Of a DNA stretch of 64,000 nt, positions 1 to 64,000 are shown piece after piece. Position 1 is the stretch's first letter. The number at the start of each line of letters is the position of its first letter. Below the pieces are notes generated by a model that did not search any database, was not told the origin of the DNA, and saw nothing but the letters and a program-made list of their open reading frames with translations. The stretch comes from Streptomyces sp. H39-S7 (GTDB taxonomy: Bacteria > Actinomycetota > Actinomycetes > Streptomycetales > Streptomycetaceae), in the NCBI RefSeq assembly GCF_027158205.1, contig NZ_JAPVLU010000026.1, forward strand, positions 1 through 64,000. The letters run 5' to 3'. The position numbers were made by a program, and so were the translations under genes.

Positions 1-49
1 TAAGCACGCCGCCAGCGTTCGTCCTGAGCCAGGATCAAACTCTCCGTGA
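1..49 (-). rRNA. 16S ribosomal RNA, 5' end only
   Basis: The reverse complement reads as the universal bacterial 16S start, including the 27F primer region AGAGTTTGATCCTGGCTCAG and the actinobacterial continuation GACGAACGCTGGCGGCGTGC. Only the first 49 bases are inside the window; transcription runs leftward out of it. The mature 5' end is placed at the T of TCACGGAGAG. Confidence 0.97.
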
Positions 50-520
50 ATGTCTCCACGCAAGAGCGGCACCACCGGCCGGAATAAGGCCCGTGGTGCA
101 CAGCGTCCTCGCTGTGTAATTGCCTCCCACCAGTTCCTGTCCCGAAGGACCGGAGGGCAGAAGGACTTTGTTTCAAAGGAACCACCAAACGAAACCCGAT
201 TGGGTTCCGCCCGGGGTGTTTTAAGTCTGGCGTTGACTTTTGGCACGCTGTTGAGTTCTCAAGGAACGGACGCTTCCTTTGGTGCCGTCTCCGGCGCCCT
301 CCGGGCTTCCCTTCGTGTTTCCGACTCTATCAGACGCTTTCGCGTCCGATTCCCAGTCAGCGGGATTCTTTCAGTTCCTGCTTTAGCGTTTCTGCCTTTC
401 GGCTTTCCCGCTGCACCCGACTTTAGCAGAAGCTTTTCGTCGGATTTACCGGCCAATTCAAGTCTGCCCTGGAAACATACGTTTCCGCGGCACTCGTCGA
501 GGCGGTTGTGCCAACTTACT
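50..520 (-). promoter_or_regulatory. rRNA operon leader and promoter region
   Basis: This gene-free stretch lies upstream of 16S on the minus strand. Near 16S it has two hairpins that could form precursor processing stems: arms 69-80 / 88-99 (12 bp, one mismatch) and 99-105 / 110-116 (7 bp). Around 240-262 the minus strand carries TTGAGAACTCAACAGCGTGC, a motif I recognise as conserved in actinobacterial rRNA leaders and plausibly part of antitermination. Promoter-like repeats occur further upstream: CTGATAGAGTCGG (minus, around 321-333) and CTGCTAAAGTCGG (minus, around 419-431). Both have a -10-like TAGAGT / TAAAGT followed by CGG, as expected for tandem rrn promoters with poor -35 boxes. The identity of the region is firm; the individual promoters are inferred. 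Confidence 0.75.
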
Positions 521-559
521 GGAGCGGGGCACCCGGATGCAAATCGGTTGCCCCGCCCC
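521..559 (-). terminator. Probable rnj terminator
   Basis: Inverted repeat just after the rnj stop codon: arms 521-531 and 549-559, 11 bp with one G-U pair on the minus strand, 17-nt loop, no U-tract. It would separate rnj transcription from the rRNA promoters. Confidence 0.5.
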
Positions 560-583
560 GGTGACTGTGCATCAGGTCGGTGC

Positions 584-2269
<1,686 letters not shown>

Positions 2270-2282
2270 AGTTTCTCCTCAC

Positions 2283-2320
2283 CACGCGCGCCGGGGTCCG
2301 GTGGATCGCCGGCGCGCGTG
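2283..2320 (-). promoter_or_regulatory. Hairpin in the rnj leader
   Basis: Perfect 12-bp inverted repeat CACGCGCGCCGG / CCGGCGCGCGTG (2283-2294 and 2309-2320) with a 14-nt loop. It ends within a few bases of the GAGGAG ribosome site of rnj. It may be the dapA terminator, a leader structure that limits rnj translation, or both; there is no U-tract on the minus strand. Confidence 0.45.
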
Positions 2321-2444
2321 ACATTTCGTTGTGCTGTCGGTTTGCGTTGTGCGTGTTCGTGGTGCTTATGCGTGCGTATTCAGTTGTGAAGTCTGTGGTG
2401 ACGAAGTGTGCGAACCGCGAGCCCGGGGCTGCGGAAGTCTGTGA

Positions 2445-3344
2445 CTACAGGTCTACCCCGCCGGCGGCGAGATCCTGCTTCAGCTGCTCCGTCTCGCTCG
2501 CGGACAGTTCCACGAGAGGCAGTCGCAGCGGTCCCGCGGGCAGTCCCAGCAGTTCAAGGGCGGCCTTGGTGGTCATGACGCCCTGCGTCCTGAACATTCC
2601 CGTGAAGATGGGGAGCAGACGCTGGTGGATCTCGGCGGCCTTGGCGATGTCCCCGGCCAGGTGGGCCTGGAGCAGGGCGCGCAGCTCCGGGGAGACCACG
2701 TGGCCGACGACGGAGACGAAGCCGACCGCGCCGATGGAGAGCAGGGGCAGGTTGAGCATGTCGTCGCCGGAGTACCAGGCGAGTCCGCTGCGGGCGATGG
2801 CCCAGCTCGCCGCGCCGAGGTCGCCCTTGGCGTCCTTGTTGGCGACGATGCGGGGGTGTTCGGCCAACCGGACGAGGGTCTCGGTGTCGATCGGGACGCC
2901 GCTGCGGCCGGGGATGTCGTAGAGCATCACCGGCAGGCCGGTGGCATCGGCGATGACCGTGAAGTTCTGGTACAGCCCCTCCTGCGAGGGCTTGCTGTAG
3001 TACGGCGTCACGGTGAGCAGGCCGTGCGCACCGGCCTGCTCGGCCTGGCGCGCCAGCTCGACACTGTGCCGGGTGTCGTTGGTCCCGACTCCGGCGATGA
3101 CGAAGGCGCGGTCCCCCACGGCTTCCAGGACAGCCCGTACGAGCTGCCCTTTCTCCACGTTGCTGGTGGTCGGCGACTCGCCGGTGGTGCCGTTGACGAC
3201 CAGGCCGTCATTGCCTGCGTCGACCAGGTGGGCGGCCAGTCGCTGCGCGCCGTCGAGGTCGAGCGCGCCGTCCGCGGTGAACGGCGTGACCATTGCGGTC
3301 AGGACCCGCCCGAAGGGGGTCGTCGGTGTGGAGGTCGGAGCCAT
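2445..3344 (-). CDS. dapA: 4-hydroxy-tetrahydrodipicolinate synthase
   Basis: 299-residue class I aldolase that condenses pyruvate with aspartate semialdehyde in diaminopimelate/lysine synthesis. The family landmarks are visible: NGTTGESPT around 51-59, YYSKPSQEG, the catalytic Tyr142 in LYDIPGRSG and the Schiff-base Lys170 in VANKDAKGD. The open frame extends about 350 bases upstream, but the family start MAPTSTPTTPFG at ATG 3342-3344 gives the normal length, and the upstream part is non-homologous low-complexity sequence that includes an inverted repeat. dapB is located 2.4 kb away on the same strand. Many streptomycetes carry more than one dapA. Confidence 0.96.
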   Translation of the reverse strand: MAPTSTPTTPFGRVLTAMVTPFTADGALDLDGAQRLAAHLVDAGNDGLVVNGTTGESPTTSNVEKGQLVRAVLEAVGDRAFVIAGVGTNDTRHSVELARQAEQAGAHGLLTVTPYYSKPSQEGLYQNFTVIADATGLPVMLYDIPGRSGVPIDTETLVRLAEHPRIVANKDAKGDLGAASWAIARSGLAWYSGDDMLNLPLLSIGAVGFVSVVGHVVSPELRALLQAHLAGDIAKAAEIHQRLLPIFTGMFRTQGVMTTKAALELLGLPAGPLRLPLVELSASETEQLKQDLAAGGVDL

Positions 3345-3390
3345 GGGTCCAACGCTACTCGTTGTATGTCGGCGCGTGTCGCCTCGGGAC

Positions 3391-3455
3391 CTGCGGAAAG
3401 GACTCCGGCGGTGCCTGCTCGGGGGTTCAAGCACTGCCGGAGTCCGTTTCCGCAG
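3391..3455. repeat. Long inverted repeat between thyX and dapA
   Basis: Imperfect stem of about 24 bp: left arm 3391-3414 (CTGCGGAAAGGACTCC...), right arm 3431-3455, with one bulged base and one G-U-type position, enclosing a 16-nt loop. It starts 63 bases after the thyX stop and ends 46 bases before the dapA start. It could terminate thyX, but it is longer than the other terminators here and lacks a U-tract. Confidence 0.7.
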
Positions 3456-3517
3456 CCTAGATGAACTTCGCGAATGCCTGCAATCGGGACACTTCGGACA
3501 ATCGGCTGTGACAAGCG

Positions 3518-4255
3518 CTACGGAGCGATGCGCCCGTTGCCGTTGAAGGCCGCGTGGGTCAGCGGCATGAGCTTCGCCCACTCGGCTTCCATCTTCTCGC
3601 CGACCATCTCGATCTCCCGCTGCGGGAACGACGGAACGGCCGCCAGCTCGTGCTGGGTACGGAGTCCGAGGAAGTGCATGAGAGAGCGCGCGTTGCAAGT
3701 CGCGTACATCGAGGAGAACAGACCCACCGGGAGGACCGCACGGGCCACCTCACGGGCGATGCCGGCGGCCAGCATCTCCTGGTACGCGTCGTACGCCTGG
3801 CGGTACGAGGCCTCCATGGCCTCGGTCGTCGCCCGGTGCTGGGCGTCCGTGCCGTCCACGAACTCGTACTTGCCCGGACGGCCCTGCTGGACGAGCTTGC
3901 GCTCCTGCGCGGGAACGTAGAACACCGGCTGGAGCTCGCGGTAGCGGCCGGACTCCTCGTTGTACGACCAGCCCACGCGGTGCCGCATGAACTCGCGGAA
4001 GACGAAGATCGGGGCGCTGATGAAGAACGTCATCGAATTGTGCTCAAAAGGGCTGCCGTGCCGGTCGCGCATCAGATAGTTGATCAGGCCCTTGGAGCGC
4101 TCGGGGTCCTTCGCCAGCTCTTCGAGGGACTGCTCTCCCGCGGTGGACACGCGCGCCGCCCACAGCACGTCCGAGTCCGCGGCACTGTGCTTCACCAGGT
4201 CGACGGTTACCTCACCGCGGAACTGGACGGCGGTCTCGGTGGAGGTATCGCTCAC
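3518..4255 (-). CDS. thyX: Flavin-dependent thymidylate synthase
   Basis: 245-residue FAD-dependent enzyme that makes dTMP from dUMP with methylenetetrahydrofolate and NADPH. The ThyX signature RHRxxSxNExSxRY is present as RHRVGWSYNEESGRY at residues 91-105. The start is GTG 4253-4255 (VSDTSTETAV), preceded by AGGA seven bases away; the long upstream in-frame extension is non-conserved. The length matches other streptomycete ThyX proteins. It is divergent from the small plus-strand gene at 4425 and upstream of dapA on the minus strand, separated from dapA by the large inverted repeat. Confidence 0.96.
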   Translation of the reverse strand: MSDTSTETAVQFRGEVTVDLVKHSAADSDVLWAARVSTAGEQSLEELAKDPERSKGLINYLMRDRHGSPFEHNSMTFFISAPIFVFREFMRHRVGWSYNEESGRYRELQPVFYVPAQERKLVQQGRPGKYEFVDGTDAQHRATTEAMEASYRQAYDAYQEMLAAGIAREVARAVLPVGLFSSMYATCNARSLMHFLGLRTQHELAAVPSFPQREIEMVGEKMEAEWAKLMPLTHAAFNGNGRIAP

Positions 4256-4424
4256 CGTGGGTCCTATCTGTCGTCTCAAGGGGCGCGTCCAGCCTAGACG
4301 CTGGCGCCGACAGCCCTGCTCACCGCCACAAACCCCACCCCGCCCGCCGAATGGCGGACAAGCGTTGCTAGATTGGGAGACTTGCAGTAATTCGGACAGA
4401 TTTTCTGACAGTGGAGTGGGTCGC

Positions 4425-4667
4425 ATGTTCCGCCGGGGAGAGCCCGTGCCGTTCGCCTTCATAGCCGAGGCGGAGAATTTCCAGAGCAACGTCGCTCCCC
4501 CGCCCCGAACCCGTCCGAGCCGGCTCCGCATCGCGGGACGCGCGCTGGGGACCGTACTGGTGCTCGCCGGACTGGTCGCCGCCGCGCTGCTCGGCGCCCC
4601 CGCACTCGATCCGCACCAGCAGGGCTCCGTCGGCTCGCAACACGAAAAGGCCGCCAGAACGCCCTGA
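4425..4667 (+). CDS. Small single-pass membrane protein, unknown function
   Basis: 80-residue protein starting at ATG 4425 with GGAG eight bases upstream. The N-terminus (MFRRGEPVPFAFIAEAENF) is followed by a basic stretch rich in Pro/Arg and then one hydrophobic segment (about residues 38-60, ALGTVLVLAGLVAAALLG). It ends in a short polar tail. This predicts an N-in or secreted-tail membrane protein. I do not recognise a family. It is divergent from thyX and 73 bases before the next plus-strand gene, so the two may be co-transcribed. Confidence 0.6.
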   Translation: MFRRGEPVPFAFIAEAENFQSNVAPPPRTRPSRLRIAGRALGTVLVLAGLVAAALLGAPALDPHQQGSVGSQHEKAARTP

Positions 4668-4740
4668 GCTGGTCACCACGTCGGTCGGCCGATAACCTCA
4701 CCGGTCAGAGCCCCACCTCTGCCGGTAAAGGACCACGCGC

Positions 4741-5286
4741 GTGCCCCTGCCCTTCCTCGCCTCCGACGGCGTCCACGACCAGCACGAGGCGTCCGCCGCG
4801 CTGGCGCACACCCCGCAGGACCGGTGGATGCGCCCGTACCGCCCCGGCCCGTGGCGGGTCGCGACCGCCGCGCTGCTGCTGGTGCTCTCCTCGTACGTGC
4901 TCTTCGCCGCGATGATCATCGCGGCCACCGGCGCGCTGCCCGGCGCGGGGCTCTGCCTGGGCGGAGGCTTTCTGGTGATCCTCTGCGCGCTGCGCCTGCT
5001 GCGCATGGGTTTCTGGGTCAGCGGGCGCGGGCTGCGGCAGGCGGGCCTCTTCTACACGATCACCGTGCCGTGGGACGGCGTCGGCAGCGTGCGCACCGTG
5101 CAGCAGCCGGTGAAGGTGCTGGGGCTGCCGCGTACCGTCCAGGGTCAGGCGCTGGTCGTCACCCGCCGGAACGGCCAGGCGCTGCGGCCGCTGATGACGG
5201 ACCACAACGCCGACTTCCTCGGGCGCGTCGAGGCCTTCGACATGGCGGCCGACGCCATAGAGGGCTGGGCCACCGAACTGCGCTGA
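4741..5286 (+). CDS. PH-domain-like membrane protein, unknown function
   Basis: 181 residues from GTG 4741. Two adjacent hydrophobic segments (about residues 39-62 and 66-86) are followed by a soluble part that resembles the bacterial PH-like domain seen in small membrane proteins (SGRGLRQAGLFYTITVPWDGVGSVRTVQQ). That domain usually sits on the cytoplasmic side; its ligand is unknown. It follows the 80-residue gene at 4425 and converges with the TPR-like gene at 5326. The PH-like assignment is from sequence pattern only. Confidence 0.7.
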   Translation: MPLPFLASDGVHDQHEASAALAHTPQDRWMRPYRPGPWRVATAALLLVLSSYVLFAAMIIAATGALPGAGLCLGGGFLVILCALRLLRMGFWVSGRGLRQAGLFYTITVPWDGVGSVRTVQQPVKVLGLPRTVQGQALVVTRRNGQALRPLMTDHNADFLGRVEAFDMAADAIEGWATELR

Positions 5287-5325
5287 CCCGCGCTCCGGAC
5301 CGTCCGGCGAACCGTTTCGGCTGTG

Positions 5326-5781
5326 TCAGCCCGTGCGGACCGGCTTGCCGTCGCGCAGCGCGATGGCGCGCTGCATGGCCTTGCGGGCCCGCGGGGTGTC
5401 GCGGGCGTCGAAGTAGGCGATGGCGAGCCGGAACCAGCTGCGCCAGTCGTCGGGCGAGGCTTCCGTCTCGGCCTGGCGCTTCGCGAAGACCGCGTCGGCC
5501 GAGTCGCGGTCGATACGGCCGCCGGGCGTGCGGACGAGCTCGTCCACGGGCAGGCCGCCCTCGGCGTCCAGCTCCCGCGAGAGCCGGTTCGCGTGCCGGG
5601 CGAACTGGGTGGTCTGCCACAGGAACCAGGCTCCGATGAACGGCAGGACGAGGACGGCGATGCCGAAGGGCACGGTGATCCACGTGCCCTCCTGCAGGAG
5701 CAGCACTCCCCGGCTGCCGACCAGGACGAAGTAGCAGACCAGGGCCCCGGCCAGGAGGAAGTAGGTCACTTTGGCGCGCAC
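5326..5781 (-). CDS. Membrane-anchored protein with TPR-like C-terminus
   Basis: 151 residues from GTG 5779-5781, five bases after the dapB stop, so translation is probably coupled to dapB. There are two N-terminal transmembrane segments (about residues 5-25 and 36-56). Then comes a soluble domain with WRSWFRLAIAYFDARDTPRARKAMQRAI, which looks like a single tetratricopeptide-type helical pair. I do not know a function. The open frame continues further upstream, but only inside dapB in another frame. Confidence 0.75.
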   Translation of the reverse strand: MRAKVTYFLLAGALVCYFVLVGSRGVLLLQEGTWITVPFGIAVLVLPFIGAWFLWQTTQFARHANRLSRELDAEGGLPVDELVRTPGGRIDRDSADAVFAKRQAETEASPDDWRSWFRLAIAYFDARDTPRARKAMQRAIALRDGKPVRTG

Positions 5782-5786
5782 GGCGA

Positions 5787-7988
<2,202 letters not shown>

Positions 7989-7992
<4 letters not shown>

Positions 7993-10205
7993 GAGCCGGA
8001 CTCGTCCTCGGGGTCGCCCGCTTCTTCACCCTCGATGACCGGGATCAGCGAGAGCTTGCCACGGGCGTCGATCTCGGCGATCTCGACCTGGACCTTGGAG
8101 CCCACGGCGAGTACGTCCTCGACGTTCTCGACGCGCTTGCCGCCGGCGAGCTTGCGGATCTGCGAGATGTGCAGCAGACCGTCCTTGCCCGGCATGAGCG
8201 AGACGAAGGCACCGAAGGTGGTGGTCTTCACGACGGTGCCGAGGTAGCGCTCGCCGACCTCGGGCATCGTCGGGTTGGCGATCTGGTTGATCACCGCGCG
8301 CGCGGCCTCGGCCTGGGAGCCTTCGGTCGCGCCGATGAGGACCGTACCGTCATCTTCGATGGAGATGTCGGCGCCCGTGTCCTCCTGGATCTGGTTGATC
8401 ATCTTGCCCTTGGGGCCGATGACCTCACCGATCTTGTCCACCGGGATCTTGATGCTGATGATCCGCGGTGCGTTCGGGGACATCTCGTCCGGAACGTCGA
8501 TCGCCTCGTTCATCACATCGAGGATGTGGAGGCGGGCGTCGCGGGCCTGCTTCAGCGCGGCGGCCAGGACCGAGGCGGGGATGCCGTCGAGCTTGGTGTC
8601 GAGCTGCAGCGCGGTGACGAAGGTCTTCGTGCCGGCGACCTTGAAGTCCATGTCGCCGAACGCGTCCTCCGCACCGAGGATGTCGGTGAGGGCGACGTAG
8701 TGCGTCTTGCCGTCGATCTCCTCGGAGATCAGACCCATGGCGATACCGGCGACGGGGGCCTTGAGCGGCACACCGGCGTTCAGCAGCGACATGGTCGAGG
8801 CGCAGACCGAGCCCATGGACGTCGAGCCGTTGGAGCTCAGCGCCTCGGAGACCTGGCGGATCGCGTACGGGAAGTCCTCGCGGGACGGCAGCACGGGCAG
8901 GATCGCCCGCTCGGCCAGCGCGCCGTGACCGATCTCCCGGCGCTTCGGCGAACCGACGCGGCCCGTCTCACCGACGGAGTACGGCGGGAAGTTGTAGTTG
9001 TGCATGTAGCGCTTGCGCGTCTCGGGCGCCAGCGTGTCCATCTGCTGCTCCATGCGGAGCATGTTCAGCGTGGTGACACCCAGGATCTGGGTCTCGCCGC
9101 GCTCGAACAGGGCGGAACCGTGGACGCGCGGGATGGCCTCGACCTCGGCGGCCAGCGTACGGATGTCCGTCACGCCACGGCCGTCGATGCGGACCTTGTC
9201 CTTGATGACGCGCTCGCGGACCAGCTTCTTGGTCAGCGAGCGGTACGCGGCGGAGATCTCCTTCTCGCGGCCTTCGAACTTCGGGAGAAGCTTCTCGGCG
9301 GCGATGGCCTTGACGCGGTCCAGCTCGGCCTCGCGGGCCTGCTTGCCGGGGATCGTCAGGGCCTGGGCGAGCTCACCGGTGACGGCCTCGGACAGGGCGG
9401 CGAAGACGTCGTCCTGGTAGTCGAGGTAGCGCGGGAACTCGGCGGTCGGCTTCGCGGCCTTGGCCGCCAGCTCGGACTGCGCCTTGCACAGGGCCTTGAT
9501 GAAGGGCTTGGAGGCTTCGAGGCCGGCGGCCACGATCTCCTCGGTCGGCGCCTCGGCGCCACCCTCGACGAGCGCGATCGTGCGGACGGTGGCCTCGGCC
9601 TCGACCATCATGATCGCGACGTCGCCGTCCTCCAGGGCGCGGCCGGCCACGACCATGTCGAAGACGGCGTCCTCGAGCTGGCTGTGACGCGGGAACGCCA
9701 CCCACTGGCCCTTGATCAGTGCGACGCGGACGCCGCCGATCGGGCCGGAGAAGGGGAGACCGGCGAGCTGCGTCGAGGCGGAGGCGGCGTTGATCGCGAC
9801 CACGTCGTACAGGTCATCGGGGTTGAGCGCCATGATCGTGCAGACGACCTGGATCTCGTTGCGCAGGCCCTTGGCGAAGGACGGGCGCAGCGGGCGGTCG
9901 ATCAGGCGACAGGTGAGGATCGCGTCCTCGGAGGGGCGCCCTTCGCGGCGGAAGAACGAACCGGGGATCCGGCCGGCCGCGTACATGCGCTCCTCGACGT
10001 CCACCGTGAGGGGGAAGAAGTCGAGGTTCTCCTTGGGGTGCTTCGAAGCACTGGTGGCCGACAGCACCATGGTGTCATCGTCCAGGTAGGCCACGGCGGA
10101 GCCGGCGGCCTGACGGGCCAGACGGCCCGTCTCGAAGCGGATGGTGCGGGTGCCGAAGGAACCGTTGTCGATAACGGCCTCGGCGTAGTGGGTCTCGTTC
10201 TCCAC
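7989..10205 (-). CDS. pnp: Polynucleotide phosphorylase
   Basis: 738-residue 3'-to-5' phosphorolytic exoribonuclease and RNA tailing enzyme. Two RNase PH cores flank an alpha-helical domain, followed by a KH domain ([21 protein letters not shown]) and a C-terminal S1 domain ([20 protein letters not shown]). In Streptomyces this protein was historically called guanosine pentaphosphate synthetase I. GTG 10203-10205 is chosen because AGGAG lies nine bases upstream; the in-frame ATG 18 bases earlier overlaps that ribosome site. It follows rpsO on the same strand and overlaps the M16 peptidase gene. Confidence 0.97.
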
Positions 10206-10335
10206 TATGGGAATTCTCCTCATTCATGTCCCAGGGCGTATCCCGGGGACCTTCGGTGAGGGGAGCGTCCCGCCAGGGGCCGGTCTTCGATCGAAGCCTT
10301 CGGGGAGTCCTGCTGCCCGGAGGCCACTACCGAGG

Positions 10336-10418
10336 ACCGGCGTTCGTGGCTCATTAGGAGGACGCTCCTCCTCAGTGTGTTACAGCGTGCTCACACCAGA
10401 CTACAAAGAATCGCCGGT
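10336..10418 (-). promoter_or_regulatory. Structured pnp leader RNA in the rpsO-pnp gap
   Basis: An outer long-range stem pairs 10408-10418 with 10336-10345 (CCGGCG core, one bulged A). It encloses a hairpin AGGAGGA / TCCTCCT with a 3-nt loop (10356-10372). It lies about 130 bases upstream of the pnp start and beyond the rpsO terminator. In S. coelicolor, an rpsO-pnp intergenic hairpin cut by RNase III controls pnp; this element is in the equivalent place. The function is inferred by position. Confidence 0.5.
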
Positions 10419-10430
10419 TGAGTACGCAAA

Positions 10431-10460
10431 GGGAGCGGCTCCCGGGTGGGAACCGCTCCC
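10431..10460 (-). terminator. rpsO terminator
   Basis: Strong 13-bp stem (GGGAGCGG...CCGCTCCC outer arms, one G-U pair on the minus strand) with a 4-nt loop, followed by TTTG. It starts 11 bases after the rpsO stop. It probably gives partial termination between rpsO and pnp. Confidence 0.75.
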
Positions 10461-10471
10461 CCGTCAACGTG

Positions 10472-10759
10472 TTACTTGGCGCCGGCCGCACCGCGGCGGA
10501 TGCCGAGGCGCTCGACCAGGGCGCGGAAGCGCGTGATGTCCTTCTTGGCCAGGTACTGCAGCAGACGGCGGCGCTGGCCGACGAGGAGCAGCAGGCCACG
10601 ACGGGAGTGGTGGTCGTGCTTGTGCAGCTTGAGGTGCTCGGTGAGGTCCGAGATACGGCGCGAGAGCATCGCGACCTGCACCTCGGGGGAGCCCGTGTCG
10701 CCCTCCTTGGCACCGAACTCGGCGATGATCTGCTTCTTCGTCGCGGCGTCGAGCGGCAT
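10472..10759 (-). CDS. rpsO: 30S ribosomal protein S15
   Basis: 95-residue S15, a primary 16S rRNA-binding protein of the small-subunit platform. The whole chain matches the family: [48 protein letters not shown], with the [11 protein letters not shown] block intact. ATG start with GAGGAG six bases upstream. It is followed by a strong hairpin and then pnp, the common bacterial rpsO-pnp order. Confidence 0.98.
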
Positions 10760-11242
10760 ACGAACTCCTCAGGTGTTGGTTTGCCTCCGAGTGCCCCTGG
10801 ACTGGAATCACAGGCGATCTTGGATAACTCTGGAGGCGAGGACGCGGGTTCTTACACACACATCCGTCAGCCAGGATACCAGCCGCGCGGGCACCGCTTT
10901 GCCGCGCTCCCCGGGGAGCTGCCCGGGGCGCCGGGTGGAGGGGGCCGCGGGTGCCCGCCGGAGGGGCGGGCCTGCCGTGGAACTGCCGCCGATGATTAGG
11001 GTGTCCCTTAGAGCGGCAGGAGCAGAAGAGGGCGGACAGCCCGAGTGGGGCAAGTAAAGGCTACTGCGGCACACCCGGGGGAGGGGATCGACGATGCAGC
11101 ACGCCGGATCACCCGGCCGCGCCCGTCGCGGAGACCGTCGCGCGATCGCCGACCGGTTCCGTTCGCCAGCAGGCCTTCAGCGCTCCACCGACCGTCCGTC
11201 CCTGCCGTTCGGATGCGTTTCAGAGATATACCAGGAGGCATT
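10760..11242. other. Divergent intergenic region, rpsO / MinD-like ATPase
   Basis: 483 gene-free bases between divergent genes. On the minus strand a possible rpsO -10 box TATCCT is at 10873-10878, about 115 bases before the ATG, without a convincing -35. The middle (10905-10985) is a G/C-rich block with several small competing palindromes. On the plus strand nothing but the ribosome site GGAGG (11234-11238 area) is clear. No small open frame with coding character was seen. Confidence 0.6.
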
Positions 11243-14200
11243 GTGAGCAGCGAGCGGGACGAGAACCGCGTGGGCGGGGCCGCCCCTGTCGAGGAGAGGG
11301 GCGACGCCGACTACACCGGCGAGTTCACCTTCGACTACACGCCGCCTGCCTGGTACATGCAGAACGCCGGTGCGGACGACAGCGGTGACGGCGATGGGGA
11401 TGACGTCGACGGGGGCGACTCGGGGGCGGGTAGCGGTTCCGGCGACGCGTCCGCTCCCTCCGTGGCGGAGGAGCCCGAGCGCGCGCCCGAGCCCCCGGTG
11501 GCGGCGGCGGAGCCGCCCGCTCCGCTGCCCGTGAGCCCGGTCGCGCCGCCGGCGGCCCCTGCGGCCGCGAGCGAGCCGACCTGGTCCGCGACCTCGGTGC
11601 CGTTCGTCCCGGCTCCCGCTCCCGAACCTGCCCGCGCTCCTGTCCCGGAGCCGGCTCCGGCTGCCGCCGCGGAACCGGTTCGCGCCGAGGCCGTCGCACC
11701 CGCTGTTCCGGCGTTTCCGACGCTGAAGCCGAGCGTCGGCGACGAGCGTCCGGCGGACGCCCCCGTGACCGAGCCCGAGCGGGACGACGACGAGCTGCCG
11801 GGCGCGGTCCGGAGCGAGTCGACGGTGCGGATCGCGCCCGGATCGCTGCGCCAGCGGCCCGGAGCGGACAAGCCCGAAGGCGCGTCGACGCCCGCGGAGC
11901 CGGAGGCGACTCCGGAACCGGATCCGGAGCAGGACGCCCCTCCGCCGTCCTCCGGTCCCGTCTGGGTGCCCACGGCGCCGCCGGCGCCGGTCGCGGCGTG
12001 GTCCCCCGCTCCCCCGCAGAGCGCGGTCCCGCCGCTGCCGCCGCAGTTCCAGGCCGCGGACACCCCCGCGAGGCCGCCGCTCCCCGACGACCGGGCCACC
12101 CCGCCCACGGGCGCGCCCTGGCCCGCTCCCGCGCCCGGCGCGGACTACACGTTCGCTCCCCCGGCGCCGCCCGAGGCCGTCGAGCCGGCCACCCCGCCGA
12201 CCCCTGCGGGATCCGGCACGCCGAACCTCCCGGCCCCGCGCGCGGCAGCGCCTCTTCAGCAGCAGGACGGCTACGACTCCCCGCGCCCCGCCGACGCGCC
12301 CCCGGCTCCCGCACCCGTAGACCACCCGGAGCAGAACACGCCCCCGCCGGCAGCCCAGCAGCCCCCGCTGGCACAGGGGTCCTACGGCTTCCCGCGCCCC
12401 GCCTCCGACACACCGGAGCCGGCAGCACCACGACCGCCGCTCGCACAGGACGGCTACGGCTTCCCCCGGCCGGTCATCGACGCGCCGGAAACCCCCACTC
12501 CCCCGCCGGCAGCACAGCAGCCGCCGCTCGCACAGGACGGCTACGGCTTCCCGCCTCCCGGCGCCGACGCGCCGGCGCCGGCTCCCGCGCCGCAGGGCGG
12601 GTACGGGTTCCCGCAGCCGGGGCAGGCCGGGCAGCCGCCGCTGGCGCCTGCGCCGGAGGACCGGACGCCGCCGCCCGCGCCCTGGCCCAACCCCGCGCCG
12701 GCTCCGCAGCCCCAGTACGGCTTCCCGCCGGCCGCGGCGCAGCCGCAGCTCCCGCCGGCGCAGCAGCCGCCGCAGGGCGGGTACGCATACCCGGCTCCCG
12801 CTGATGTTCCGCCGTCGCCGCAGACCCCCGAGGACCGCGCTCCCGCACCCTCGGCGGCACCGTGGCCGAGTCCCAACCCGCCTGCCCCGCAGCCCGGCTA
12901 CGGGTTCCCGCAGGGCGGCCAGTCGGCGCAGCCCCAGCAGCCGCAGCAGCCGCAGCCGGGCACGTTCGCGCCGCTGCCGCAGCCCGCTCCGGAGGACCGC
13001 GGTGCTCCGCCCACCGGCGCACCCTGGCCCAACCCCGCGCTGCCCCCGGCCGCCCCGGCCCCGGCTCCGCAGCAGGGGTACGGGTTCCCGCAGGGCGGGG
13101 CTCCGCAGCCGCCCGTCGCGCCGGGGCCTGAGGCGCCCGCTCCCCAGCCGCAGGCCGGCTACGGCTTCCCGCCGCCCGCGGCGCCGCTGCCGCCGGAGGC
13201 CAACCCCGGTGCGGCGTTGCAGCCGCTGCCGCCGCACGGCGGATACGGTTTCCCGCCGCAGGGACAGCAGCCGCAAGCCCAGCCGCAGGCTCAACCGCAA
13301 CCCCAGCCCCAGCAGTACGCGCAGCCCCAGCCGCAGGCGCAGCCCCACCCGGCTCCCGCCGAGGGGCCGGCCGCCGATCCGCGTACCGGCGGCTGGCCGA
13401 CGGTGACGCCGGACCAGCGCCAGCGTTCGGTGCAGGGCGCGCCGCTCGGTTACACCGCGGCCGTCGAGCTGTCGTCGGACCGGCTGCTGAAGAACCAGCC
13501 GAAGCCGAAGCGGCCCGGCGCCAACGCGACGCCGTCGCGCTTCAAGCTGGGCGGCAAGAAGGAGGAGGCGGAGCGGCAGCGGAAGCTGGAGCTGATCCGT
13601 ACTCCGGTGCTGTCCTGCTACCGGATCGCGGTGATCAGCCTCAAGGGCGGCGTCGGCAAGACCACGACGACCACCGCACTGGGCTCGACGCTGGCGACCG
13701 AGCGCCAGGACAAGATCCTCGCGATCGACGCCAACCCGGACGCCGGTACGCTCGGCCGCCGGGTCCGCCGGGAGACCGGTGCGACCATCCGCGACCTCGT
13801 GCAGGCGATCCCGTACCTCAACAGCTACATGGACATCCGCCGGTTCACCTCGCAGGCGTCCTCCGGGCTGGAGATCATCGCCAACGACGTGGACCCGGCC
13901 GTGTCGACCGCGTTCAACGACGAGGACTACCGCCGGGTCCTCGACGTGCTGGGCAAGCAGTACCCGATCATCCTCACCGACTCGGGCACCGGTCTGCTCT
14001 ACAGCGCGATGCGCGGCGTGCTCGACCTGGCCGACCAGCTGATCATCGTGTCCACGCCGTCCGTCGACGGCGCGAGCAGTGCGAGCACCACGCTGGACTG
14101 GCTGTCGGCGCACGGCTACGCCGAACTGGTGCAGCGCAGCATCACGGTCATCTCGGGAGTCCGCGAGACCGGCAAGATGATCAAGGTGGACGACATCGTC

Positions 14201-14722
14201 GCCCACTTCCAGACGCGCTGCCGCGGGGTGATGGTCGTCCCGTTCGACGAGCACCTGGCCGCGGGCGCGGAGGTCGACCTCGACATGATGCGTCCGAAGA
14301 CCCGGGAGGCGTACTTCAACCTCTCGGCCATGGTCGCCGAGGACTTCGTCCGCGCGCAGCAGGCACAGGGGCTGTGGACCGCCGACGGGAACCCGCCGCC
14401 GCACCTGCCACCGCCGGTCCCCGGTCAGCAGCAGGGCCCGCCGCCGGGTCAGCAGCAGTACCAGCAGCAGGCACCGCAGCAAGGTCAGCCGCAGTACCAG
14501 CAGCCGCAGCCGCCCCAGCCCGGGTTCCACGGCCACGCGCCCCAGGGTCCTGGCCAGCCGCACCCACAGGCACCGCAGCCGCCGCAGCAGTACCAGCCGC
14601 AGGCGCCGCAGCCGTACCAGCCGCAGCCGCAGCAGGGCTGGCCGCAGCAGCCTCCGCAGCAGGCCCCGCCGGAGCAGCCGCCGGGCTACGGCTACCCGCC
14701 GCCGCCTCCGCCCCAGCAGTAG
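11243..14722 (+). CDS. Proline-rich MinD/ParA-type ATPase, EspI-like
   Basis: 1159 residues from GTG 11243 (AGGAGG six bases upstream). The acidic N-terminus is followed by about 700 residues of Pro/Ala/Gln-rich sequence with nine YGFP motifs. Then comes a MinD-type deviant Walker ATPase: [10 protein letters not shown] at about 801-810, [13 protein letters not shown], and a LTDSGTG switch. The C-terminal 110 residues are Gln/Pro-rich. Long proline-rich arms on a MinD ATPase resemble EspI proteins of actinobacterial type VII (ESX) secretion loci. None of the ESX machinery (EccB/C/D/E, WXG100 proteins) is in this window, so the role here is unclear. The ATPase domain is certain; the EspI link is inference. 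Confidence 0.85.
12257..13265 (+). repeat. Degenerate repeats in the proline-rich arm
   Basis: Within the MinD-like gene, nine copies of [G/Q/S]YGFP (plus variants GYDSP, GYAYP) occur at roughly 25-60 residue spacing. They interleave with four copies of a second unit, [E/D]DR...APWP[N/S/A]P (the first just upstream, near 12093). The DNA is correspondingly repetitive, rich in CCG/CAG codons. It looks like expansion of a short peptide unit. Confidence 0.75.
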
Positions 14723-14751
14723 CCGAAGCCGAAGCAGTAGCCGAGGCAGTC

Positions 14752-14783
14752 GAGGGCCCCGCCGCACCCGCGGCGGGGCCCTC
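14752..14783 (+). terminator. Terminator of the MinD-like ATPase gene
   Basis: Perfect 14-bp stem GAGGGCCCCGCCGC / GCGGCGGGGCCCTC with loop ACCC, starting 29 bases after the stop codon and followed by TTC. It separates the gene from the ABC transporter. Confidence 0.75.
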
Positions 14784-14959
14784 TTCGCGCGGTGGCGCGG
14801 AGCCTCGGGGTACATCACCGGGTGTACTCCCGTTCCACCCCGGGATGCAGCCGCGCGGCCGAGAGTTCCGCCTGGGGACCGTCGTGCCCGCCCTGGTCGG
14901 CGGCCTAGCGTGAGGGCGTATCGAATACCCCGATCGCTGCCGGCCACAAGGACCTTCCG

Positions 14960-15904
14960 ATGATCGAAGCCCACGCACTCACCAAGCGCTACGGCGAGCG
15001 CACCGCCGTCGAGGAGCTCAGCTTCACCGTGCGGCCGGGGATCGTCACCGGTTTCCTCGGGCCCAACGGCGCCGGGAAGTCCACCACGATGCGGATGATC
15101 CTGGGTCTGGACGCGCCCTCCGGGGGCCGGGTCACGGTGAACGGACGGCACTACGCCGACCACCGGGCCCCGCTGCACGAGGTCGGCGCGATGCTGGAAG
15201 CCCGGGCGATCCACACCGGGCGCTCGGCGTACCACCATCTCCTCGCCCTCGCCGTCACCACGGGCATCCCGCGCGGCCGGGTCGACGAGGTGATCGACAT
15301 CGTGGGCCTGCGCGAGGTCGCGAGGAAGCGCGCGGGCGGCTTCTCGCTCGGCATGGGGCAGCGCCTCGGCATCGCGAGCGCGCTGCTCGGCGACCCCGCG
15401 ACGCTCGTCCTGGACGAGCCGGTCAACGGCCTGGATCCGGAGGGCATCCTGTGGATCCGCAACCTTCTGCGGAGCCTGGCCGCCGAAGGCCGTACGGTCC
15501 TGGTCTCCTCGCACCTGATGTCCGAGATGGCGCTCACCGCCGAGCACCTGATCGTGATCGGCCGCGGCCGGCTGATCGCCGACACCTCCGTGGAGGAGTT
15601 CGTCCGCGGCGCGGCGGGCACCTCGGTGCGGGTGCGGAGCGACGACGCGGACCGGCTGCGGAGGCTGCTGGCGGGTCCCGAGGTGACCGTGGAGTCGGAG
15701 GCGGCGGGCGTGCTGGAGGTGATCGGTCTGAGCAGCGACCGCATCGGCAGGATCGCCGCCGACCACGGCATCGCGCTCGGGGAACTGACCCCGCAGCAGC
15801 CCTCGTTGGAGCAGGCGTTCATGGAACTCACCCGGGACGCCGTGGAGTACCAGGCACCCGCCCCCGCCACGCAATTCTCCGCCCGCGAAGGAAGTGCGGC
15901 ATGA
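14960..15904 (+). CDS. ABC transporter ATP-binding protein (exporter type)
   Basis: 314-residue ATPase of the BcrA/DrrA-like type. Walker A GPNGAGKST is at 34-42, the signature region is SLGMGQRLGIASALL, Walker B is LVLDEP, and the switch His is in VLVSSHLMSEM. The C-terminal 90 residues are the usual accessory domain of this class. Its stop overlaps the start of the permease gene (ATGA), so they form one export complex. A two-component system follows, as in many streptomycete antibiotic- or envelope-stress-responsive exporters. The substrate cannot be told from sequence. Confidence 0.92.
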   Translation: MIEAHALTKRYGERTAVEELSFTVRPGIVTGFLGPNGAGKSTTMRMILGLDAPSGGRVTVNGRHYADHRAPLHEVGAMLEARAIHTGRSAYHHLLALAVTTGIPRGRVDEVIDIVGLREVARKRAGGFSLGMGQRLGIASALLGDPATLVLDEPVNGLDPEGILWIRNLLRSLAAEGRTVLVSSHLMSEMALTAEHLIVIGRGRLIADTSVEEFVRGAAGTSVRVRSDDADRLRRLLAGPEVTVESEAAGVLEVIGLSSDRIGRIAADHGIALGELTPQQPSLEQAFMELTRDAVEYQAPAPATQFSAREGSAA

Positions 15905-16725
15905 CCACCCTCCTCGACCGGACACCCACCGCGAGCGCCCCCGCCGGTCGCGGCCACGTGACCCAGCTCCGGGTGGTGCACTCCGAGTGGATCAAGCTGC
16001 GCACCCTGCGGTCCACGCTCATCACGCTGACCGCCGCCGTGGTCGCGATGATCGGCCTCGGACTGCTCTTCTGCGCGGTCAGCGCGAACCGTTGGCCCCA
16101 TATGGACCGGGGTGAGCAGCTCAGGTTCAGCGCGGCCGGAGTGAGCGTACGGGGCTTCCTGCTCGCGCAGCTCGCCGTCGCGGTCCTCGGCGTCCTCGTG
16201 GTCACCGGCGAGTACGCGACCGGCATGATCCGCGCGACGTTCGCCGCCGTGCCACGACGACTTCCGGTGCTGTGGGCGAAGGCCGCCGTGTACACGGCGG
16301 TGACGTTCGTCGCGATGACGACGGCGTCGCTCATCGCGTTCCTGGCCGGCCAGGCGATCCTGTCGTCCCAGCACATCGGTACGACGCTCGGCGCGCCCGG
16401 CGCCGCCCGCATGGTCTTCGGCGCCGGCCTGTACCTCACCGTCGTGGGCCTGCTGAGCGTGGCCATCGGCACCCTCGTCCGCAGTACCGCGGGCGGCATC
16501 GCCACCGTCTTCGGGCTGCTCATGGTGCTGCCGCTGCTCGCCGACTCGCTGCCGTCCACCTGGTCCGTCAGCGAGTACCTGCCGGGCAACGCGGGGCAGG
16601 CCCTGCTCGTGGCCCACCCGGAGCCGCATATCTTGGCCCCATGGACCGGGTTCGCAGTCTTCTGCCTCTACACGGCCGTCGCCCTGGCAGCGGCGGCGGC
16701 AGCACTCAGGCGCCGGGACGCGTGA
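15901..16725 (+). CDS. ABC transporter permease (ABC-2 type)
   Basis: 274 residues from ATG 15901, overlapping the ATPase stop by four bases. About six hydrophobic segments are visible (starting near residues 40, 80, 120, 160, 190 and 240), and the HSEWIKLRTLRST entry motif is typical of ABC-2 permeases paired with BcrA-like ATPases. It would form the membrane part of the exporter. It is followed four bases later by the histidine kinase gene, indicating a single operon with the regulators. Confidence 0.88.
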   Translation: MTTLLDRTPTASAPAGRGHVTQLRVVHSEWIKLRTLRSTLITLTAAVVAMIGLGLLFCAVSANRWPHMDRGEQLRFSAAGVSVRGFLLAQLAVAVLGVLVVTGEYATGMIRATFAAVPRRLPVLWAKAAVYTAVTFVAMTTASLIAFLAGQAILSSQHIGTTLGAPGAARMVFGAGLYLTVVGLLSVAIGTLVRSTAGGIATVFGLLMVLPLLADSLPSTWSVSEYLPGNAGQALLVAHPEPHILAPWTGFAVFCLYTAVALAAAAAALRRRDA

Positions 16726-16729
16726 GACC

Positions 16730-17998
16730 GTGACGCGGCTCCGGCGGACGGTGCGCGCCTGGGGCACCGCCCTCGGGCGGGTCCGGCTGCTGGTGCGGGC
16801 GAAACTGCCGCCGGTCGCCGTCGACGCGGCGCTCACCGCGGCGCTGCTGCTCGCGACGGCCGGCCTGTCCCACCGTGACCTGGCCCGCTCGCCCTCCCTC
16901 ATGGTCTTCCAATGGCTGCTGCTGCTCCCGCTGGTGTGGCGGCGGCGGGCCCCGCTGGCCGTCTTCGGTGTCCTGGCGGCGGTCGCGTTCCTCCAGTGGC
17001 TGGCCGGTGCCCCGCTCCCCGCCGATGTCGCGCTGCTCATCGCGCTGTACACCGTGGCCGCGCACTCCACCCGGCGCAGGACGCTGCTGGCCTTCGCCGT
17101 ACTCGAACTCGGCACGCTGCTGGCCGCGTTGACCTGGGCGACGCACGGACGCACCACCCAGTCGTTCATCGCGCTGTCGGCGATGGTGATCGCCGCCGCG
17201 GTGATCGGGGTCAACATGCGCACCCGGCGCGCCTACCTCGCCGCGCTGGAGGACCGGGCGGGACGGCTGGAGCGGGAGCGCGACCAGCGGGCGCAGCTCG
17301 CGGTGGCCGGTGAACGGGCCAGGATCGCCCGGGAGATGCACGACATCGTCACCCACAACCTGTCCGTGATGGTCGCGCTCGCCGACGGCGCGGTCTTCGC
17401 GCAGGAGCGGCATCCGGAGAAGGCGGCCGCCGCGATGCGGCAGGTCTCCGGGACCGGCCGGCAGGCCATCACCGACATGCGCCGCTTCCTCGGCGTGCTG
17501 CGTGCCGACGAACCCGACGCGCTGCGCCATCCCATGCCGGGCATCGCCCAGTTGGAACCGCTCGCGGAGCAGGTGCGCGCCGCCGGGCTGCCGACCCGCC
17601 TCAGCGTCGCAGGGGACCCGGCCGTGGCCAACGCGGCCGCCCAGCTCACCGTCTACCGACTGGTACAGGAAGCCTTGACCAATACCCTCAAGCACGCCCC
17701 GGCCGGCACCCGTGCCGACGTCCGGGTGCGCTGCTCCCCCGTTTCCGTCCGCGTGGACGTCACCGACGACGGCCCCGCCACGACCACGCCGACGCCCCCG
17801 TCCGGGCACGGGATCGCCGGGATGCGCGAACGGGCGGCCGCGTACGGCGGGCAGCTCGACGCGGGCCCGCGGCCGGAGGGCGGGTGGCGGGTATCGGCCG
17901 TGCTCACCCTGATCCCGGACCAGGACGAGGACGCGCCCCAGGACGGCGACGCGCCTCACCACGCGGACGCGCAGCGGGCCGGGGGCGGTGCCCTGTGA
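16730..17998 (+). CDS. Sensor histidine kinase, NarL-partner (HisKA_3) type
   Basis: 422 residues from GTG 16730. Five or so N-terminal transmembrane helices (up to about residue 162) and a short coiled stretch are followed by the HisKA_3 phosphoacceptor box RIAREMHDIVTHNLSVM with His204. The ATPase domain ends with GHGIAGMRERAAAYGG. There is no large extracellular sensor, so it is an intramembrane-sensing type, common beside ABC exporters. Its stop overlaps the response regulator start (GTGA). It probably controls the upstream ABC genes. Confidence 0.93.
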   Translation: MTRLRRTVRAWGTALGRVRLLVRAKLPPVAVDAALTAALLLATAGLSHRDLARSPSLMVFQWLLLLPLVWRRRAPLAVFGVLAAVAFLQWLAGAPLPADVALLIALYTVAAHSTRRRTLLAFAVLELGTLLAALTWATHGRTTQSFIALSAMVIAAAVIGVNMRTRRAYLAALEDRAGRLERERDQRAQLAVAGERARIAREMHDIVTHNLSVMVALADGAVFAQERHPEKAAAAMRQVSGTGRQAITDMRRFLGVLRADEPDALRHPMPGIAQLEPLAEQVRAAGLPTRLSVAGDPAVANAAAQLTVYRLVQEALTNTLKHAPAGTRADVRVRCSPVSVRVDVTDDGPATTTPTPPSGHGIAGMRERAAAYGGQLDAGPRPEGGWRVSAVLTLIPDQDEDAPQDGDAPHHADAQRAGGGAL

Positions 17999-18660
17999 CG
18001 ATCCGGGTGCTTCTCGTCGACGACGAACCGCTGCTGCGGATGGCCTTCACGATGGTCCTCGACGCCCAGCCCGACATGGAGCCGGTCGGCGAGGCCGCCG
18101 ACGGCGCCGAGGCCGTCCGCCTGACGCTCGCGCTGCGGCCCGACGTGGTGCTGATGGACGTCCGGATGCCCGGCACGGACGGGATCGAGGCCACCGGCCG
18201 GATCGTCGAGTCCTGCCCGGAGACCCGGGTACTGATCCTGACCACGTTCGACCTGGACGAATACGCCTTCGCCGGGCTGCGGGCGGGCGCGTCCGGCTTC
18301 CTGCTCAAGAACGCGCTGCCCGAGGAACTGCTCGCCGCGATCCGGTCGGTGGCCGCGGGCGACGCCGTCGTCGCGCCCCGGATCACCCGCCGCCTGCTGG
18401 AGAACTTCGCCCACCAGCTCCCGGCCGGGAGCAGCGCGGCGGACGGCGACGAGCGGCTCGGCCGGCTCACCGCGCGGGAGCGCGAGGTGCTGGTCGAGGT
18501 CGGCCGCGGGCTGTCCAACACGGAGATCGCCGCGGGGCTGCACCTCGCCGAGGCGACCGTGAAGACCCACCTGAGCCGGATCCTGGTGAAGCTCGGGCTG
18601 CGCGACCGCGTGCAGGCCGTGGTCTTCGCCTACGAGACGCGGCTGATCCGGCCGTCCTGA
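17995..18660 (+). CDS. NarL/FixJ-family response regulator
   Basis: 221 residues from GTG 17995, overlapping the kinase gene by four bases. The receiver domain has acidic DD at 9-10, phospho-acceptor Asp55 (VLMDVRMPG) and Lys in FLLKNA. The LuxR-type helix-turn-helix (LTAREREVLVEVGRGLSNTEIAAGLHL) is at about 156-182. It is the partner of the adjacent kinase and likely regulator of the ABC exporter operon. It converges with ribF 13 bases away, with no visible terminator in that short gap. Confidence 0.95.
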   Translation: MTIRVLLVDDEPLLRMAFTMVLDAQPDMEPVGEAADGAEAVRLTLALRPDVVLMDVRMPGTDGIEATGRIVESCPETRVLILTTFDLDEYAFAGLRAGASGFLLKNALPEELLAAIRSVAAGDAVVAPRITRRLLENFAHQLPAGSSAADGDERLGRLTAREREVLVEVGRGLSNTEIAAGLHLAEATVKTHLSRILVKLGLRDRVQAVVFAYETRLIRPS

Positions 18661-18673
18661 GGCCGCGGCCCGG

Positions 18674-19633
18674 TCAGGAGGTGGGCGTCGTCGCGTCCTC
18701 GATCAGTTCGCGGGACTGCTTCACGTCCTCGGCCATCCGGACGAGCAGCGCGTCGATCGACGCGAACTTCTCCATGCCACGCAGGTACGCGAGGAAGTCG
18801 ACGGCCACGTGCAGCCCGTACAGGTCCAGCCCGACGCGGTCGATCGCGTACGCCTCGACCGTGCGGGCGGTACCGTCGAAGGTCGGGTTCGTACCGACGG
18901 AGATGGCGGCGGGCATCGCCTCGCCGTCCACGTGCAGCCAGCCGGCGTACACGCCGTCCGCGGGGATCGCGGTGTGCGGCAGCGTCTCCACGTTCGCCGT
19001 CGGGAAGCCCAGCTCACGGCCGCGCTGCGCGCCCCGGACGACGACGCCCTCGACGCGGTGCGGACGGCCCAGGATCTCCATGGCGCCCGCGACGTCGCCC
19101 TCGCCGACCAGCCGGCGCGTCATCGTCGACGAGAACGGCTCGCCGCCGCCCGCGGAACCGCGCACGTACAGGTCCACGACATCGACCTCGTAGTCGTACT
19201 TCAGGCCCATCGCGGAGAGGAACTCGACGTCACCGGCGGCCTTGTGCCCGAACCGGAAGTTCGGGCCCTCGACGACGAGCTTCGCGTGCAGCGCGTCGAC
19301 GAGCACCGTCCGCACGAAATCGCCGGGCGACAGCTTCGAGAACTCGGCGGTGAAGGGGAGGATGAGCAGCGCGTCGACGCCCAGCCCCTCCATCAGCTCG
19401 GCACGGCGGTGGTGCGCGGACAGCAGCGGCGGGTGGCTGCCCGGCCGCACGACCTCGCTGGGGTGCGGATCGAACGTGACGACCACCGATCGGACGCCCA
19501 GCTCACGGGCGCGGTCGACGGCCTGCCCGATGATCAGCTGATGCCCCCTGTGCACACCGTCGTAGGAGCCGATGGTGACGACGCTGCGTCCCCAGTCCCC
19601 GGGAACGTCCTCCAAGCCCCGCCAGCGCTGCAC
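18674..19633 (-). CDS. ribF: Bifunctional riboflavin kinase / FAD synthetase
   Basis: 319 residues; converts riboflavin to FMN and then FAD. The N-terminal nucleotidyltransferase domain has GSYDGVHRGHQ (residues 22-32), and the C-terminal flavokinase domain has FPTANVE and GVYAGW. The start is GTG 19631-19633 (VQRWRGLEDV), with GGAG seven bases upstream. An in-frame upstream ATG adds a 22-residue non-conserved tail and is rejected. ribF usually lies directly next to truB; here a 4.2-kb gene separates them. Confidence 0.95.
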   Translation of the reverse strand: MQRWRGLEDVPGDWGRSVVTIGSYDGVHRGHQLIIGQAVDRARELGVRSVVVTFDPHPSEVVRPGSHPPLLSAHHRRAELMEGLGVDALLILPFTAEFSKLSPGDFVRTVLVDALHAKLVVEGPNFRFGHKAAGDVEFLSAMGLKYDYEVDVVDLYVRGSAGGGEPFSSTMTRRLVGEGDVAGAMEILGRPHRVEGVVVRGAQRGRELGFPTANVETLPHTAIPADGVYAGWLHVDGEAMPAAISVGTNPTFDGTARTVEAYAIDRVGLDLYGLHVAVDFLAYLRGMEKFASIDALLVRMAEDVKQSRELIEDATTPTS

Positions 19634-19764
19634 CTTGACGCTCCGCTTCCTCGTCGTACCGAATAGCTGTGTATGCCTGTACGGGTCCAAGCCTGCCATG
19701 TCCCCGTGCCCGGCTCAGCCACCGGCCCCGCCGCCGCGCCCGCGGCACGGGCTCCGACCGGCGG

Positions 19765-22700
19765 CTACGAGGTGGACGGCACAGCGAGTTGCTCGCAGCG
19801 GCGGCGGGCGCTGGGGCCGATCACGGCGTCCCAGGCGCCGTCGGAGTCCAGCCAGCCGCGGACCAGCCGGGCGAAGCACGGCGAGGCGGCGGCGAGCTGC
19901 ACCAGGCGCCGGTCGAAGTGCGCGGCGCCTTCCGGGGTGCGCCCGAGGACCAGGCCGAGCCGGTGCACGAGGTCGCGGGTGAGCAGCGGCGGACGGCGGG
20001 CGCAGCCGTCGGCGGCGGCGCCGAGCAGCGCGTCCAGCACGTCGGGGTCCCGTTCGTGTTCCAGCGCCACGTCGAGCAGTTCCTGGCGCATCGGCCGGGA
20101 GATGTGGCTGCCGGGTGCGGCGAGTACCGGGGCCAGCGCGCGCCGCACCTCCGGAGGGTGTTCCCGCAACACCTCCACGACCAGCGGAAACAGCACGGCG
20201 CGGGCCGACCCGCCCTGCTCGAGGCGCAGGTCGAGGAAGGCGGCCGCGTGGACGGCGCCCTCCGGCCGGTGCCGCAGGTGGTCCCGTACGAGTCCGGCCG
20301 CGCGGCGGGCCAGCGCGGGGGTGCTCACCCCCGCCAGTTCGCGCAGCACCTCGGCGGCGCCCGCTCCCGGCTCCCGCAGCCGTGCCTGGAACGCGGCGAG
20401 CACCGGTTCGGGATGCGAGGCGAGCGCGGCGGCGAGGGCGCCCGCCGGAAGCTGCGGGTCGCCCGCGGCGAAGTGGGCGAGCGCGGCCGGCAGATGACGT
20501 GAGCGGGTCGCCGGGTCCCGGACGAGGAGCGCCAGAGCCGCTCCGTGCAGCGTGCAGTCCGCGGTGCGGGCGAGCATCGCGAGCGCCGCGTAGCGCAGCA
20601 GTTCCCGGTCGGCGTCGGATCGTACGTACGGCGCGGCGCGCAGCCCGTACGCGGCGGCGGCGACGTGCCGGGCGGGCCGTTCGTCGTGCGCCCAGCGGTC
20701 GACGGCGCGGCAGACCGCCGACGGTTCGTCCTCGGCGAGGGCCGCCAGCAGCTCGTCGGCCCCGGGGTGCGCGGCCTCGACCAGCGCCTCGGTCAGATCG
20801 TCCACGGCGCGCTGCCGGTGGGTGTGCAGCAGCGCCTGGACGGCGGCGGCCACGGTCGGGCGCGGGCCCTTCAGCGCCTCGTCCGTCTGCAGCGGCCGGT
20901 CGTCGCCGAACCAGCCGCAGATGACGGGCAGTACGGAGCGCGGCGCGGCGCAGAGCAGGTCCCCGACGGTCGTCAGGAACCGCTCGGCGGGCCCGGAGGG
21001 ATTCGGGTGCTGCTGCGGGGTCTGGGGCTGCGGCGGTCCGTCGGCGGGCAGGAGCAGGCGCAGCAGGTCGAGCCGTTCGTCGAGCGGCAGTGCCAGCCGC
21101 CGCCAGAACCACGGGCCGAAGTCCCCCAGCCCGCCGAGCCCTTGCGGACCGAACCCGCCGCGCTCGATCGACCGCACGGCGATCCGTTCCGCCAGCAGCC
21201 GCAGCACGCCCCGGTACTGGCTGCTGTCCGGCACCCGCAGCAGGACCTCGCCCAGCAGATGCGCCGCCCACCACAAGGCGTCCGCCCGCCGGGCCGCCTC
21301 CGGCGCGGGTACGGGCGCCGGCACGGCCGGCGGGTTCGGTGGCTTCGGCGGGCGGGGGTCCCCGGCCCCTCCTTCAGGGGCCGCCTCCGTCGCGACCGGG
21401 TTCCGGGGCGGCGGCACCGTCGCCCGTCCGGCAACGGGCCGCCGGTTCGGCACCGTGTCGGCATCGAGGTGGGCGTCAGCATCGGCATCGAGGTCGGCGT
21501 CGGCATCGGCCGGCGCGGTGGCGCCGCCATCGAAGGCGCGGTCCATGAGGCGGTCCGTCAGAGACGGTCCCGGGGGCGTCGCGTCCGCCGACGTCCGGGG
21601 CGAGGCCGGAGACGGTGCGCAAGCGGCGGGGTGGAGCGGCCCGGCTGCTTCCTCCGCCGGGGAGTGGGGCGGCGCGGGAGGGGCGGAACGGCGTGACTCC
21701 ACGGTCCCCTCCGCCGGGGCCCACGACGGTGTGCCGGCCGCGGAACGCTGCGGTTCGGCAGCCTCCTGTGCCGGGGACCGCGGCGGTGACGGGTGCCCGT
21801 CCGGGTGGCGTGCGGGGGCGCGGGCCGCGCCCGCCTTCACCGCCTGCGCCGGAGGCGCCAGGCGGCTCGGCTCGGCGGCCTGCTGGTCGAGGGCGTGGAC
21901 CAGCGTTTCGAGGTGCCGGGCGAGTTCGGTGGGGCCGGACTGGCGGGCGGTGTGCAGCAGCGACTGGATGACGGGACCGATGCGGTGCCGCGGCACCGGA
22001 AGCGCGTGCGGGGCGGCGGCGGGGCCGAGCGGAGGGGCGGGCGGGACGGTGTGCCCGGGGGCGTGTCCCGCGCGGGCTCCCGGACGTGAGGGCAGCCGGA
22101 CGGGGGCCTCCGCCGCGCCCGCCGGGGCCGCGAACCACCGGTGGACGAGGGCGAACAGCGCCTCGTCCAGGTCCAGGTGCAGCCCCTGCAGCCAGTCGGC
22201 GAACTCCTCGTGGGCGAAGCGGTATCCGGATCCCGCCGGGACGACGAGGCCCTCGGTGAGGACCGCCGAGGCCCACCCCGTGCGCCAGGGGAAGAGGTCC
22301 TCGAAGGACTCGCGGTCCAGTTCGCCCTGTCCCGGCCCCAGACAGCGTCGCGCCGCCTCGTGCACCTGCCCGGCCACCCGCGCGGCCAGCCGCCGGACGG
22401 CGGTCCCCCGGGCGGGGCTGTCGGCGCCCGCCGTCAGCCGGACGGCGATCCGCAGGCATACCAGGTCCAGATAGGCGGAGAAGATCTCCGTGCGGTCGGG
22501 CACGGCGGTTCCCCCGCCGGGCGCGCCCGGCGCGTCGGGCTCCGGGAGGGCCGCGCGGATCTCCGCGAAGAGCCGCAGTGCCAGCGGATGGGCGGCGTCG
22601 GCCGCGGCCAGCGCTACCGGCGCGATGCGGTACCGGGCCCTCGCGCGGCCGGCCTGCCGCTCCGGGAGGTCACCGAGGCGGACGCAGGCCGGCAGCGCGC

Positions 22701-23961
22701 GGGCCGGGGCGCCGGGCGGCACGGCCGGCGCCTCCTCGGGCGCGTGGAGCATTCCGGCGGGGAACAGGGCGCCTGCCTGCTCCCAGTACTCGGGGCGGCA
22801 GGCCACGACGAGCCGGACGCCACCGGCCCGCAGCCAACTCGCGGTACCCGCCGTCCAGTCGGGCAGCGCGTGCGCCAGGACGGGCGGCATCTCCTCGGGG
22901 CCGTCGAGCAGGACGACCAGCGGGCGGCCCGCCGACCGGGCCAGGTCCGCGACGGCGTCCGGGGAGGCGACGGGCGCCTCGCCCCGGCCGTCGCCCGCCG
23001 CGGCCGAGACGATCCGCGCGGCCGTCCGCAGTGAGCGCTCCACCGCGTCCTTCAGCCCGCCGTCGCCCGGACGCAGTTCGGCGCCGCGCAGCCACACCGT
23101 CGGGGCGGGCTCAGCACCCCGGGCACGGCGGGCGGCCAGCGCCGCCAGTTCGGTGGTGCGCCCGCAGCCGGGGTCGGCGACCAGGCCCAGCACGAGCGGT
23201 CCGCGGTCCCCTCCCCCGTCGAGGAAGGCGCGCAGCTCGTCCTCCGTCTCCGGCCGGGCGACCGGCTCGCGCCATTCGCGCGGTACGGCCGCGGAACCGA
23301 CCGAGGTGGCCGTCAGCTGCAGTGCGCCCGCGAGGTTCAGGTGCGGCCCGTAGGCGGGCACGGTGGCGGCGTTGCGGGCGAGCAGCTCCGCCAGCGGCCC
23401 CCACTCGGCCCGCAGCGGGACAGCGAAGCCTTCGGCCCGGTGCCCGGCGTGCAGCGCGGTGGCGATGACGGCCAGCACCGCGCCGGTCTCCGCGTCGATC
23501 ACGGGGCTGCCGGACGCCTGCGGGTGGACCCGCAGCACCTCCGGTGCGCCGAGGGCGAGTTCGTAGACCTCGTCGAGGAGGTGGAACCGGTCGGTCGCGG
23601 TGTAGGTCACGGCGGCGCTGCCGACGACCACGGCGTCCGTCCACCCGCCGGCTCGCAGCCGCACCCGGCGTTCCGGGTGCGCGGGTCCGCTGACGGCGAC
23701 CGGTAGCGGCCGGAGGTTGAGGCCTTCCGTCGCGACGAGCGCGAGCCCCAGTTCGGGCAGCGGCGTGATCGCGTCCGCGCCGACGAGGCAGACCTGGTCG
23801 CCGGGAGCGTGCAGCACCAGCCGGGCGAGGCCGTCGACTGCCTCATGACTCGTCAGGAGAGTGCCGCCGAGGTCCGCGAGGAACCCCGTTCCGCGCGGCC
23901 GTCCGGCCAGATCGCACACCCGCACCAACGCGTCGTCACCGTCGCAGGGCCGCACCCCCAT
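19765..23961 (-). CDS. Giant trypsin-like domain / P-loop NTPase fusion protein
   Basis: 1398 residues from ATG 23959-23961 (GGAGAGG upstream). Residues 1-200 resemble a trypsin-like peptidase: RGTGFLADLGGTLLTSHEAV gives the His (H39), and ASGSPV gives the Ser (S150). The expected Asp in the LPELGLALV region is a Gly, and the usual G-x-S is Q-A-S. Residues 250-560 look like a P-loop NTPase: a Walker-A-like GLVADPGCGRTT at 259-270 with Arg instead of Lys, a Walker B PLVVLLDG at 347-354, then helical sequence. A Pro/Ala-rich linker (about 690-890) leads to a 500-residue Ala/Leu-rich helical-repeat C-terminus. The layout recalls STAND-type signalling/conflict ATPases. Function unknown. Confidence 0.8.
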   Translation of the reverse strand: MGVRPCDGDDALVRVCDLAGRPRGTGFLADLGGTLLTSHEAVDGLARLVLHAPGDQVCLVGADAITPLPELGLALVATEGLNLRPLPVAVSGPAHPERRVRLRAGGWTDAVVVGSAAVTYTATDRFHLLDEVYELALGAPEVLRVHPQASGSPVIDAETGAVLAVIATALHAGHRAEGFAVPLRAEWGPLAELLARNAATVPAYGPHLNLAGALQLTATSVGSAAVPREWREPVARPETEDELRAFLDGGGDRGPLVLGLVADPGCGRTTELAALAARRARGAEPAPTVWLRGAELRPGDGGLKDAVERSLRTAARIVSAAAGDGRGEAPVASPDAVADLARSAGRPLVVLLDGPEEMPPVLAHALPDWTAGTASWLRAGGVRLVVACRPEYWEQAGALFPAGMLHAPEEAPAVPPGAPARALPACVRLGDLPERQAGRARARYRIAPVALAAADAAHPLALRLFAEIRAALPEPDAPGAPGGGTAVPDRTEIFSAYLDLVCLRIAVRLTAGADSPARGTAVRRLAARVAGQVHEAARRCLGPGQGELDRESFEDLFPWRTGWASAVLTEGLVVPAGSGYRFAHEEFADWLQGLHLDLDEALFALVHRWFAAPAGAAEAPVRLPSRPGARAGHAPGHTVPPAPPLGPAAAPHALPVPRHRIGPVIQSLLHTARQSGPTELARHLETLVHALDQQAAEPSRLAPPAQAVKAGAARAPARHPDGHPSPPRSPAQEAAEPQRSAAGTPSWAPAEGTVESRRSAPPAPPHSPAEEAAGPLHPAACAPSPASPRTSADATPPGPSLTDRLMDRAFDGGATAPADADADLDADADAHLDADTVPNRRPVAGRATVPPPRNPVATEAAPEGGAGDPRPPKPPNPPAVPAPVPAPEAARRADALWWAAHLLGEVLLRVPDSSQYRGVLRLLAERIAVRSIERGGFGPQGLGGLGDFGPWFWRRLALPLDERLDLLRLLLPADGPPQPQTPQQHPNPSGPAERFLTTVGDLLCAAPRSVLPVICGWFGDDRPLQTDEALKGPRPTVAAAVQALLHTHRQRAVDDLTEALVEAAHPGADELLAALAEDEPSAVCRAVDRWAHDERPARHVAAAAYGLRAAPYVRSDADRELLRYAALAMLARTADCTLHGAALALLVRDPATRSRHLPAALAHFAAGDPQLPAGALAAALASHPEPVLAAFQARLREPGAGAAEVLRELAGVSTPALARRAAGLVRDHLRHRPEGAVHAAAFLDLRLEQGGSARAVLFPLVVEVLREHPPEVRRALAPVLAAPGSHISRPMRQELLDVALEHERDPDVLDALLGAAADGCARRPPLLTRDLVHRLGLVLGRTPEGAAHFDRRLVQLAAASPCFARLVRGWLDSDGAWDAVIGPSARRRCEQLAVPSTS

Positions 23962-24159
23962 TCGCGCACCTCTCCGCTGGTCAACCGCCTTCGACGGTAT
24001 GCCCACGATGATCGTCCGCTACTGATCGCGCACCCAATGCGCCCCCGTACACCCCGTGGTTCACTCCGAGCGCCCGCCCATTGGGGTGAATTCAGGGTGC
24101 GGGGCGGATACGTATACGGGGAGGAGGGGGATTGTGGAGCGGCCGTTCGTGGGGGACGC

Positions 24160-24194
24160 GAACGCCCGCTCCACGATGACGGGAGCGGGCGTTC
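24160..24194 (-). terminator. Terminator at the end of the infB-truB operon
   Basis: Perfect 13-bp stem GAACGCCCGCTCC / GGAGCGGGCGTTC (24160-24172, 24182-24194) with a 9-nt loop, 12 bases after the truB stop on the minus strand. The rest of the 245-base gap upstream of the giant fusion gene shows nothing definite. Confidence 0.7.
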
Positions 24195-24206
24195 CGGGGA
24201 GTTCCG

Positions 24207-25130
24207 TCAGACGAGGACGGCGAGGATCTTCGTCTGGCCTTCGCGGTCCTCGACGAGGGCCAGGAAGCGGCCGTCGGGGTCGAAGGCCGCGTGGGTGCCG
24301 GGGCCCATGCCGCCGGACTTCAGGCGTACGCCGTTGACGAGCAGCCGGGCCTGGTCCGCGTCCACGTCCCAGCGGGGGAACGCCGCGGCGGCGGCCTCAC
24401 CGATCGGCATGACCCGGAAGGCTTCCGCCCCGTCGGCCTGGTACGTCGCTTCGAGCTCGTCCACGGTGCGGGCGGCGCTCAGGTCGTACGGTCCCACCCG
24501 GGTGCGGCGCAGGGCGGTCAGGTGGCCGCCGGTGCCCAGACCCGCGCCGAGATCGCGGGCGAGCGCCCGGATGTAGGTGCCGGAGGTGCACTCGACAGTG
24601 ACGTCCAGGTCCAGGACGGCGGTACCGTCCTCGGCCGTCGCGGTGCGGTGTTCGTGCAGCACGAACGAGGAGATGGTCACCGGGCGGGAGGCCAGCTCGA
24701 ACTCCTCGCCCTCCCGGACCCTGGTGTACGACCGGACGCCGTTGACCTTGATGGCGCTGACCTTCGACGGCACCTGCATGATGTCGCCGGTCAGCTCGGC
24801 GATCCCGGCCAGGACGGCCGCCGGCTCCACGCCGGCCGCGCCGGCGCTCTCCGTGACCTCGCCCTCGGCGTCGTCCGTCACGGTGGTCTGGCCGAGCCGG
24901 ATCGTCGCGACGTACTCCTTGCGGGTGAGCGCGAGGTGGCCGAGGAGGCGGGTGGCCTTCTCGACGCCGATGACGAGCACTCCGGTCGCCATCGGGTCGA
25001 GTGTGCCCGCGTGCCCGACGCGCCGGGTGCCCGCGAAACGGCGGATGCGGGCGACCACGGCGTGCGAGGTGAGCCCAGCCGGCTTGTCGACGATCACTAG
25101 GCCGTCCGGGCCCTGGCCTTTGCGCTTCAT
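24207..25130 (-). CDS. truB: tRNA pseudouridine(55) synthase
   Basis: 307 residues; makes pseudouridine 55 in the T-loop of tRNAs. The catalytic motif GHAGTLDP is intact with Asp45, preceded by [10 protein letters not shown] and followed by the [13 protein letters not shown] and CSSGTYIR-like ([15 protein letters not shown]) blocks. A PUA-like C-terminus is present. The ATG start overlaps the rbfA stop (ATGA). It is the last gene of the rimP-nusA-ylxR-infB-DUF503-rbfA-truB series. Confidence 0.97.
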
Positions 25131-25657
25131 GCGGTCGCGGAGCCCTTTTCGTTGTTCTCGGGGGCCTTCGGCGCCTCGGCGTCGTCGGCTGCGGCCGCTT
25201 CGTCCTCGTCGTCATCGAGGTCGAGGTCATCCTCGTCCTCGACGGGCTTGCGGTACGGGTCCGCGTCGCCCGCGTACGAGGCGTCGGTGGCGGCCTTGCG
25301 CACCTGCTCGTCCGAGGCGCGCGCCCTGGCGAGCAGGTCGTCGATGGTCTTCGCGTTCTCCGGGAGGGCGTCCGCGACGAACGTCAGCGTCGGGGTGAAG
25401 CGCACGCCGAGCTGACGGCCGACCTCGGAGCGCAGGATGCCCTTGGCGCTCTCCAGTGCGGCGGCGGACGCCGCACGGTCCTCGTCGTCGCCGTAGACCG
25501 TGTAGAACACCGTCGCGTCCTGCAGGTCACCCGTGACCCGGGTGTCCGTGATCGTCACGTAACCGAGCCGCGGGTCCTTGATCCGCCGCTGCAGGGTTTC
25601 CGCGACCACGACCCGGATGCGGTCGGCCAGCTTGCGCGCCCGCGAGGTGTCGGTCAC
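25127..25657 (-). CDS. rbfA: 30S ribosome-binding factor A
   Basis: 176-residue 16S maturation and cold-adaptation factor. Residues 1-120 carry the KH-like RbfA fold ([33 protein letters not shown], then [23 protein letters not shown]). The last 50 residues are an acidic tail (runs of Asp/Glu) that is typical in streptomycetes but absent in E. coli. Its stop overlaps truB. A 61-base gap separates it from the DUF503 gene. Confidence 0.96.
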
Positions 25658-25718
25658 TTGTCCGTCTCCTTCTTCGTTACTGCTCTGGTCTTCCAGGCGC
25701 CGGCCGACCGCCGATCGG

Positions 25719-26012
25719 TCAGTCGTCGTCGCCGTGGATCCGCTGCCGTGCCGACAGCAGTTCCACCTCGGGCCGGGCGATCATCCATCGCTCGCACCGG
25801 TCGAGTACGTCCTTGATGTGCCCGAGATCCCCGGACACGACCGCGATGCCTATCTCGGCCCTGCGGTGAAGGTCCTGCTCGCCGGTCTCCGCCACACTGA
25901 CCGCGAACTTGCGGTGCAGCTCGGCGATGATCGGGCGGACGACGGACCTCTTCTCCTTCAGCGAATGTACGTCGCCGAGGAGGAGGTCGAAGGACAGTGT
26001 TCCTGCATACAT
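25719..26012 (-). CDS. DUF503 (YlxP-like) protein
   Basis: 97-residue protein of the DUF503 family: [47 protein letters not shown]. It is a small alpha/beta protein commonly encoded between infB and rbfA. Bacillus YlxP is reported to be linked to ribosome assembly; the exact role is unsettled. ATG 26010-26012 starts the conserved sequence; upstream in-frame sequence is not conserved. No strong ribosome site is visible. Confidence 0.92.
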
Positions 26013-26099
26013 GGGCGACAGGGCTAGCCGCCCTGGGGGCCTCGTCGTGACGCCCCTGGTGACAGGCGCGATCCGTGATGTGAACGGTACACGCAACGG

Positions 26100-26140
26100 C
26101 CGGGGCCGATCGACGGAATATCTCCGCCGACCGGCCCCGG
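26100..26140 (-). terminator. Hairpin between infB and the DUF503 gene
   Basis: 18-bp stem on the minus strand (CCGGGGCCGGTCGGCGGA with its partner, two G-U pairs) and a 5-nt loop GATAT, 65 bases after the infB stop. The G-U pairs work only on the minus strand, which supports an RNA role there. No U-tract, so it may attenuate rather than fully terminate. Confidence 0.6.
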
Positions 26141-26204
26141 TGAAATGCACTGCCCGTGCGCAGCACGGCCCACCAGGGGTGGTGGCCGGGCGGCGGGTGG
26201 GCGA

Positions 26205-29200
26205 TCAGCCGCGCGGCTTCTCGCGCATCTCGTACGTCGCGATGACGTCGTCGACCTTGATGTCGTTGTAGCTGCCGAGGTTGATACCGCCCTCGTAGCC
26301 TTCGCGAATCTCGGTGACGTCGTCCTTGAACCGGCGCAGACCCTCGATGTTGAGGTTCTCCGCGATGACCTTGCCATCGCGCAGGAGTCGCGCCTTGGTG
26401 TTGCGCTTGACCTCGCCCGAGCGGATGAGGACACCGGCGATGTTGCCCAGCTTGGAGGAGCGGAAGACGTCGCGGATCTCGGCGGTGCCGAGCTCGACCT
26501 CTTCGTACTCCGGCTTGAGCATGCCCTTCAGGGCCGCCTCGATCTCGTCGATGACCTGGTAGATCACCGAGTAGTACCGGACGTCGACACCCTCGCGCTC
26601 GGCCAGCTGCGTGGCGCGGCCTTCGGCGCGCACGTTGAAGCCGATGACGATGGCGTCGGAACCCGATGCCAGGTTGATGTCCGACTCGGTGACCGCACCC
26701 ACACCGCGGTGCAGGATGCGCAGGTCGACCTCGGCACCGACGTCCAGCTGCATGAGCGAGGACTCGAGCGCTTCGACCGAACCGGACGCGTCGCCCTTGA
26801 TGATGAGGTTGAGCTGCTGCACCAGACCGGCCTGCAGGGCCTCGTCCAGGTTCTCCAGGGAGAACCGGACACCCTTGCGGGCGAACGCCGCGTTCCGCTC
26901 ACGAGCGGCACGCTTCTCGGCGATCTGACGGGCCGTGCGGTCGTCGTCGACAACGAGGAAGTTGTCGCCGGCGCCGGGCACGTTGGTGAGGCCGAGCACC
27001 ATGACCGGAGTCGAGGGGCCCGCTTCTTCCAGCGTGTTGCCACGGTCGTCGAGCATCGCGCGGACTCGGCCGTACGCGTCGCCGACCACCATGGTGTCGC
27101 CGATGCGCAGGGTGCCGCGCTGCACGAGCACGGTCGCCACGGCGCCACGGCCGCGGTCGAGATGAGCCTCGATCGCGATGCCCTGTGCGTCCTGCTCCGG
27201 GTTGGCCCGCAGGTCGAGCGAGGCGTCCGCGGTGAGGACCACGGCCTCCAGCAGGCTGTCGATGTGCAGACCCTGCTTGGCGGAGATGTCGACGAACATG
27301 GTGTCGCCGCCGTACTCCTCGGCCACGAGGCCGAACTCGGTCAGCTGACCGCGCACCTTGACGGGGTCGGCGCCCTCGACGTCGATCTTGTTGACCGCGA
27401 CCACGATCGGCACGCCGGCCGCCTTGGCGTGGTTCAACGCTTCGATCGTCTGCGGCATGACACCGTCGTTGGCCGCCACCACGAGGATCGCGATGTCGGT
27501 CGACTTGGCACCACGGGCACGCATGGCGGTGAACGCCTCGTGACCGGGGGTGTCAATGAAGGTGATCTTGCGCTCTTCGCCGTTGACCTCGGCCGCGACC
27601 TGGTAGGCACCGATGTGCTGGGTGATGCCACCGGCCTCGCCCGCGACCACGTTGGTCTTGCGGATCGCGTCGAGGAGTCGGGTCTTACCGTGGTCGACGT
27701 GACCCATGACGGTCACGACCGGCGGACGGGAGACGAGCTCTTCCTCGCCACCCTCGTCCTCGCCGAACTCGATGTCGAAGGACTCGAGCAGCTCGCGGTC
27801 CTCCTCCTCCGGGCTGACGATCTCCAGGACGTAGTTCATCTCGTCGGCGAGCAGCTGCAGCGTCGCGTCGGGGACCGACTGCGTCGCCGTGACCATCTCG
27901 CCGAGGTTCAACATCACCTGGACGAGCGACGCCGGGTTGGCGTTGATCTTCTCGGCGAAGTCGGTGAGCGAGGAGCCGCGACGCAGGCGTACGGCGGCAC
28001 CGTTACCGCGGGGCAGCAGCACGCCGCCCACGGACGGGGCCTGCATGCTCTCGTACTCCTGGCGACGCTGGCGCTTCGACTTGCGCCCACGGGCCGGACG
28101 GCCATTCGGGCCACGGCCGAAGGCACCCTGCGTGCCGCCACGGGCGTTGGGGCCGCCGGGGCGACCGCCGAAACCACCGGGACGGGGGCCGAAGCCGCCG
28201 CCACCGCCGGGAGCACCACCGGGACGCGGGCCGCCGAAGCCGCCGGGACGCGCACCGGGACCGGCCGGACGACCGGCGAAACCGCCGCCGCCGCCACCGG
28301 GACGTGCACCGGGACCACCGCTGCCGCCACCGGGACGCGCACCGGGACCGCCACCGGGACGGGCGCCGGGACCGCCGGAGCGGCCGCCGGGACCGCCGGA
28401 CGGGGCGGGACGCTGCGGCATCATGCCCGGGTTCGGGCGCGGGCCGGAGCTCTGCGGGCGGGGCATGCCGCCGGGAGCCGGACGACCGGCACCGCCGGGA
28501 CCGCCCGCACCACCCGGACGCGGCGCGCCGCCGGGGCCACCGGCAGAACGCGGTGCGCCACCGGGACCGCCGGTGCCGGCCGGACGAGCGGGACGCTCGC
28601 TGCCGGGAGCACCGGCACCCTGGCCGCCGCCGGGACGCGGGGCGCCACCGGGGCGCTGCATCCCGGTGGAGCCACCGGAGGTGAAGGGGTTGTTGCCGGG
28701 ACGGGGACCCGCCGGACGGGCGCCACCGGGACGGGGTGCGCCACCGGGCGCGCCCTGGCCGGCCGGACGGGCCGGACGGTCGCCACGGGGAGCGGCGTCA
28801 CGCTGACCGCCGTCACGGCGCTCTTCGCGCTGTGCCGGGGCCGGACGTGCCGGACGGGGGCCGGGAGTGGCACCCGCGGGACGCTGTGCGGCGGCCGGGG
28901 CCGCCGGAGCGGAGGCCGCCGGCGCCTGGGGCGCCTGCTGCGTCTGCTGGGCCGGAGCCGGGGCGGAGAACTCCGCGACCGGGACCGGAGCCGCCGGAGC
29001 GGGCTTGACCGGGGCCGGCTTCGGACCCGGACGCGGGCCGGCCGGCGTGGAGCCGGTGCCCGTGGCGGCCGGAGCCGCCGGAGTTACGGGGGCGTCCGCG
29101 GCCGGCTTGGGAGCCGGCGCAGCGGGACGGGCCGGCGCACCCGGAGTGGGGGCGCCAGGCTTGGCAGGCGTCGCCTTGCGGGGCGCGCCGGGCTTGGCAG

Positions 29201-29384
29201 CAGGCTTCGCGGCGTTTCCGCCACCGGGCCCCTGCAAAGCGTCAGTCAACTTGCGAACAACCGGCGCCTCGATCGTCGAGGACGCCGAACGTACGAATTC
29301 ACCAAGTTCTTGGAGCTTGGCCATGACGACCTTGCTCTCAACTCCGAACTCCTTGGCGAGTTCGTATACCCGGACCTTAGCCAC
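26205..29384 (-). CDS. infB: Translation initiation factor IF-2
   Basis: 1059-residue GTPase that brings fMet-tRNA to the 30S subunit. The N-terminal IF2N motif ([21 protein letters not shown]) starts the chain. About 350 residues of Pro/Ala then Gly/Pro/Arg-rich repeats follow (many PGGAPRPGG-like units), typical of actinobacterial IF-2. Next are a second IF2N region, the G domain (GHVDHGKT at 561-568, [13 protein letters not shown]) and domains II-IV ([12 protein letters not shown]). Start GTG 29382-29384. Confidence 0.98.
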
Positions 29385-29536
29385 TTCGCTCCTTTTAGGT
29401 CCGGGGTGATCGTCCGCCGGACCGTCGCTACTTCATGCTCGTACTCATCGCGTACTCATCGAGTGGTGCTCATCGCAATCTCGACCTACTTCCGACTCGC
29501 GAGGTACCTGACCGCACGGATACCCGTGCCGTTCAC

Positions 29537-29836
29537 TTACGGTGCCGCCACTTCGACGGGCTTGGTGTTCTGCTCGACGTACCGGCGGAGTTCCGCGGTG
29601 TCGAACGTCTCCTTGGACCTGAAGGCCCTGGAGAAGGCCCGGCGGCGAACCGCCAGGTCGAAACAGACCAGGTCAGGGTGCAAGTGAGCGCCCCGACCGG
29701 GCAGCGTACCGCGAGGATCGGGGACGCACGCGTCACCGCTCACCGCCACACGCAGCAGATCGTTCTTGGCCACCCGTTCCCGGCAACCCACACAGGTTCG
29801 CTCAGGGCACGCAAGGGAACGCGTCCGGCCAGACAC
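29537..29836 (-). CDS. YlxR family (DUF448) RNA-binding protein
   Basis: 99-residue member of the YlxR/DUF448 family: CVGCRERVAKNDLLRVAV near the N-terminus, then GRGAHLHPDLVCFDLAVRRRAFSRAFR. It lies between nusA and infB, as in most bacteria. YlxR proteins are thought to bind RNA; in Bacillus one is reported to associate with the RNase P enzyme. The gaps on each side (152 and 81 bases) contain no obvious hairpin. Confidence 0.93.
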   Translation of the reverse strand: MSGRTRSLACPERTCVGCRERVAKNDLLRVAVSGDACVPDPRGTLPGRGAHLHPDLVCFDLAVRRRAFSRAFRSKETFDTAELRRYVEQNTKPVEVAAP

Positions 29837-29917
29837 TGCTAAGTCTACCTCCCCGCGCCGACCTCACCCCTTCGGGTTAGTCGACGCACGGTTGTTCGGT
29901 CAGTCGTGAGTTGACTT

Positions 29918-30937
29918 TCAGGCCCGCGGAGCGTCCGATTCCGCGGACTCCTCGGCGCTCTCGGGCTCGATGTCCGGACGGATGTCGATCCGCCAGCCGG
30001 TCAGCCGGGCGGCGAGGCGGGCGTTCTGCCCTTCCTTGCCGATGGCGAGCGACAGCTGGTAGTCCGGCACGGTCACCCGGGCGGACCGGGCCGCGAGGTC
30101 CACGACCTCGACCCGGGAGACCCGGGCCGGCGACAGCGCGTTCGCCACCATGTCGGCCGGGTCGTCCGACCAGTCCACGATGTCGATCTTCTCGCCCTGC
30201 AGCTCCGCCATGACCGCCCGCACGCGGGAGCCCATCGGGCCGATGCAGGCGCCCTTGGCGTTCAGCCCGGAGCGCGTCGAGCGCACCGCCATCTTCGTCC
30301 GGTGGCCGGCCTCGCGGGCGATCGCCTCGATGACGACCGAACCGTCCGCGATCTCCGGGACCTCCATCTTGAACAGGGCGCGCACCAGGTTGGGGTGCGA
30401 GCGCGACAGCGTCACCGACGGACCGCGCACCCCCTTGGCGACGCGGACGACGTAGGAGCGCAGCCGCACCCCGTGCTTGTAGTCCTCGCCCGGCACCTGC
30501 TCCTGCACCGGCAGGATGGCTTCCATCTTGCCGATGTCGACCAGCACGTTCTTCGCGTCCATGCCCTGCTGGACCACGCCGGAGACGATGTCCCCCTCAC
30601 GGCCGGCGTACTCGCCGAACGTGATGTCGTCCTCCGCGTCCCGCAGCCGCTGCAGGATGACCTGCTTCGCGGTGGAGGCGGCGATCCGGCCGAACCCGGA
30701 GGGGGTGTCGTCGAACTCGCGGGGCTCGGCGCCCTCGGCGACCTCGGACGCGTCCTCCTTCGCCCACACCGTCACGTGCCCCGACGACTTGTCGAGCTCC
30801 ACCCGGGCGCGGCGGTGACTGCCCGGCTCCCGGTGGTAGGCGATGAGGAGCGCCGATTCGATCGCCCCGACCAGCAGGTCGAACGAAATCTGCCTCTCCT
30901 GCACCAAACCCCGTAGGGCCTTCATGTCGATGTCCAC
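29918..30937 (-). CDS. nusA: Transcription termination/antitermination protein NusA
   Basis: 339-residue NusA, which binds RNA polymerase and modulates pausing and rRNA antitermination. The N-terminal polymerase-binding domain, the S1 domain (about 125-200, [22 protein letters not shown]) and two KH domains ([51 protein letters not shown]) are visible. It lacks the acidic repeats of enterobacterial NusA. It begins two bases after the rimP stop, so the two are coupled. Confidence 0.97.
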
Positions 30938-30939
30938 GG

Positions 30940-31497
30940 CTACGCCTCCTCAATGCTCTCGTCGTTGTCGCTGTCGGTGTCGGCGTCGGCCGTATCCGCT
31001 GCGTCGACGTCGTCGTCCTTGTTCTTGCGGTTGAACTCGATCTCCACGCGGGCCTTCGCGATCTCCGCGAACTCCACCCGGCGCGGCTTGGGCTTGCGCC
31101 CCTTGATGCCCGGGACCTCCAGATCGAGGCCCGTCTCGTCCAGCGCGATGATCCGCGCGATCAGCTCTTCGTGGTTGTTCAGCGTCAGCTTGACCAGCCG
31201 GCCCTCGTTGCGGCGGAAGTGCCGCGGCGTGGTCAGCGGCCGGTCGGTGCCCGGGGAGCTGACCTCCAGGACGTACTCGCCCTGGCCCATCGCGTCCGTG
31301 TCGTCGAGCACCTGGGCGATCTCGCGGCTCAGCTCGGCAACCGTGTCGAGCTGCACACCGTCGTCGGAGTCCACCACGACCATCAACTGCCGCCGGCTGC
31401 CCGCCGAGGTCACTGTGATCTCTTCCAGATCCAGACCCGTCTTGGCGACGAGCGGCTCCAGCAGTCCGCGCAGCCTCTCGCTCTGGGTGGTGCTCAT
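30940..31497 (-). CDS. rimP: Ribosome maturation factor RimP
   Basis: 185 residues; needed for 30S subunit maturation. The N-terminal domain ([38 protein letters not shown]) and the SSPGTDRPL motif typical of RimP are present, with an acidic Asp-rich C-terminal tail. ATG 31495-31497 is chosen (GAGGAG nine bases upstream); the longer open frame upstream is not conserved. It is the first gene of the rimP-nusA-ylxR-infB-rbfA-truB operon and is divergent from the lipoprotein gene at 31695. Confidence 0.95.
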
Positions 31498-31694
31498 CCC
31501 GGGTGACTCCTCGGCCGCGTGTGTGCTGTTGTATGGAAGGTCGCGTGTCGCCCCAAAGCCTATCTGTTCCGACACCGGATCGACGATTCGGCGTGGTTCG
31601 CCCCTCGGTGCCGCCACCCGCGAGCACGGTGGACAGAAGCCCAGGCCCGCCGCCGCCCGGTACGCTCTGGTCGGTGATCAGGGGAGGGGGCGCG

Positions 31695-32213
31695 GTGACA
31701 GGCAGAGCTACGCCGGGCAGACGGACGGTACTGGCCTCGGCCGCCGGAATACCGCTGGTGGTGGGCGCGGGCGGGCTGGCGGCGCTGGCCGGGCTCGCGA
31801 CCGGCTGCTCCGGCGGGACCCCGGCCGCGGCGGACACCCCGCACCCCACTCCCCCGGCCGTCCCGGGAGCCGCACTGCGGGCCCGGGCCGCGACCGACAG
31901 CACGGCGCTCCTCGCCCGCTACGACGGCCTCATCGCGGCCCGTCCGGAACTCACCGCGCGGCTCGCCCCGCTGCGGGCCGAAGTCGCCCGGCACGCCCAG
32001 GCGTTCGGCGCCCCCGCGCCGAAGCCGGCCCCCGCCGGGACCACCGTCACCACGGTCCCGCCCACCCTCGGCACCCTCGCCGACGCCGAACGCCGGCTCG
32101 CGGACACCCGCGCGACCGCGCTGCTCGACGCGCCGCCGGAGCTGGCCCGGCTGCTCGCCTCGATGGCCGCCGCCGGGGCCGCGCACGTGATCCTGCTGAC
32201 GGCGAAGGGCTGA
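31695..32213 (+). CDS. Putative lipoprotein
   Basis: 172 residues from GTG 31695 (GGGGAGGGGG upstream). The N-terminus has a twin-arginine-like GRRTVLAS, a hydrophobic stretch and a lipobox-like LATGC with Cys about residue 37, followed by a Pro/Thr-rich linker. The rest is Ala-rich helix. No recognised catalytic motif. Four bases separate it from the ferritin-like gene, so the two are probably one unit. Lipoprotein status is inferred from the signal sequence. Confidence 0.8.
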   Translation: MTGRATPGRRTVLASAAGIPLVVGAGGLAALAGLATGCSGGTPAAADTPHPTPPAVPGAALRARAATDSTALLARYDGLIAARPELTARLAPLRAEVARHAQAFGAPAPKPAPAGTTVTTVPPTLGTLADAERRLADTRATALLDAPPELARLLASMAAAGAAHVILLTAKG

Positions 32214-32217
32214 GGAG

Positions 32218-32646
32218 ATGACGCAGCAGGCCGTGGCCGCGCTCCAGGCCGCGCTCGCCGCGGAACACGCCGCGGTGTACGCCTATGGGGTGATCGGCGC
32301 CCGGGTCGCGAAGCCGCGCGCCGCCGACGCCCGCGCCGCCTACGACTCGCACCGCGCTCGCCGCGACGCGCTGGGCCGCACCGTACGGGACCTGGGCGGG
32401 GAGCCGGTGCCGGCGGACGCCGGGTACGCGCTCCCGTTCCCGGTGGCAGACAGCGCCGCGGCCGTCCGGCTGGCCGCCGTGATCGAGGACCGGGTCGCCG
32501 GCGTGTACGGGGATCTGGTCCGCGCGGCGACCGGGGAGGCGCGCCGTGACGCGGCCGGCGCCCTGCGCGAGGCGGCGGTGCGTGCCGTGCGGTGGCGCGG
32601 CGGCAGCGTAGCCTTCCCCGGGTTGGCCGAGCGGAGCTCCCCGTGA
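32218..32646 (+). CDS. Ferritin-like domain protein (DUF4439 type)
   Basis: 142-residue helical protein: AALAAEHAAVYAYGVIGAR at the start (an ExxH-type pair, AAEHAAVYAYG), a matching second helix pair with YDSHRARRDAL, and VIEDRVAGVYGDLV near the end. This is the pattern of DUF4439, a ferritin-like four-helix fold found beside a lipoprotein in streptomycetes. Whether it binds metal is unknown. It is co-directional with the upstream lipoprotein. Confidence 0.82.
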   Translation: MTQQAVAALQAALAAEHAAVYAYGVIGARVAKPRAADARAAYDSHRARRDALGRTVRDLGGEPVPADAGYALPFPVADSAAAVRLAAVIEDRVAGVYGDLVRAATGEARRDAAGALREAAVRAVRWRGGSVAFPGLAERSSP

Positions 32647-32759
32647 GAGCCGCCCTGTAGAGGGCCGTGCGAGGGCTGTACGGCGCGGCAGAACGGGAAG
32701 GCCTCTCCGTGGACGGGGAGACCCGCCCCGCGAAGGATCCACGGAGGGACAGCACGACC

Positions 32760-33704
32760 ATGGCTTCAGCACCGCGACCCGGCGGCCCCGGCACCATCCC
32801 GCTGGACCCGCCCGACCGGCTGGTCCGGTCGATCGGTGCCTGGGAGGGCGACGCCGGCCAGGAGTGGCTCGCGGGGCTGCCGGGCCGGGTGGCCGCGACG
32901 CTGGAGCGGTGGGAGCTGCGGCCGGAGCGGGTGTTCACCCCCGGCGGCCGGCTCAGCATGATCGTGCTCGTCCGGACCTCGGACGACGCCCCCGCCGTGC
33001 TCAAGGTGGGCATGGTCACCGCCGGGACCGAGCACGAGCACACCGCGCTCGCCCACTGGGACGGCCGCGGCGCGGTCCGGCTGCTGCGCTCGGAGCCCGC
33101 CGAGGGCGCGATGCTGCTGGAGCGGCTGCAGGGCGAGGTGTCGCTGCGCTCCCTCCCGGAGCCCAAGGCGATGCTCGAAGCGACGGCCACCTTGCAGCGG
33201 CTGTGGGTGGCGCCCGCCGAGGGCCATCCGTTCGCCTCGGTCGCCGATGACACCGCGGGCCTCGCCGCGCGGCTGCGCGAGCGCCGTGAGCTGCCGTGGG
33301 CGGCGGAGGTGCGCCCGCTCATTGACGAGGCGCTGGCACTGCGCGAGCAGCTGCTGTCCACGGCGGTGGAGGACGTGCTGCTGCACGGCGACTACCACCA
33401 CGGCAACGTGCTGGCCGCCGAGCGCAGCCCGTGGCTGGCCATCGACCCCAAGCCGCTGGTCGGCGACCGGGCGTACGACCTGGCCTGGCTGGTCCGCGAC
33501 CGGGTGGAGACGCTGGCCGCCGCCCCCGGGCCGCAGGCCGCCGCCCGCCGCCGGGTCGCGAAGCTCGGCGCCGCGCTCGACGTGGACCCGGAGCGGCTGC
33601 GCGGCTGGAGCTGCTTCCGGGCTGTCGAGGCGGGCGTCCGGTCACTCTCGGCCGGCGACCGCCAGACCGGCGAGCTCCTGCTGGAATTCGCCGGCTGGCT
33701 GTAG
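32760..33704 (+). CDS. Aminoglycoside/hydroxyurea phosphotransferase-family kinase
   Basis: 314 residues from ATG 32760. Lys82 (AVLKVG) is the likely ATP-site lysine, HGDYHHGNVL at 209-218 is the catalytic loop (Asp211, Asn216), and AIDPK at about 227-231 supplies the Mg-binding Asp. The WLAIDPKPLVGDRAYDLAWL stretch is typical of the APH(6)/hydroxyurea phosphotransferase subfamily. Such genes are ordinary chromosomal residents in Streptomyces, so resistance should not be assumed. GGAGGG lies twelve bases upstream; earlier GTG codons (32667, 32709) are alternatives. Confidence 0.85.
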   Translation: MASAPRPGGPGTIPLDPPDRLVRSIGAWEGDAGQEWLAGLPGRVAATLERWELRPERVFTPGGRLSMIVLVRTSDDAPAVLKVGMVTAGTEHEHTALAHWDGRGAVRLLRSEPAEGAMLLERLQGEVSLRSLPEPKAMLEATATLQRLWVAPAEGHPFASVADDTAGLAARLRERRELPWAAEVRPLIDEALALREQLLSTAVEDVLLHGDYHHGNVLAAERSPWLAIDPKPLVGDRAYDLAWLVRDRVETLAAAPGPQAAARRRVAKLGAALDVDPERLRGWSCFRAVEAGVRSLSAGDRQTGELLLEFAGWL

Positions 33705-33710
33705 ACCGCC

Positions 33711-35399
33711 TCAGCCGGCCAGCCGGGCCAGTGCCTCCTCGACCGTCAGCTCGACCCGCTCGCCCGACCGGCGGTCCTTCAGCTCCACGACGCCCTCGGC
33801 CGCGCGGCGGCCGACGACGAGGATCTGCGGGACGCCGATGAGTTCCGCGTCGGTGAACTTCACACCGGGCGATACCCCGGCGCGGTCGTCGACGAGCACC
33901 CGGACGCCCGCGGCGTGCAGCTTCTCCGCGACTTCGAGCGCCAGCTCCGTCTGCAGGGCCTTGCCCGCCGCGACGACGTGCACATCGGCGGGGGCCACCT
34001 CGCGCGGCCAGCACAGGCCCTGGCCATCGGCGGTCTGCTCGGCGAGGGCCGCGACCGCGCGGGAGACGCCGATGCCGTAGGAGCCCATCGTCACCCGCAC
34101 CGGCTTGCCCTGCTGCCCGAGCACGTCGAGCTGGAAGGCGTCGGCGTATTTGCGGCCGAGCTGGAAGATGTGGCCGATCTCGATCGCGCGGTCCAACCGC
34201 AGTCCGGCGCCGCAGCGCGGGCAGGGGTCGCCGGGCCGCACGGTGACGACGTCGAGGTAGCGGTCGACCTCGAAGTCCCGGCCGCAGACGACGTCGCGCG
34301 CGTGCTTGCCGGGCTTGTTGGCGCCGGTGATCCAGGCGGTGCCCCGGACGATGCGCGGGTCGGCGATGTACTCGATGCCGTCCAGGCCCTGCGGGCCCAC
34401 ATAGCCGCGGACGAGCTCGGGGCGGCCCACGAAGTCCTCGGCGGTGACCAGTTCGACGACGGCCGGGGCGAGGTGCTCGCCGAGCTTGCCGAGGTCGACC
34501 TCGCGGTCACCGGGGACGCCGATGGCGGTGATCTTGCCGTCGACCTTCACCAGCAGGTTCTTCAGCGTCGCGGACGCCGGGACGCCCAGGTGCGCGGCGA
34601 GGGTCTCGATCGTGGGGGTGTCGGGGGTGTCGAGCTCCTCGACGGGCCCGTGCTCCGTGTCCTCGACCGGCGGCACGACCGTGGTGACGGCCTCGGTGTT
34701 CGCCGCGTACTCGCAGGCCGGGCAGTCCACGAAGGTGTCCTCGCCGGCCTCGGCGGGGGCGAGGAACTCCTCGGAGGCGGAGCCGCCCATCGCACCCGAG
34801 ACCGCGGAGACGATCCGGTAGTCGAAGCCGAGCCGGGTGAAGATCCGGATGTACGCGTCGCGGTGCGCCCGGTAGGCCTCGGCCAGTCCCTCGTCCGTGG
34901 TGTCGAAGGAGTACGAGTCCTTCATCTGGAACTCGCGGCCGCGCAGCACGCCGGAACGCGGGCGGGCCTCGTCCCGGTACTTCGTCTGGATCTGGTAGAG
35001 GATCACCGGCAGGTCCTTGTAGGACGTGCACTGGTCCTTCACCACCTGGGTGAAGATCTCCTCGTGGGTCGGGCCGAGGACGTAGTCCGCGCCCTTGCGG
35101 TCCTTGAGCTGGAAGAGCAGGTCGCCGTACTCTCCCGCGCGGCCGGTCGTCTCGTAGTGCTCGCGCGGCAGCAGCGCGGGCAGCAGCACTTCCTGGCCGC
35201 CGATGGCGTCCATCTCCTCGCGGACGACGCGGGAGACGTTCTCCAGGACCCGCTTGCCGAGCGGCAGCCAGATCCAGACGCCCGCCGACGAGCGGCGTAC
35301 GAAACCGGCCCGGACCAGCAGCTTGTGGCTGGCGGTCTCGGCGTCGGCCGGGTCGTCGCGCAGCGTCTTGAGCATCAGACGGGACATGCGCAGGACCAT
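33711..35399 (-). CDS. proS: Prolyl-tRNA synthetase
   Basis: 562-residue class II synthetase of the bacterial type with an inserted editing domain. [29 protein letters not shown] opens the protein. [11 protein letters not shown]-like [17 protein letters not shown] and [21 protein letters not shown] form motif 2. The editing region (about 225-400) carries the [19 protein letters not shown] block. [17 protein letters not shown] is motif 3, followed by the anticodon-binding domain. ATG 35397-35399 has GGAG seven bases upstream. It converges with the APH-type kinase gene six bases away. Confidence 0.97.
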
Positions 35400-35470
35400 G
35401 GTGGCTCTCCAGGGGGCTCGACGGGGATTCCCGCGAGGATATCCAGCCCGCCCGGCGGCACGGAAACGCG

Positions 35471-36040
35471 TTATGCCGGGTTCCGGGGCCGATCCGGGCG
35501 GAGCAGCGGCAGGGGCGCGCCCATCACCGCGTACGGACTCGTCGCGCTGGGGAAGTGCACGGGGCGGGCCAGGTCCTGGTAGCCCAGCGACCGGTAGAGG
35601 TGGCGGGCGGGGCTCTCGACGTCGATCGCGGAGAGGATGCTGCGCGGCTCGGTGGCCGTGTCGGTGATGGTGGTGATCAGCTGCCGTCCGATGCCCAGGC
35701 CCTGGAAGGCGGGCAGCACGTGCAGTTCCGTGATGACGAAGGAGCCGTCGAGCCACTGCTCGGTGCCGCGGTGGCGCATGTAGGGCTGGACGACGGTGGA
35801 CCACCAGTGCGCGCGGTCGTTGGGCATGCCGTAGACGAAGCCGACGAGCCGGCCGTCCTCGGTGGTCGCGCCCAGCGAGCGGGCACCCGGGCAGGCGAGG
35901 TGCCGCACGACGATCTGGCGGCGGATGGCGATCTCGTCGTCGTCGAGACCGAAGGCGAGGGCCTGGACGGCGAGGGCCTCGTCGACCCGTTCCCCGAGGT
36001 CGAGACGGCCGACCGCGACATCTTCCATGGGACGCGACAT
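35471..36040 (-). CDS. GNAT family N-acetyltransferase
   Basis: 189-residue acetyltransferase. The acetyl-CoA-binding motif A is visible as [23 protein letters not shown] (Q/RxxGxG/A pattern), followed by [21 protein letters not shown]. The substrate is unknown. It lies four bases downstream of another GNAT gene and upstream of pro[11 protein letters not shown], four codons in, is an alternative start. Confidence 0.85.
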
Positions 36041-36044
36041 TACG

Positions 36045-36890
36045 TCAGAACAGCACGCTCATGAAGGCTCCGACCTCGGTGAATCCCACCCGGCGGTAGG
36101 AGGCGCGGGCGGGTGCGTTGAAGTCGTTGACGTACAGACTCGCGACCGGCGCCACATCCCGCAGCGCGTAGTGCAGCACGGCGGTCATGCCGGCTTCCGA
36201 CAGGCCCTGTCCCCGGTACTCCGGCGCCACCCAGACACCTTGGATCTGGCAGGCGTGCCGGGTGACGGCGCCGATCTCGGCCTTGAAGACCACCCGGCCG
36301 TTCTCGATGCGGGCGAAGGACCGGCCGGCGGTCACGAGTTCGGCGACTCGGGCCTGGTAGAGCAGCCCGCCGTCCCCGGCGAGCGGGGAGACGCCGACCT
36401 CCTCGGTGAACATGGACACGCACGCGGGCATGATCACGTCCATCTCGTCGCGCCGGACGCGGCGTACGAGGGGGTCGGGGGTGATGCCCGCGGGCAGCGC
36501 CCGGGTCGTCATCAGCGGCTGGCGGCCGCGGATCTCCCGGGCGGGGCCCCAGCTGGGTTCGAGCAGCGACCACAGCTCGGTGGTGGGCTCGGCGGGTCCG
36601 ACGATCGACGAGCAGCGGCGGCCCGCCCGGCGGGCCCGCTCGGCGAAGGCGCGGACGGCTTCGGGGCCTGCGCAGATGGGCACCAGGTTGGCGCCCGCGT
36701 AACACAGGGAGGTGAGCCGGCCGCCGGAGTACCAGCCCCACATCTCGCCGCCGAGGCGCCAGGGGTCGAGGCCCGCGACGCTCACACGGGAGGCGACGAA
36801 CGCGTTGGACACGGGGTCGCGGTCGAGCACTTCGAGGGCGGCGTCGAGTTCGCCGGCCTCCAGGACCTTCGCGGTCGTCGTCGTCAACAC
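36045..36890 (-). CDS. DUF4081-GNAT acetyltransferase
   Basis: 281 residues. The N-terminal half (RDPVSNAFVASRVSVAGLDPWRLGGEMWGWYSGGRLTSLCYAGANLVP) matches the DUF4081 module that precedes a GNAT domain in actinobacteria. The C-terminal GNAT domain has IQGVWVAPEYRGQGLSEAGMTAVL (motif A) and SLYVNDFNAPARASYRRVGF (motif B). The substrate is unknown. It is a conserved neighbour of ispG and proS in streptomycetes (from memory). It is followed by a second GNAT gene after four bases. Confidence 0.88.
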   Translation of the reverse strand: MLTTTTAKVLEAGELDAALEVLDRDPVSNAFVASRVSVAGLDPWRLGGEMWGWYSGGRLTSLCYAGANLVPICAGPEAVRAFAERARRAGRRCSSIVGPAEPTTELWSLLEPSWGPAREIRGRQPLMTTRALPAGITPDPLVRRVRRDEMDVIMPACVSMFTEEVGVSPLAGDGGLLYQARVAELVTAGRSFARIENGRVVFKAEIGAVTRHACQIQGVWVAPEYRGQGLSEAGMTAVLHYALRDVAPVASLYVNDFNAPARASYRRVGFTEVGAFMSVLF

Positions 36891-36926
36891 GTGTGCGCCT
36901 CACCTACAGGCCGCGGGGGGCGGGGG

Positions 36927-36952
36927 TACCCCCGGCCACACGACCGGGGGTA
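36927..36952 (-). terminator. Hairpin after ispG
   Basis: Perfect 9-bp stem TACCCCCGG / CCGGGGGTA (36927-36935, 36944-36952), loop CCACACGA, 64 bases after the ispG stop on the minus strand. A competing palindrome GGGGGTACCCCC overlaps its left arm. No U-tract. Confidence 0.5.
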
Positions 36953-37015
36953 GATCTTCGCACTTTACCCCGCGGCGGCGGGTTTCGCGGAGGTGGCCTG
37001 GGGGCCTCTCCCCGG

Positions 37016-38170
37016 TCAGCTCACGTTGACCTGGGGCTCGCCGGACGCGATGCCGTCCGCTTCCATCTGCTCGGCGATCTTCATCGCCTCTTCGATCAGG
37101 GTCTCCACGATCTTCGACTCCGGCACGGTCTTGATGACCTCGCCCTTGACGAAGATCTGGCCCTTGCCGTTGCCGGACGCGACACCGAGGTCGGCCTCGC
37201 GGGCCTCACCGGGGCCGTTCACGACGCAGCCCATGACGGCGACCCTGAGCGGGACCTCCATGCCCTCCAGGCCCGCGGCGACCTGGTCGGCGAGCTTGTA
37301 CACGTCGACCTGGGCGCGGCCGCAGGACGGGCAGGAGACGATCTCCAGGCGGCGCTGCTTGAGGTTAAGCGACTCCAGGATCTGGAGGCCGACCTTGATC
37401 TCCTCGACCGGCGGAGCGGAGAGCGAGACACGGATCGTGTCGCCGATGCCCTCGGAGAGCAGCGCGCCGAACGCGACGGCGGACTTGATGGTGCCCTGGA
37501 ACGCGGGACCGGCCTCGGTGACACCGAGGTGCAGCGGGTAGTCGCACTTGCTCGCCAGCAGCCGGTAGGCGTTGACCATCACGACCGGGTCGTTGTGCTT
37601 GACCGAGATCTTGATGTCCCGGAAGCCGTGCTCCTCGAACAGCGAGCACTCCCACAGCGCGGACTCGACCAGCGCCTCGGGGGTGGCCTTGCCGTACTTC
37701 TCCATCAGCCGGCGGTCCAGCGAGCCCGCGTTGACGCCGATCCGGATCGGGGTGCCGACCGAGGCGGCCGCCTTCGCGATCTCCTTGACCTTGTCGTCGA
37801 ACTGCTTGATGTTGCCGGGGTTGACCCGGACGGCCGCACAACCGGCGTCGAGCGCGGCGAAGACGTACTTCGGCTGGAAGTGGATGTCGGCGATCACCGG
37901 GATCTGCGACTTCCTGGCGATGGTGGCCAGCGCGTCCGCGTCGTCCTGCGTCGGGCAGGCCACCCGCACGATCTGGCAGCCGGAAGCGGTGAGCTCGGCG
38001 ATCTGCTGGAGGGTCGCCCCGATGTCCGCCGTCACCGTCGTCGTCATCGACTGGACCGAAACCGGCGCGTCCCCACCCACCGCGACCGACCCGACCTGGA
38101 TCTTGCGGCTGTGGCGGCGTTCGGCGAGCTTGATCGGAACGTCGGGCATTCCGAGCGAAATCGCGGTCAT
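37016..38170 (-). CDS. ispG: (E)-4-hydroxy-3-methylbut-2-enyl-diphosphate synthase
   Basis: 384-residue iron-sulfur enzyme (GcpE) of the MEP isoprenoid pathway. The TIM-barrel part has VSVQSMTTT near residue 40. The [4Fe-4S] ligands lie in SCPSCGR and [11 protein letters not shown], spaced as in the family. ATG 38168-38170 ([19 protein letters not shown]) matches known streptomycete lengths; an ATG 30 bases upstream is rejected. dxr and a site-2 protease lie immediately upstream on the same strand, so isoprenoid genes are clustered. Confidence 0.97.
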
Positions 38171-38265
38171 GTTCTTGGCATCCCCAAGGCTGTGGAACAA
38201 GGTCCCGGCGTGGGCGGGCTCCGATCACCGAGGTTACGGCACCCCGCCCACGTCTCCGGCATCCG

Positions 38266-39567
38266 TCAGGAAAGCGTCACCGGATTGACGACGTCCGCCA
38301 CGAGCACCAGTGCGGTGAAGCAGATGAAGATGCCCGCGACGACATAGGCGACCGGCATCAGTTTGGCCACGTCGAAGGGGCCCGGGTCCGGGCGCCGGGT
38401 CAGCTTGGCGAGCCTGCGGCGCAGGGACTCCCACAGCGCGCCGGCGATGTGACCGCCGTCGAGCGGGAGCAGGGGCAGCATGTTGAACAGGAAGAGCGAC
38501 AGGTTCACGCCGGCGAGCAGGTTGATGAAGAAGGCGAGCGACTGGGTCGCGGGGATGTCGGAGGAGAAGATCTCCCCGCTGATCCGGGCGACACCGACCA
38601 TGCCGACGGGCTGGTCCGGGGTGCGCTTGTCGCCCTGGAAGGCCGATCCCCAGAGCGCCGGGATCTTCGACGGGATGTCGCCGATGCCCTCGATGCTGTG
38701 CTTGGTCATGACCACCATGTAGTCGGCGGACTCCGACAGCGAGAGGGTCTGCACCTTGAAGTCCGGCGAGAAGCCGAGGAACCCCGCGGTCACGTACTTG
38801 TCGCGCACGTAGTTGCCGTCGCCGTCCCGCTGGACGACGGTGTTCTTGACGAGATCGGCGTCCAGCGTGAGGTTCTGACCGCCCCGGACGACCCCGATGG
38901 TGGCATGGCCGATCGTCTCGCGGATGTGGTCCGAGAGCTCGGACCACTTGGTGACCGGTTCTCCGTTGAAGGACACGATCCGGTCGCCGGCCAGCAGCCC
39001 GGCCGTCTTCGCGGGCGGCGGCTTGGCGCCCTTGGGACAGACGTCCGATTTCGCGGTCGCGGCGACCACGCACTCGCCGACACTGCTGACGGTGGTGGTC
39101 TCCTTCACCTGCCCGAGCCCCATCAGGGTGATCGCGAAGAGCACCACGGCCAGGATCAGGTTCATGAAGGGCCCGGCGAACATCACGATGACGCGCTTCC
39201 ACGGCTTGCGCGTGTAGAACATCCGCGTCTCGTCGCCCGGCTGCAGCTCCTCGTACGCCGCCGAGCGGGCGTCTTCTATCATGCTGCGCCACGGCGAGGT
39301 GGAGCGTGCGGTGACCTTGCCGTCCGCACCGGGCGGGAACATGCCGATCATGCGGATGTAGCCGCCGAGCGGGATGGCCTTGATGCCGTACTCGGTCTCG
39401 CCCCGGTGCCGTGACCAGATCGTCGGGCCGAAGCCGACCATGTACTGCGGCACGCGGATCTTGAAGAGCTTGGCGGTGGAGAGATGGCCGAGCTCGTGCC
39501 AGGCGATGGAGATGAGCAGGCCGACGACGAAGATGACGATCCCGACGCCCCACATGAGTGCCGTCAT
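38266..39567 (-). CDS. Site-2-type membrane zinc metalloprotease (M50, RseP-like)
   Basis: 433 residues with the zinc motif HELGH at 24-28 in the first membrane helix, a PDZ domain in the middle ([22 protein letters not shown]) and the second active-site motif [12 protein letters not shown] in a C-terminal helix. It cuts membrane-embedded substrates such as anti-sigma factors. It overlaps the dxr stop by four bases (ATGA). A dxr-M50 protease-ispG order is common in bacteria. A SigK/RskA-type pair is encoded 6 kb away and is one possible substrate system. Confidence 0.93.
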
Positions 39568-40811
39568 ACCCGTGCAGCCTCCGTAGCCAGTTCCCGTGCG
39601 CGGGCCCGTGCCCACGCTTCCGCCTCAAGGACGTCCTCGACGGTCAGTCGAGTTCCCGGATCCGGGTGGCCGTGTTCCTCGACCACCCGGGCGACGGTGT
39701 CCACGATCCCCGTGAAGGGCAGTCGGCCGGCGAGGAAGGCGTCGACGCATTCCTCGTTGGCCGCGTTGAACACCGCGGGTGCGGTGCCCCCGAGGCTACC
39801 TACATGTCGCGCCAAAGCCACTGCCGGGAACGCGTCGTCGTCGAGCGGAAAGAATTCCCACGTCGACGCCTTCGACCAGTCGCACCCGGGCGCGGCGTCC
39901 GGGACCCGCCGGGGCCAGCCGAGACCGAGGGCGATGGGCATCCGCATGTCGGGCGGGCTCGCCTGGGCGAGCGTCGAACCGTCGGCGAACTCCACCATCG
40001 AGTGAATGTACGACTGGGGGTGGACCACGACCTCGATCCGGTCGAAGGGGATGTCGAAGAGCAGATGCGCCTCGATCACCTCCAGGCCCTTGTTGACCAG
40101 GGTCGCGGAGTTGATCGTGACGACCGGCCCCATGGTCCAGGTCGGATGCGCGAGCGCGTCCTTCGGGGTGACGTCGGCGAGCTCCTCCTTGGTGCGGCCG
40201 CGGAACGGGCCGCCGGAGGCGGTGACGATCAGCTTGCGGACCTCCTCGCGGCTGCCGCCCATGAGCGCCTGGAAGAGCGCGGAGTGCTCGGAGTCCACCG
40301 GGATGATCTGGCCGGGCTTCGCGAGCGCCTTCACCAGCGGGCCGCCCACGATCAGCGACTCCTTGTTGGCGAGGATCAGCACCCGGCCGGCCTCGAGGGC
40401 GGCCAGCGTCGGGCGCAGCCCGATCGAACCGGTGATGCCGTTGAGGACCGAGTGGCACTCGCTCGCGGCGAGCCGGGTCGCGGCGTCGGGCCCCGCCAGG
40501 ATCTCGGGCAGCGCCTCGCCGGCACCGAAGTGCCGGCCGAGCGCCTGCCGCAGCGGCTCGACGGCGGCCTCGTCCGCCACGGCCACGGTCCGTACCCGCA
40601 GCTGGTGGGCCTGCTCGGCGAGCAGCTCGATCCGGCCGCCGGCGGCGGACAGCGCCACCACCCGGAAGCGGTCGGGATTGCGCAGCACCACGTCGATGGC
40701 CTGGGTGCCGATCGATCCGGTGGAACCGAGGATCACGATGTCCCGGGGCCCGTCGGTCTCGGCGGCGGCCGCGAAATCGCGGTGATGCGGGTCTGCGAGG
40801 GAGTCCGTCAT
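39564..40811 (-). CDS. dxr: 1-deoxy-D-xylulose-5-phosphate reductoisomerase
   Basis: 415-residue NADPH enzyme making methylerythritol phosphate in the MEP pathway. The N-terminal Rossmann motif [14 protein letters not shown] is intact. [18 protein letters not shown] (metal-binding) and the late [17 protein letters not shown]-like [20 protein letters not shown] are present. It is coupled to the downstream M50 protease by an ATGA overlap. A strong palindrome separates it from the upstream acyl-CoA dehydrogenase gene. Confidence 0.97.
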
Positions 40812-40824
40812 CCCCCCATTGTGG

Positions 40825-40858
40825 CCGCATCCCCTGTCGGAACCGACAGGGGATGCGG
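40825..40858 (-). terminator. Acyl-CoA dehydrogenase terminator
   Basis: Perfect palindrome of 16 bp per arm, CCGCATCCCCTGTCGG / CCGACAGGGGATGCGG, around AA (real loop probably GGAACC). It lies 27 bases after the acyl-CoA dehydrogenase stop and 14 bases before the dxr start. Confidence 0.75.
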
Positions 40859-40884
40859 GTGGCGGGGTGCGTCGGCGGGTCGGG

Positions 40885-42825
40885 TCAGCGGATGGGGCGG
40901 TGGACGTTGTCGGTCGTGGCGGGGCCGGGCGTGGCGTCGGCGATCCACGGGCCTTCGCCGCTGGGGTCGACGATGCCGGCCTCCAGCCACGTGTAGGCGC
41001 CGCCGAGCACCCCGTCGACGACCTTGCGGTCCAGGTCGTCGGTGTTCGACCACAAGCGGTTGAAGAGCTCCTCGACCCGGATCCGGGACTGCCGGCAGAA
41101 GGCGTCGGCGAGCTGGTACGCGGCCCGGCCCTCCTCGCCGGACGAGCGCAGCATCTCGGCGCGTACGCAGGCGGCGCTCATCGCGAAGAGCTCCGCCCCG
41201 ATGTCGACGATGCGGCCGAGGAAGCCCTGCTTCGTCTCCATCCGGCCCTGCCAGCGCGCCATCGCCATGAACGTGGAACGGGCGAGCTTGCGCGCGCTGC
41301 GCTCGGTGTACCGCAGGTGGGCGGCCAGGTCCGGATAGCCGTCCGGGTGGAACTCGGGGTAGGACGTCGGCAGTTGGCCGGGTCCGGCGACGAGCTTGGG
41401 GAGCCAGCGGGCGTAGAAGCCGCCGGCCCTCGCACCGGCCTTCGCCTTGTCGCCGAGGCTCTTCTCGGGGTCGATGAGGTCGCCCGCGACGGACAGGTGC
41501 GCGTCGACCGCCTCACGGGCGATCAGCAGGTGCATGATCTCCGTCGAACCCTCGAAGATGCGGTTGATGCGCAGGTCGCGCAGCACCTGCTCGGCGGGGA
41601 CGGCACGCTCGCCGCGGGCGGCGAGGGACGCGGCGGTCTCGAAGCCGCGGCCGCCGCGGATCTGCACCAGTTCGTCAGCCATCAGGCAGCCCATCTCGCT
41701 GCCGTAGAGCTTGGCGAGGGCGGCCTCGATCCGGATGTCGTTGCGGTCCTCGTCGGCCATCTGTGACGAGAGGTCGACGACCGCCTCGAGGGCGAACGTG
41801 GTCGCCGCGATGAAGGCGATCTTCGAGCCGACCGCCTCGTGCTTCGCGATGGACTTGCCCCACTGCTCGCGCTCCAGGGACCATTCGCGGGCGATCTTCA
41901 AGCACCACTTGCCGGCGCCGACGCACATCGCGGGCAGCGACAGGCGGCCGGTGTTGAGGGTGGTCAGGGCGATCTTGAGGCCGGCGCCCTCGGGGCCGAT
42001 GCGGTTGCCGGCGGGGACGGTGACCTGGTGGAACCGGGTGACGCCGTTCTCCAGACCGCGCAGCCCCATGAACGCGTTGCGGTGCTCGACGGTGACACCC
42101 TCGGAGGCTGCCTCGACGACGAAGGCGGTGATGCCGCCCTTGTGCCCCTCCGACTTCGGCACCCGGGCCATCACGACCAGCAGGTCGGCGACGACGCCGT
42201 TGGTCGTCCAGAGCTTGACGCCGTCCAGGACGTAGGCGGAGCCGTCCGCGGTGGGCACCGCGCTGGTCGCCAGCCGGGCCGGGTCCGAGCCGACATCGGG
42301 CTCGGTGAGCAGGAAGGCGCTGATGTCGGTGCGCGCGCAGCGCGGGAGGAAGGCTTCCTTCTGCTCCGCGGTGCCGAACATCTTGAGCGGCTGCGGGACG
42401 CCGATGGACTGGTGCGCGGAGAGCAGCGCGCCGATCGCGGCGTTGGCGGAGCCCACGAGCGCGAGGGCCTTGTTGTAGTACACCTGCGTCAGGCCCAGGC
42501 CGCCGTACTTCGTGTCGATCTTCATGCCGAGGGCACCGAGCTCCTTGAGCCCGTTGATGACCTCGTCGGGGATCTGCGCGTCGCGTTCGATCAGCGCCGT
42601 GTCAATCTTCGTCTCGCAGAAGTGCTGGAGCCTGGCGAGGAATTCCTCACCGCGCTGGACGTCGCCGGGCGCCGGCTGGGGATGTGGGTGGATCAGATCG
42701 AGCCTGAAGCGTCCCAGGAACAGCTCCTTGGCGAAGCTGGGCTTCCGCCAGTCCTGTTCGCGGGCGGCCTCGGCCACCTGCCGGGCCTCGCGCTCAGAAA
42801 CGTTGTGTGCGGATGGTGCGGTCAA
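40885..42825 (-). CDS. Acyl-CoA dehydrogenase (very-long-chain-like)
   Basis: 646-residue FAD flavoenzyme of beta-oxidation. The acyl-CoA dehydrogenase core (about 60-480) carries [49 protein letters not shown] and the end motif [19 protein letters not shown] 150-residue helical C-terminal extension makes it resemble the VLCAD-like long family. It is the only gene between dxr and the divergent molybdopterin oxidoreductase. The physiological chain length is not predictable. Confidence 0.9.
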
Positions 42826-43022
42826 GAGGGCTCACCTCGCCGCGGAGTCGGGATGTACGGACGCGGTCGGCCACCCGGGCATCCGGCCGCCGAACTACCG
42901 GGGTCGCCGAGTTACCGATCGGTTCTACTTGCCCGTATCTACCCCAATTCCCGTGCCTCCACCACCCCCCGAACAGCACGGACCGGGCGCACGGCCCCCT
43001 CCGCTCACCCGATCGGGTGACG

Positions 43023-43052
43023 GACCAATCCGGCTCACGCACCGCTCCGAAT
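43023..43052 (+). promoter_or_regulatory. Candidate SigK-type promoter of the oxidoreductase gene
   Basis: GACCAATCC (43023-43031, one base of context included) followed after 16 bases by CGAA (43048-43051), read as -35 and CCGAAT -10. The same two words at the same spacing occur before the sigK-like gene at 45397-45425. The M. tuberculosis SigK promoter is reported as CCATCC-N16-CCGAAT, which is close. Transcription would start at about 43058-43060, on the GTG codon. Confidence 0.5.
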
Positions 43053-43059
43053 GCCCCGT

Positions 43060-44640
43060 GTGACAAGGAACTGGAAGCGCGAGCTGCTGCTCGGCGCGGT
43101 AAGCGGAGAACTGGCGGCAGCCGTCTCGCTCGCCGCCGCCGAGCTGGTGGCCATCGCCGTCGGACCGCAGGCATCGCCGGTGACGGCGATCGGCGGAACG
43201 GCGATCGACGCGACTCCGGTGGAGGTCAAGAACTGGGCGATCCGGCACTTCGGCACCTCCGACAAGCTGGTGCTGCAGTTGGGCATCGTGGCGACGCTGG
43301 CGCTGTTCGCGGCGGTCGTCGGCGTGATCGCCGTGCGCCACCGGCCGGCGGGCGTCATCGGCGTGGCGCTCTTCGGGGTGGTCGGCGCGGTGGCGGCGGT
43401 CCGGCGGCCGGTCGGTGTGTGGACGGACGCGTTCCCCTCGCTCGTCGGCGCACTGGCCGGCGCGGCGGTCCTCTGGCTGCTGGCCGGCCGGATCCGTGGG
43501 CGGGGCGCACCCGTCCAGGACGACGCCGGAGGTCCCGGGGAACCGGCCGGCGCCTTCGACCGGCGCGGGTTCCTGATCGCCGCGTCCGCGGCGGCCGCGT
43601 TCTCCGCCGTCGGCGGCACCGTCGGCCGGCGGCTGAACACCAACAACGCTGCGGCGGTCGCCTCCCGTGACGCCGTCAGACTGCCCGCCCCGCTGTCGGC
43701 GGCGGGGCGGGTGCCTGCGGGCACCGACCTGCGGATCCCCGGCATGATGCCCTTCACGACGCCCAACGCGTCCTTCTACCGGGTGGACACCGCACTCACC
43801 GTTCCGCAGGTGAACGCCGATACCTGGCGGCTGCGGATCCACGGAAAGGGCGTCAGCAAGCCGCTGGAGTTCACCTATCAGGACCTGCTGCGGCGGCCGC
43901 TGGTCGAGCGGGACATCACGTTGACCTGTGTGTCCAACGAGGTCGGCGGCCCCTACGTCGGCAACGCCCGGTGGATCGGGGTGCCGCTCGCAGCCCTCCT
44001 CAAGGAGGCCGGCGTCCGGCCGCCTTCCGCCGGCGGTCCCGCCGATCAGCTGGTGGCGCGCTCGGTGGACGGGATGACGCTCGGCAGCCCGGTCGAGACC
44101 GTGCTCGACGGCCGGGACGCGATGCTCGCGGTCGGGATGAACGGCGAGCCGCTGCCGTTCACCCACGGCTTCCCGGTCCGGATGCTCGTCCCGGGCCTCT
44201 ACGGCTACGTGTCGGCCTGCAAATGGCTGACCGACCTGGAACTGACCACCTTCGCCGACTACGACGCCTACTGGGTCCGGCGCAGCTGGTCCCCGCGGGC
44301 CCCCATCAAGACGTCGTCCCGGATCGACACCCCCCGGCCCTTCGCCTCGCTGAAGGCGGGCCCCGTGCCCGTCGCGGGCGTCGCGTGGGCCCAGCACCGT
44401 GGTGTCGACAAGGTCGAGGTGCGGATCGACGGCGGTGAGTGGCTGGCCGCCCGGCCCGCCACGGAGGACACCGCCGACACCTGGCGCCAGTGGTCCTACC
44501 CCTGGGACGCCAAGCCCGGTTCGCACCGCATCGAGGTCCGCGCGACGGACCGCACCGGCCAGACCCAGACCGAGGACCGCCAGGGCACCGTGCCCAACGG
44601 CTCCACGGGCTGGCACTCGGTGGTGGTCACCGTGGAGTGA
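43060..44640 (+). CDS. Membrane sulfite-oxidase-like molybdopterin oxidoreductase
   Basis: 526 residues (529 if ATG 43051 is used). Four N-terminal transmembrane segments and a fifth hydrophobic stretch after RRGFLIAAS precede the SUOX-type molybdopterin domain, with the Cys ligand in DITLTCVSNEVGGPYVGNARWIGVPL. A C-terminal dimerisation domain (VEVRIDGGEW) follows. It would act on the outer face of the membrane; the electron partner is unknown. GTG 43060 is preferred because the ATG lies inside a candidate -10 box and no ribosome site precedes it, so the mRNA may be leaderless. A fasciclin lipoprotein and sigK/rskA follow. Confidence 0.88.
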   Translation: MTRNWKRELLLGAVSGELAAAVSLAAAELVAIAVGPQASPVTAIGGTAIDATPVEVKNWAIRHFGTSDKLVLQLGIVATLALFAAVVGVIAVRHRPAGVIGVALFGVVGAVAAVRRPVGVWTDAFPSLVGALAGAAVLWLLAGRIRGRGAPVQDDAGGPGEPAGAFDRRGFLIAASAAAAFSAVGGTVGRRLNTNNAAAVASRDAVRLPAPLSAAGRVPAGTDLRIPGMMPFTTPNASFYRVDTALTVPQVNADTWRLRIHGKGVSKPLEFTYQDLLRRPLVERDITLTCVSNEVGGPYVGNARWIGVPLAALLKEAGVRPPSAGGPADQLVARSVDGMTLGSPVETVLDGRDAMLAVGMNGEPLPFTHGFPVRMLVPGLYGYVSACKWLTDLELTTFADYDAYWVRRSWSPRAPIKTSSRIDTPRPFASLKAGPVPVAGVAWAQHRGVDKVEVRIDGGEWLAARPATEDTADTWRQWSYPWDAKPGSHRIEVRATDRTGQTQTEDRQGTVPNGSTGWHSVVVTVE

Positions 44641-44729
44641 GCTCCGCGCGCCACGTCACCGGCACCCCCATCCGCACCACATCGCAACACCACCCGGTCC
44701 CACCGGGCACCCTCAAGAGGAGATCTGTC

Positions 44730-45389
44730 ATGTACACCACCAACCGCATCCGTCGCGTCGCCCTCGTCTCGGCCGCCGCGGCCGTCCTCGCCGTCACCGC
44801 TTCCGCCTGTTCCGACAGCGGCAGCGACAAGAGCAACGCCGCGAACACCACCACGGCCGCGCCGCCCCCCGCGTCCTCCTCGTCCGCCGCGGGCGGCACG
44901 ACGAACGCGTCCGCGCCCTTCGGCCCGGCCTGCGCCGGCGTGCCGAAGGACGGCGAGGGCAGCTTCGACGGCATGGCGAAGGACCCGGTGGCCACCGCCG
45001 CCTCGCACAACCCGGCGCTGTCCACCCTGGTGACCGCGGTGACGAAGGCGGGTCTCGTCGACACCCTCAACAGCGCGTCGAACATCACGGTCTTCGCGCC
45101 GACCAACGACGCGTTCGCCAAGATCCCGAAGGCCGACCTGGACAAGGTGCTGAACGACAAGGCGACGCTCACCAAGATCCTGACCTACCACGTCGTGGGC
45201 CAGCCCATCACCCCGAACCAGCTCGCCAGCGGTACGTTCCCCACGCTGGAGAAGCAGTCCGTCACCACCAAGGGCTCCGGCGAGTCCTACATGGTCAACG
45301 ACACCGCTAACGTGGTCTGCGGCAACGTCAAGACCGCCAACGCCAACGTCTACATCATCGACACCGTTCTGATGCCGCCGGCCGCCTGA
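44730..45389 (+). CDS. Fasciclin-domain lipoprotein (MPT83-like)
   Basis: 219 residues from ATG 44730 (AAGAGGAG upstream). Signal peptide with lipobox ending at Cys27 (AVTASAC), a Ser/Ala/Thr-rich linker, then one FAS1 domain of about 135 residues: STLVTAVTKAGLVDTLNSASNITVFAPTNDAFAKIP, ILTYHVVGQ, and the closing NANVYIIDTVLMPPA. It is anchored outside the membrane and may mediate surface adhesion. In mycobacteria the MPT70/MPT83 fasciclin proteins are SigK targets; here the gene lies just before sigK. Confidence 0.92.
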   Translation: MYTTNRIRRVALVSAAAAVLAVTASACSDSGSDKSNAANTTTAAPPPASSSSAAGGTTNASAPFGPACAGVPKDGEGSFDGMAKDPVATAASHNPALSTLVTAVTKAGLVDTLNSASNITVFAPTNDAFAKIPKADLDKVLNDKATLTKILTYHVVGQPITPNQLASGTFPTLEKQSVTTKGSGESYMVNDTANVVCGNVKTANANVYIIDTVLMPPAA

Positions 45390-45396
45390 CCGAAGC

Positions 45397-45426
45397 GACC
45401 AATCCACCGGGGCCCCGGCTACGAAC
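45397..45426 (+). promoter_or_regulatory. Candidate autoregulatory SigK-type promoter
   Basis: GACCAATCC (45397-45405 region) and, 16 bases later, CGAA (45422-45425, within ACGAAC). It repeats exactly the arrangement before the oxidoreductase gene at 43023. The implied start at about 45432 leaves a 28-base leader that contains the GGAGG ribosome site of the sigma gene. Confidence 0.5.
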
Positions 45427-45459
45427 CAGTGGTGTGACGACCATTGCTCGGAGGTGCGC

Positions 45460-46047
45460 ATGCACGCGGTAGCCCGCGACCACGGACCCATGGCGCCGGG
45501 CCCCGGAAGCCTGGAGACCCTGCTCGAACGGGTCTCCAGGGGCGACAAGGACGCGTTCGACGGCGTCTACACGGCCGTTGCCGGCTCCGTGCTCGGCCTG
45601 GCCCACCGCGTGCTGCGCGATCCCGCGCAGTCCGAGGAGGTCGCCCAGGAGGTACTGATCGAGGTGTGGCGCAGCGCCGCCCGCTTCGACGCCGGCCGGG
45701 GCAGCGCCATGGCCTGGATCATGACGCTCGCCCACCGCCGGGCCGTCGACCGGGTGCGCTCGGCACAGGCCTCGTCCGACCGGGAGCATCGGGCCGCGGT
45801 CCGCGACCACACCCCGGCCTTCGACGAGGTGTCGGAGCAGGTCGAGCGGCGGCTGGAGCGCGAACAGGTGCGACGCTGCCTGGAGCAGCTCACCGAACTC
45901 CAACGCGAGTCGGTGAACCTGGCCTACTACCGGGGATACACCTACCGGGAGACCGCCGACGTGCTGGGAACGGCGCTCGGCACCGTCAAGACCCGTCTGC
46001 GGGACGGGCTCATTCGCCTGCGGGACTGCTTGGGGGTGACGTCGTGA
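45460..46047 (+). CDS. sigK: ECF RNA polymerase sigma factor, SigK type
   Basis: 195 residues from ATG 45460; GGAGG lies five bases upstream, overlapping an in-frame GTG at 45454 that is therefore less likely. Region 2 (VLGLAHRVLRDPAQSEEVAQEVLIEVWRSAARFDAGRGSAMAWIMTLAHRRAVDRVR) and region 4 (CLEQLTELQRESVNLAYYRGYTYRETADVLGTALGTVKTRLRDGLIRLRDCL) are complete. It overlaps its anti-sigma gene (GTGA). The neighbouring fasciclin and molybdopterin oxidoreductase genes are probable targets. The SigK name rests on context and on the RskA-type partner. Confidence 0.9.
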   Translation: MHAVARDHGPMAPGPGSLETLLERVSRGDKDAFDGVYTAVAGSVLGLAHRVLRDPAQSEEVAQEVLIEVWRSAARFDAGRGSAMAWIMTLAHRRAVDRVRSAQASSDREHRAAVRDHTPAFDEVSEQVERRLEREQVRRCLEQLTELQRESVNLAYYRGYTYRETADVLGTALGTVKTRLRDGLIRLRDCLGVTS

Positions 46048-46802
46048 CCGACTCCGCCGATCTGCACACACTGACTGGCGCCTACGCACTGGACGCCCTC
46101 TCGCCCGCCGAGGCGGACGAGTTCTCCCGGCATCTCGCCGAGTGCTTCGCCTGCGCCCAGGAGGTGCGGGAGCTGCGGGAGACCGCGACCCGGCTGGCCT
46201 TCGCGGTGGCCCAGGTGCCGCCGCCGGGGCTGCGGGAGCGCGTCATGTGGGCGCTGCCCGAGGTGCGGCAGCTGCCGCCGCTGGTCGTCGAACCCGTCGT
46301 GGTGCCGCTGCGCGGCCCGCGATGGCGCCAACGACTGCCGGCACTGGCCGCCGCGGCCTGTCTGGCGCTCGCCGTCGGCGCCGGTGTCTGGGCCGTCCAG
46401 GCCCAGCGGGACGCCGACCGGGCACGGGACGGGAGCGTTCAGGCCGAACAGCGAGCCTCCGACCTGGAGACGCTGATGGCCGCGCCCGACGCCACGCTGC
46501 GGACCGGCTCGATGCGGGGCGGCGGCGGGGCGACGGTGGTCGCCTCCGAGCGGCTCGGGCGGGCGGCGTTCGTCTACCACGACCTGCCTCCGCTGGCCGC
46601 TTCCCAGGTTTATCAGCTCTGGTACAGCCAGAACGGCTCGATGGTCCCGGCCGGGCTCGTCACGCAGGGCCGCAGCGACGGCACCCAGATCCTGGCGGGT
46701 GGCCCGAGCGGCTCCGACGCGGTCGGGGTGACGGTCGAACCGGCCGGCGGCTCACGGACCCCGTCGGGTCCGCCGGTCATGGTCGTACCGATCACTTCCT
46801 GA
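46044..46802 (+). CDS. rskA: Anti-sigma-K factor, RskA type
   Basis: 252 residues from GTG 46044, overlapping the sigma gene by four bases. The cytoplasmic N-terminus has a zinc-binding HxxxCxxC motif (His30, Cys34, Cys37) that fits the ZAS anti-sigma fold. One transmembrane helix at about 97-118 is followed by an extracytoplasmic RskA domain (PPLAASQVYQLWYSQNGSMVPAG). It would hold SigK at the membrane until regulated proteolysis, possibly by the M50 protease at 38266. The site-1 protease is not in the window. Confidence 0.92.
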   Translation: MTDSADLHTLTGAYALDALSPAEADEFSRHLAECFACAQEVRELRETATRLAFAVAQVPPPGLRERVMWALPEVRQLPPLVVEPVVVPLRGPRWRQRLPALAAAACLALAVGAGVWAVQAQRDADRARDGSVQAEQRASDLETLMAAPDATLRTGSMRGGGGATVVASERLGRAAFVYHDLPPLAASQVYQLWYSQNGSMVPAGLVTQGRSDGTQILAGGPSGSDAVGVTVEPAGGSRTPSGPPVMVVPITS

Positions 46803-46866
46803 CCGGATTCCGGGCCGGGTCCTCGCGCGAAGGCGCCGGGCCCGGCCCGGACGCGCGTCCGGGCAG

Positions 46867-46909
46867 AAAAAAACCCGGCCGGGGCGCACCGCACATGCGC
46901 CCCGGCCGG
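46867..46909 (-). terminator. Intrinsic terminator of the aldehyde dehydrogenase gene
   Basis: Perfect 14-bp stem CCGGCCGGGGCGCA / TGCGCCCCGGCCGG (46875-46888, 46896-46909). On the minus strand it is followed by G and seven U residues (46873-46867). It is the only classical hairpin-plus-U-tract terminator in the window. Confidence 0.9.
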
Positions 46910-46951
46910 TGGAGGGTGGTCGGGCAGTCCGTCGGTCCCGGAGGTCCGGGC

Positions 46952-48397
46952 TCAGAGGTCCAGGCCGGTCAGCACGAGGACCCGCTCGTAGGTGTAGTCG
47001 GCCATCGCGTACGAGACGCCCTCACGGCCGACACCGGAGTCCTTCACGCCGCCGTACGGCATCTGGTCGGCACGGTACGAGGGCGCGTCACCGATGATCA
47101 CGCCGCCGACCTCCAGCTCACGGTGGGCGCGAAACGCGGTCTGCAGGTCGTGCGTGAACACACCGGTCTGCAGGCCGTAGTTCGAGTCGTTGACGGCCGC
47201 GAACGCCTCGTCCGCGCCGTCGGCCTTCTGCAGCGACAGGACCGGGCCGAAGACCTCGGCGGTGGCGAGGATCGCGTCCGCGGGGATCCCGGTGAGCACG
47301 GTCGGGGCGTACGAGGCACCCTCGCGGGTGCCGCCGGTGAGCAGCTTGGCGCCCTTGGCGACCGCGTCGTCGACCCAGGACTCGACGCGCTTCGCGGCGT
47401 TCTCGTCGACCAGCGGGCCCACGTCGGTGGCGTCGTCGGACGGGTCACCGGTGACCTGGGCCGCGACCTTGGCGACGACCTTCTCGGCGAGCACGTCGAA
47501 CACCGACGCGTCGGCGATCACCCGCTGCACCGAGATGCAGGACTGGCCGCCCTGGTAGTTGGCGAAGGTGGCGATACGGGTGGCCGCCCACTCCAGGTCC
47601 TCCTCGGAGGACCAGTCGGCGAGGACCACGGCCGCGGCGTTGCCGCCCAGTTCGAGGGTGGTGTGCTTGCGCGGCACCGAATCCATGATCTGGTAGCCGA
47701 CCTTGTCGGAACCGGTGAAGGAGATCACCGGCAGCCGCTTGTCCTGCACCAGGGCAGGCATCCGGTCGTTGGGGACCGGCAGGACGCTCCAGGAACCGGC
47801 CGGCAGGCCGGTCTCGGCGAGGATCTCGCCCAGCACCAGGGCCGACAGCGGGGTCGCCGGGGCGGGCTTGAGGATGATCGGCGCGCCGACCGCGATCGCC
47901 GGGGCGACCTTGTGGGCGACGAGGTTCAGCGGGAAGTTGAAGGGCGCGATACCGAGCACCGCACCGCGCGGGAAGCGCCGGGTCAGCGCCAGGCGGCCGA
48001 CGCCGCCGGCGTCGGTGTCCAGGCGCTGCGCCTCGCCGCTGTTGAAGCGGCGGGCCTCCTCCGAAGCCCAGCGGAACACCGACACGGCCCGGCCGACCTC
48101 ACCGCGGGCCCACTTGATCGGCTTGCCGTTCTCGGCGGTGATCAGCCGGGCGATCTCCTCGGTGCGCTCCGCGAGCCGCTTGGCGACGAGGTCGAGCGCG
48201 GCCGACCGCACAGGGGCCGGGGTCGCGGCGAACTCGGCCTGTCCGGCCTCGGCGGCCGCGACGGCCTCTTCGACCTGGGCCTCGGTGGGAACGCTGACCG
48301 TGCCGACGACGCGGCCGTCCCACGAGTTGGTGACGTCGAAGCTGTCCTCGCCGGTCGCCTTGCGGCCGGCGAGCCAGAATGCGGTGGGGGTGCTCAC
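46952..48397 (-). CDS. NAD(P)-dependent aldehyde dehydrogenase
   Basis: 481 residues from GTG 48395-48397. The aldehyde dehydrogenase fold is complete: FNFPLNLVAHKVAPAIAVGAPIILKPAP (cofactor site), Glu249 in TLELGG as general base and Cys287 in GGQSCISVQR as nucleophile. It resembles the lactaldehyde/phosphonoacetaldehyde/succinate-semialdehyde branch rather than a CoA-acylating enzyme. A PucR regulator lies upstream on the same strand and gabT nearby, which favours a role in amine or GABA-derived aldehyde oxidation. The exact substrate is not determined. Confidence 0.88.
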   Translation of the reverse strand: MSTPTAFWLAGRKATGEDSFDVTNSWDGRVVGTVSVPTEAQVEEAVAAAEAGQAEFAATPAPVRSAALDLVAKRLAERTEEIARLITAENGKPIKWARGEVGRAVSVFRWASEEARRFNSGEAQRLDTDAGGVGRLALTRRFPRGAVLGIAPFNFPLNLVAHKVAPAIAVGAPIILKPAPATPLSALVLGEILAETGLPAGSWSVLPVPNDRMPALVQDKRLPVISFTGSDKVGYQIMDSVPRKHTTLELGGNAAAVVLADWSSEEDLEWAATRIATFANYQGGQSCISVQRVIADASVFDVLAEKVVAKVAAQVTGDPSDDATDVGPLVDENAAKRVESWVDDAVAKGAKLLTGGTREGASYAPTVLTGIPADAILATAEVFGPVLSLQKADGADEAFAAVNDSNYGLQTGVFTHDLQTAFRAHRELEVGGVIIGDAPSYRADQMPYGGVKDSGVGREGVSYAMADYTYERVLVLTGLDL

Positions 48398-48515
48398 AGC
48401 GGCCCGGCCCTTCCGATGGGGTGGTGATCGATCACGTGCGTCCACCGTAGGCCGGGCAGGGCGCGGGGCCTTTTGTCCACCGCGGAGCATCATCCGCGGC
48501 GGGTACTCCGATCTG

Positions 48516-50150
48516 TCACTCTCCGGGCGGCAGGGCCTTCATCGCCAGCCACAGCTCCATCCGGACGTCCGGATCGTCCAGCGAGCGGCCGAGGATCTCC
48601 TCCACCCGGCGCAGCCGGTAGCGCAGGGTGTGCCGGTGGACGCCGAGGTCGGAGGCGGCCGCGTCCCACTGGCCGTGCCGTGCGAGCCACGCCTGGAGGG
48701 AGGCGACGAGGTCGCCGCGGCTGGTCGCGTCGTGCTCGCGCAGCGGGCGCAGCAGCCCCTCGGCGAACGCCCGGACCGCGTCGTCGCCGAGCAGCGGGAG
48801 AACCGATCCTGCACCGACCTCGCCGTGCTCGACCAGGTTGCGGCCGCGGCGCAGCGCGACGGCCAGCGCCCGTTCCGCCTGCCGGTGGGCGGCCGGCAGC
48901 TCCGCCACCGGGACCGCGGCGGACAGCCCGGCGGCCAGCGCGTCGTCGGTCTCGGCGAAGTCGGTGCAGGCCTTCAGTACGGCCGAGTCCTCGGCGGCGA
49001 GCACCACCAGCCGGGAACCCTCGCGGACGGCGATGACCGGCTCGCCCGACCGGGCGCCGGCGGCCTCGGCACGCTCGGACAGCAGTGCCACCGAGTCCAG
49101 GGCCGCCGCCGGGCGGCCGGTGCGGGGAGCGGGCCGGTCGGGCTGGGCCGCCTGAACGGGCTTCGCCGCCTTCGCCGCCTTGGCTGCCTTGGCGGGAACT
49201 TCGGCGGGCTCCACGACGAGCAGCCGCACCTGCCCGGCCAGCAGGTCGCCGTAGAGCCGGCCCGCGACGGTACGGGCGTGCTCGCTCTCCCCCGTCAGCA
49301 GCATCCGCAGCACGGCCGCCGAGAGCCGCTGCTCGGTGTCCTGCAGCGCCCTCGACTGCTCCAGCGACAGCGTGAGCAGGGCGACGGCGGCGTGCACGAC
49401 ATAGCGGGCGGGGGTGTCGAGGCGCTCCTCGGTGCCGACGGCGAGATAGCCGCGCGCTCGGCGGGCGGTGCCCAGCGACTGCAGTTCGACCCGGTCCTCG
49501 GTGCCCGCGGGACCCGCCACGGCCGCGCTGGCGGGCGCCGGCTTGTCCCGCAGCCGGTCGATCTCGCCGGTCAGCCGGGCGGCACGGCGGCCCGCCCAAT
49601 CGGGAGCGACGGCGAGCACCGCACCGGAGGCGTCGTAGAGCGCGGCCCAGCCGTTGAGGTGGTGCGCGAGCCGGCCGAGCAGCGCGGAGGTGCCGTCCGG
49701 GGCGAGGGCCGCGCGGGTCAGATCGCGCTGGGCCTCGAAGCCTGCGGTGACGGCCTGGTACTGGTCGGCCGCGACCGCCGCCGACACGGCCTTGCTGATC
49801 GCGATGAACGGCGTACGGCGCGGCACTTCGAGGAGCGGCAGGTCGAGCTCCGCCGCCGCGTCCACCAGCGCGGACGGCACGGTGTCATGCCCCACGCCGA
49901 CGCCGAAGCCGAGCCCGACCACCCCGGCGTCCGCCAGTCGCCGCACGTAGGCGCGCAGGCTGCCCGGGTCGTCGACGTCCAGCTTGAGACCGGTGGTGAG
50001 CAGCAGCTCGCCGCCTTCGAGATACGGTCCCGGGTCGTCCAGCTCGCTGGTGTGCACCCAGCGCACGGTGGCGTCCAGGTGGTCACCGCCGGCGAGGACC
50101 GCGAGCTTGAGCGCCGAGTGGTGGACGAGCGAGGCGAGGGTGAGGGGCAT
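48516..50150 (-). CDS. PucR family transcriptional regulator
   Basis: 544 residues from ATG 50148-50150. The N-terminal PucR sensor domain is clear (LASLVHHSALKLAVLAGGDHLDATVRWVHTSELDDPGPYLEGGELLLTTG). A GGDEF-like middle region contains an Ala/Lys-rich insert (KAAKAAKAAKPVQAA). The C-terminal helix-turn-helix is SLQAWLARHGQWDAAASDLGVHRHTLRYRLRRVEEILG. PucR proteins commonly control purine, GABA or aldehyde catabolism; the next gene downstream is an aldehyde dehydrogenase. An in-frame ATG at 50235-50237 would add 29 Arg/Pro-rich residues and is less likely. Confidence 0.88.
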   Translation of the reverse strand: MPLTLASLVHHSALKLAVLAGGDHLDATVRWVHTSELDDPGPYLEGGELLLTTGLKLDVDDPGSLRAYVRRLADAGVVGLGFGVGVGHDTVPSALVDAAAELDLPLLEVPRRTPFIAISKAVSAAVAADQYQAVTAGFEAQRDLTRAALAPDGTSALLGRLAHHLNGWAALYDASGAVLAVAPDWAGRRAARLTGEIDRLRDKPAPASAAVAGPAGTEDRVELQSLGTARRARGYLAVGTEERLDTPARYVVHAAVALLTLSLEQSRALQDTEQRLSAAVLRMLLTGESEHARTVAGRLYGDLLAGQVRLLVVEPAEVPAKAAKAAKAAKPVQAAQPDRPAPRTGRPAAALDSVALLSERAEAAGARSGEPVIAVREGSRLVVLAAEDSAVLKACTDFAETDDALAAGLSAAVPVAELPAAHRQAERALAVALRRGRNLVEHGEVGAGSVLPLLGDDAVRAFAEGLLRPLREHDATSRGDLVASLQAWLARHGQWDAAASDLGVHRHTLRYRLRRVEEILGRSLDDPDVRMELWLAMKALPPGE

Positions 50151-50339
50151 GACGCGCTGTCGCCTCCGGCGGGGGGTCTCCGACGGCGCCGGCGGGGTCG
50201 CGGTGACCCGCCGGACCCGCAGGACCCGAGGACTCATGGTTTTTGGCCGACCGGTAGTGGTGACCGGTTCCGATTCTGCCTCACCGTCCAGATTCCGGCA
50301 CCGGACGTCCGATAACAGGTATGGGTCGAACCGCGGCGG

Positions 50340-52439
50340 TCACGCGCGGAGGTCGACCAGTATCGGCGGGGCGTGCTCACCGTCGGTGGCGGTGAGCGAG
50401 ACGACGGCGTGTCCGGCCGGCACCGAATGGGCCAGCTCGGACGCGGACCAGCGCTCCCGCTCGACACTGCGCACCGTGACCGATTCGGTGGTGACCGCCT
50501 CCCCGGTGAACAGCCGCCGCACCCCGCGGTTGAGGCGGCGCAGCGTGCCGCCGGACTGGTCGGGTGTGCGCGTCACATCTCGGGTCTCCACCCAGGTGGT
50601 GCCCCACGCCTCGGCGAAGCGCTTCCCGTCCCAGGTGGTGATCCCGGCCAGCGCCATCCGGCAGCCGACCGCGCCGAGCAGCGCGGTGCGCAGCGCCTCG
50701 GGGACGTCGTCGAGCGTCCGCAGCGCGAGCACCGCCCCCGCGTTGGCGGACCGCAGCCGCTGCAGTCCGCGCACCGACTCGCCGGTGATGGTGTGCGCGG
50801 CGTCGTCGAGGACCAGGCAGGCGAAGAGCGACCGGTCGCGGCGGCCGGTGACGGCCGCGGTGAACTGGGCCAGCACGAGCCGGGCGAGGATCCGCGACGC
50901 CTCGGCGTGGCCGCGTTCCGGCAGGTCGATCCTGACCCGCAGCGGGTGCTCCAGGGTGTGCATGGAGAACGGCCGGGTCCGGCCGGTGACGTCGAAGAAC
51001 CCCGCGAAGGCCGGCCGGTCGAGGAGCGCGATCCGGTCGGCGAGCAGGGTGCCGATGTCGTCGGGCCGCTCCGCCTGGCGCTGCCGGGCCTCCAGTTCGC
51101 GGACCGGCCCCGGCTCCCCGGCCAGGTCCAGCGCATCGCGCAGCGCGGCGAAGGCGTGCGGGATGCCGTCGAGCAGCTCGCGCAGTTCGGTGACGGCGGG
51201 GAACCGTCCGTGGGCCGCCCGGTACGGGCCGAGCAGTTGGGAGAGCGCGGTGGCGGCCCGCCGGATGTCGGCCTCGTGCGTGGGCCCGTCGTCGATGAGC
51301 GCCTCGGCGAGGGTGCTCCCTGCCGCGTCCGGGTCCGGGTTGCCGCCGTACAGGTCCAGGTCGTAGCGCGAGGAGGGGTCGCCGAGCGAGATCACCACGT
51401 CGAAGGCGTCCGCCGGTCCCAGGTCGGTGCCCGCGGAGCCCACGGCGATGACCGCGGCGCTGCCGGACAGCGCCTGCAGGCACAGCGACTCGACGACCGG
51501 CCGGACCAGCTGCCGGGTCTTCCCGGAGCCGGGCGGGCCGACGGCGACCAGCCCGGTGCCGAGCAGCGAGGGGTCGAGCGCCAGCCCCGCGCCCCGGTGC
51601 CGGTACGGATTGCGGGCCTCGGCCGGTGCCAGGCCGATCCGCACCTGGCCGCCGAGCAGGTCGTGCGGCGCCGAGCGGAACGGCAGGTCGCGCGCGCCGG
51701 AGGGGTGCAGGCAGGCCGCGGCGCCCTGCCGCAGCACGGTGTCGACGAAGGCGTCGATCTGCCGCGGCTCCGCCCGCACCGCCGTCCAGGCGCGCTGGAT
51801 CCGCGTGTAGTCGACGTCGTTCATCCGCCCACCGCGGATCTCGGCCGCGAGCCGGTCCGCCACCGCGTGCTGGCCGGCGGCCCGCAGCTCGGGCCACTGG
51901 ACGGGGTCGTCCTCGACGGGCTGCCCGTCGGGCCGCGCCCCCGGGTGCGCCGGCTCGTCCCACAGCCGGCCCAGGGCGGGCGCGGCGTACCGGCGCCAGA
52001 CCTCGGGCCAGTGGCCGGCCCGGCCGAACACATAGGCCAGCAGGCCGACCCAGATCAGGTAGTACGTGTTGGACGCGACCGTGTAGGCCACGCGGTCACC
52101 GGTGTACGCCCAGGTGTCCGGGATCAGCCAGAACATCGGCTTGAGCCAGAGGCTGCCGAAGTAGTTCCACAGCAGCGACCAGACCATCAGCCCGCACAGC
52201 AGGGCCAGCAGCGCGCCGCCGATCAGCCGCCGTCCGGCGAGCCGGCCCGGATCCTCCGGCGGACGGGGCACGTGCCCGTACGCGAAGATCCCCGGGGCGT
52301 CGTGGTGGCGCGGTGTGCGCAGCCAGGTCTCCAGCGCCGACACCGGTGGCGCCTGCGGCATCGGCGGCGGCCCCGCCGGCCTCGGCACCGGGGTCGCGGG
52401 CGCGGCCTTCCGGAATCCCTGCGTACCCTCGATATCCAC
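50340..52439 (-). CDS. VirD4/TraG-like membrane ATPase, unknown function
   Basis: 699 residues from GTG 52437-52439 (GAGGGG nine bases upstream; a TTG at 52481 without a ribosome site is rejected). Two transmembrane segments lie at about 72-91 and 122-140. The P-loop is AVGPPGSGKTRQLVRP, with GPPGSGKT at 301-308, and the Walker-B-like stretch is FACLVLDDAAHT. The architecture is that of conjugative coupling-protein ATPases, but no relaxase, Tra or type IV secretion genes are nearby. It is divergent from gabT. Function unknown. Confidence 0.8.
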   Translation of the reverse strand: MDIEGTQGFRKAAPATPVPRPAGPPPMPQAPPVSALETWLRTPRHHDAPGIFAYGHVPRPPEDPGRLAGRRLIGGALLALLCGLMVWSLLWNYFGSLWLKPMFWLIPDTWAYTGDRVAYTVASNTYYLIWVGLLAYVFGRAGHWPEVWRRYAAPALGRLWDEPAHPGARPDGQPVEDDPVQWPELRAAGQHAVADRLAAEIRGGRMNDVDYTRIQRAWTAVRAEPRQIDAFVDTVLRQGAAACLHPSGARDLPFRSAPHDLLGGQVRIGLAPAEARNPYRHRGAGLALDPSLLGTGLVAVGPPGSGKTRQLVRPVVESLCLQALSGSAAVIAVGSAGTDLGPADAFDVVISLGDPSSRYDLDLYGGNPDPDAAGSTLAEALIDDGPTHEADIRRAATALSQLLGPYRAAHGRFPAVTELRELLDGIPHAFAALRDALDLAGEPGPVRELEARQRQAERPDDIGTLLADRIALLDRPAFAGFFDVTGRTRPFSMHTLEHPLRVRIDLPERGHAEASRILARLVLAQFTAAVTGRRDRSLFACLVLDDAAHTITGESVRGLQRLRSANAGAVLALRTLDDVPEALRTALLGAVGCRMALAGITTWDGKRFAEAWGTTWVETRDVTRTPDQSGGTLRRLNRGVRRLFTGEAVTTESVTVRSVERERWSASELAHSVPAGHAVVSLTATDGEHAPPILVDLRA

Positions 52440-52696
52440 TACCGGCCGCCCCTCAGCCTCGTCGCCAGCGACGGAACTCAATGTAGTGGAGCGGACACCG
52501 GTCCATAAGGATCATGGCGCTTCGCGAGGCGCGGGTGCCGAAATCGCCTGCCGGGACTACGGTCTGCCGGGAAGCGGACTGTCCGCCGTGTCGAATGGCC
52601 ACCCGCCACTGCGCCCTATCGGAGTAAGCGGGTCCGCGCGGCCCCCGCTTAGCCTGCGGGAAAAGCCCGTGGACATATAAGAGGAGTACGCCCGCC
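52440..52696. promoter_or_regulatory. Divergent control region, ATPase / gabT
   Basis: 257 bases without a gene. It contains a short perfect palindrome GCGGACTGTCCGC (about 52573-52585), a possible operator, and a -10-like TAGCCT near 52650 in front of gabT. GAGGAG ten bases before the gabT ATG is its ribosome site. The promoter reading is tentative. Confidence 0.35.
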
Positions 52697-54028
52697 ATGA
52701 CCGAACTGTCCCAGGAGCGCCGGCTCGTCACCTCGATCCCCGGCCCGAAGTCGCAGGAGCTGATGGCCCGCAAGGTCGCGGCGGTCCCCAGCGGCATCGG
52801 CGTCACCCTCCCCGTCTTCGTGACGCGCGCCGGCGGCGGCGTGCTGGAGGACGTGGACGGCAACTCGCTCATCGACTTCGGTTCCGGCATCGCGGTGACC
52901 TCGGTCGGCAACAGCGCCGAGGCCGTGGTGCGGCGGGCGACCGCGCAGCTCGCGGACTTCACCCACACCTGTTTCATGGTGACCCCGTACGAGGGGTACG
53001 TCGAGGTCGCCGAGCAGCTCAACGAGCTGACCCCGGGCGACCACGAGAAGCGCACCGCGCTGTTCAACTCCGGTGCCGAGGCCGTCGAGAACGCGGTGAA
53101 GATCGCCCGCTCGTACACCAAGCGCACCGCGGTCGTCGTCTTCGACCACGGCTACCACGGCCGCACCAACCTGACGATGGCCCTCACCGCCAAGAACATG
53201 CCGTACAAGGAGGGCTTCGGGCCGTTCGCGCCCGAGGTCTACCGCGTACCGCTCGCGTACGGCTACCGCTGGCTGTCCGGCGCCGAGAACTGCGCCGAGG
53301 AGGCCGCGGCCCAGGCGATCGACATGATCACCAAGCAGGTCGGCGCCGAGAACGTCGCCGCGATCGTGATCGAGCCGATCGCGGGCGAGGGCGGATTCAT
53401 CGAGCCCGCCAAGGGCTTCCTGCCGAAGATCGCCGAGTTCGCGAAGGCGAACGGCATCGTCTTCGTCGCGGACGAGATCCAGACCGGCTTCTGCCGCACC
53501 GGCCAGTGGTTCGCCTGTGACGACGAGGGCATCGTCCCGGACCTGATCACCACCGCCAAGGGCATCGCGGGCGGCCTGCCGCTCGCCGCCGTCACGGGCC
53601 GCGCCGAGATCATGGACGCCGCGCACCCGGGCGGCCTCGGCGGCACCTACGGCGGCAACCCGGTGGCCTGCGCCGCGGCGCTCGGCGCGATCGAGACCAT
53701 GAAGGAGCTCGACCTCAACGCCAGGGCGCGGCGCATCGAGGAGGTCATGAAGGGCCGACTGCACGCGATGCAGGAGAAGTTCGCCGTGATCGGTGAAGTA
53801 CGCGGCCGCGGCGGCATGATCGCCGTCGAGCTGGTGGAGCCGGGCACCAAGACCCCCGACGCCACGACGACCGCCGCCCTGGCGAAGGCCTGCCACGCCG
53901 CGGGCCTGGTCGTTCTGACCTGCGGCACCTACGGCAACGTGCTGCGTTTCCTGCCGCCGCTGGTTATCGGCGAAGATCTCCTGAACGAGGGCCTGGACAT
54001 CATCGAGGAGGCCTTCACCCGGGTGTGA
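52697..54028 (+). CDS. gabT: 4-aminobutyrate aminotransferase
   Basis: 443-residue class III PLP aminotransferase that moves the amino group of GABA to 2-oxoglutarate, giving succinate semialdehyde. Landmarks: IDFGSGIAVTSVGN, GAEAVENAVKIARSYTKRTAVVVFDHGYHGRTNLTMALTAK, ADEIQTGFCRTG and the PLP lysine (Lys288) in ITTAKGIAGGLPLAAVTG. In Streptomyces the orthologue has been linked to polyamine catabolism. The importer and oxidoreductase genes of that pathway lie 3-10 kb downstream. A closely related substrate such as 5-aminovalerate is possible. Confidence 0.94.
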   Translation: MTELSQERRLVTSIPGPKSQELMARKVAAVPSGIGVTLPVFVTRAGGGVLEDVDGNSLIDFGSGIAVTSVGNSAEAVVRRATAQLADFTHTCFMVTPYEGYVEVAEQLNELTPGDHEKRTALFNSGAEAVENAVKIARSYTKRTAVVVFDHGYHGRTNLTMALTAKNMPYKEGFGPFAPEVYRVPLAYGYRWLSGAENCAEEAAAQAIDMITKQVGAENVAAIVIEPIAGEGGFIEPAKGFLPKIAEFAKANGIVFVADEIQTGFCRTGQWFACDDEGIVPDLITTAKGIAGGLPLAAVTGRAEIMDAAHPGGLGGTYGGNPVACAAALGAIETMKELDLNARARRIEEVMKGRLHAMQEKFAVIGEVRGRGGMIAVELVEPGTKTPDATTTAALAKACHAAGLVVLTCGTYGNVLRFLPPLVIGEDLLNEGLDIIEEAFTRV

Positions 54029-54123
54029 TTCCCGGTGTAACTCTGGGTAAGGGGGCGGCATCGGTGAAGAAGGTGTGCGGGCCTGATGGCGGAGGGGTAA
54101 TCGCCCGCCCGGGAGCGTCGTCG

Positions 54124-55089
54124 GTGACGTACGGTTTCGGCAGATACACCGCACCACCCCGCTCGTGGGAGACCACGGGCGACACCGCGTCGGCGACCCC
54201 CCATTGCCGGCACAGCAGTGCCCTCGCGCACAAAGGCGTCGGAACCAAGCGTTCCGGCACTCTTCGCCGATCGATCGACCGTTCGTCCCAAACCCCCCGG
54301 GACGAGCGGCACGGAGATCGCCCCGGCCGCCTCGGAACTCTCCCCCCTGTTCCGGGGCGGCCGACTTCTGCCCTGAACCTGATCCTGGCCGTCAGCCTGA
54401 CGCTCTTCGCGCTGATCACCTGGCAGGTCGTCGTCGAGGGCCCGTTGGTCGACACCGACTGGTGGCTGCTGCGCCACGTCCAGCACGCTGCCGCGCACCA
54501 CCGGAATCTGCACGGTGCCGGGCAGTTCTTCTGCGACCTCGGCAACGCGCAGATCGCGGTGCCGCTGCTCGCGGCCGCCATCTGCGGTACCGCGTGGCGG
54601 AGTCGCCGGGCCGGGCTGTCCCTCTGGTGGGCGCGCCCGCTGGCCGCGGCGCTGGCCATGGCCGCCGTGCCGCTGATCGTCGGCGTCGTCAAGACGGCCG
54701 TCGCCCGCCCCTCCCCCGGCCACCGCCGCCTCGGCCCCGGCTCCTACCCGGGCTTCTTCCCGTCCGGGCACACGGCGTCGGCGTCGGTCGCCATCGGCGC
54801 CGCCGCCCTCCTCGTCCTCCCGCTCCTGCAGAGCGCTGCGCTCCGCAGGCTGCTCGCCGCCGCGGTCCTGCTGGTGCTGGGCGCCGTCGGCGTGTCCCTG
54901 GTGTGGTGCGGATACCACTGGCCACTGGACGTCCTGGGCAGCTGGTGCCTGTGCGCGGCGCTGCTGTCGGGGGTGGCCATGACCCCGGCGGCCGGGCCCG
55001 CCGACAGCGGCGCCGGGCCGGTCCGCGGTACGGACCGGCCCGGCGCGGACGGTGCGGGTGTCAGCTGTTCGTCGGGAAGCCCAGGTTGA
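54124..55089 (+). CDS. PAP2 superfamily membrane phosphatase
   Basis: 321 residues if GTG 54124 is the start (GGGAG eight bases upstream). The open frame extends to 54025, and GTG 54063 is an alternative. The first 80 residues are polar and non-conserved. The six-helix PAP2 domain begins at about residue 80 and has the three phosphatase motifs: KTAVARPSPG, PSGHTASASV and CGYHWPLDVLGSW. It probably dephosphorylates a lipid phosphate. Its last 29 bases overlap the convergent semialdehyde dehydrogenase gene. Confidence 0.8.
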   Translation: MTYGFGRYTAPPRSWETTGDTASATPHCRHSSALAHKGVGTKRSGTLRRSIDRSSQTPRDERHGDRPGRLGTLPPVPGRPTSALNLILAVSLTLFALITWQVVVEGPLVDTDWWLLRHVQHAAAHHRNLHGAGQFFCDLGNAQIAVPLLAAAICGTAWRSRRAGLSLWWARPLAAALAMAAVPLIVGVVKTAVARPSPGHRRLGPGSYPGFFPSGHTASASVAIGAAALLVLPLLQSAALRRLLAAAVLLVLGAVGVSLVWCGYHWPLDVLGSWCLCAALLSGVAMTPAAGPADSGAGPVRGTDRPGADGAGVSCSSGSPG

Positions 55090-56566
55090 TGCCGCCGTGG
55101 CTGGGATCCAGCCAGCGCTGCGTCACCGCCTTGCCGCGGGTGAAGAACTTGACGCCGTCCTCGCCGTACGCGTGCGTGTCGCCGAAGAGCGAGCTCTTCC
55201 AGCCGCCGAACGAGTAGTAGGCGACGGGGACCGGGATCGGCACGTTGATGCCGACCATGCCGACCTCGACCTCGTACTGGAAGCGGCGGGCCGCGCCCCC
55301 GTCGTTGGTGAAGATGGCGGTGCCGTTGCCGTACGGGCTGCTGTTGATGAGCTCCAGGCCCTCGTCGTACGAGTCGACCCGCACCACGGACAGCACCGGG
55401 CCGAAGATCTCGTCGTCGTACACGGACATGCCCGGCTTGACGTTGTCGAAGATGGTCGGGCCGAGCCAGAAGCCGTCGGCGGTGCCCTCTCCGGAGATCG
55501 CGTGCTTGCGGCCGTCGACGGTGAGGGTGGCGCCGTCGGCGACCCCCGCGTCGAGGTAGGAGGTGACCTTGTCGCGGTGCACGCCGGTGACCAGCGGGCC
55601 CATCTCGGAGTCGCCGTTGCAGCCGGGCCCGACCTTCAGACCGGCGATCCGCGTCTTGATCTTCTCGACGAGCTCGTCACCGACCGGGTCGACCGCGACG
55701 AGGACGGAGATGGCCATGCAGCGCTCGCCGGCCGCGCCGAACCCGGCGTTGACGGCGGCGTCGGCCGCGAGGTCGAGGTCCGCGTCGGGCAGCACCAGCA
55801 TGTGGTTCTTCGCGCCGCCGAGCGCCTGGACACGCTTGCCGTAGCTGGTGCCGGTCTCGTAGACGTAGCGGGCGATCGGCGTGGAGCCGACGAAGGAGAC
55901 GGCCTTGACGTCGGGGTGCTCCAGCAGGCGGTCGACGGAGACCTTGTCACCGTGCACGACGTTGAAGACGCCGTCCGGCAGACCGGCCTCCTTCCACAGC
56001 TCCGCGATGAAGTTCGCGGCCGAGGGGTCCTTCTCCGAGGGCTTGAGGACCACCGTGTTGCCCGCGGCGATGGCGATGGGGAAGAACCACATCGGCACCA
56101 TGGCCGGGAAGTTGAACGGGGAGATGATCGCCACCGGGCCGAGCGGCTGGCGGATCGAGTAGACGTCGACGCCGGTCGAGGCCTGCTCGGTGAAGCCGCC
56201 CTTCGTCAGCTGCGGGATGCCGCACGCGTACTCGACGACCTCGATGCCGCGGGCGATCTCGCCCAGCGCGTCCGAGTGCACCTTGCCGTGCTCGGAGACG
56301 ATGATCGAGGCCAGCTCGTCACGGCGGGAGTTGAGCAGTTCACGGAAGGCGAAGAGGACCTGGCTGCGCTTGGCGACGGACGCGCCGCGCCAGCCGTGGA
56401 ACGCTTCGACGGCGGCGCTGACGGCCTGGTCGACCTCACGGATCGACGCGAAGTCCACCTGTCCGGTGACCGCCCCGGTGGCCGGGTCGTACACATCGCC
56501 GCGCCGCTCCGCGGTACCGGTCCATGCCTGGCCGGCGATCCAGTGGGTGATGTTCTTGGTGGACAC
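55061..56566 (-). CDS. mmsA: CoA-acylating methylmalonate-semialdehyde dehydrogenase
   Basis: 501 residues from GTG 56564-56566 (AAGGG upstream). This is an aldehyde dehydrogenase fold with nucleophile Cys283 in GAAGERCMAIS. The usual general-base Glu is replaced (QALGGAKNHMLVLPDADL instead of LELGG), as expected for the CoA-dependent MmsA/IolA class. It oxidises methylmalonate semialdehyde (valine degradation) or malonate semialdehyde to propionyl- or acetyl-CoA. Next to a polyamine/beta-alanine-type aminotransferase region, malonate semialdehyde is also plausible. Confidence 0.92.
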   Translation of the reverse strand: MSTKNITHWIAGQAWTGTAERRGDVYDPATGAVTGQVDFASIREVDQAVSAAVEAFHGWRGASVAKRSQVLFAFRELLNSRRDELASIIVSEHGKVHSDALGEIARGIEVVEYACGIPQLTKGGFTEQASTGVDVYSIRQPLGPVAIISPFNFPAMVPMWFFPIAIAAGNTVVLKPSEKDPSAANFIAELWKEAGLPDGVFNVVHGDKVSVDRLLEHPDVKAVSFVGSTPIARYVYETGTSYGKRVQALGGAKNHMLVLPDADLDLAADAAVNAGFGAAGERCMAISVLVAVDPVGDELVEKIKTRIAGLKVGPGCNGDSEMGPLVTGVHRDKVTSYLDAGVADGATLTVDGRKHAISGEGTADGFWLGPTIFDNVKPGMSVYDDEIFGPVLSVVRVDSYDEGLELINSSPYGNGTAIFTNDGGAARRFQYEVEVGMVGINVPIPVPVAYYSFGGWKSSLFGDTHAYGEDGVKFFTRGKAVTQRWLDPSHGGINLGFPTNS

Positions 56567-56666
56567 GGGGGGACCCTTCTCTCGTAAGCCTGCCACCAGT
56601 CTCGCGAGCGCGTGGCGGGGCGTACAAGCGGCAACGTGTCGGCGGCGCGTCGCGGGGCCTTACAGA

Positions 56667-56694
56667 CCGTCGGACGGCGGGGGCCCGCCGACGG
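56667..56694 (-). terminator. Hairpin after the 150-residue hypothetical gene
   Basis: Nested inverted repeats CCGTCGG...CCGACGG (56667-56673, 56688-56694) and CGGCGGG / CCCGCCG, 70 bases downstream of the hypothetical gene on the minus strand. No U-tract. The remainder of the 198-base gap is G-rich with no other signal seen. Confidence 0.4.
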
Positions 56695-56764
56695 ATCTCC
56701 GGACCGGTTCCGGGGGGAACCGAGGCGGAATCCGGGGGGCCGGGGGGCGGGGGGATCCGTTCGG

Positions 56765-57217
56765 TCAGCCGTCGCCCGCGAGCTGCGCGACGGCCTCGTG
56801 CATCGCCAGTTCAAGGATCACCGGGTCGGTGAGGTGCCCGGTGCCGTCCGGCGGAATGAGCCAGCGGACGCCGCCGGTGGCCCGGCCGGGGTAGGGGACG
56901 ACGATCCAGGTGCCGCGGCCCGCGCCGCGCACGCCGGTGGCGATCCAGCGCGCGGCCGTTCCGGGGGGTACGAAGAACCCCATGCGGGAGTCCCCGAAGT
57001 CGGACAGGACCGGCCCCGGCCGGTCCACGAGCCGGGTGAGCACGTCCAGGGTCGGGTAGCCCAGCTCTCCCGTCAGGATCAGAACATCCCAGAGCCTGCC
57101 GGCGGGCAGCAACGCGACCCCCAAGGGGCTCCGTTCCCAGTCCCACCGGCAGCCCTCTGGATCAGGTGCCGCGGATACCAGCCATTCGACCGCACTCCTA
57201 GCACCGGAGCTGCCCAT
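56765..57217 (-). CDS. Conserved-looking hypothetical protein
   Basis: 150 residues from ATG 57217, with GGAGG upstream. It starts MGSSGARSAVEWLVSAAPDPEGC and is compact and soluble, with a WRDW-like aromatic N-terminus, VPPGTAARW in the middle and a C-terminal helix. I do not recognise a family with confidence; the VPPG...W pattern vaguely recalls the N-terminal domain of bifunctional primase/polymerases, but the protein is too short for an enzyme of that kind. It lies between the FAD oxidoreductase and the semialdehyde dehydrogenase on the same strand. Confidence 0.7.
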   Translation of the reverse strand: MGSSGARSAVEWLVSAAPDPEGCRWDWERSPLGVALLPAGRLWDVLILTGELGYPTLDVLTRLVDRPGPVLSDFGDSRMGFFVPPGTAARWIATGVRGAGRGTWIVVPYPGRATGGVRWLIPPDGTGHLTDPVILELAMHEAVAQLAGDG

Positions 57218-57297
57218 GCCGATCCCTCCGTTTCCGTGAAACTGATGGTGCTGACACGGAAGAGAGCGCAGGACGGGCGGATTATTACGCGGGTTCT

Positions 57298-57313
57298 GCT
57301 ACTGATTGGTAGC
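57298..57313. promoter_or_regulatory. Possible repressor operator
   Basis: GCTACTGATTGGTAGC: 5-bp inverted arms with a 6-base centre, about 80 bases upstream of the hypothetical gene start. The shape resembles TetR-family operators. It could instead be coincidental. Confidence 0.25.
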
Positions 57314-57384
57314 GAGTCGGCTCACGGCGTGCGGGTGGGGTGCGCCCGGGGGCGCGCGGCGCACCTCCGCACCGACCGCTCGGT

Positions 57385-58779
57385 CTAGCTGTCGAAGCCC
57401 AGTCCCGCCTTGTCCATCGCCTTCAGCCACAGGTTGCGCCGTCCGCCGTTGCGGTCGGCGCGGTCCAGGGACCACTTGGTGAGGCCGATCCCGACCGAGG
57501 TGAACGGCTCGGGCGGGAACGGCATCGGCTTGCTGCGGACCATCTTCAGCTCGGTGCGTTCGGTGTGTTCGCCGGAGAGCAGGTCGAGCATGACGTCCGC
57601 GCCGAACCGGGTGGCACCGACACCGAGGCCGGTGTACCCCGCCGCGTAGGACACCTTTCCGCCATGGGCGGTTCCGAAGAACGCCGAGAAGCGGGAGCAG
57701 GTGTCGATCGCGCCACCCCACGTATGGGTGAAGCGCACGCCCTCCAGCTGCGGGAAGCACCGGAAGAAGTGCCGCGCGAGCTTGAGGTTGGTCTCCGGGC
57801 GCTGGTCGCGCTCGGCGGAGAGCCGGCCGCCGTAGGGGTAGATGGCGTCGTAGCCGCCCCACAGGATCCGGTTGTCGGCCGAGAGCCGGAAGTAGTGGAA
57901 CTGGTTGGCGCTGTCGCCGAGCCCCTGGCGGTTCTTCCAGCCGATGGACGCGAGCTGCTCATCGGTGAGCGGCTCCGTCATCAGCGCGTAGTCGTACACC
58001 GGGACGATGTACGGGCGGACCCGCTTGACCAGCGACGGGAACACGTTCGTGCCCAGGGCGACCTGGCGGGCGAAGATCCGGCCGTACGGGGTGCGCACCG
58101 CCATGCCGGCGCCGTTCGCGGTGAGCGCGGTGGCACGGGTGTGCTCGTGGATGCGGACACCCAGCCCGAGGCAGGCGCGCTTGAGGCCCCAGGCGAGCTT
58201 GGCCGGGTGCACCATCGCGACGCCGGTGCGGTCCCACAGCCCGCCGAGGAACGTCGGTGAGTCGACCTCGGCGCGCACCTGGTCGCGGTCGAGCAGCTCC
58301 AGCGCGACGCCGTGCTCCAGCGCCTGCCCGGCGGCCTCGTGCAACTCCTCGAGCTGGTGCGGCTCGGTGGCCACGTCGAGCTCACCGGTGCGCTCGAACT
58401 CGCAGTCCAGGGAGTAGCGGGCGACCGCCGCCTCGATCGCGTCGAGGTTGCGGTTGCCCAGTTCCTCCAGTTGCGCGAACTCGTCGGGCCAGCGGGTGAG
58501 GCCGTTGAACAGGCCGTGGGTGAGGCTGGCGGCGCAGAAGCCGCCGTTGCGCCCGGAGGCGGCCCAGCCGATCTCGTTGCCCTCGATCAGCACCACGTCG
58601 CGCGACGGGTCGCGCTCCTTGGCGAGCAGGGCGGTCCACAGCCCGGAGTAGCCGCCGCCGACGACCAGCAGGTCGCAGTGCTCGTCACCGGTGAGCGCGC
58701 CCAGCGGCTGCGGCCGGCCGGGATCCTCCAGCCAGAAGGGTGTCGGCCGCGCGTCTGCGAGCGAACGGGCTGGGTCCAT
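57385..58779 (-). CDS. FAD-dependent amine oxidoreductase (PuuB/DadA-like)
   Basis: 464 residues. The Rossmann dinucleotide motif VVGGGYSGLWTALLAKE is at about 39-55, with SGRNGGFCAASL following. The DAO-family C-terminus is WGGAIDTCSRFSAFFGTAHGGKVSYAAGYTGLGVGATRFGADVMLDLL. This family oxidises gamma-glutamyl-putrescine, putrescine-like or other secondary amines to aldehydes. It is directly downstream of a PotABCD-type importer and near an aminobutyraldehyde dehydrogenase, which supports a polyamine role. Confidence 0.9.
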   Translation of the reverse strand: MDPARSLADARPTPFWLEDPGRPQPLGALTGDEHCDLLVVGGGYSGLWTALLAKERDPSRDVVLIEGNEIGWAASGRNGGFCAASLTHGLFNGLTRWPDEFAQLEELGNRNLDAIEAAVARYSLDCEFERTGELDVATEPHQLEELHEAAGQALEHGVALELLDRDQVRAEVDSPTFLGGLWDRTGVAMVHPAKLAWGLKRACLGLGVRIHEHTRATALTANGAGMAVRTPYGRIFARQVALGTNVFPSLVKRVRPYIVPVYDYALMTEPLTDEQLASIGWKNRQGLGDSANQFHYFRLSADNRILWGGYDAIYPYGGRLSAERDQRPETNLKLARHFFRCFPQLEGVRFTHTWGGAIDTCSRFSAFFGTAHGGKVSYAAGYTGLGVGATRFGADVMLDLLSGEHTERTELKMVRSKPMPFPPEPFTSVGIGLTKWSLDRADRNGGRRNLWLKAMDKAGLGFDS

Positions 58780-58843
58780 CTGTTCTCACACCTTTTGGTG
58801 ATCAGGTCGGATCGTGTCGATCGGTTGCGTGTACCGGTCGGTG

Positions 58844-59632
58844 TTACGCGCGGGCCCTGCGCCGGCCGCTGAGCAGCTGCCCGGCGACGACGATGAGGAC
58901 CGCGATCACGAACATCGCGGTGCCGATCACATTGATCTGCACCGGCGTGCCGCGCTGCGCCGAGCCCCAGACGAACATCGGGAACGTCACCGTCGAGCCG
59001 GCGTTGAAGTTCGTGATGATGAAGTCGTCGAAGGACAGGGCGAAGGAGAGCAGCGCGCCGGAGGCGATACCGGGCGCCGCCAGCGGGAGGGTAACCCGCA
59101 GGAAGGTCTGGAGCGGGGAGGCGTACAGGTCCTGCGCGGCCTGTTCCAGGCGCGGGTCCATGCTCATCACACGGGCCTTGACCGCGGTGACGACGAAGCT
59201 CAGGCAGAACATGATGTGCGCGATGAGGATGGTCCAGAAGCCGAACGGGACGCGCATGTTGAGGAAGAGCGTCCCCAGCGAGGCGGCCATCACGACCTCG
59301 GGCATCGCCATCGGCAGGAAGATCAGCATGTTGGTCGTGCCGCGCGCCTTGAAGCGGTAGCGGGCGAGCGCGAAGGCGATCATCGTGCCCAGCACCGTCG
59401 CGCCGATCGTGGCGTACAGCGCGATCTGCAGGCTGAGGCCGAGCGAGCCGCACATGTCGGCGACGTCGCAGGGGTGCTCCCAGGCGTCGGTGGAGAAGCG
59501 CGTCCACTCGTAGTTGTAGCGCCCGTTCGGCTTGTTGAACGAGAACACCATGACGACGAGGTTGGGCAGGATCAGGTACGCGAGGCAGAGCACGCCCGCG
59601 AAGACCACCAGGTTCTTGCGTATCCAGCGCAT
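58844..59632 (-). CDS. Polyamine-type ABC transporter permease (PotC-like)
   Basis: 262 residues from ATG 59630-59632, sharing one base with the stop of the upstream permease. There are six predicted transmembrane helices, and the permease EAA-like loop is LEQAAQDLYASPLQTFLRVTLPLAAPGIASGAL. Cys-containing CDVADMC near residue 55 lies in the first external loop. It forms a heterodimer with the PotB-like protein. Confidence 0.92.
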   Translation of the reverse strand: MRWIRKNLVVFAGVLCLAYLILPNLVVMVFSFNKPNGRYNYEWTRFSTDAWEHPCDVADMCGSLGLSLQIALYATIGATVLGTMIAFALARYRFKARGTTNMLIFLPMAMPEVVMAASLGTLFLNMRVPFGFWTILIAHIMFCLSFVVTAVKARVMSMDPRLEQAAQDLYASPLQTFLRVTLPLAAPGIASGALLSFALSFDDFIITNFNAGSTVTFPMFVWGSAQRGTPVQINVIGTAMFVIAVLIVVAGQLLSGRRRARA

Positions 59633-60569
59633 CAGACCAGCTCCTCCGTTCCGGCCTTGCGGATGTAGAACATGACCATCGCGAGGATCACCGCCATCAG
59701 GATGAAGGACAGGGCGGCGGCCGTCGGGTAGTCGAGCACGCGCAGGAACTGGGACTGGATGACGTTGCCGATCATCTTCTGGTTGGTGGTGCCCAGCAGT
59801 TCGGCGTTGATGTAGTCGCCGGTCGCCGGGATGAAGGTGAGCAGGGTGCCCGCGACCACGCCCGGCATGGACAGCGGGAACGTCACCTTGCGGAAGACGG
59901 TGAAGGGCTTGGCGTACAGGTCGCCGGCCGCCTCGTGCAGCTTGCCGTCGATGCGCTCCAGCGAGGTGTAGAGCGGCAGGATCATGAAGGGCAGGAAGTT
60001 GTACGTCAGACCGCAGATCACCGCGAGCGGCGTGGCCAGTACGCGCTCGCCCTGGGTGATGCCCAGCGACGACGTCAGGTCCAGGACGTGCAGGCTGTTC
60101 AGGGCCTTCACCACGAAGCCGCCGTCGGCCAGGATCGTCTCCCAGGCCAGGGTGCGGATTAGGAAGCTGGTGAAGAACGGCGCGATGACCAGGATGAGGA
60201 TGAGGTTGCGCCAGCGGCCTGCCCGGAAGGCGATGGTGTAGGCGAGCGGGTAACCGATCGCCAGGCAGAGCACGGTCGCGATGGCGGAGTACTCGAACGA
60301 GCGCAGGAACTGCGGGTAGTACTCGGTCAGCGCGTCCCAGTACGTCGCGAAGTGCCAGGTGACCTTGAAGCCCGCCTCCAGCGAGCCGGTCTGCACGGAC
60401 GTGGACGCCTGGTAGATCATCGGCGCCACGAAGAACACCAGCAGCCAGGCGATGCCCGGCAGCAGCAGCAGGTAGGGCACCCGGCGCTTGCGCCCGGCGG
60501 CCCTGCGCATCGCGGCCGGGACCGGCGCCGGGCTCTCCGGCGCGGCGGGCGGCCGGTCGGTGACGGTGC

Positions 60570-60573
<4 letters not shown>
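59632..60573 (-). CDS. Polyamine-type ABC transporter permease (PotB-like)
   Basis: 313 residues from ATG 60571-60573, overlapping the ATPase stop by four bases. A Pro/Ala-rich N-terminus precedes six transmembrane helices. The EAA loop is LHEAAGDLYAKPFTVFRKVTFPLSMPGVVAGTLLTFIPATGDYI. FIRTLAWETIL-like SFLIRTLAWETILADGG is typical of PotB/PotH. It is the second gene of the importer operon. Confidence 0.92.
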
Positions 60574-61718
<1,145 letters not shown>

Positions 61719-61756
61719 GGGGTCGCTTCCCGTAAGTCGTCGGTCGACGGTCGCGC

Positions 61757-63001
61757 TCAGGCGCCGATGAGTTTGGAGAACTTCTGCTCGTACGCGGTCT
61801 CCTCGGCGGAGGACAGGGAGCGGAAGGAGTGGGTCTTCGCGGCCATCGCCGCGTCCGGGATGATCAGCGTGTTGTTCGCCAGCTCCGGGTCGAGCTTCGC
61901 CAGTTCCTCGCGGACTCCCGCGACGGGGCAGACGTAGTTGATGTAGGCGGAGAGCTGGGCGGCGACCGGCGGCTCGTAGTAGTAGTCGATGAGGCGTTCA
62001 GCGTTCTTCTTGTGCCGCGCCTTGTTCGGGACCAGCAGGTTGTCGGTCGACGAGATGTAGCCGGCGTCGGGGAACACGAACTCGATGTCGGCGTTGTCGG
62101 CCTTCAGCTGGACGAGGTCGCCCGCCCAGGCCAGACAGGCCGCCATGTCGCCCTTGCTGAGGTCGGCGGTGTAGTCGTTCCCGGTGAAGCGGCGGATCTG
62201 CTGGGAGTCGACGGCCTTCTGGACGCGGGCGATCGCCGCGTCGAAGTCGTCCGCCGTGAACGTCTCGGGCTTCTTGCCGAGGTCCAGCAGCGTCATGCCG
62301 ATCGTGTCGCGCATCTCGGAGAGCATGCCGACCCGGCCCTTGAGCGACGGGTCGTCGAGCAGCTGCGAGACGGAGGTGATCTTCCGGCCGCCGGTCGCCT
62401 TCTTGTTGTACGCGATGACCGTGGCGATGCCCTGCCAGGGGTAGGAGTACGCGCGGCCCGGGTCCCAGTCGGGGCTGCGGAACCGCTGCTCCAGGTTGGC
62501 GTACGCGTGCGGCAGGTTCGACGGGTCGAGCTTCTGCACCCAGCCGAGCCGGATCAGCCGGCCGGCCAGCCAGTCGGTGAGCACCATCAGGTCGCGGCCG
62601 GTGTCCTGGCCCGCGGCGAGCTGCGGCTTGACCTTGCCGAAGAACTCGACGTTGTCGTTGATGTCCTCGGTGTACTTGACGGCTATGCCGGTGCGCTTGG
62701 TGAACGCGTCGATCGTCGGACGGTGCTTGCCGTCGTCGGTGACGTCGATGTACTCGGTCCAGTTGGAGAAGTTGACCGTCTTCTCGGAGCCGGAGCGGTC
62801 CGTCGTCGTGGCGGCGGAGTCCTTCTGACCGCCCGCGGCCGGGATGCCGCAACCGGTGAGGCCGGTCAGACCGGCGGTCGCCACGGCGCCCAGTCCGGCG
62901 GCGCGCAGCAGCGACCGGCGGGCGAGGGCACCACGCCCGTTGGTCATGCTGCGCCGTATCGCCGCGAGCTGGGGCGGCGAGAGTGTCTCGTACTGCTCCA
63001 T
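61757..63001 (-). CDS. Polyamine-binding lipoprotein (PotD-like)
   Basis: 414 residues. The N-terminus is long and Tat-like: ARRSLLRAAGLGAV, hydrophobic stretch, then lipobox LTGC with Cys51. The mature part is a type II solute-binding protein: VNFSNWTEYIDV, KVKPQLAAGQDTGRDLMVLTDW, WQGIATVIAYNKKA and LIDYYYEPPVAAQLSAYINYVCPV, all matching the spermidine/putrescine-binding family. It is the first gene of the import operon; the aldehyde dehydrogenase is 66 bases upstream. Confidence 0.93.
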   Translation of the reverse strand: MEQYETLSPPQLAAIRRSMTNGRGALARRSLLRAAGLGAVATAGLTGLTGCGIPAAGGQKDSAATTTDRSGSEKTVNFSNWTEYIDVTDDGKHRPTIDAFTKRTGIAVKYTEDINDNVEFFGKVKPQLAAGQDTGRDLMVLTDWLAGRLIRLGWVQKLDPSNLPHAYANLEQRFRSPDWDPGRAYSYPWQGIATVIAYNKKATGGRKITSVSQLLDDPSLKGRVGMLSEMRDTIGMTLLDLGKKPETFTADDFDAAIARVQKAVDSQQIRRFTGNDYTADLSKGDMAACLAWAGDLVQLKADNADIEFVFPDAGYISSTDNLLVPNKARHKKNAERLIDYYYEPPVAAQLSAYINYVCPVAGVREELAKLDPELANNTLIIPDAAMAAKTHSFRSLSSAEETAYEQKFSKLIGA

Positions 63002-63067
63002 GCGCTGTGCCCTTTCACGGGTGGCCGGCCGGGGACCGCTTGAGGTCCGACCGGGGGTCGGAGCTGG

Positions 63068-64000
63068 TTACCGGTCTCCGAAGATCGTGCGGTGCCAGTC
63101 CTTGCGGACGATCGCGGTGTTGTCGTACATGACGTGCTTGACCTGCGTGTACTCCTCGAAGGAGTACGCGGACATGTCCTTGCCGAAGCCGGACGCTTTG
63201 TACCCGCCGTGCGGCATCTCGCTGAGGATCGGGATGTGGTCGTTGATCCAGACGCAGCCCGCCCGCATCTCGCGGGTGGCCCGCCCCGCACGGAAGACGT
63301 CCCGGGTCCAGGCGGACGCGGCCAGGCCGTACGGGGTGTCGTTGGCGAGGGCCAGGCCTTCGTCGTCGCTGTCGAAGGGCAGCACGACCAGCACCGGGCC
63401 GAAGATCTCGGACTGCACGATCTCGCTGTCCTGCGCCGCGCCCGTGATGAGGGTGGGGCGGTAGTACGCGCCCGCCGCCAGCTTGTCGCCGGGCGCCTCG
63501 CCGCCGGTGACGACGGTGGCGTACGCACGGGAGCGGTCGACGATCGCCGCGACACGGTCCCGCTGGAGGTGCGAGATGAGCGGGCCGAGGTCGGTCGACG
63601 CATCGAACGGGTCGCCGAGCCGGATGCCCGCGAAGAGGTCGGCGACCCCGGCGACGAACGCGTCGTACAACGGCCGCTGCACGTAGGCGCGGGTGGCTGC
63701 GGTGCAGTCCTGGCCGGTGTTGATCAGGGAGCCGGCGACGGCGCCGTGCACGGCGGCCTCCAGGTCCGCGTCGTCGAAGACCACGAAGGGCGCCTTGCCG
63801 CCGAGCTCCAGGTGCAGCCGCTTGACGGTGCGGATGGCGATCTCGGCGACGCGCTTGCCGACACCGGTCGAGCCGGTGAAGGAGGTCATGGCGACGTCGG
63901 GGTGGCCGACGAGGTGCTCGCCGGCCTCCTGGCCCGCGCCGCTGACGATGTTGACCACGCCGTCCGGGATCCCGGCCTCGGTGGCGGCGCGGGCGAACAT
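63068..64000 (-). CDS. Gamma-aminobutyraldehyde dehydrogenase, C-terminal part
   Basis: 310 residues are inside the window; roughly the first 170-190 residues (N-terminal cofactor part) lie beyond its right edge, so the Met at 64000 is not the start. The visible portion has SFTGSTGVGKRVAEIA, the base Glu in RLHLELGGKAPFVVF, nucleophile Cys in NTGQDCTAATR and the closing PHGGYKASGFGKDMSAYSFEEYTQVKHVM. That resembles the PatD/PuuC type which converts 4-aminobutyraldehyde to GABA. Together with the adjacent importer, FAD oxidoreductase and gabT, it completes a putrescine-to-succinate-semialdehyde route. Confidence 0.88.
   Translation of the reverse strand: MFARAATEAGIPDGVVNIVSGAGQEAGEHLVGHPDVAMTSFTGSTGVGKRVAEIAIRTVKRLHLELGGKAPFVVFDDADLEAAVHGAVAGSLINTGQDCTAATRAYVQRPLYDAFVAGVADLFAGIRLGDPFDASTDLGPLISHLQRDRVAAIVDRSRAYATVVTGGEAPGDKLAAGAYYRPTLITGAAQDSEIVQSEIFGPVLVVLPFDSDDEGLALANDTPYGLAASAWTRDVFRAGRATREMRAGCVWINDHIPILSEMPHGGYKASGFGKDMSAYSFEEYTQVKHVMYDNTAIVRKDWHRTIFGDR

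Follow-up and report, generated by a model that had tools for sequence, protein, structure and literature searches.

A SCO5717-family MinD/ParA-like ATPase that is probably autonomous and is separable from type VII secretion in Streptomycetaceae

Among described systems, the closest counterparts of the ATPase analyzed here are EspI, the MinD/ParA/FlhG-FleN group, and the SCO5717 family. EspI belongs to the mycobacterial ESX-1 system and carries a proline-rich disordered part followed by a MinD-like P-loop NTPase domain; in an excerpt of one study, it is cited as lowering ESX-1 secretion at low ATP (PMC11302016). ESX (type VII secretion) genes in Streptomyces are described in parts of two sources (PMC4239341, PMC8401907). 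According to passages of the second, Streptomyces ESX is thought to be developmental rather than virulence-related, and one of the selected Streptomyces genomes, KE1, lacks an ESX system resembling the one in S. scabies or S. coelicolor (PMC8401907). The gene bldB also enters the comparison: excerpts from the literature report a Kitasatospora without it (PMC4384148) and describe BldB as a relatively poor match to DUF397 (PMC10294661). The SCO5717 family itself is already known, with NCBIfam naming it "growth-regulating ATPase," an activity that for the present protein would be assigned by name only. Our literature search found SCO5717 in no paper and recognized none on the ATPase or on loss of ESX at its locus.

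The window, by which we mean the entire analyzed stretch of 64,000 nucleotides, contains a gene of this family at positions 11243 to 14722 on the forward strand. It encodes 1159 amino acids, beginning with a GTG that lies four bases after an AGGAGG (11233 to 11238) and closing with a stop codon that ends at 14722. The family model NF041021 (SCO5717_Nterm) matches residues 1 to 43 with 61.7 bits against a cut-off of 35, and within this region a conserved peptide occupies residues 25 to 38 (11315 to 11356, forward strand), as located by that match and by a DNA-pattern search. In the translation, the peptide is followed by a proline-rich, low-complexity arm (11369 to 13500, forward strand) with GYGFP-type repeats, of which there are seven by the pattern used, while GFP occurs nine times. 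The MinD/ParA-type ATPase domain (13523 to 14332, forward strand) contains LKGGVGKTT, which we take to be a deviant Walker A motif of the MinD type with its signature lysine. Two Pfam models, AAA_31 and CbiA, both match residues 795 to 939 above cut-off, and the AlphaFold model of the domain has a pLDDT of 86.8 and a pTM of 0.87. Its matches in the PDB are MinD, ParA, FlhG/FleN, and Soj, with TM-scores of about 0.6 to 0.7 (0.63 to 0.68 against 3r9j, 3ea0, 1g3q, and 4rz3). The last helix of the predicted model, a candidate counterpart of the C-terminal membrane-targeting helix of MinD, spans model residues 258 to 281 and is followed by a C-terminal tail rich in proline and glutamine (14384 to 14719, forward strand), as read from the translation.

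The likeness to each known system is partial. With the MinD/ParA/FlhG-FleN group, the domain has the deviant Walker motif and the predicted fold in common. Unlike MinD and ParA, the protein carries long proline-rich stretches on both sides of the domain, and it falls far below the curated cut-offs, scoring 41.3 bits against 212.9 for the MinD model TIGR01968 and 32.8 bits against 180 for the ParA partition ATPase model NF041546. With the SCO5717 family, it shares the N-terminal peptide, above cut-off, as well as the proline-rich arm and the MinD-like domain. NF041021 models the N-terminal domain only; retention of the gene without ESX and a promoter-like element upstream are additions made here. 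Finally, the initial annotation called the protein EspI-like. The term holds for the architecture, a proline-rich part joined to a MinD-like NTPase domain, but not for the setting, given that the ATPase here lies outside an ESX locus, is present without ESX, and is likened to EspI by architecture alone.

The gene sits in an interval bordered by rpsO on the left (95 amino acids; 10472 to 10759, reverse strand; found by an in-frame search) and ribF on the right (18674 to 19699, reverse strand). Between the ATPase gene and ribF, all on the forward strand, are genes for an ABC transporter ATPase (14960 to 15904), an ABC-2-type permease (15898 to 16725; 25.5 bits, just below the Pfam cut-off of 27), a sensor histidine kinase (16730 to 17998), and a LuxR-type response regulator (17995 to 18660). 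Profile searches found no ESX genes between rpsO and ribF in the window, and BldB is absent from the interval as well. Thus, the description of a proline-rich MinD ATPase without adjacent ESX genes is confirmed in its open reading frame, arm, and domain, and profile matches bear out the further statement that the interval holds only this ATPase, an ABC exporter, and a two-component system. Since these genes are adjacent and codirectional, one could suppose that they form a single module that has replaced ESX. Yet, the same ABC and two-component genes adjoin the ATPase in the ESX-plus genomes G006, G043, G059, G063, G132, and others, the ABC transporter ATPase among them, and no counterparts reaching 45% identity were found in the ESX-minus genomes G091, G115, and G121. 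Furthermore, the histidine kinase has a dN/dS of about 0.3, which is far looser than that of the ATPase domain. Because presence of the module does not track ESX, we regard such a replacement as highly improbable.

Comparison with relatives, which the initial annotation had proposed, places an ESX cluster between rpsO and the ATPase gene in ESX-plus genomes. In G009, from another genus of the Streptomycetaceae, and in G088, the order is rpsO, eccD, eccC, WXG100-type and other genes, eccB, eccE, p257, ATPase, and ribF, where p257 denotes a protein of 257 to 281 amino acids whose gene immediately precedes that of the ATPase in ESX-plus loci. In such loci, the ATPase gene lies downstream of eccE and p257 and is codirectional with them. 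The G088 interval also has a mycosin-like gene beside eccB (264 bits, below the cut-off of 279). In G009 the interval encodes EccB, EccC, EccD, EccE, a WXG100 protein, and a DUF397 (BldB-type) protein. The S. coelicolor interval between ribF and rpsO presumably contains the ESX genes and bldB, an arrangement that fits that of G009. In the window genome (G000), the best match to the DUF397 protein of G009 is encoded by a 79-amino-acid open reading frame on contig C70 with 57% identity over 72 amino acids, a match that does not establish an ortholog. In the window itself, the site that holds the cluster in ESX-plus relatives is reduced to 213 bases (10760 to 10972) between rpsO and the promoter-like element.

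The absence of ESX from this site is common among near relatives. The window genome probably belongs to the GTDB genus Actinacidiphila (our code g1), whose 35 members in our sample of 200 Streptomycetaceae genomes comprise 18 without ESX at the locus (rpsO adjoins the ATPase gene with no ESX marker between them), 14 with ESX genes immediately upstream, and 3 unassigned, namely, G135, where the contig ends, and G021 and G075, which are fragmented and whose loci were left out. The cluster has also collapsed in other genera, in G040, G185, G169, G175, G095, and G048 (g9) and in G007 (g7), although these genomes were picked for weak or absent EccC, so the frequency of collapse there is meaningless. 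A DUF397 (BldB-type) gene persists close to rpsO in all seven of these g9 and g7 loci, and two fragments of eccD remain at the G007 locus. An in-frame query placed rpsO 0.26 to 3.6 kb from the mechanically called ATPase open reading frame at every one of the 24 ESX-minus loci in the tree set. A search for p257 gave no match in 24 of 26 genomes chosen as ESX-minus or ambiguous and found it in the four controls; the two exceptions were G130, which has p257, EccB, EccC, and EccD on another contig, and G112, which has two fragments only.

On a RibF plus TruB tree of 47 genomes, from which G094 and G127 were omitted for want of RibF or TruB genes, parsimony requires seven changes of ESX state, six of them forced by well-supported branches, and bootstrap trees give six to eight. 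The nearest neighbors of the window genome on this tree are G112, G055, and G079. Because the position of the cluster is shared by every ESX-plus genus examined, a loss-only model is reasonable, under which we infer about 12 losses on the tree as drawn, several of its forks being weakly supported. Judged from these comparisons of sequence, the locus is one that has lost an ESX cluster.

What the locus lost, the ATPase survived. At an E value of 1e-60 or below, the ATPase domain was found in 197 of the 200 Streptomycetaceae genomes and in 17 of 17 genera; of the three genomes without it, two have assemblies broken into 670 and 1260 contigs, and the third is 76% complete. Within Actinacidiphila, 34 of 35 genomes have the domain. 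Our claim of retention rests on the family-wide count, because the 24 ESX-minus loci were located through their ATPase matches, and their keeping the ATPase is therefore no test of it. G185, assembled in two contigs and 100% complete, has the ATPase and no matches to EccB, EccC, or EccD.

The domain has also been conserved in sequence. Over its 270 codons, dN/dS was 0.046 for the 14 pairs of genomes without ESX and 0.061 for the 12 pairs with it, compared with 0.095 and 0.113 for ribF; these values are ratios of means from pairs that were chosen as near relatives and are mutually nonindependent. When all within-group pairs were used, ATPase dN divided by ribF dN was 0.41 for ESX-minus and 0.58 for ESX-plus g1 genomes, with corresponding values of 0.48 and 0.59 for g9. 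Furthermore, five pairs among G000, G112, G079, and G055 had no replacements in the 270 codons at a dS of 0.06 to 0.14, while the same pairs had 4 to 12 amino acid changes in ribF and 10 to 18 in truB. As far as substitution patterns go, the ATPase domain is without sign of losing function, and selection on it is unrelaxed where ESX is missing.

A promoter-like element, TGCC-N19-TTAGGGT, lies upstream of the gene at 10973 to 11002 on the forward strand, ends 240 bases before the start codon, and is the sole match in the window. The corresponding pattern, TG[AC]C-N19-TTAG[GTC]NT, was drawn post hoc from an alignment of upstream regions of the same sequences in which it was then counted. It occurs on the same strand within 900 bases of the start of the ATPase open reading frame in 39 of 49 genomes (20 of 24 ESX-minus and 19 of 25 ESX-plus), and farther upstream on the same strand in two more, the ESX-minus genomes G106 and G130, where the called frame is shortened by a frame change, which brings the count to 41 of 49. 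There were no other matches in 1.95 Mb of strands, nor any in the same loci with spacers of 17, 18, 20, or 21; an earlier scan had allowed spacers of 16 to 21. Because the pattern was made from the same sequences, it is the clean background and fixed spacing, and not the count alone, that argue for the element. A generic sigma-70 scan found no promoter.

These observations bear on the suggestion that the gene is left over from an ESX locus that was lost, a chance survivor that is now decaying. With respect to the locus, the suggestion stands: ESX was present and was lost, and the eccD fragments of G007 lie beside the ATPase. Some signs of decay might be read into the gene as well, since three of the 24 ESX-minus genomes (G130, G106, and G082) encode the peptide and the domain in separate frames and since ten have an altered peptide centre. 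However, split frames also occur in 1 of 25 ESX-plus genomes (G025), the domain remains under unrelaxed selection with no replacements at all in the window clade, the promoter-like element is kept, and the ATPase is nearly universal. With respect to the ATPase, then, passive survival is very unlikely. The other option of the initial annotation, an ATPase with a separate role, gains support from the constraint on the domain without ESX and from G185. Open-frame lengths also differ in G068, a genome outside the 49-genome set.

The N-terminal peptide offers a second view of function. At the DNA level, a pattern encoding D[FY]xPP[AS]WY matched 88 of 121 family genomes, with a single match in 85 of the 88, while a reversed control of the pattern matched none of the 121; in the subset of matches compared by eye, the peptide adjoins the ATPase domain. 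In G000 and G079, a second match lies in a GntR-type regulator within a RepSA-type mobile element; a Streptomyces plasmid also encodes a similar protein, which carries the annotation of a SCO5717-family ATPase. The third genome with a second match is G045. A phage collection contained no match to the peptide. Within the 49-genome set, a looser centre, [FY]xPP[AS]WY, was found in all 25 ESX-plus genomes and in 14 of the 24 without ESX; for the stricter D[FY]xPP[AS]WY, the counts were 23 of 25 and 13 of 24 (Fisher p 0.0036, ignoring phylogeny). The ten peptides with an altered centre are all from Actinacidiphila and retain E[FY] and [PS]AWY around a centre that differs, for example, EFSLGPRLPAWY. 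The looser centre is intact in the window clade and in all six ESX-minus genomes of the set from outside Actinacidiphila. Because the centre is altered only in ESX-minus genomes among the 49 compared, part of the peptide may serve ESX.

One alternative is that the protein regulates in the manner of EspI and continues to serve type VII-like secretion, now through EccC-like systems encoded elsewhere. A search of the rest of the genome for EccB, EccC, and EccD, as the initial annotation had advised, returned no EccB and one each of EccC and EccD above cut-off. Specifically, the 9.5-Mb draft of G000 (146 contigs) has six EccCa matches, the best of which (672 bits; cut-off, 509) extends to the very end of contig C97 and is 42 to 43% identical to canonical EccC. 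The remaining matches score 384 bits or less and include those on C62, C95, and C80, which are 28 to 31% identical. The single EccD match (102 bits against a cut-off of 95) is on C95 and thus on a different contig from the EccC above cut-off. In favor of this alternative, EccCa is detected across the family at 1e-60 in 199 of 200 genomes and above cut-off in 189 of 200. EccB points the other way: TIGR03919 had no match at 1e-5 in the G000 draft, and it was positive in 15 of 30 genomes chosen for the test, including all four ESX-plus controls, leaving 15 without EccB, the window genome among them. These calls rest on TIGR03919, as the Pfam EccB model was silent in all controls.

Homologues beyond the family are likewise two-sided. 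In a class-wide sample of 246 genomes (22 Streptomycetaceae and 224 others), homologues at an E value of 1e-50 or below occur in 87 of the 224. A strong EccC match (below 1e-150) was found in 48 of the 87 genomes with a homologue versus 25 of the 137 without one (Fisher p 1.5e-8, ignoring phylogeny), which leaves 39 of 87 with a homologue and no strong EccC. Among the matches listed, a homologue lies within about 10 kb of EccC in at least six genomes, all of family f4 (G229, G246, G300, G338, G373, and G396). When 20 loci were taken, two of them for their close EccC, ESX genes adjoined the homologue only in those two (L267 and L273), as judged with Streptomycetaceae-derived markers that may miss divergent genes. 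In G205, from another family, ribF and rpsO-pnp flank the homologue, which directly borders ribF, and no ESX marker was found in the stretch they enclose; an EccC is encoded on another contig. The arrangement suggests that the linkage of the ATPase gene to ribF is old. As a refutation, the initial annotation had named homologues that never co-occur with ESX. This is partly borne out by G185 and by the 39 genomes lacking strong EccC; the class-wide association with EccC and the change in the peptide speak against full independence. Despite that association, continued service to secretion is unlikely as the main explanation, considering that G185 keeps the ATPase without any EccB, EccC, or EccD match, that half of the chosen genomes have no EccB, and that so many homologues occur without strong EccC.

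Taken together, our results lead us to consider it likely, from sequence comparisons, that the gene encodes an autonomous and conserved MinD/ParA-like ATPase of the SCO5717 family and not an ESX part bereft of its machine. The main job of this autonomous ATPase is probably something other than secretion, and perhaps it has a second, ESX-linked job. Under this interpretation, binding of ATP would lead the deviant-Walker domain to dimerize on a surface, either membrane or nucleoid, while the N-terminal peptide, at the tip of a long disordered arm, would recruit a partner or be captured by one. Hydrolysis would then free the ATPase from the surface or partner, so that in hyphal cells it would act as a switch for positioning or growth regulation. 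Where a species has ESX, the ATPase may additionally tune it in the manner of EspI, a second job to which the peptide centre may belong. A broader version of the proposal is possible, though we hold it only tentatively and think it is more apt to be wrong than right. In it, SCO5717-type ATPases would be a core positioning switch of the Streptomycetaceae that takes part of the MinD/FlhG role in hyphae and is recruited through the TGEF-PPAWY peptide; RepSA-type elements would copy that peptide onto GntR regulators to reach the same partner; and ESX would be a dispensable client that has been repeatedly lost.

Our study sheds new light on a known family, whose ATPase is strongly conserved, probably autonomous, and able to persist apart from type VII secretion. 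The recurrent natural deletions of ESX provide ready comparison strains. If the job of the ATPase is independent of ESX, then the mutant phenotypes of this region would need to be reinterpreted, and a nearly universal, conserved ATPase of antibiotic producers would become a testable gene.

The loss of the type VII (ESX) cluster between rpsO and the MinD/ParA-like ATPase of the SCO5717 family is accompanied, in some genomes of one genus, by a change in the ATPase itself. Among the 49 genomes compared (24 without the cluster and 25 with it), the centre of the conserved N-terminal peptide, [FY]xPP[AS]WY, is altered in ten (G032, G039, G051, G071, G082, G085, G106, G115, G121 and G127; for example, EFSLGPRLPAWY), all of them ESX-minus Actinacidiphila, and in no others.

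The N-terminal peptide also occurs outside the ATPase. Two GntR-type regulators, one in the Streptomyces sp. H39-S7 genome (L051:9443-9973, G000:C58) and one in G079 (L054:9535-10137), carry it C-terminal of the DNA-binding domain, and each lies within a RepSA-type mobile element. A plasmid protein resembling these regulators is annotated as an SCO5717-family ATPase, and a KAP-type P-loop NTPase (L056:9276-11300, G032:C12) bears a similar peptide, DEFVIDDSPPAWYTQSE. Genome G094 encodes an additional, shorter ATPase copy of 651 aa (L055:9329-11284, G094:C37), with a domain identity of 96%; a nearby open reading frame, judged by eye, resembles a tyrosine recombinase.

Between ribF and truB, a protein of ~1400 aa (window 19765-24006, minus strand) has a weak trypsin-like match below the cut-off (23.8 bits), and its relatives occupy the equivalent position at many loci, not all.

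In all seven ESX-minus loci examined outside Actinacidiphila (L031, L077, L087, L088, L089, L107 and L108), the interval from rpsO to the ATPase still contains a DUF397 (BldB-type) gene. One of these, L107, also holds two eccD fragments in that interval (L107:2810-3228, G007:C30), which represent an ESX gene in decay. In G130, where the rpsO-ribF locus is collapsed, EccB, EccC, EccD and the 257-281 aa protein encoded directly upstream of the ATPase in ESX-plus loci are grouped on a different contig (G130:C66), perhaps an ESX cluster that has moved.
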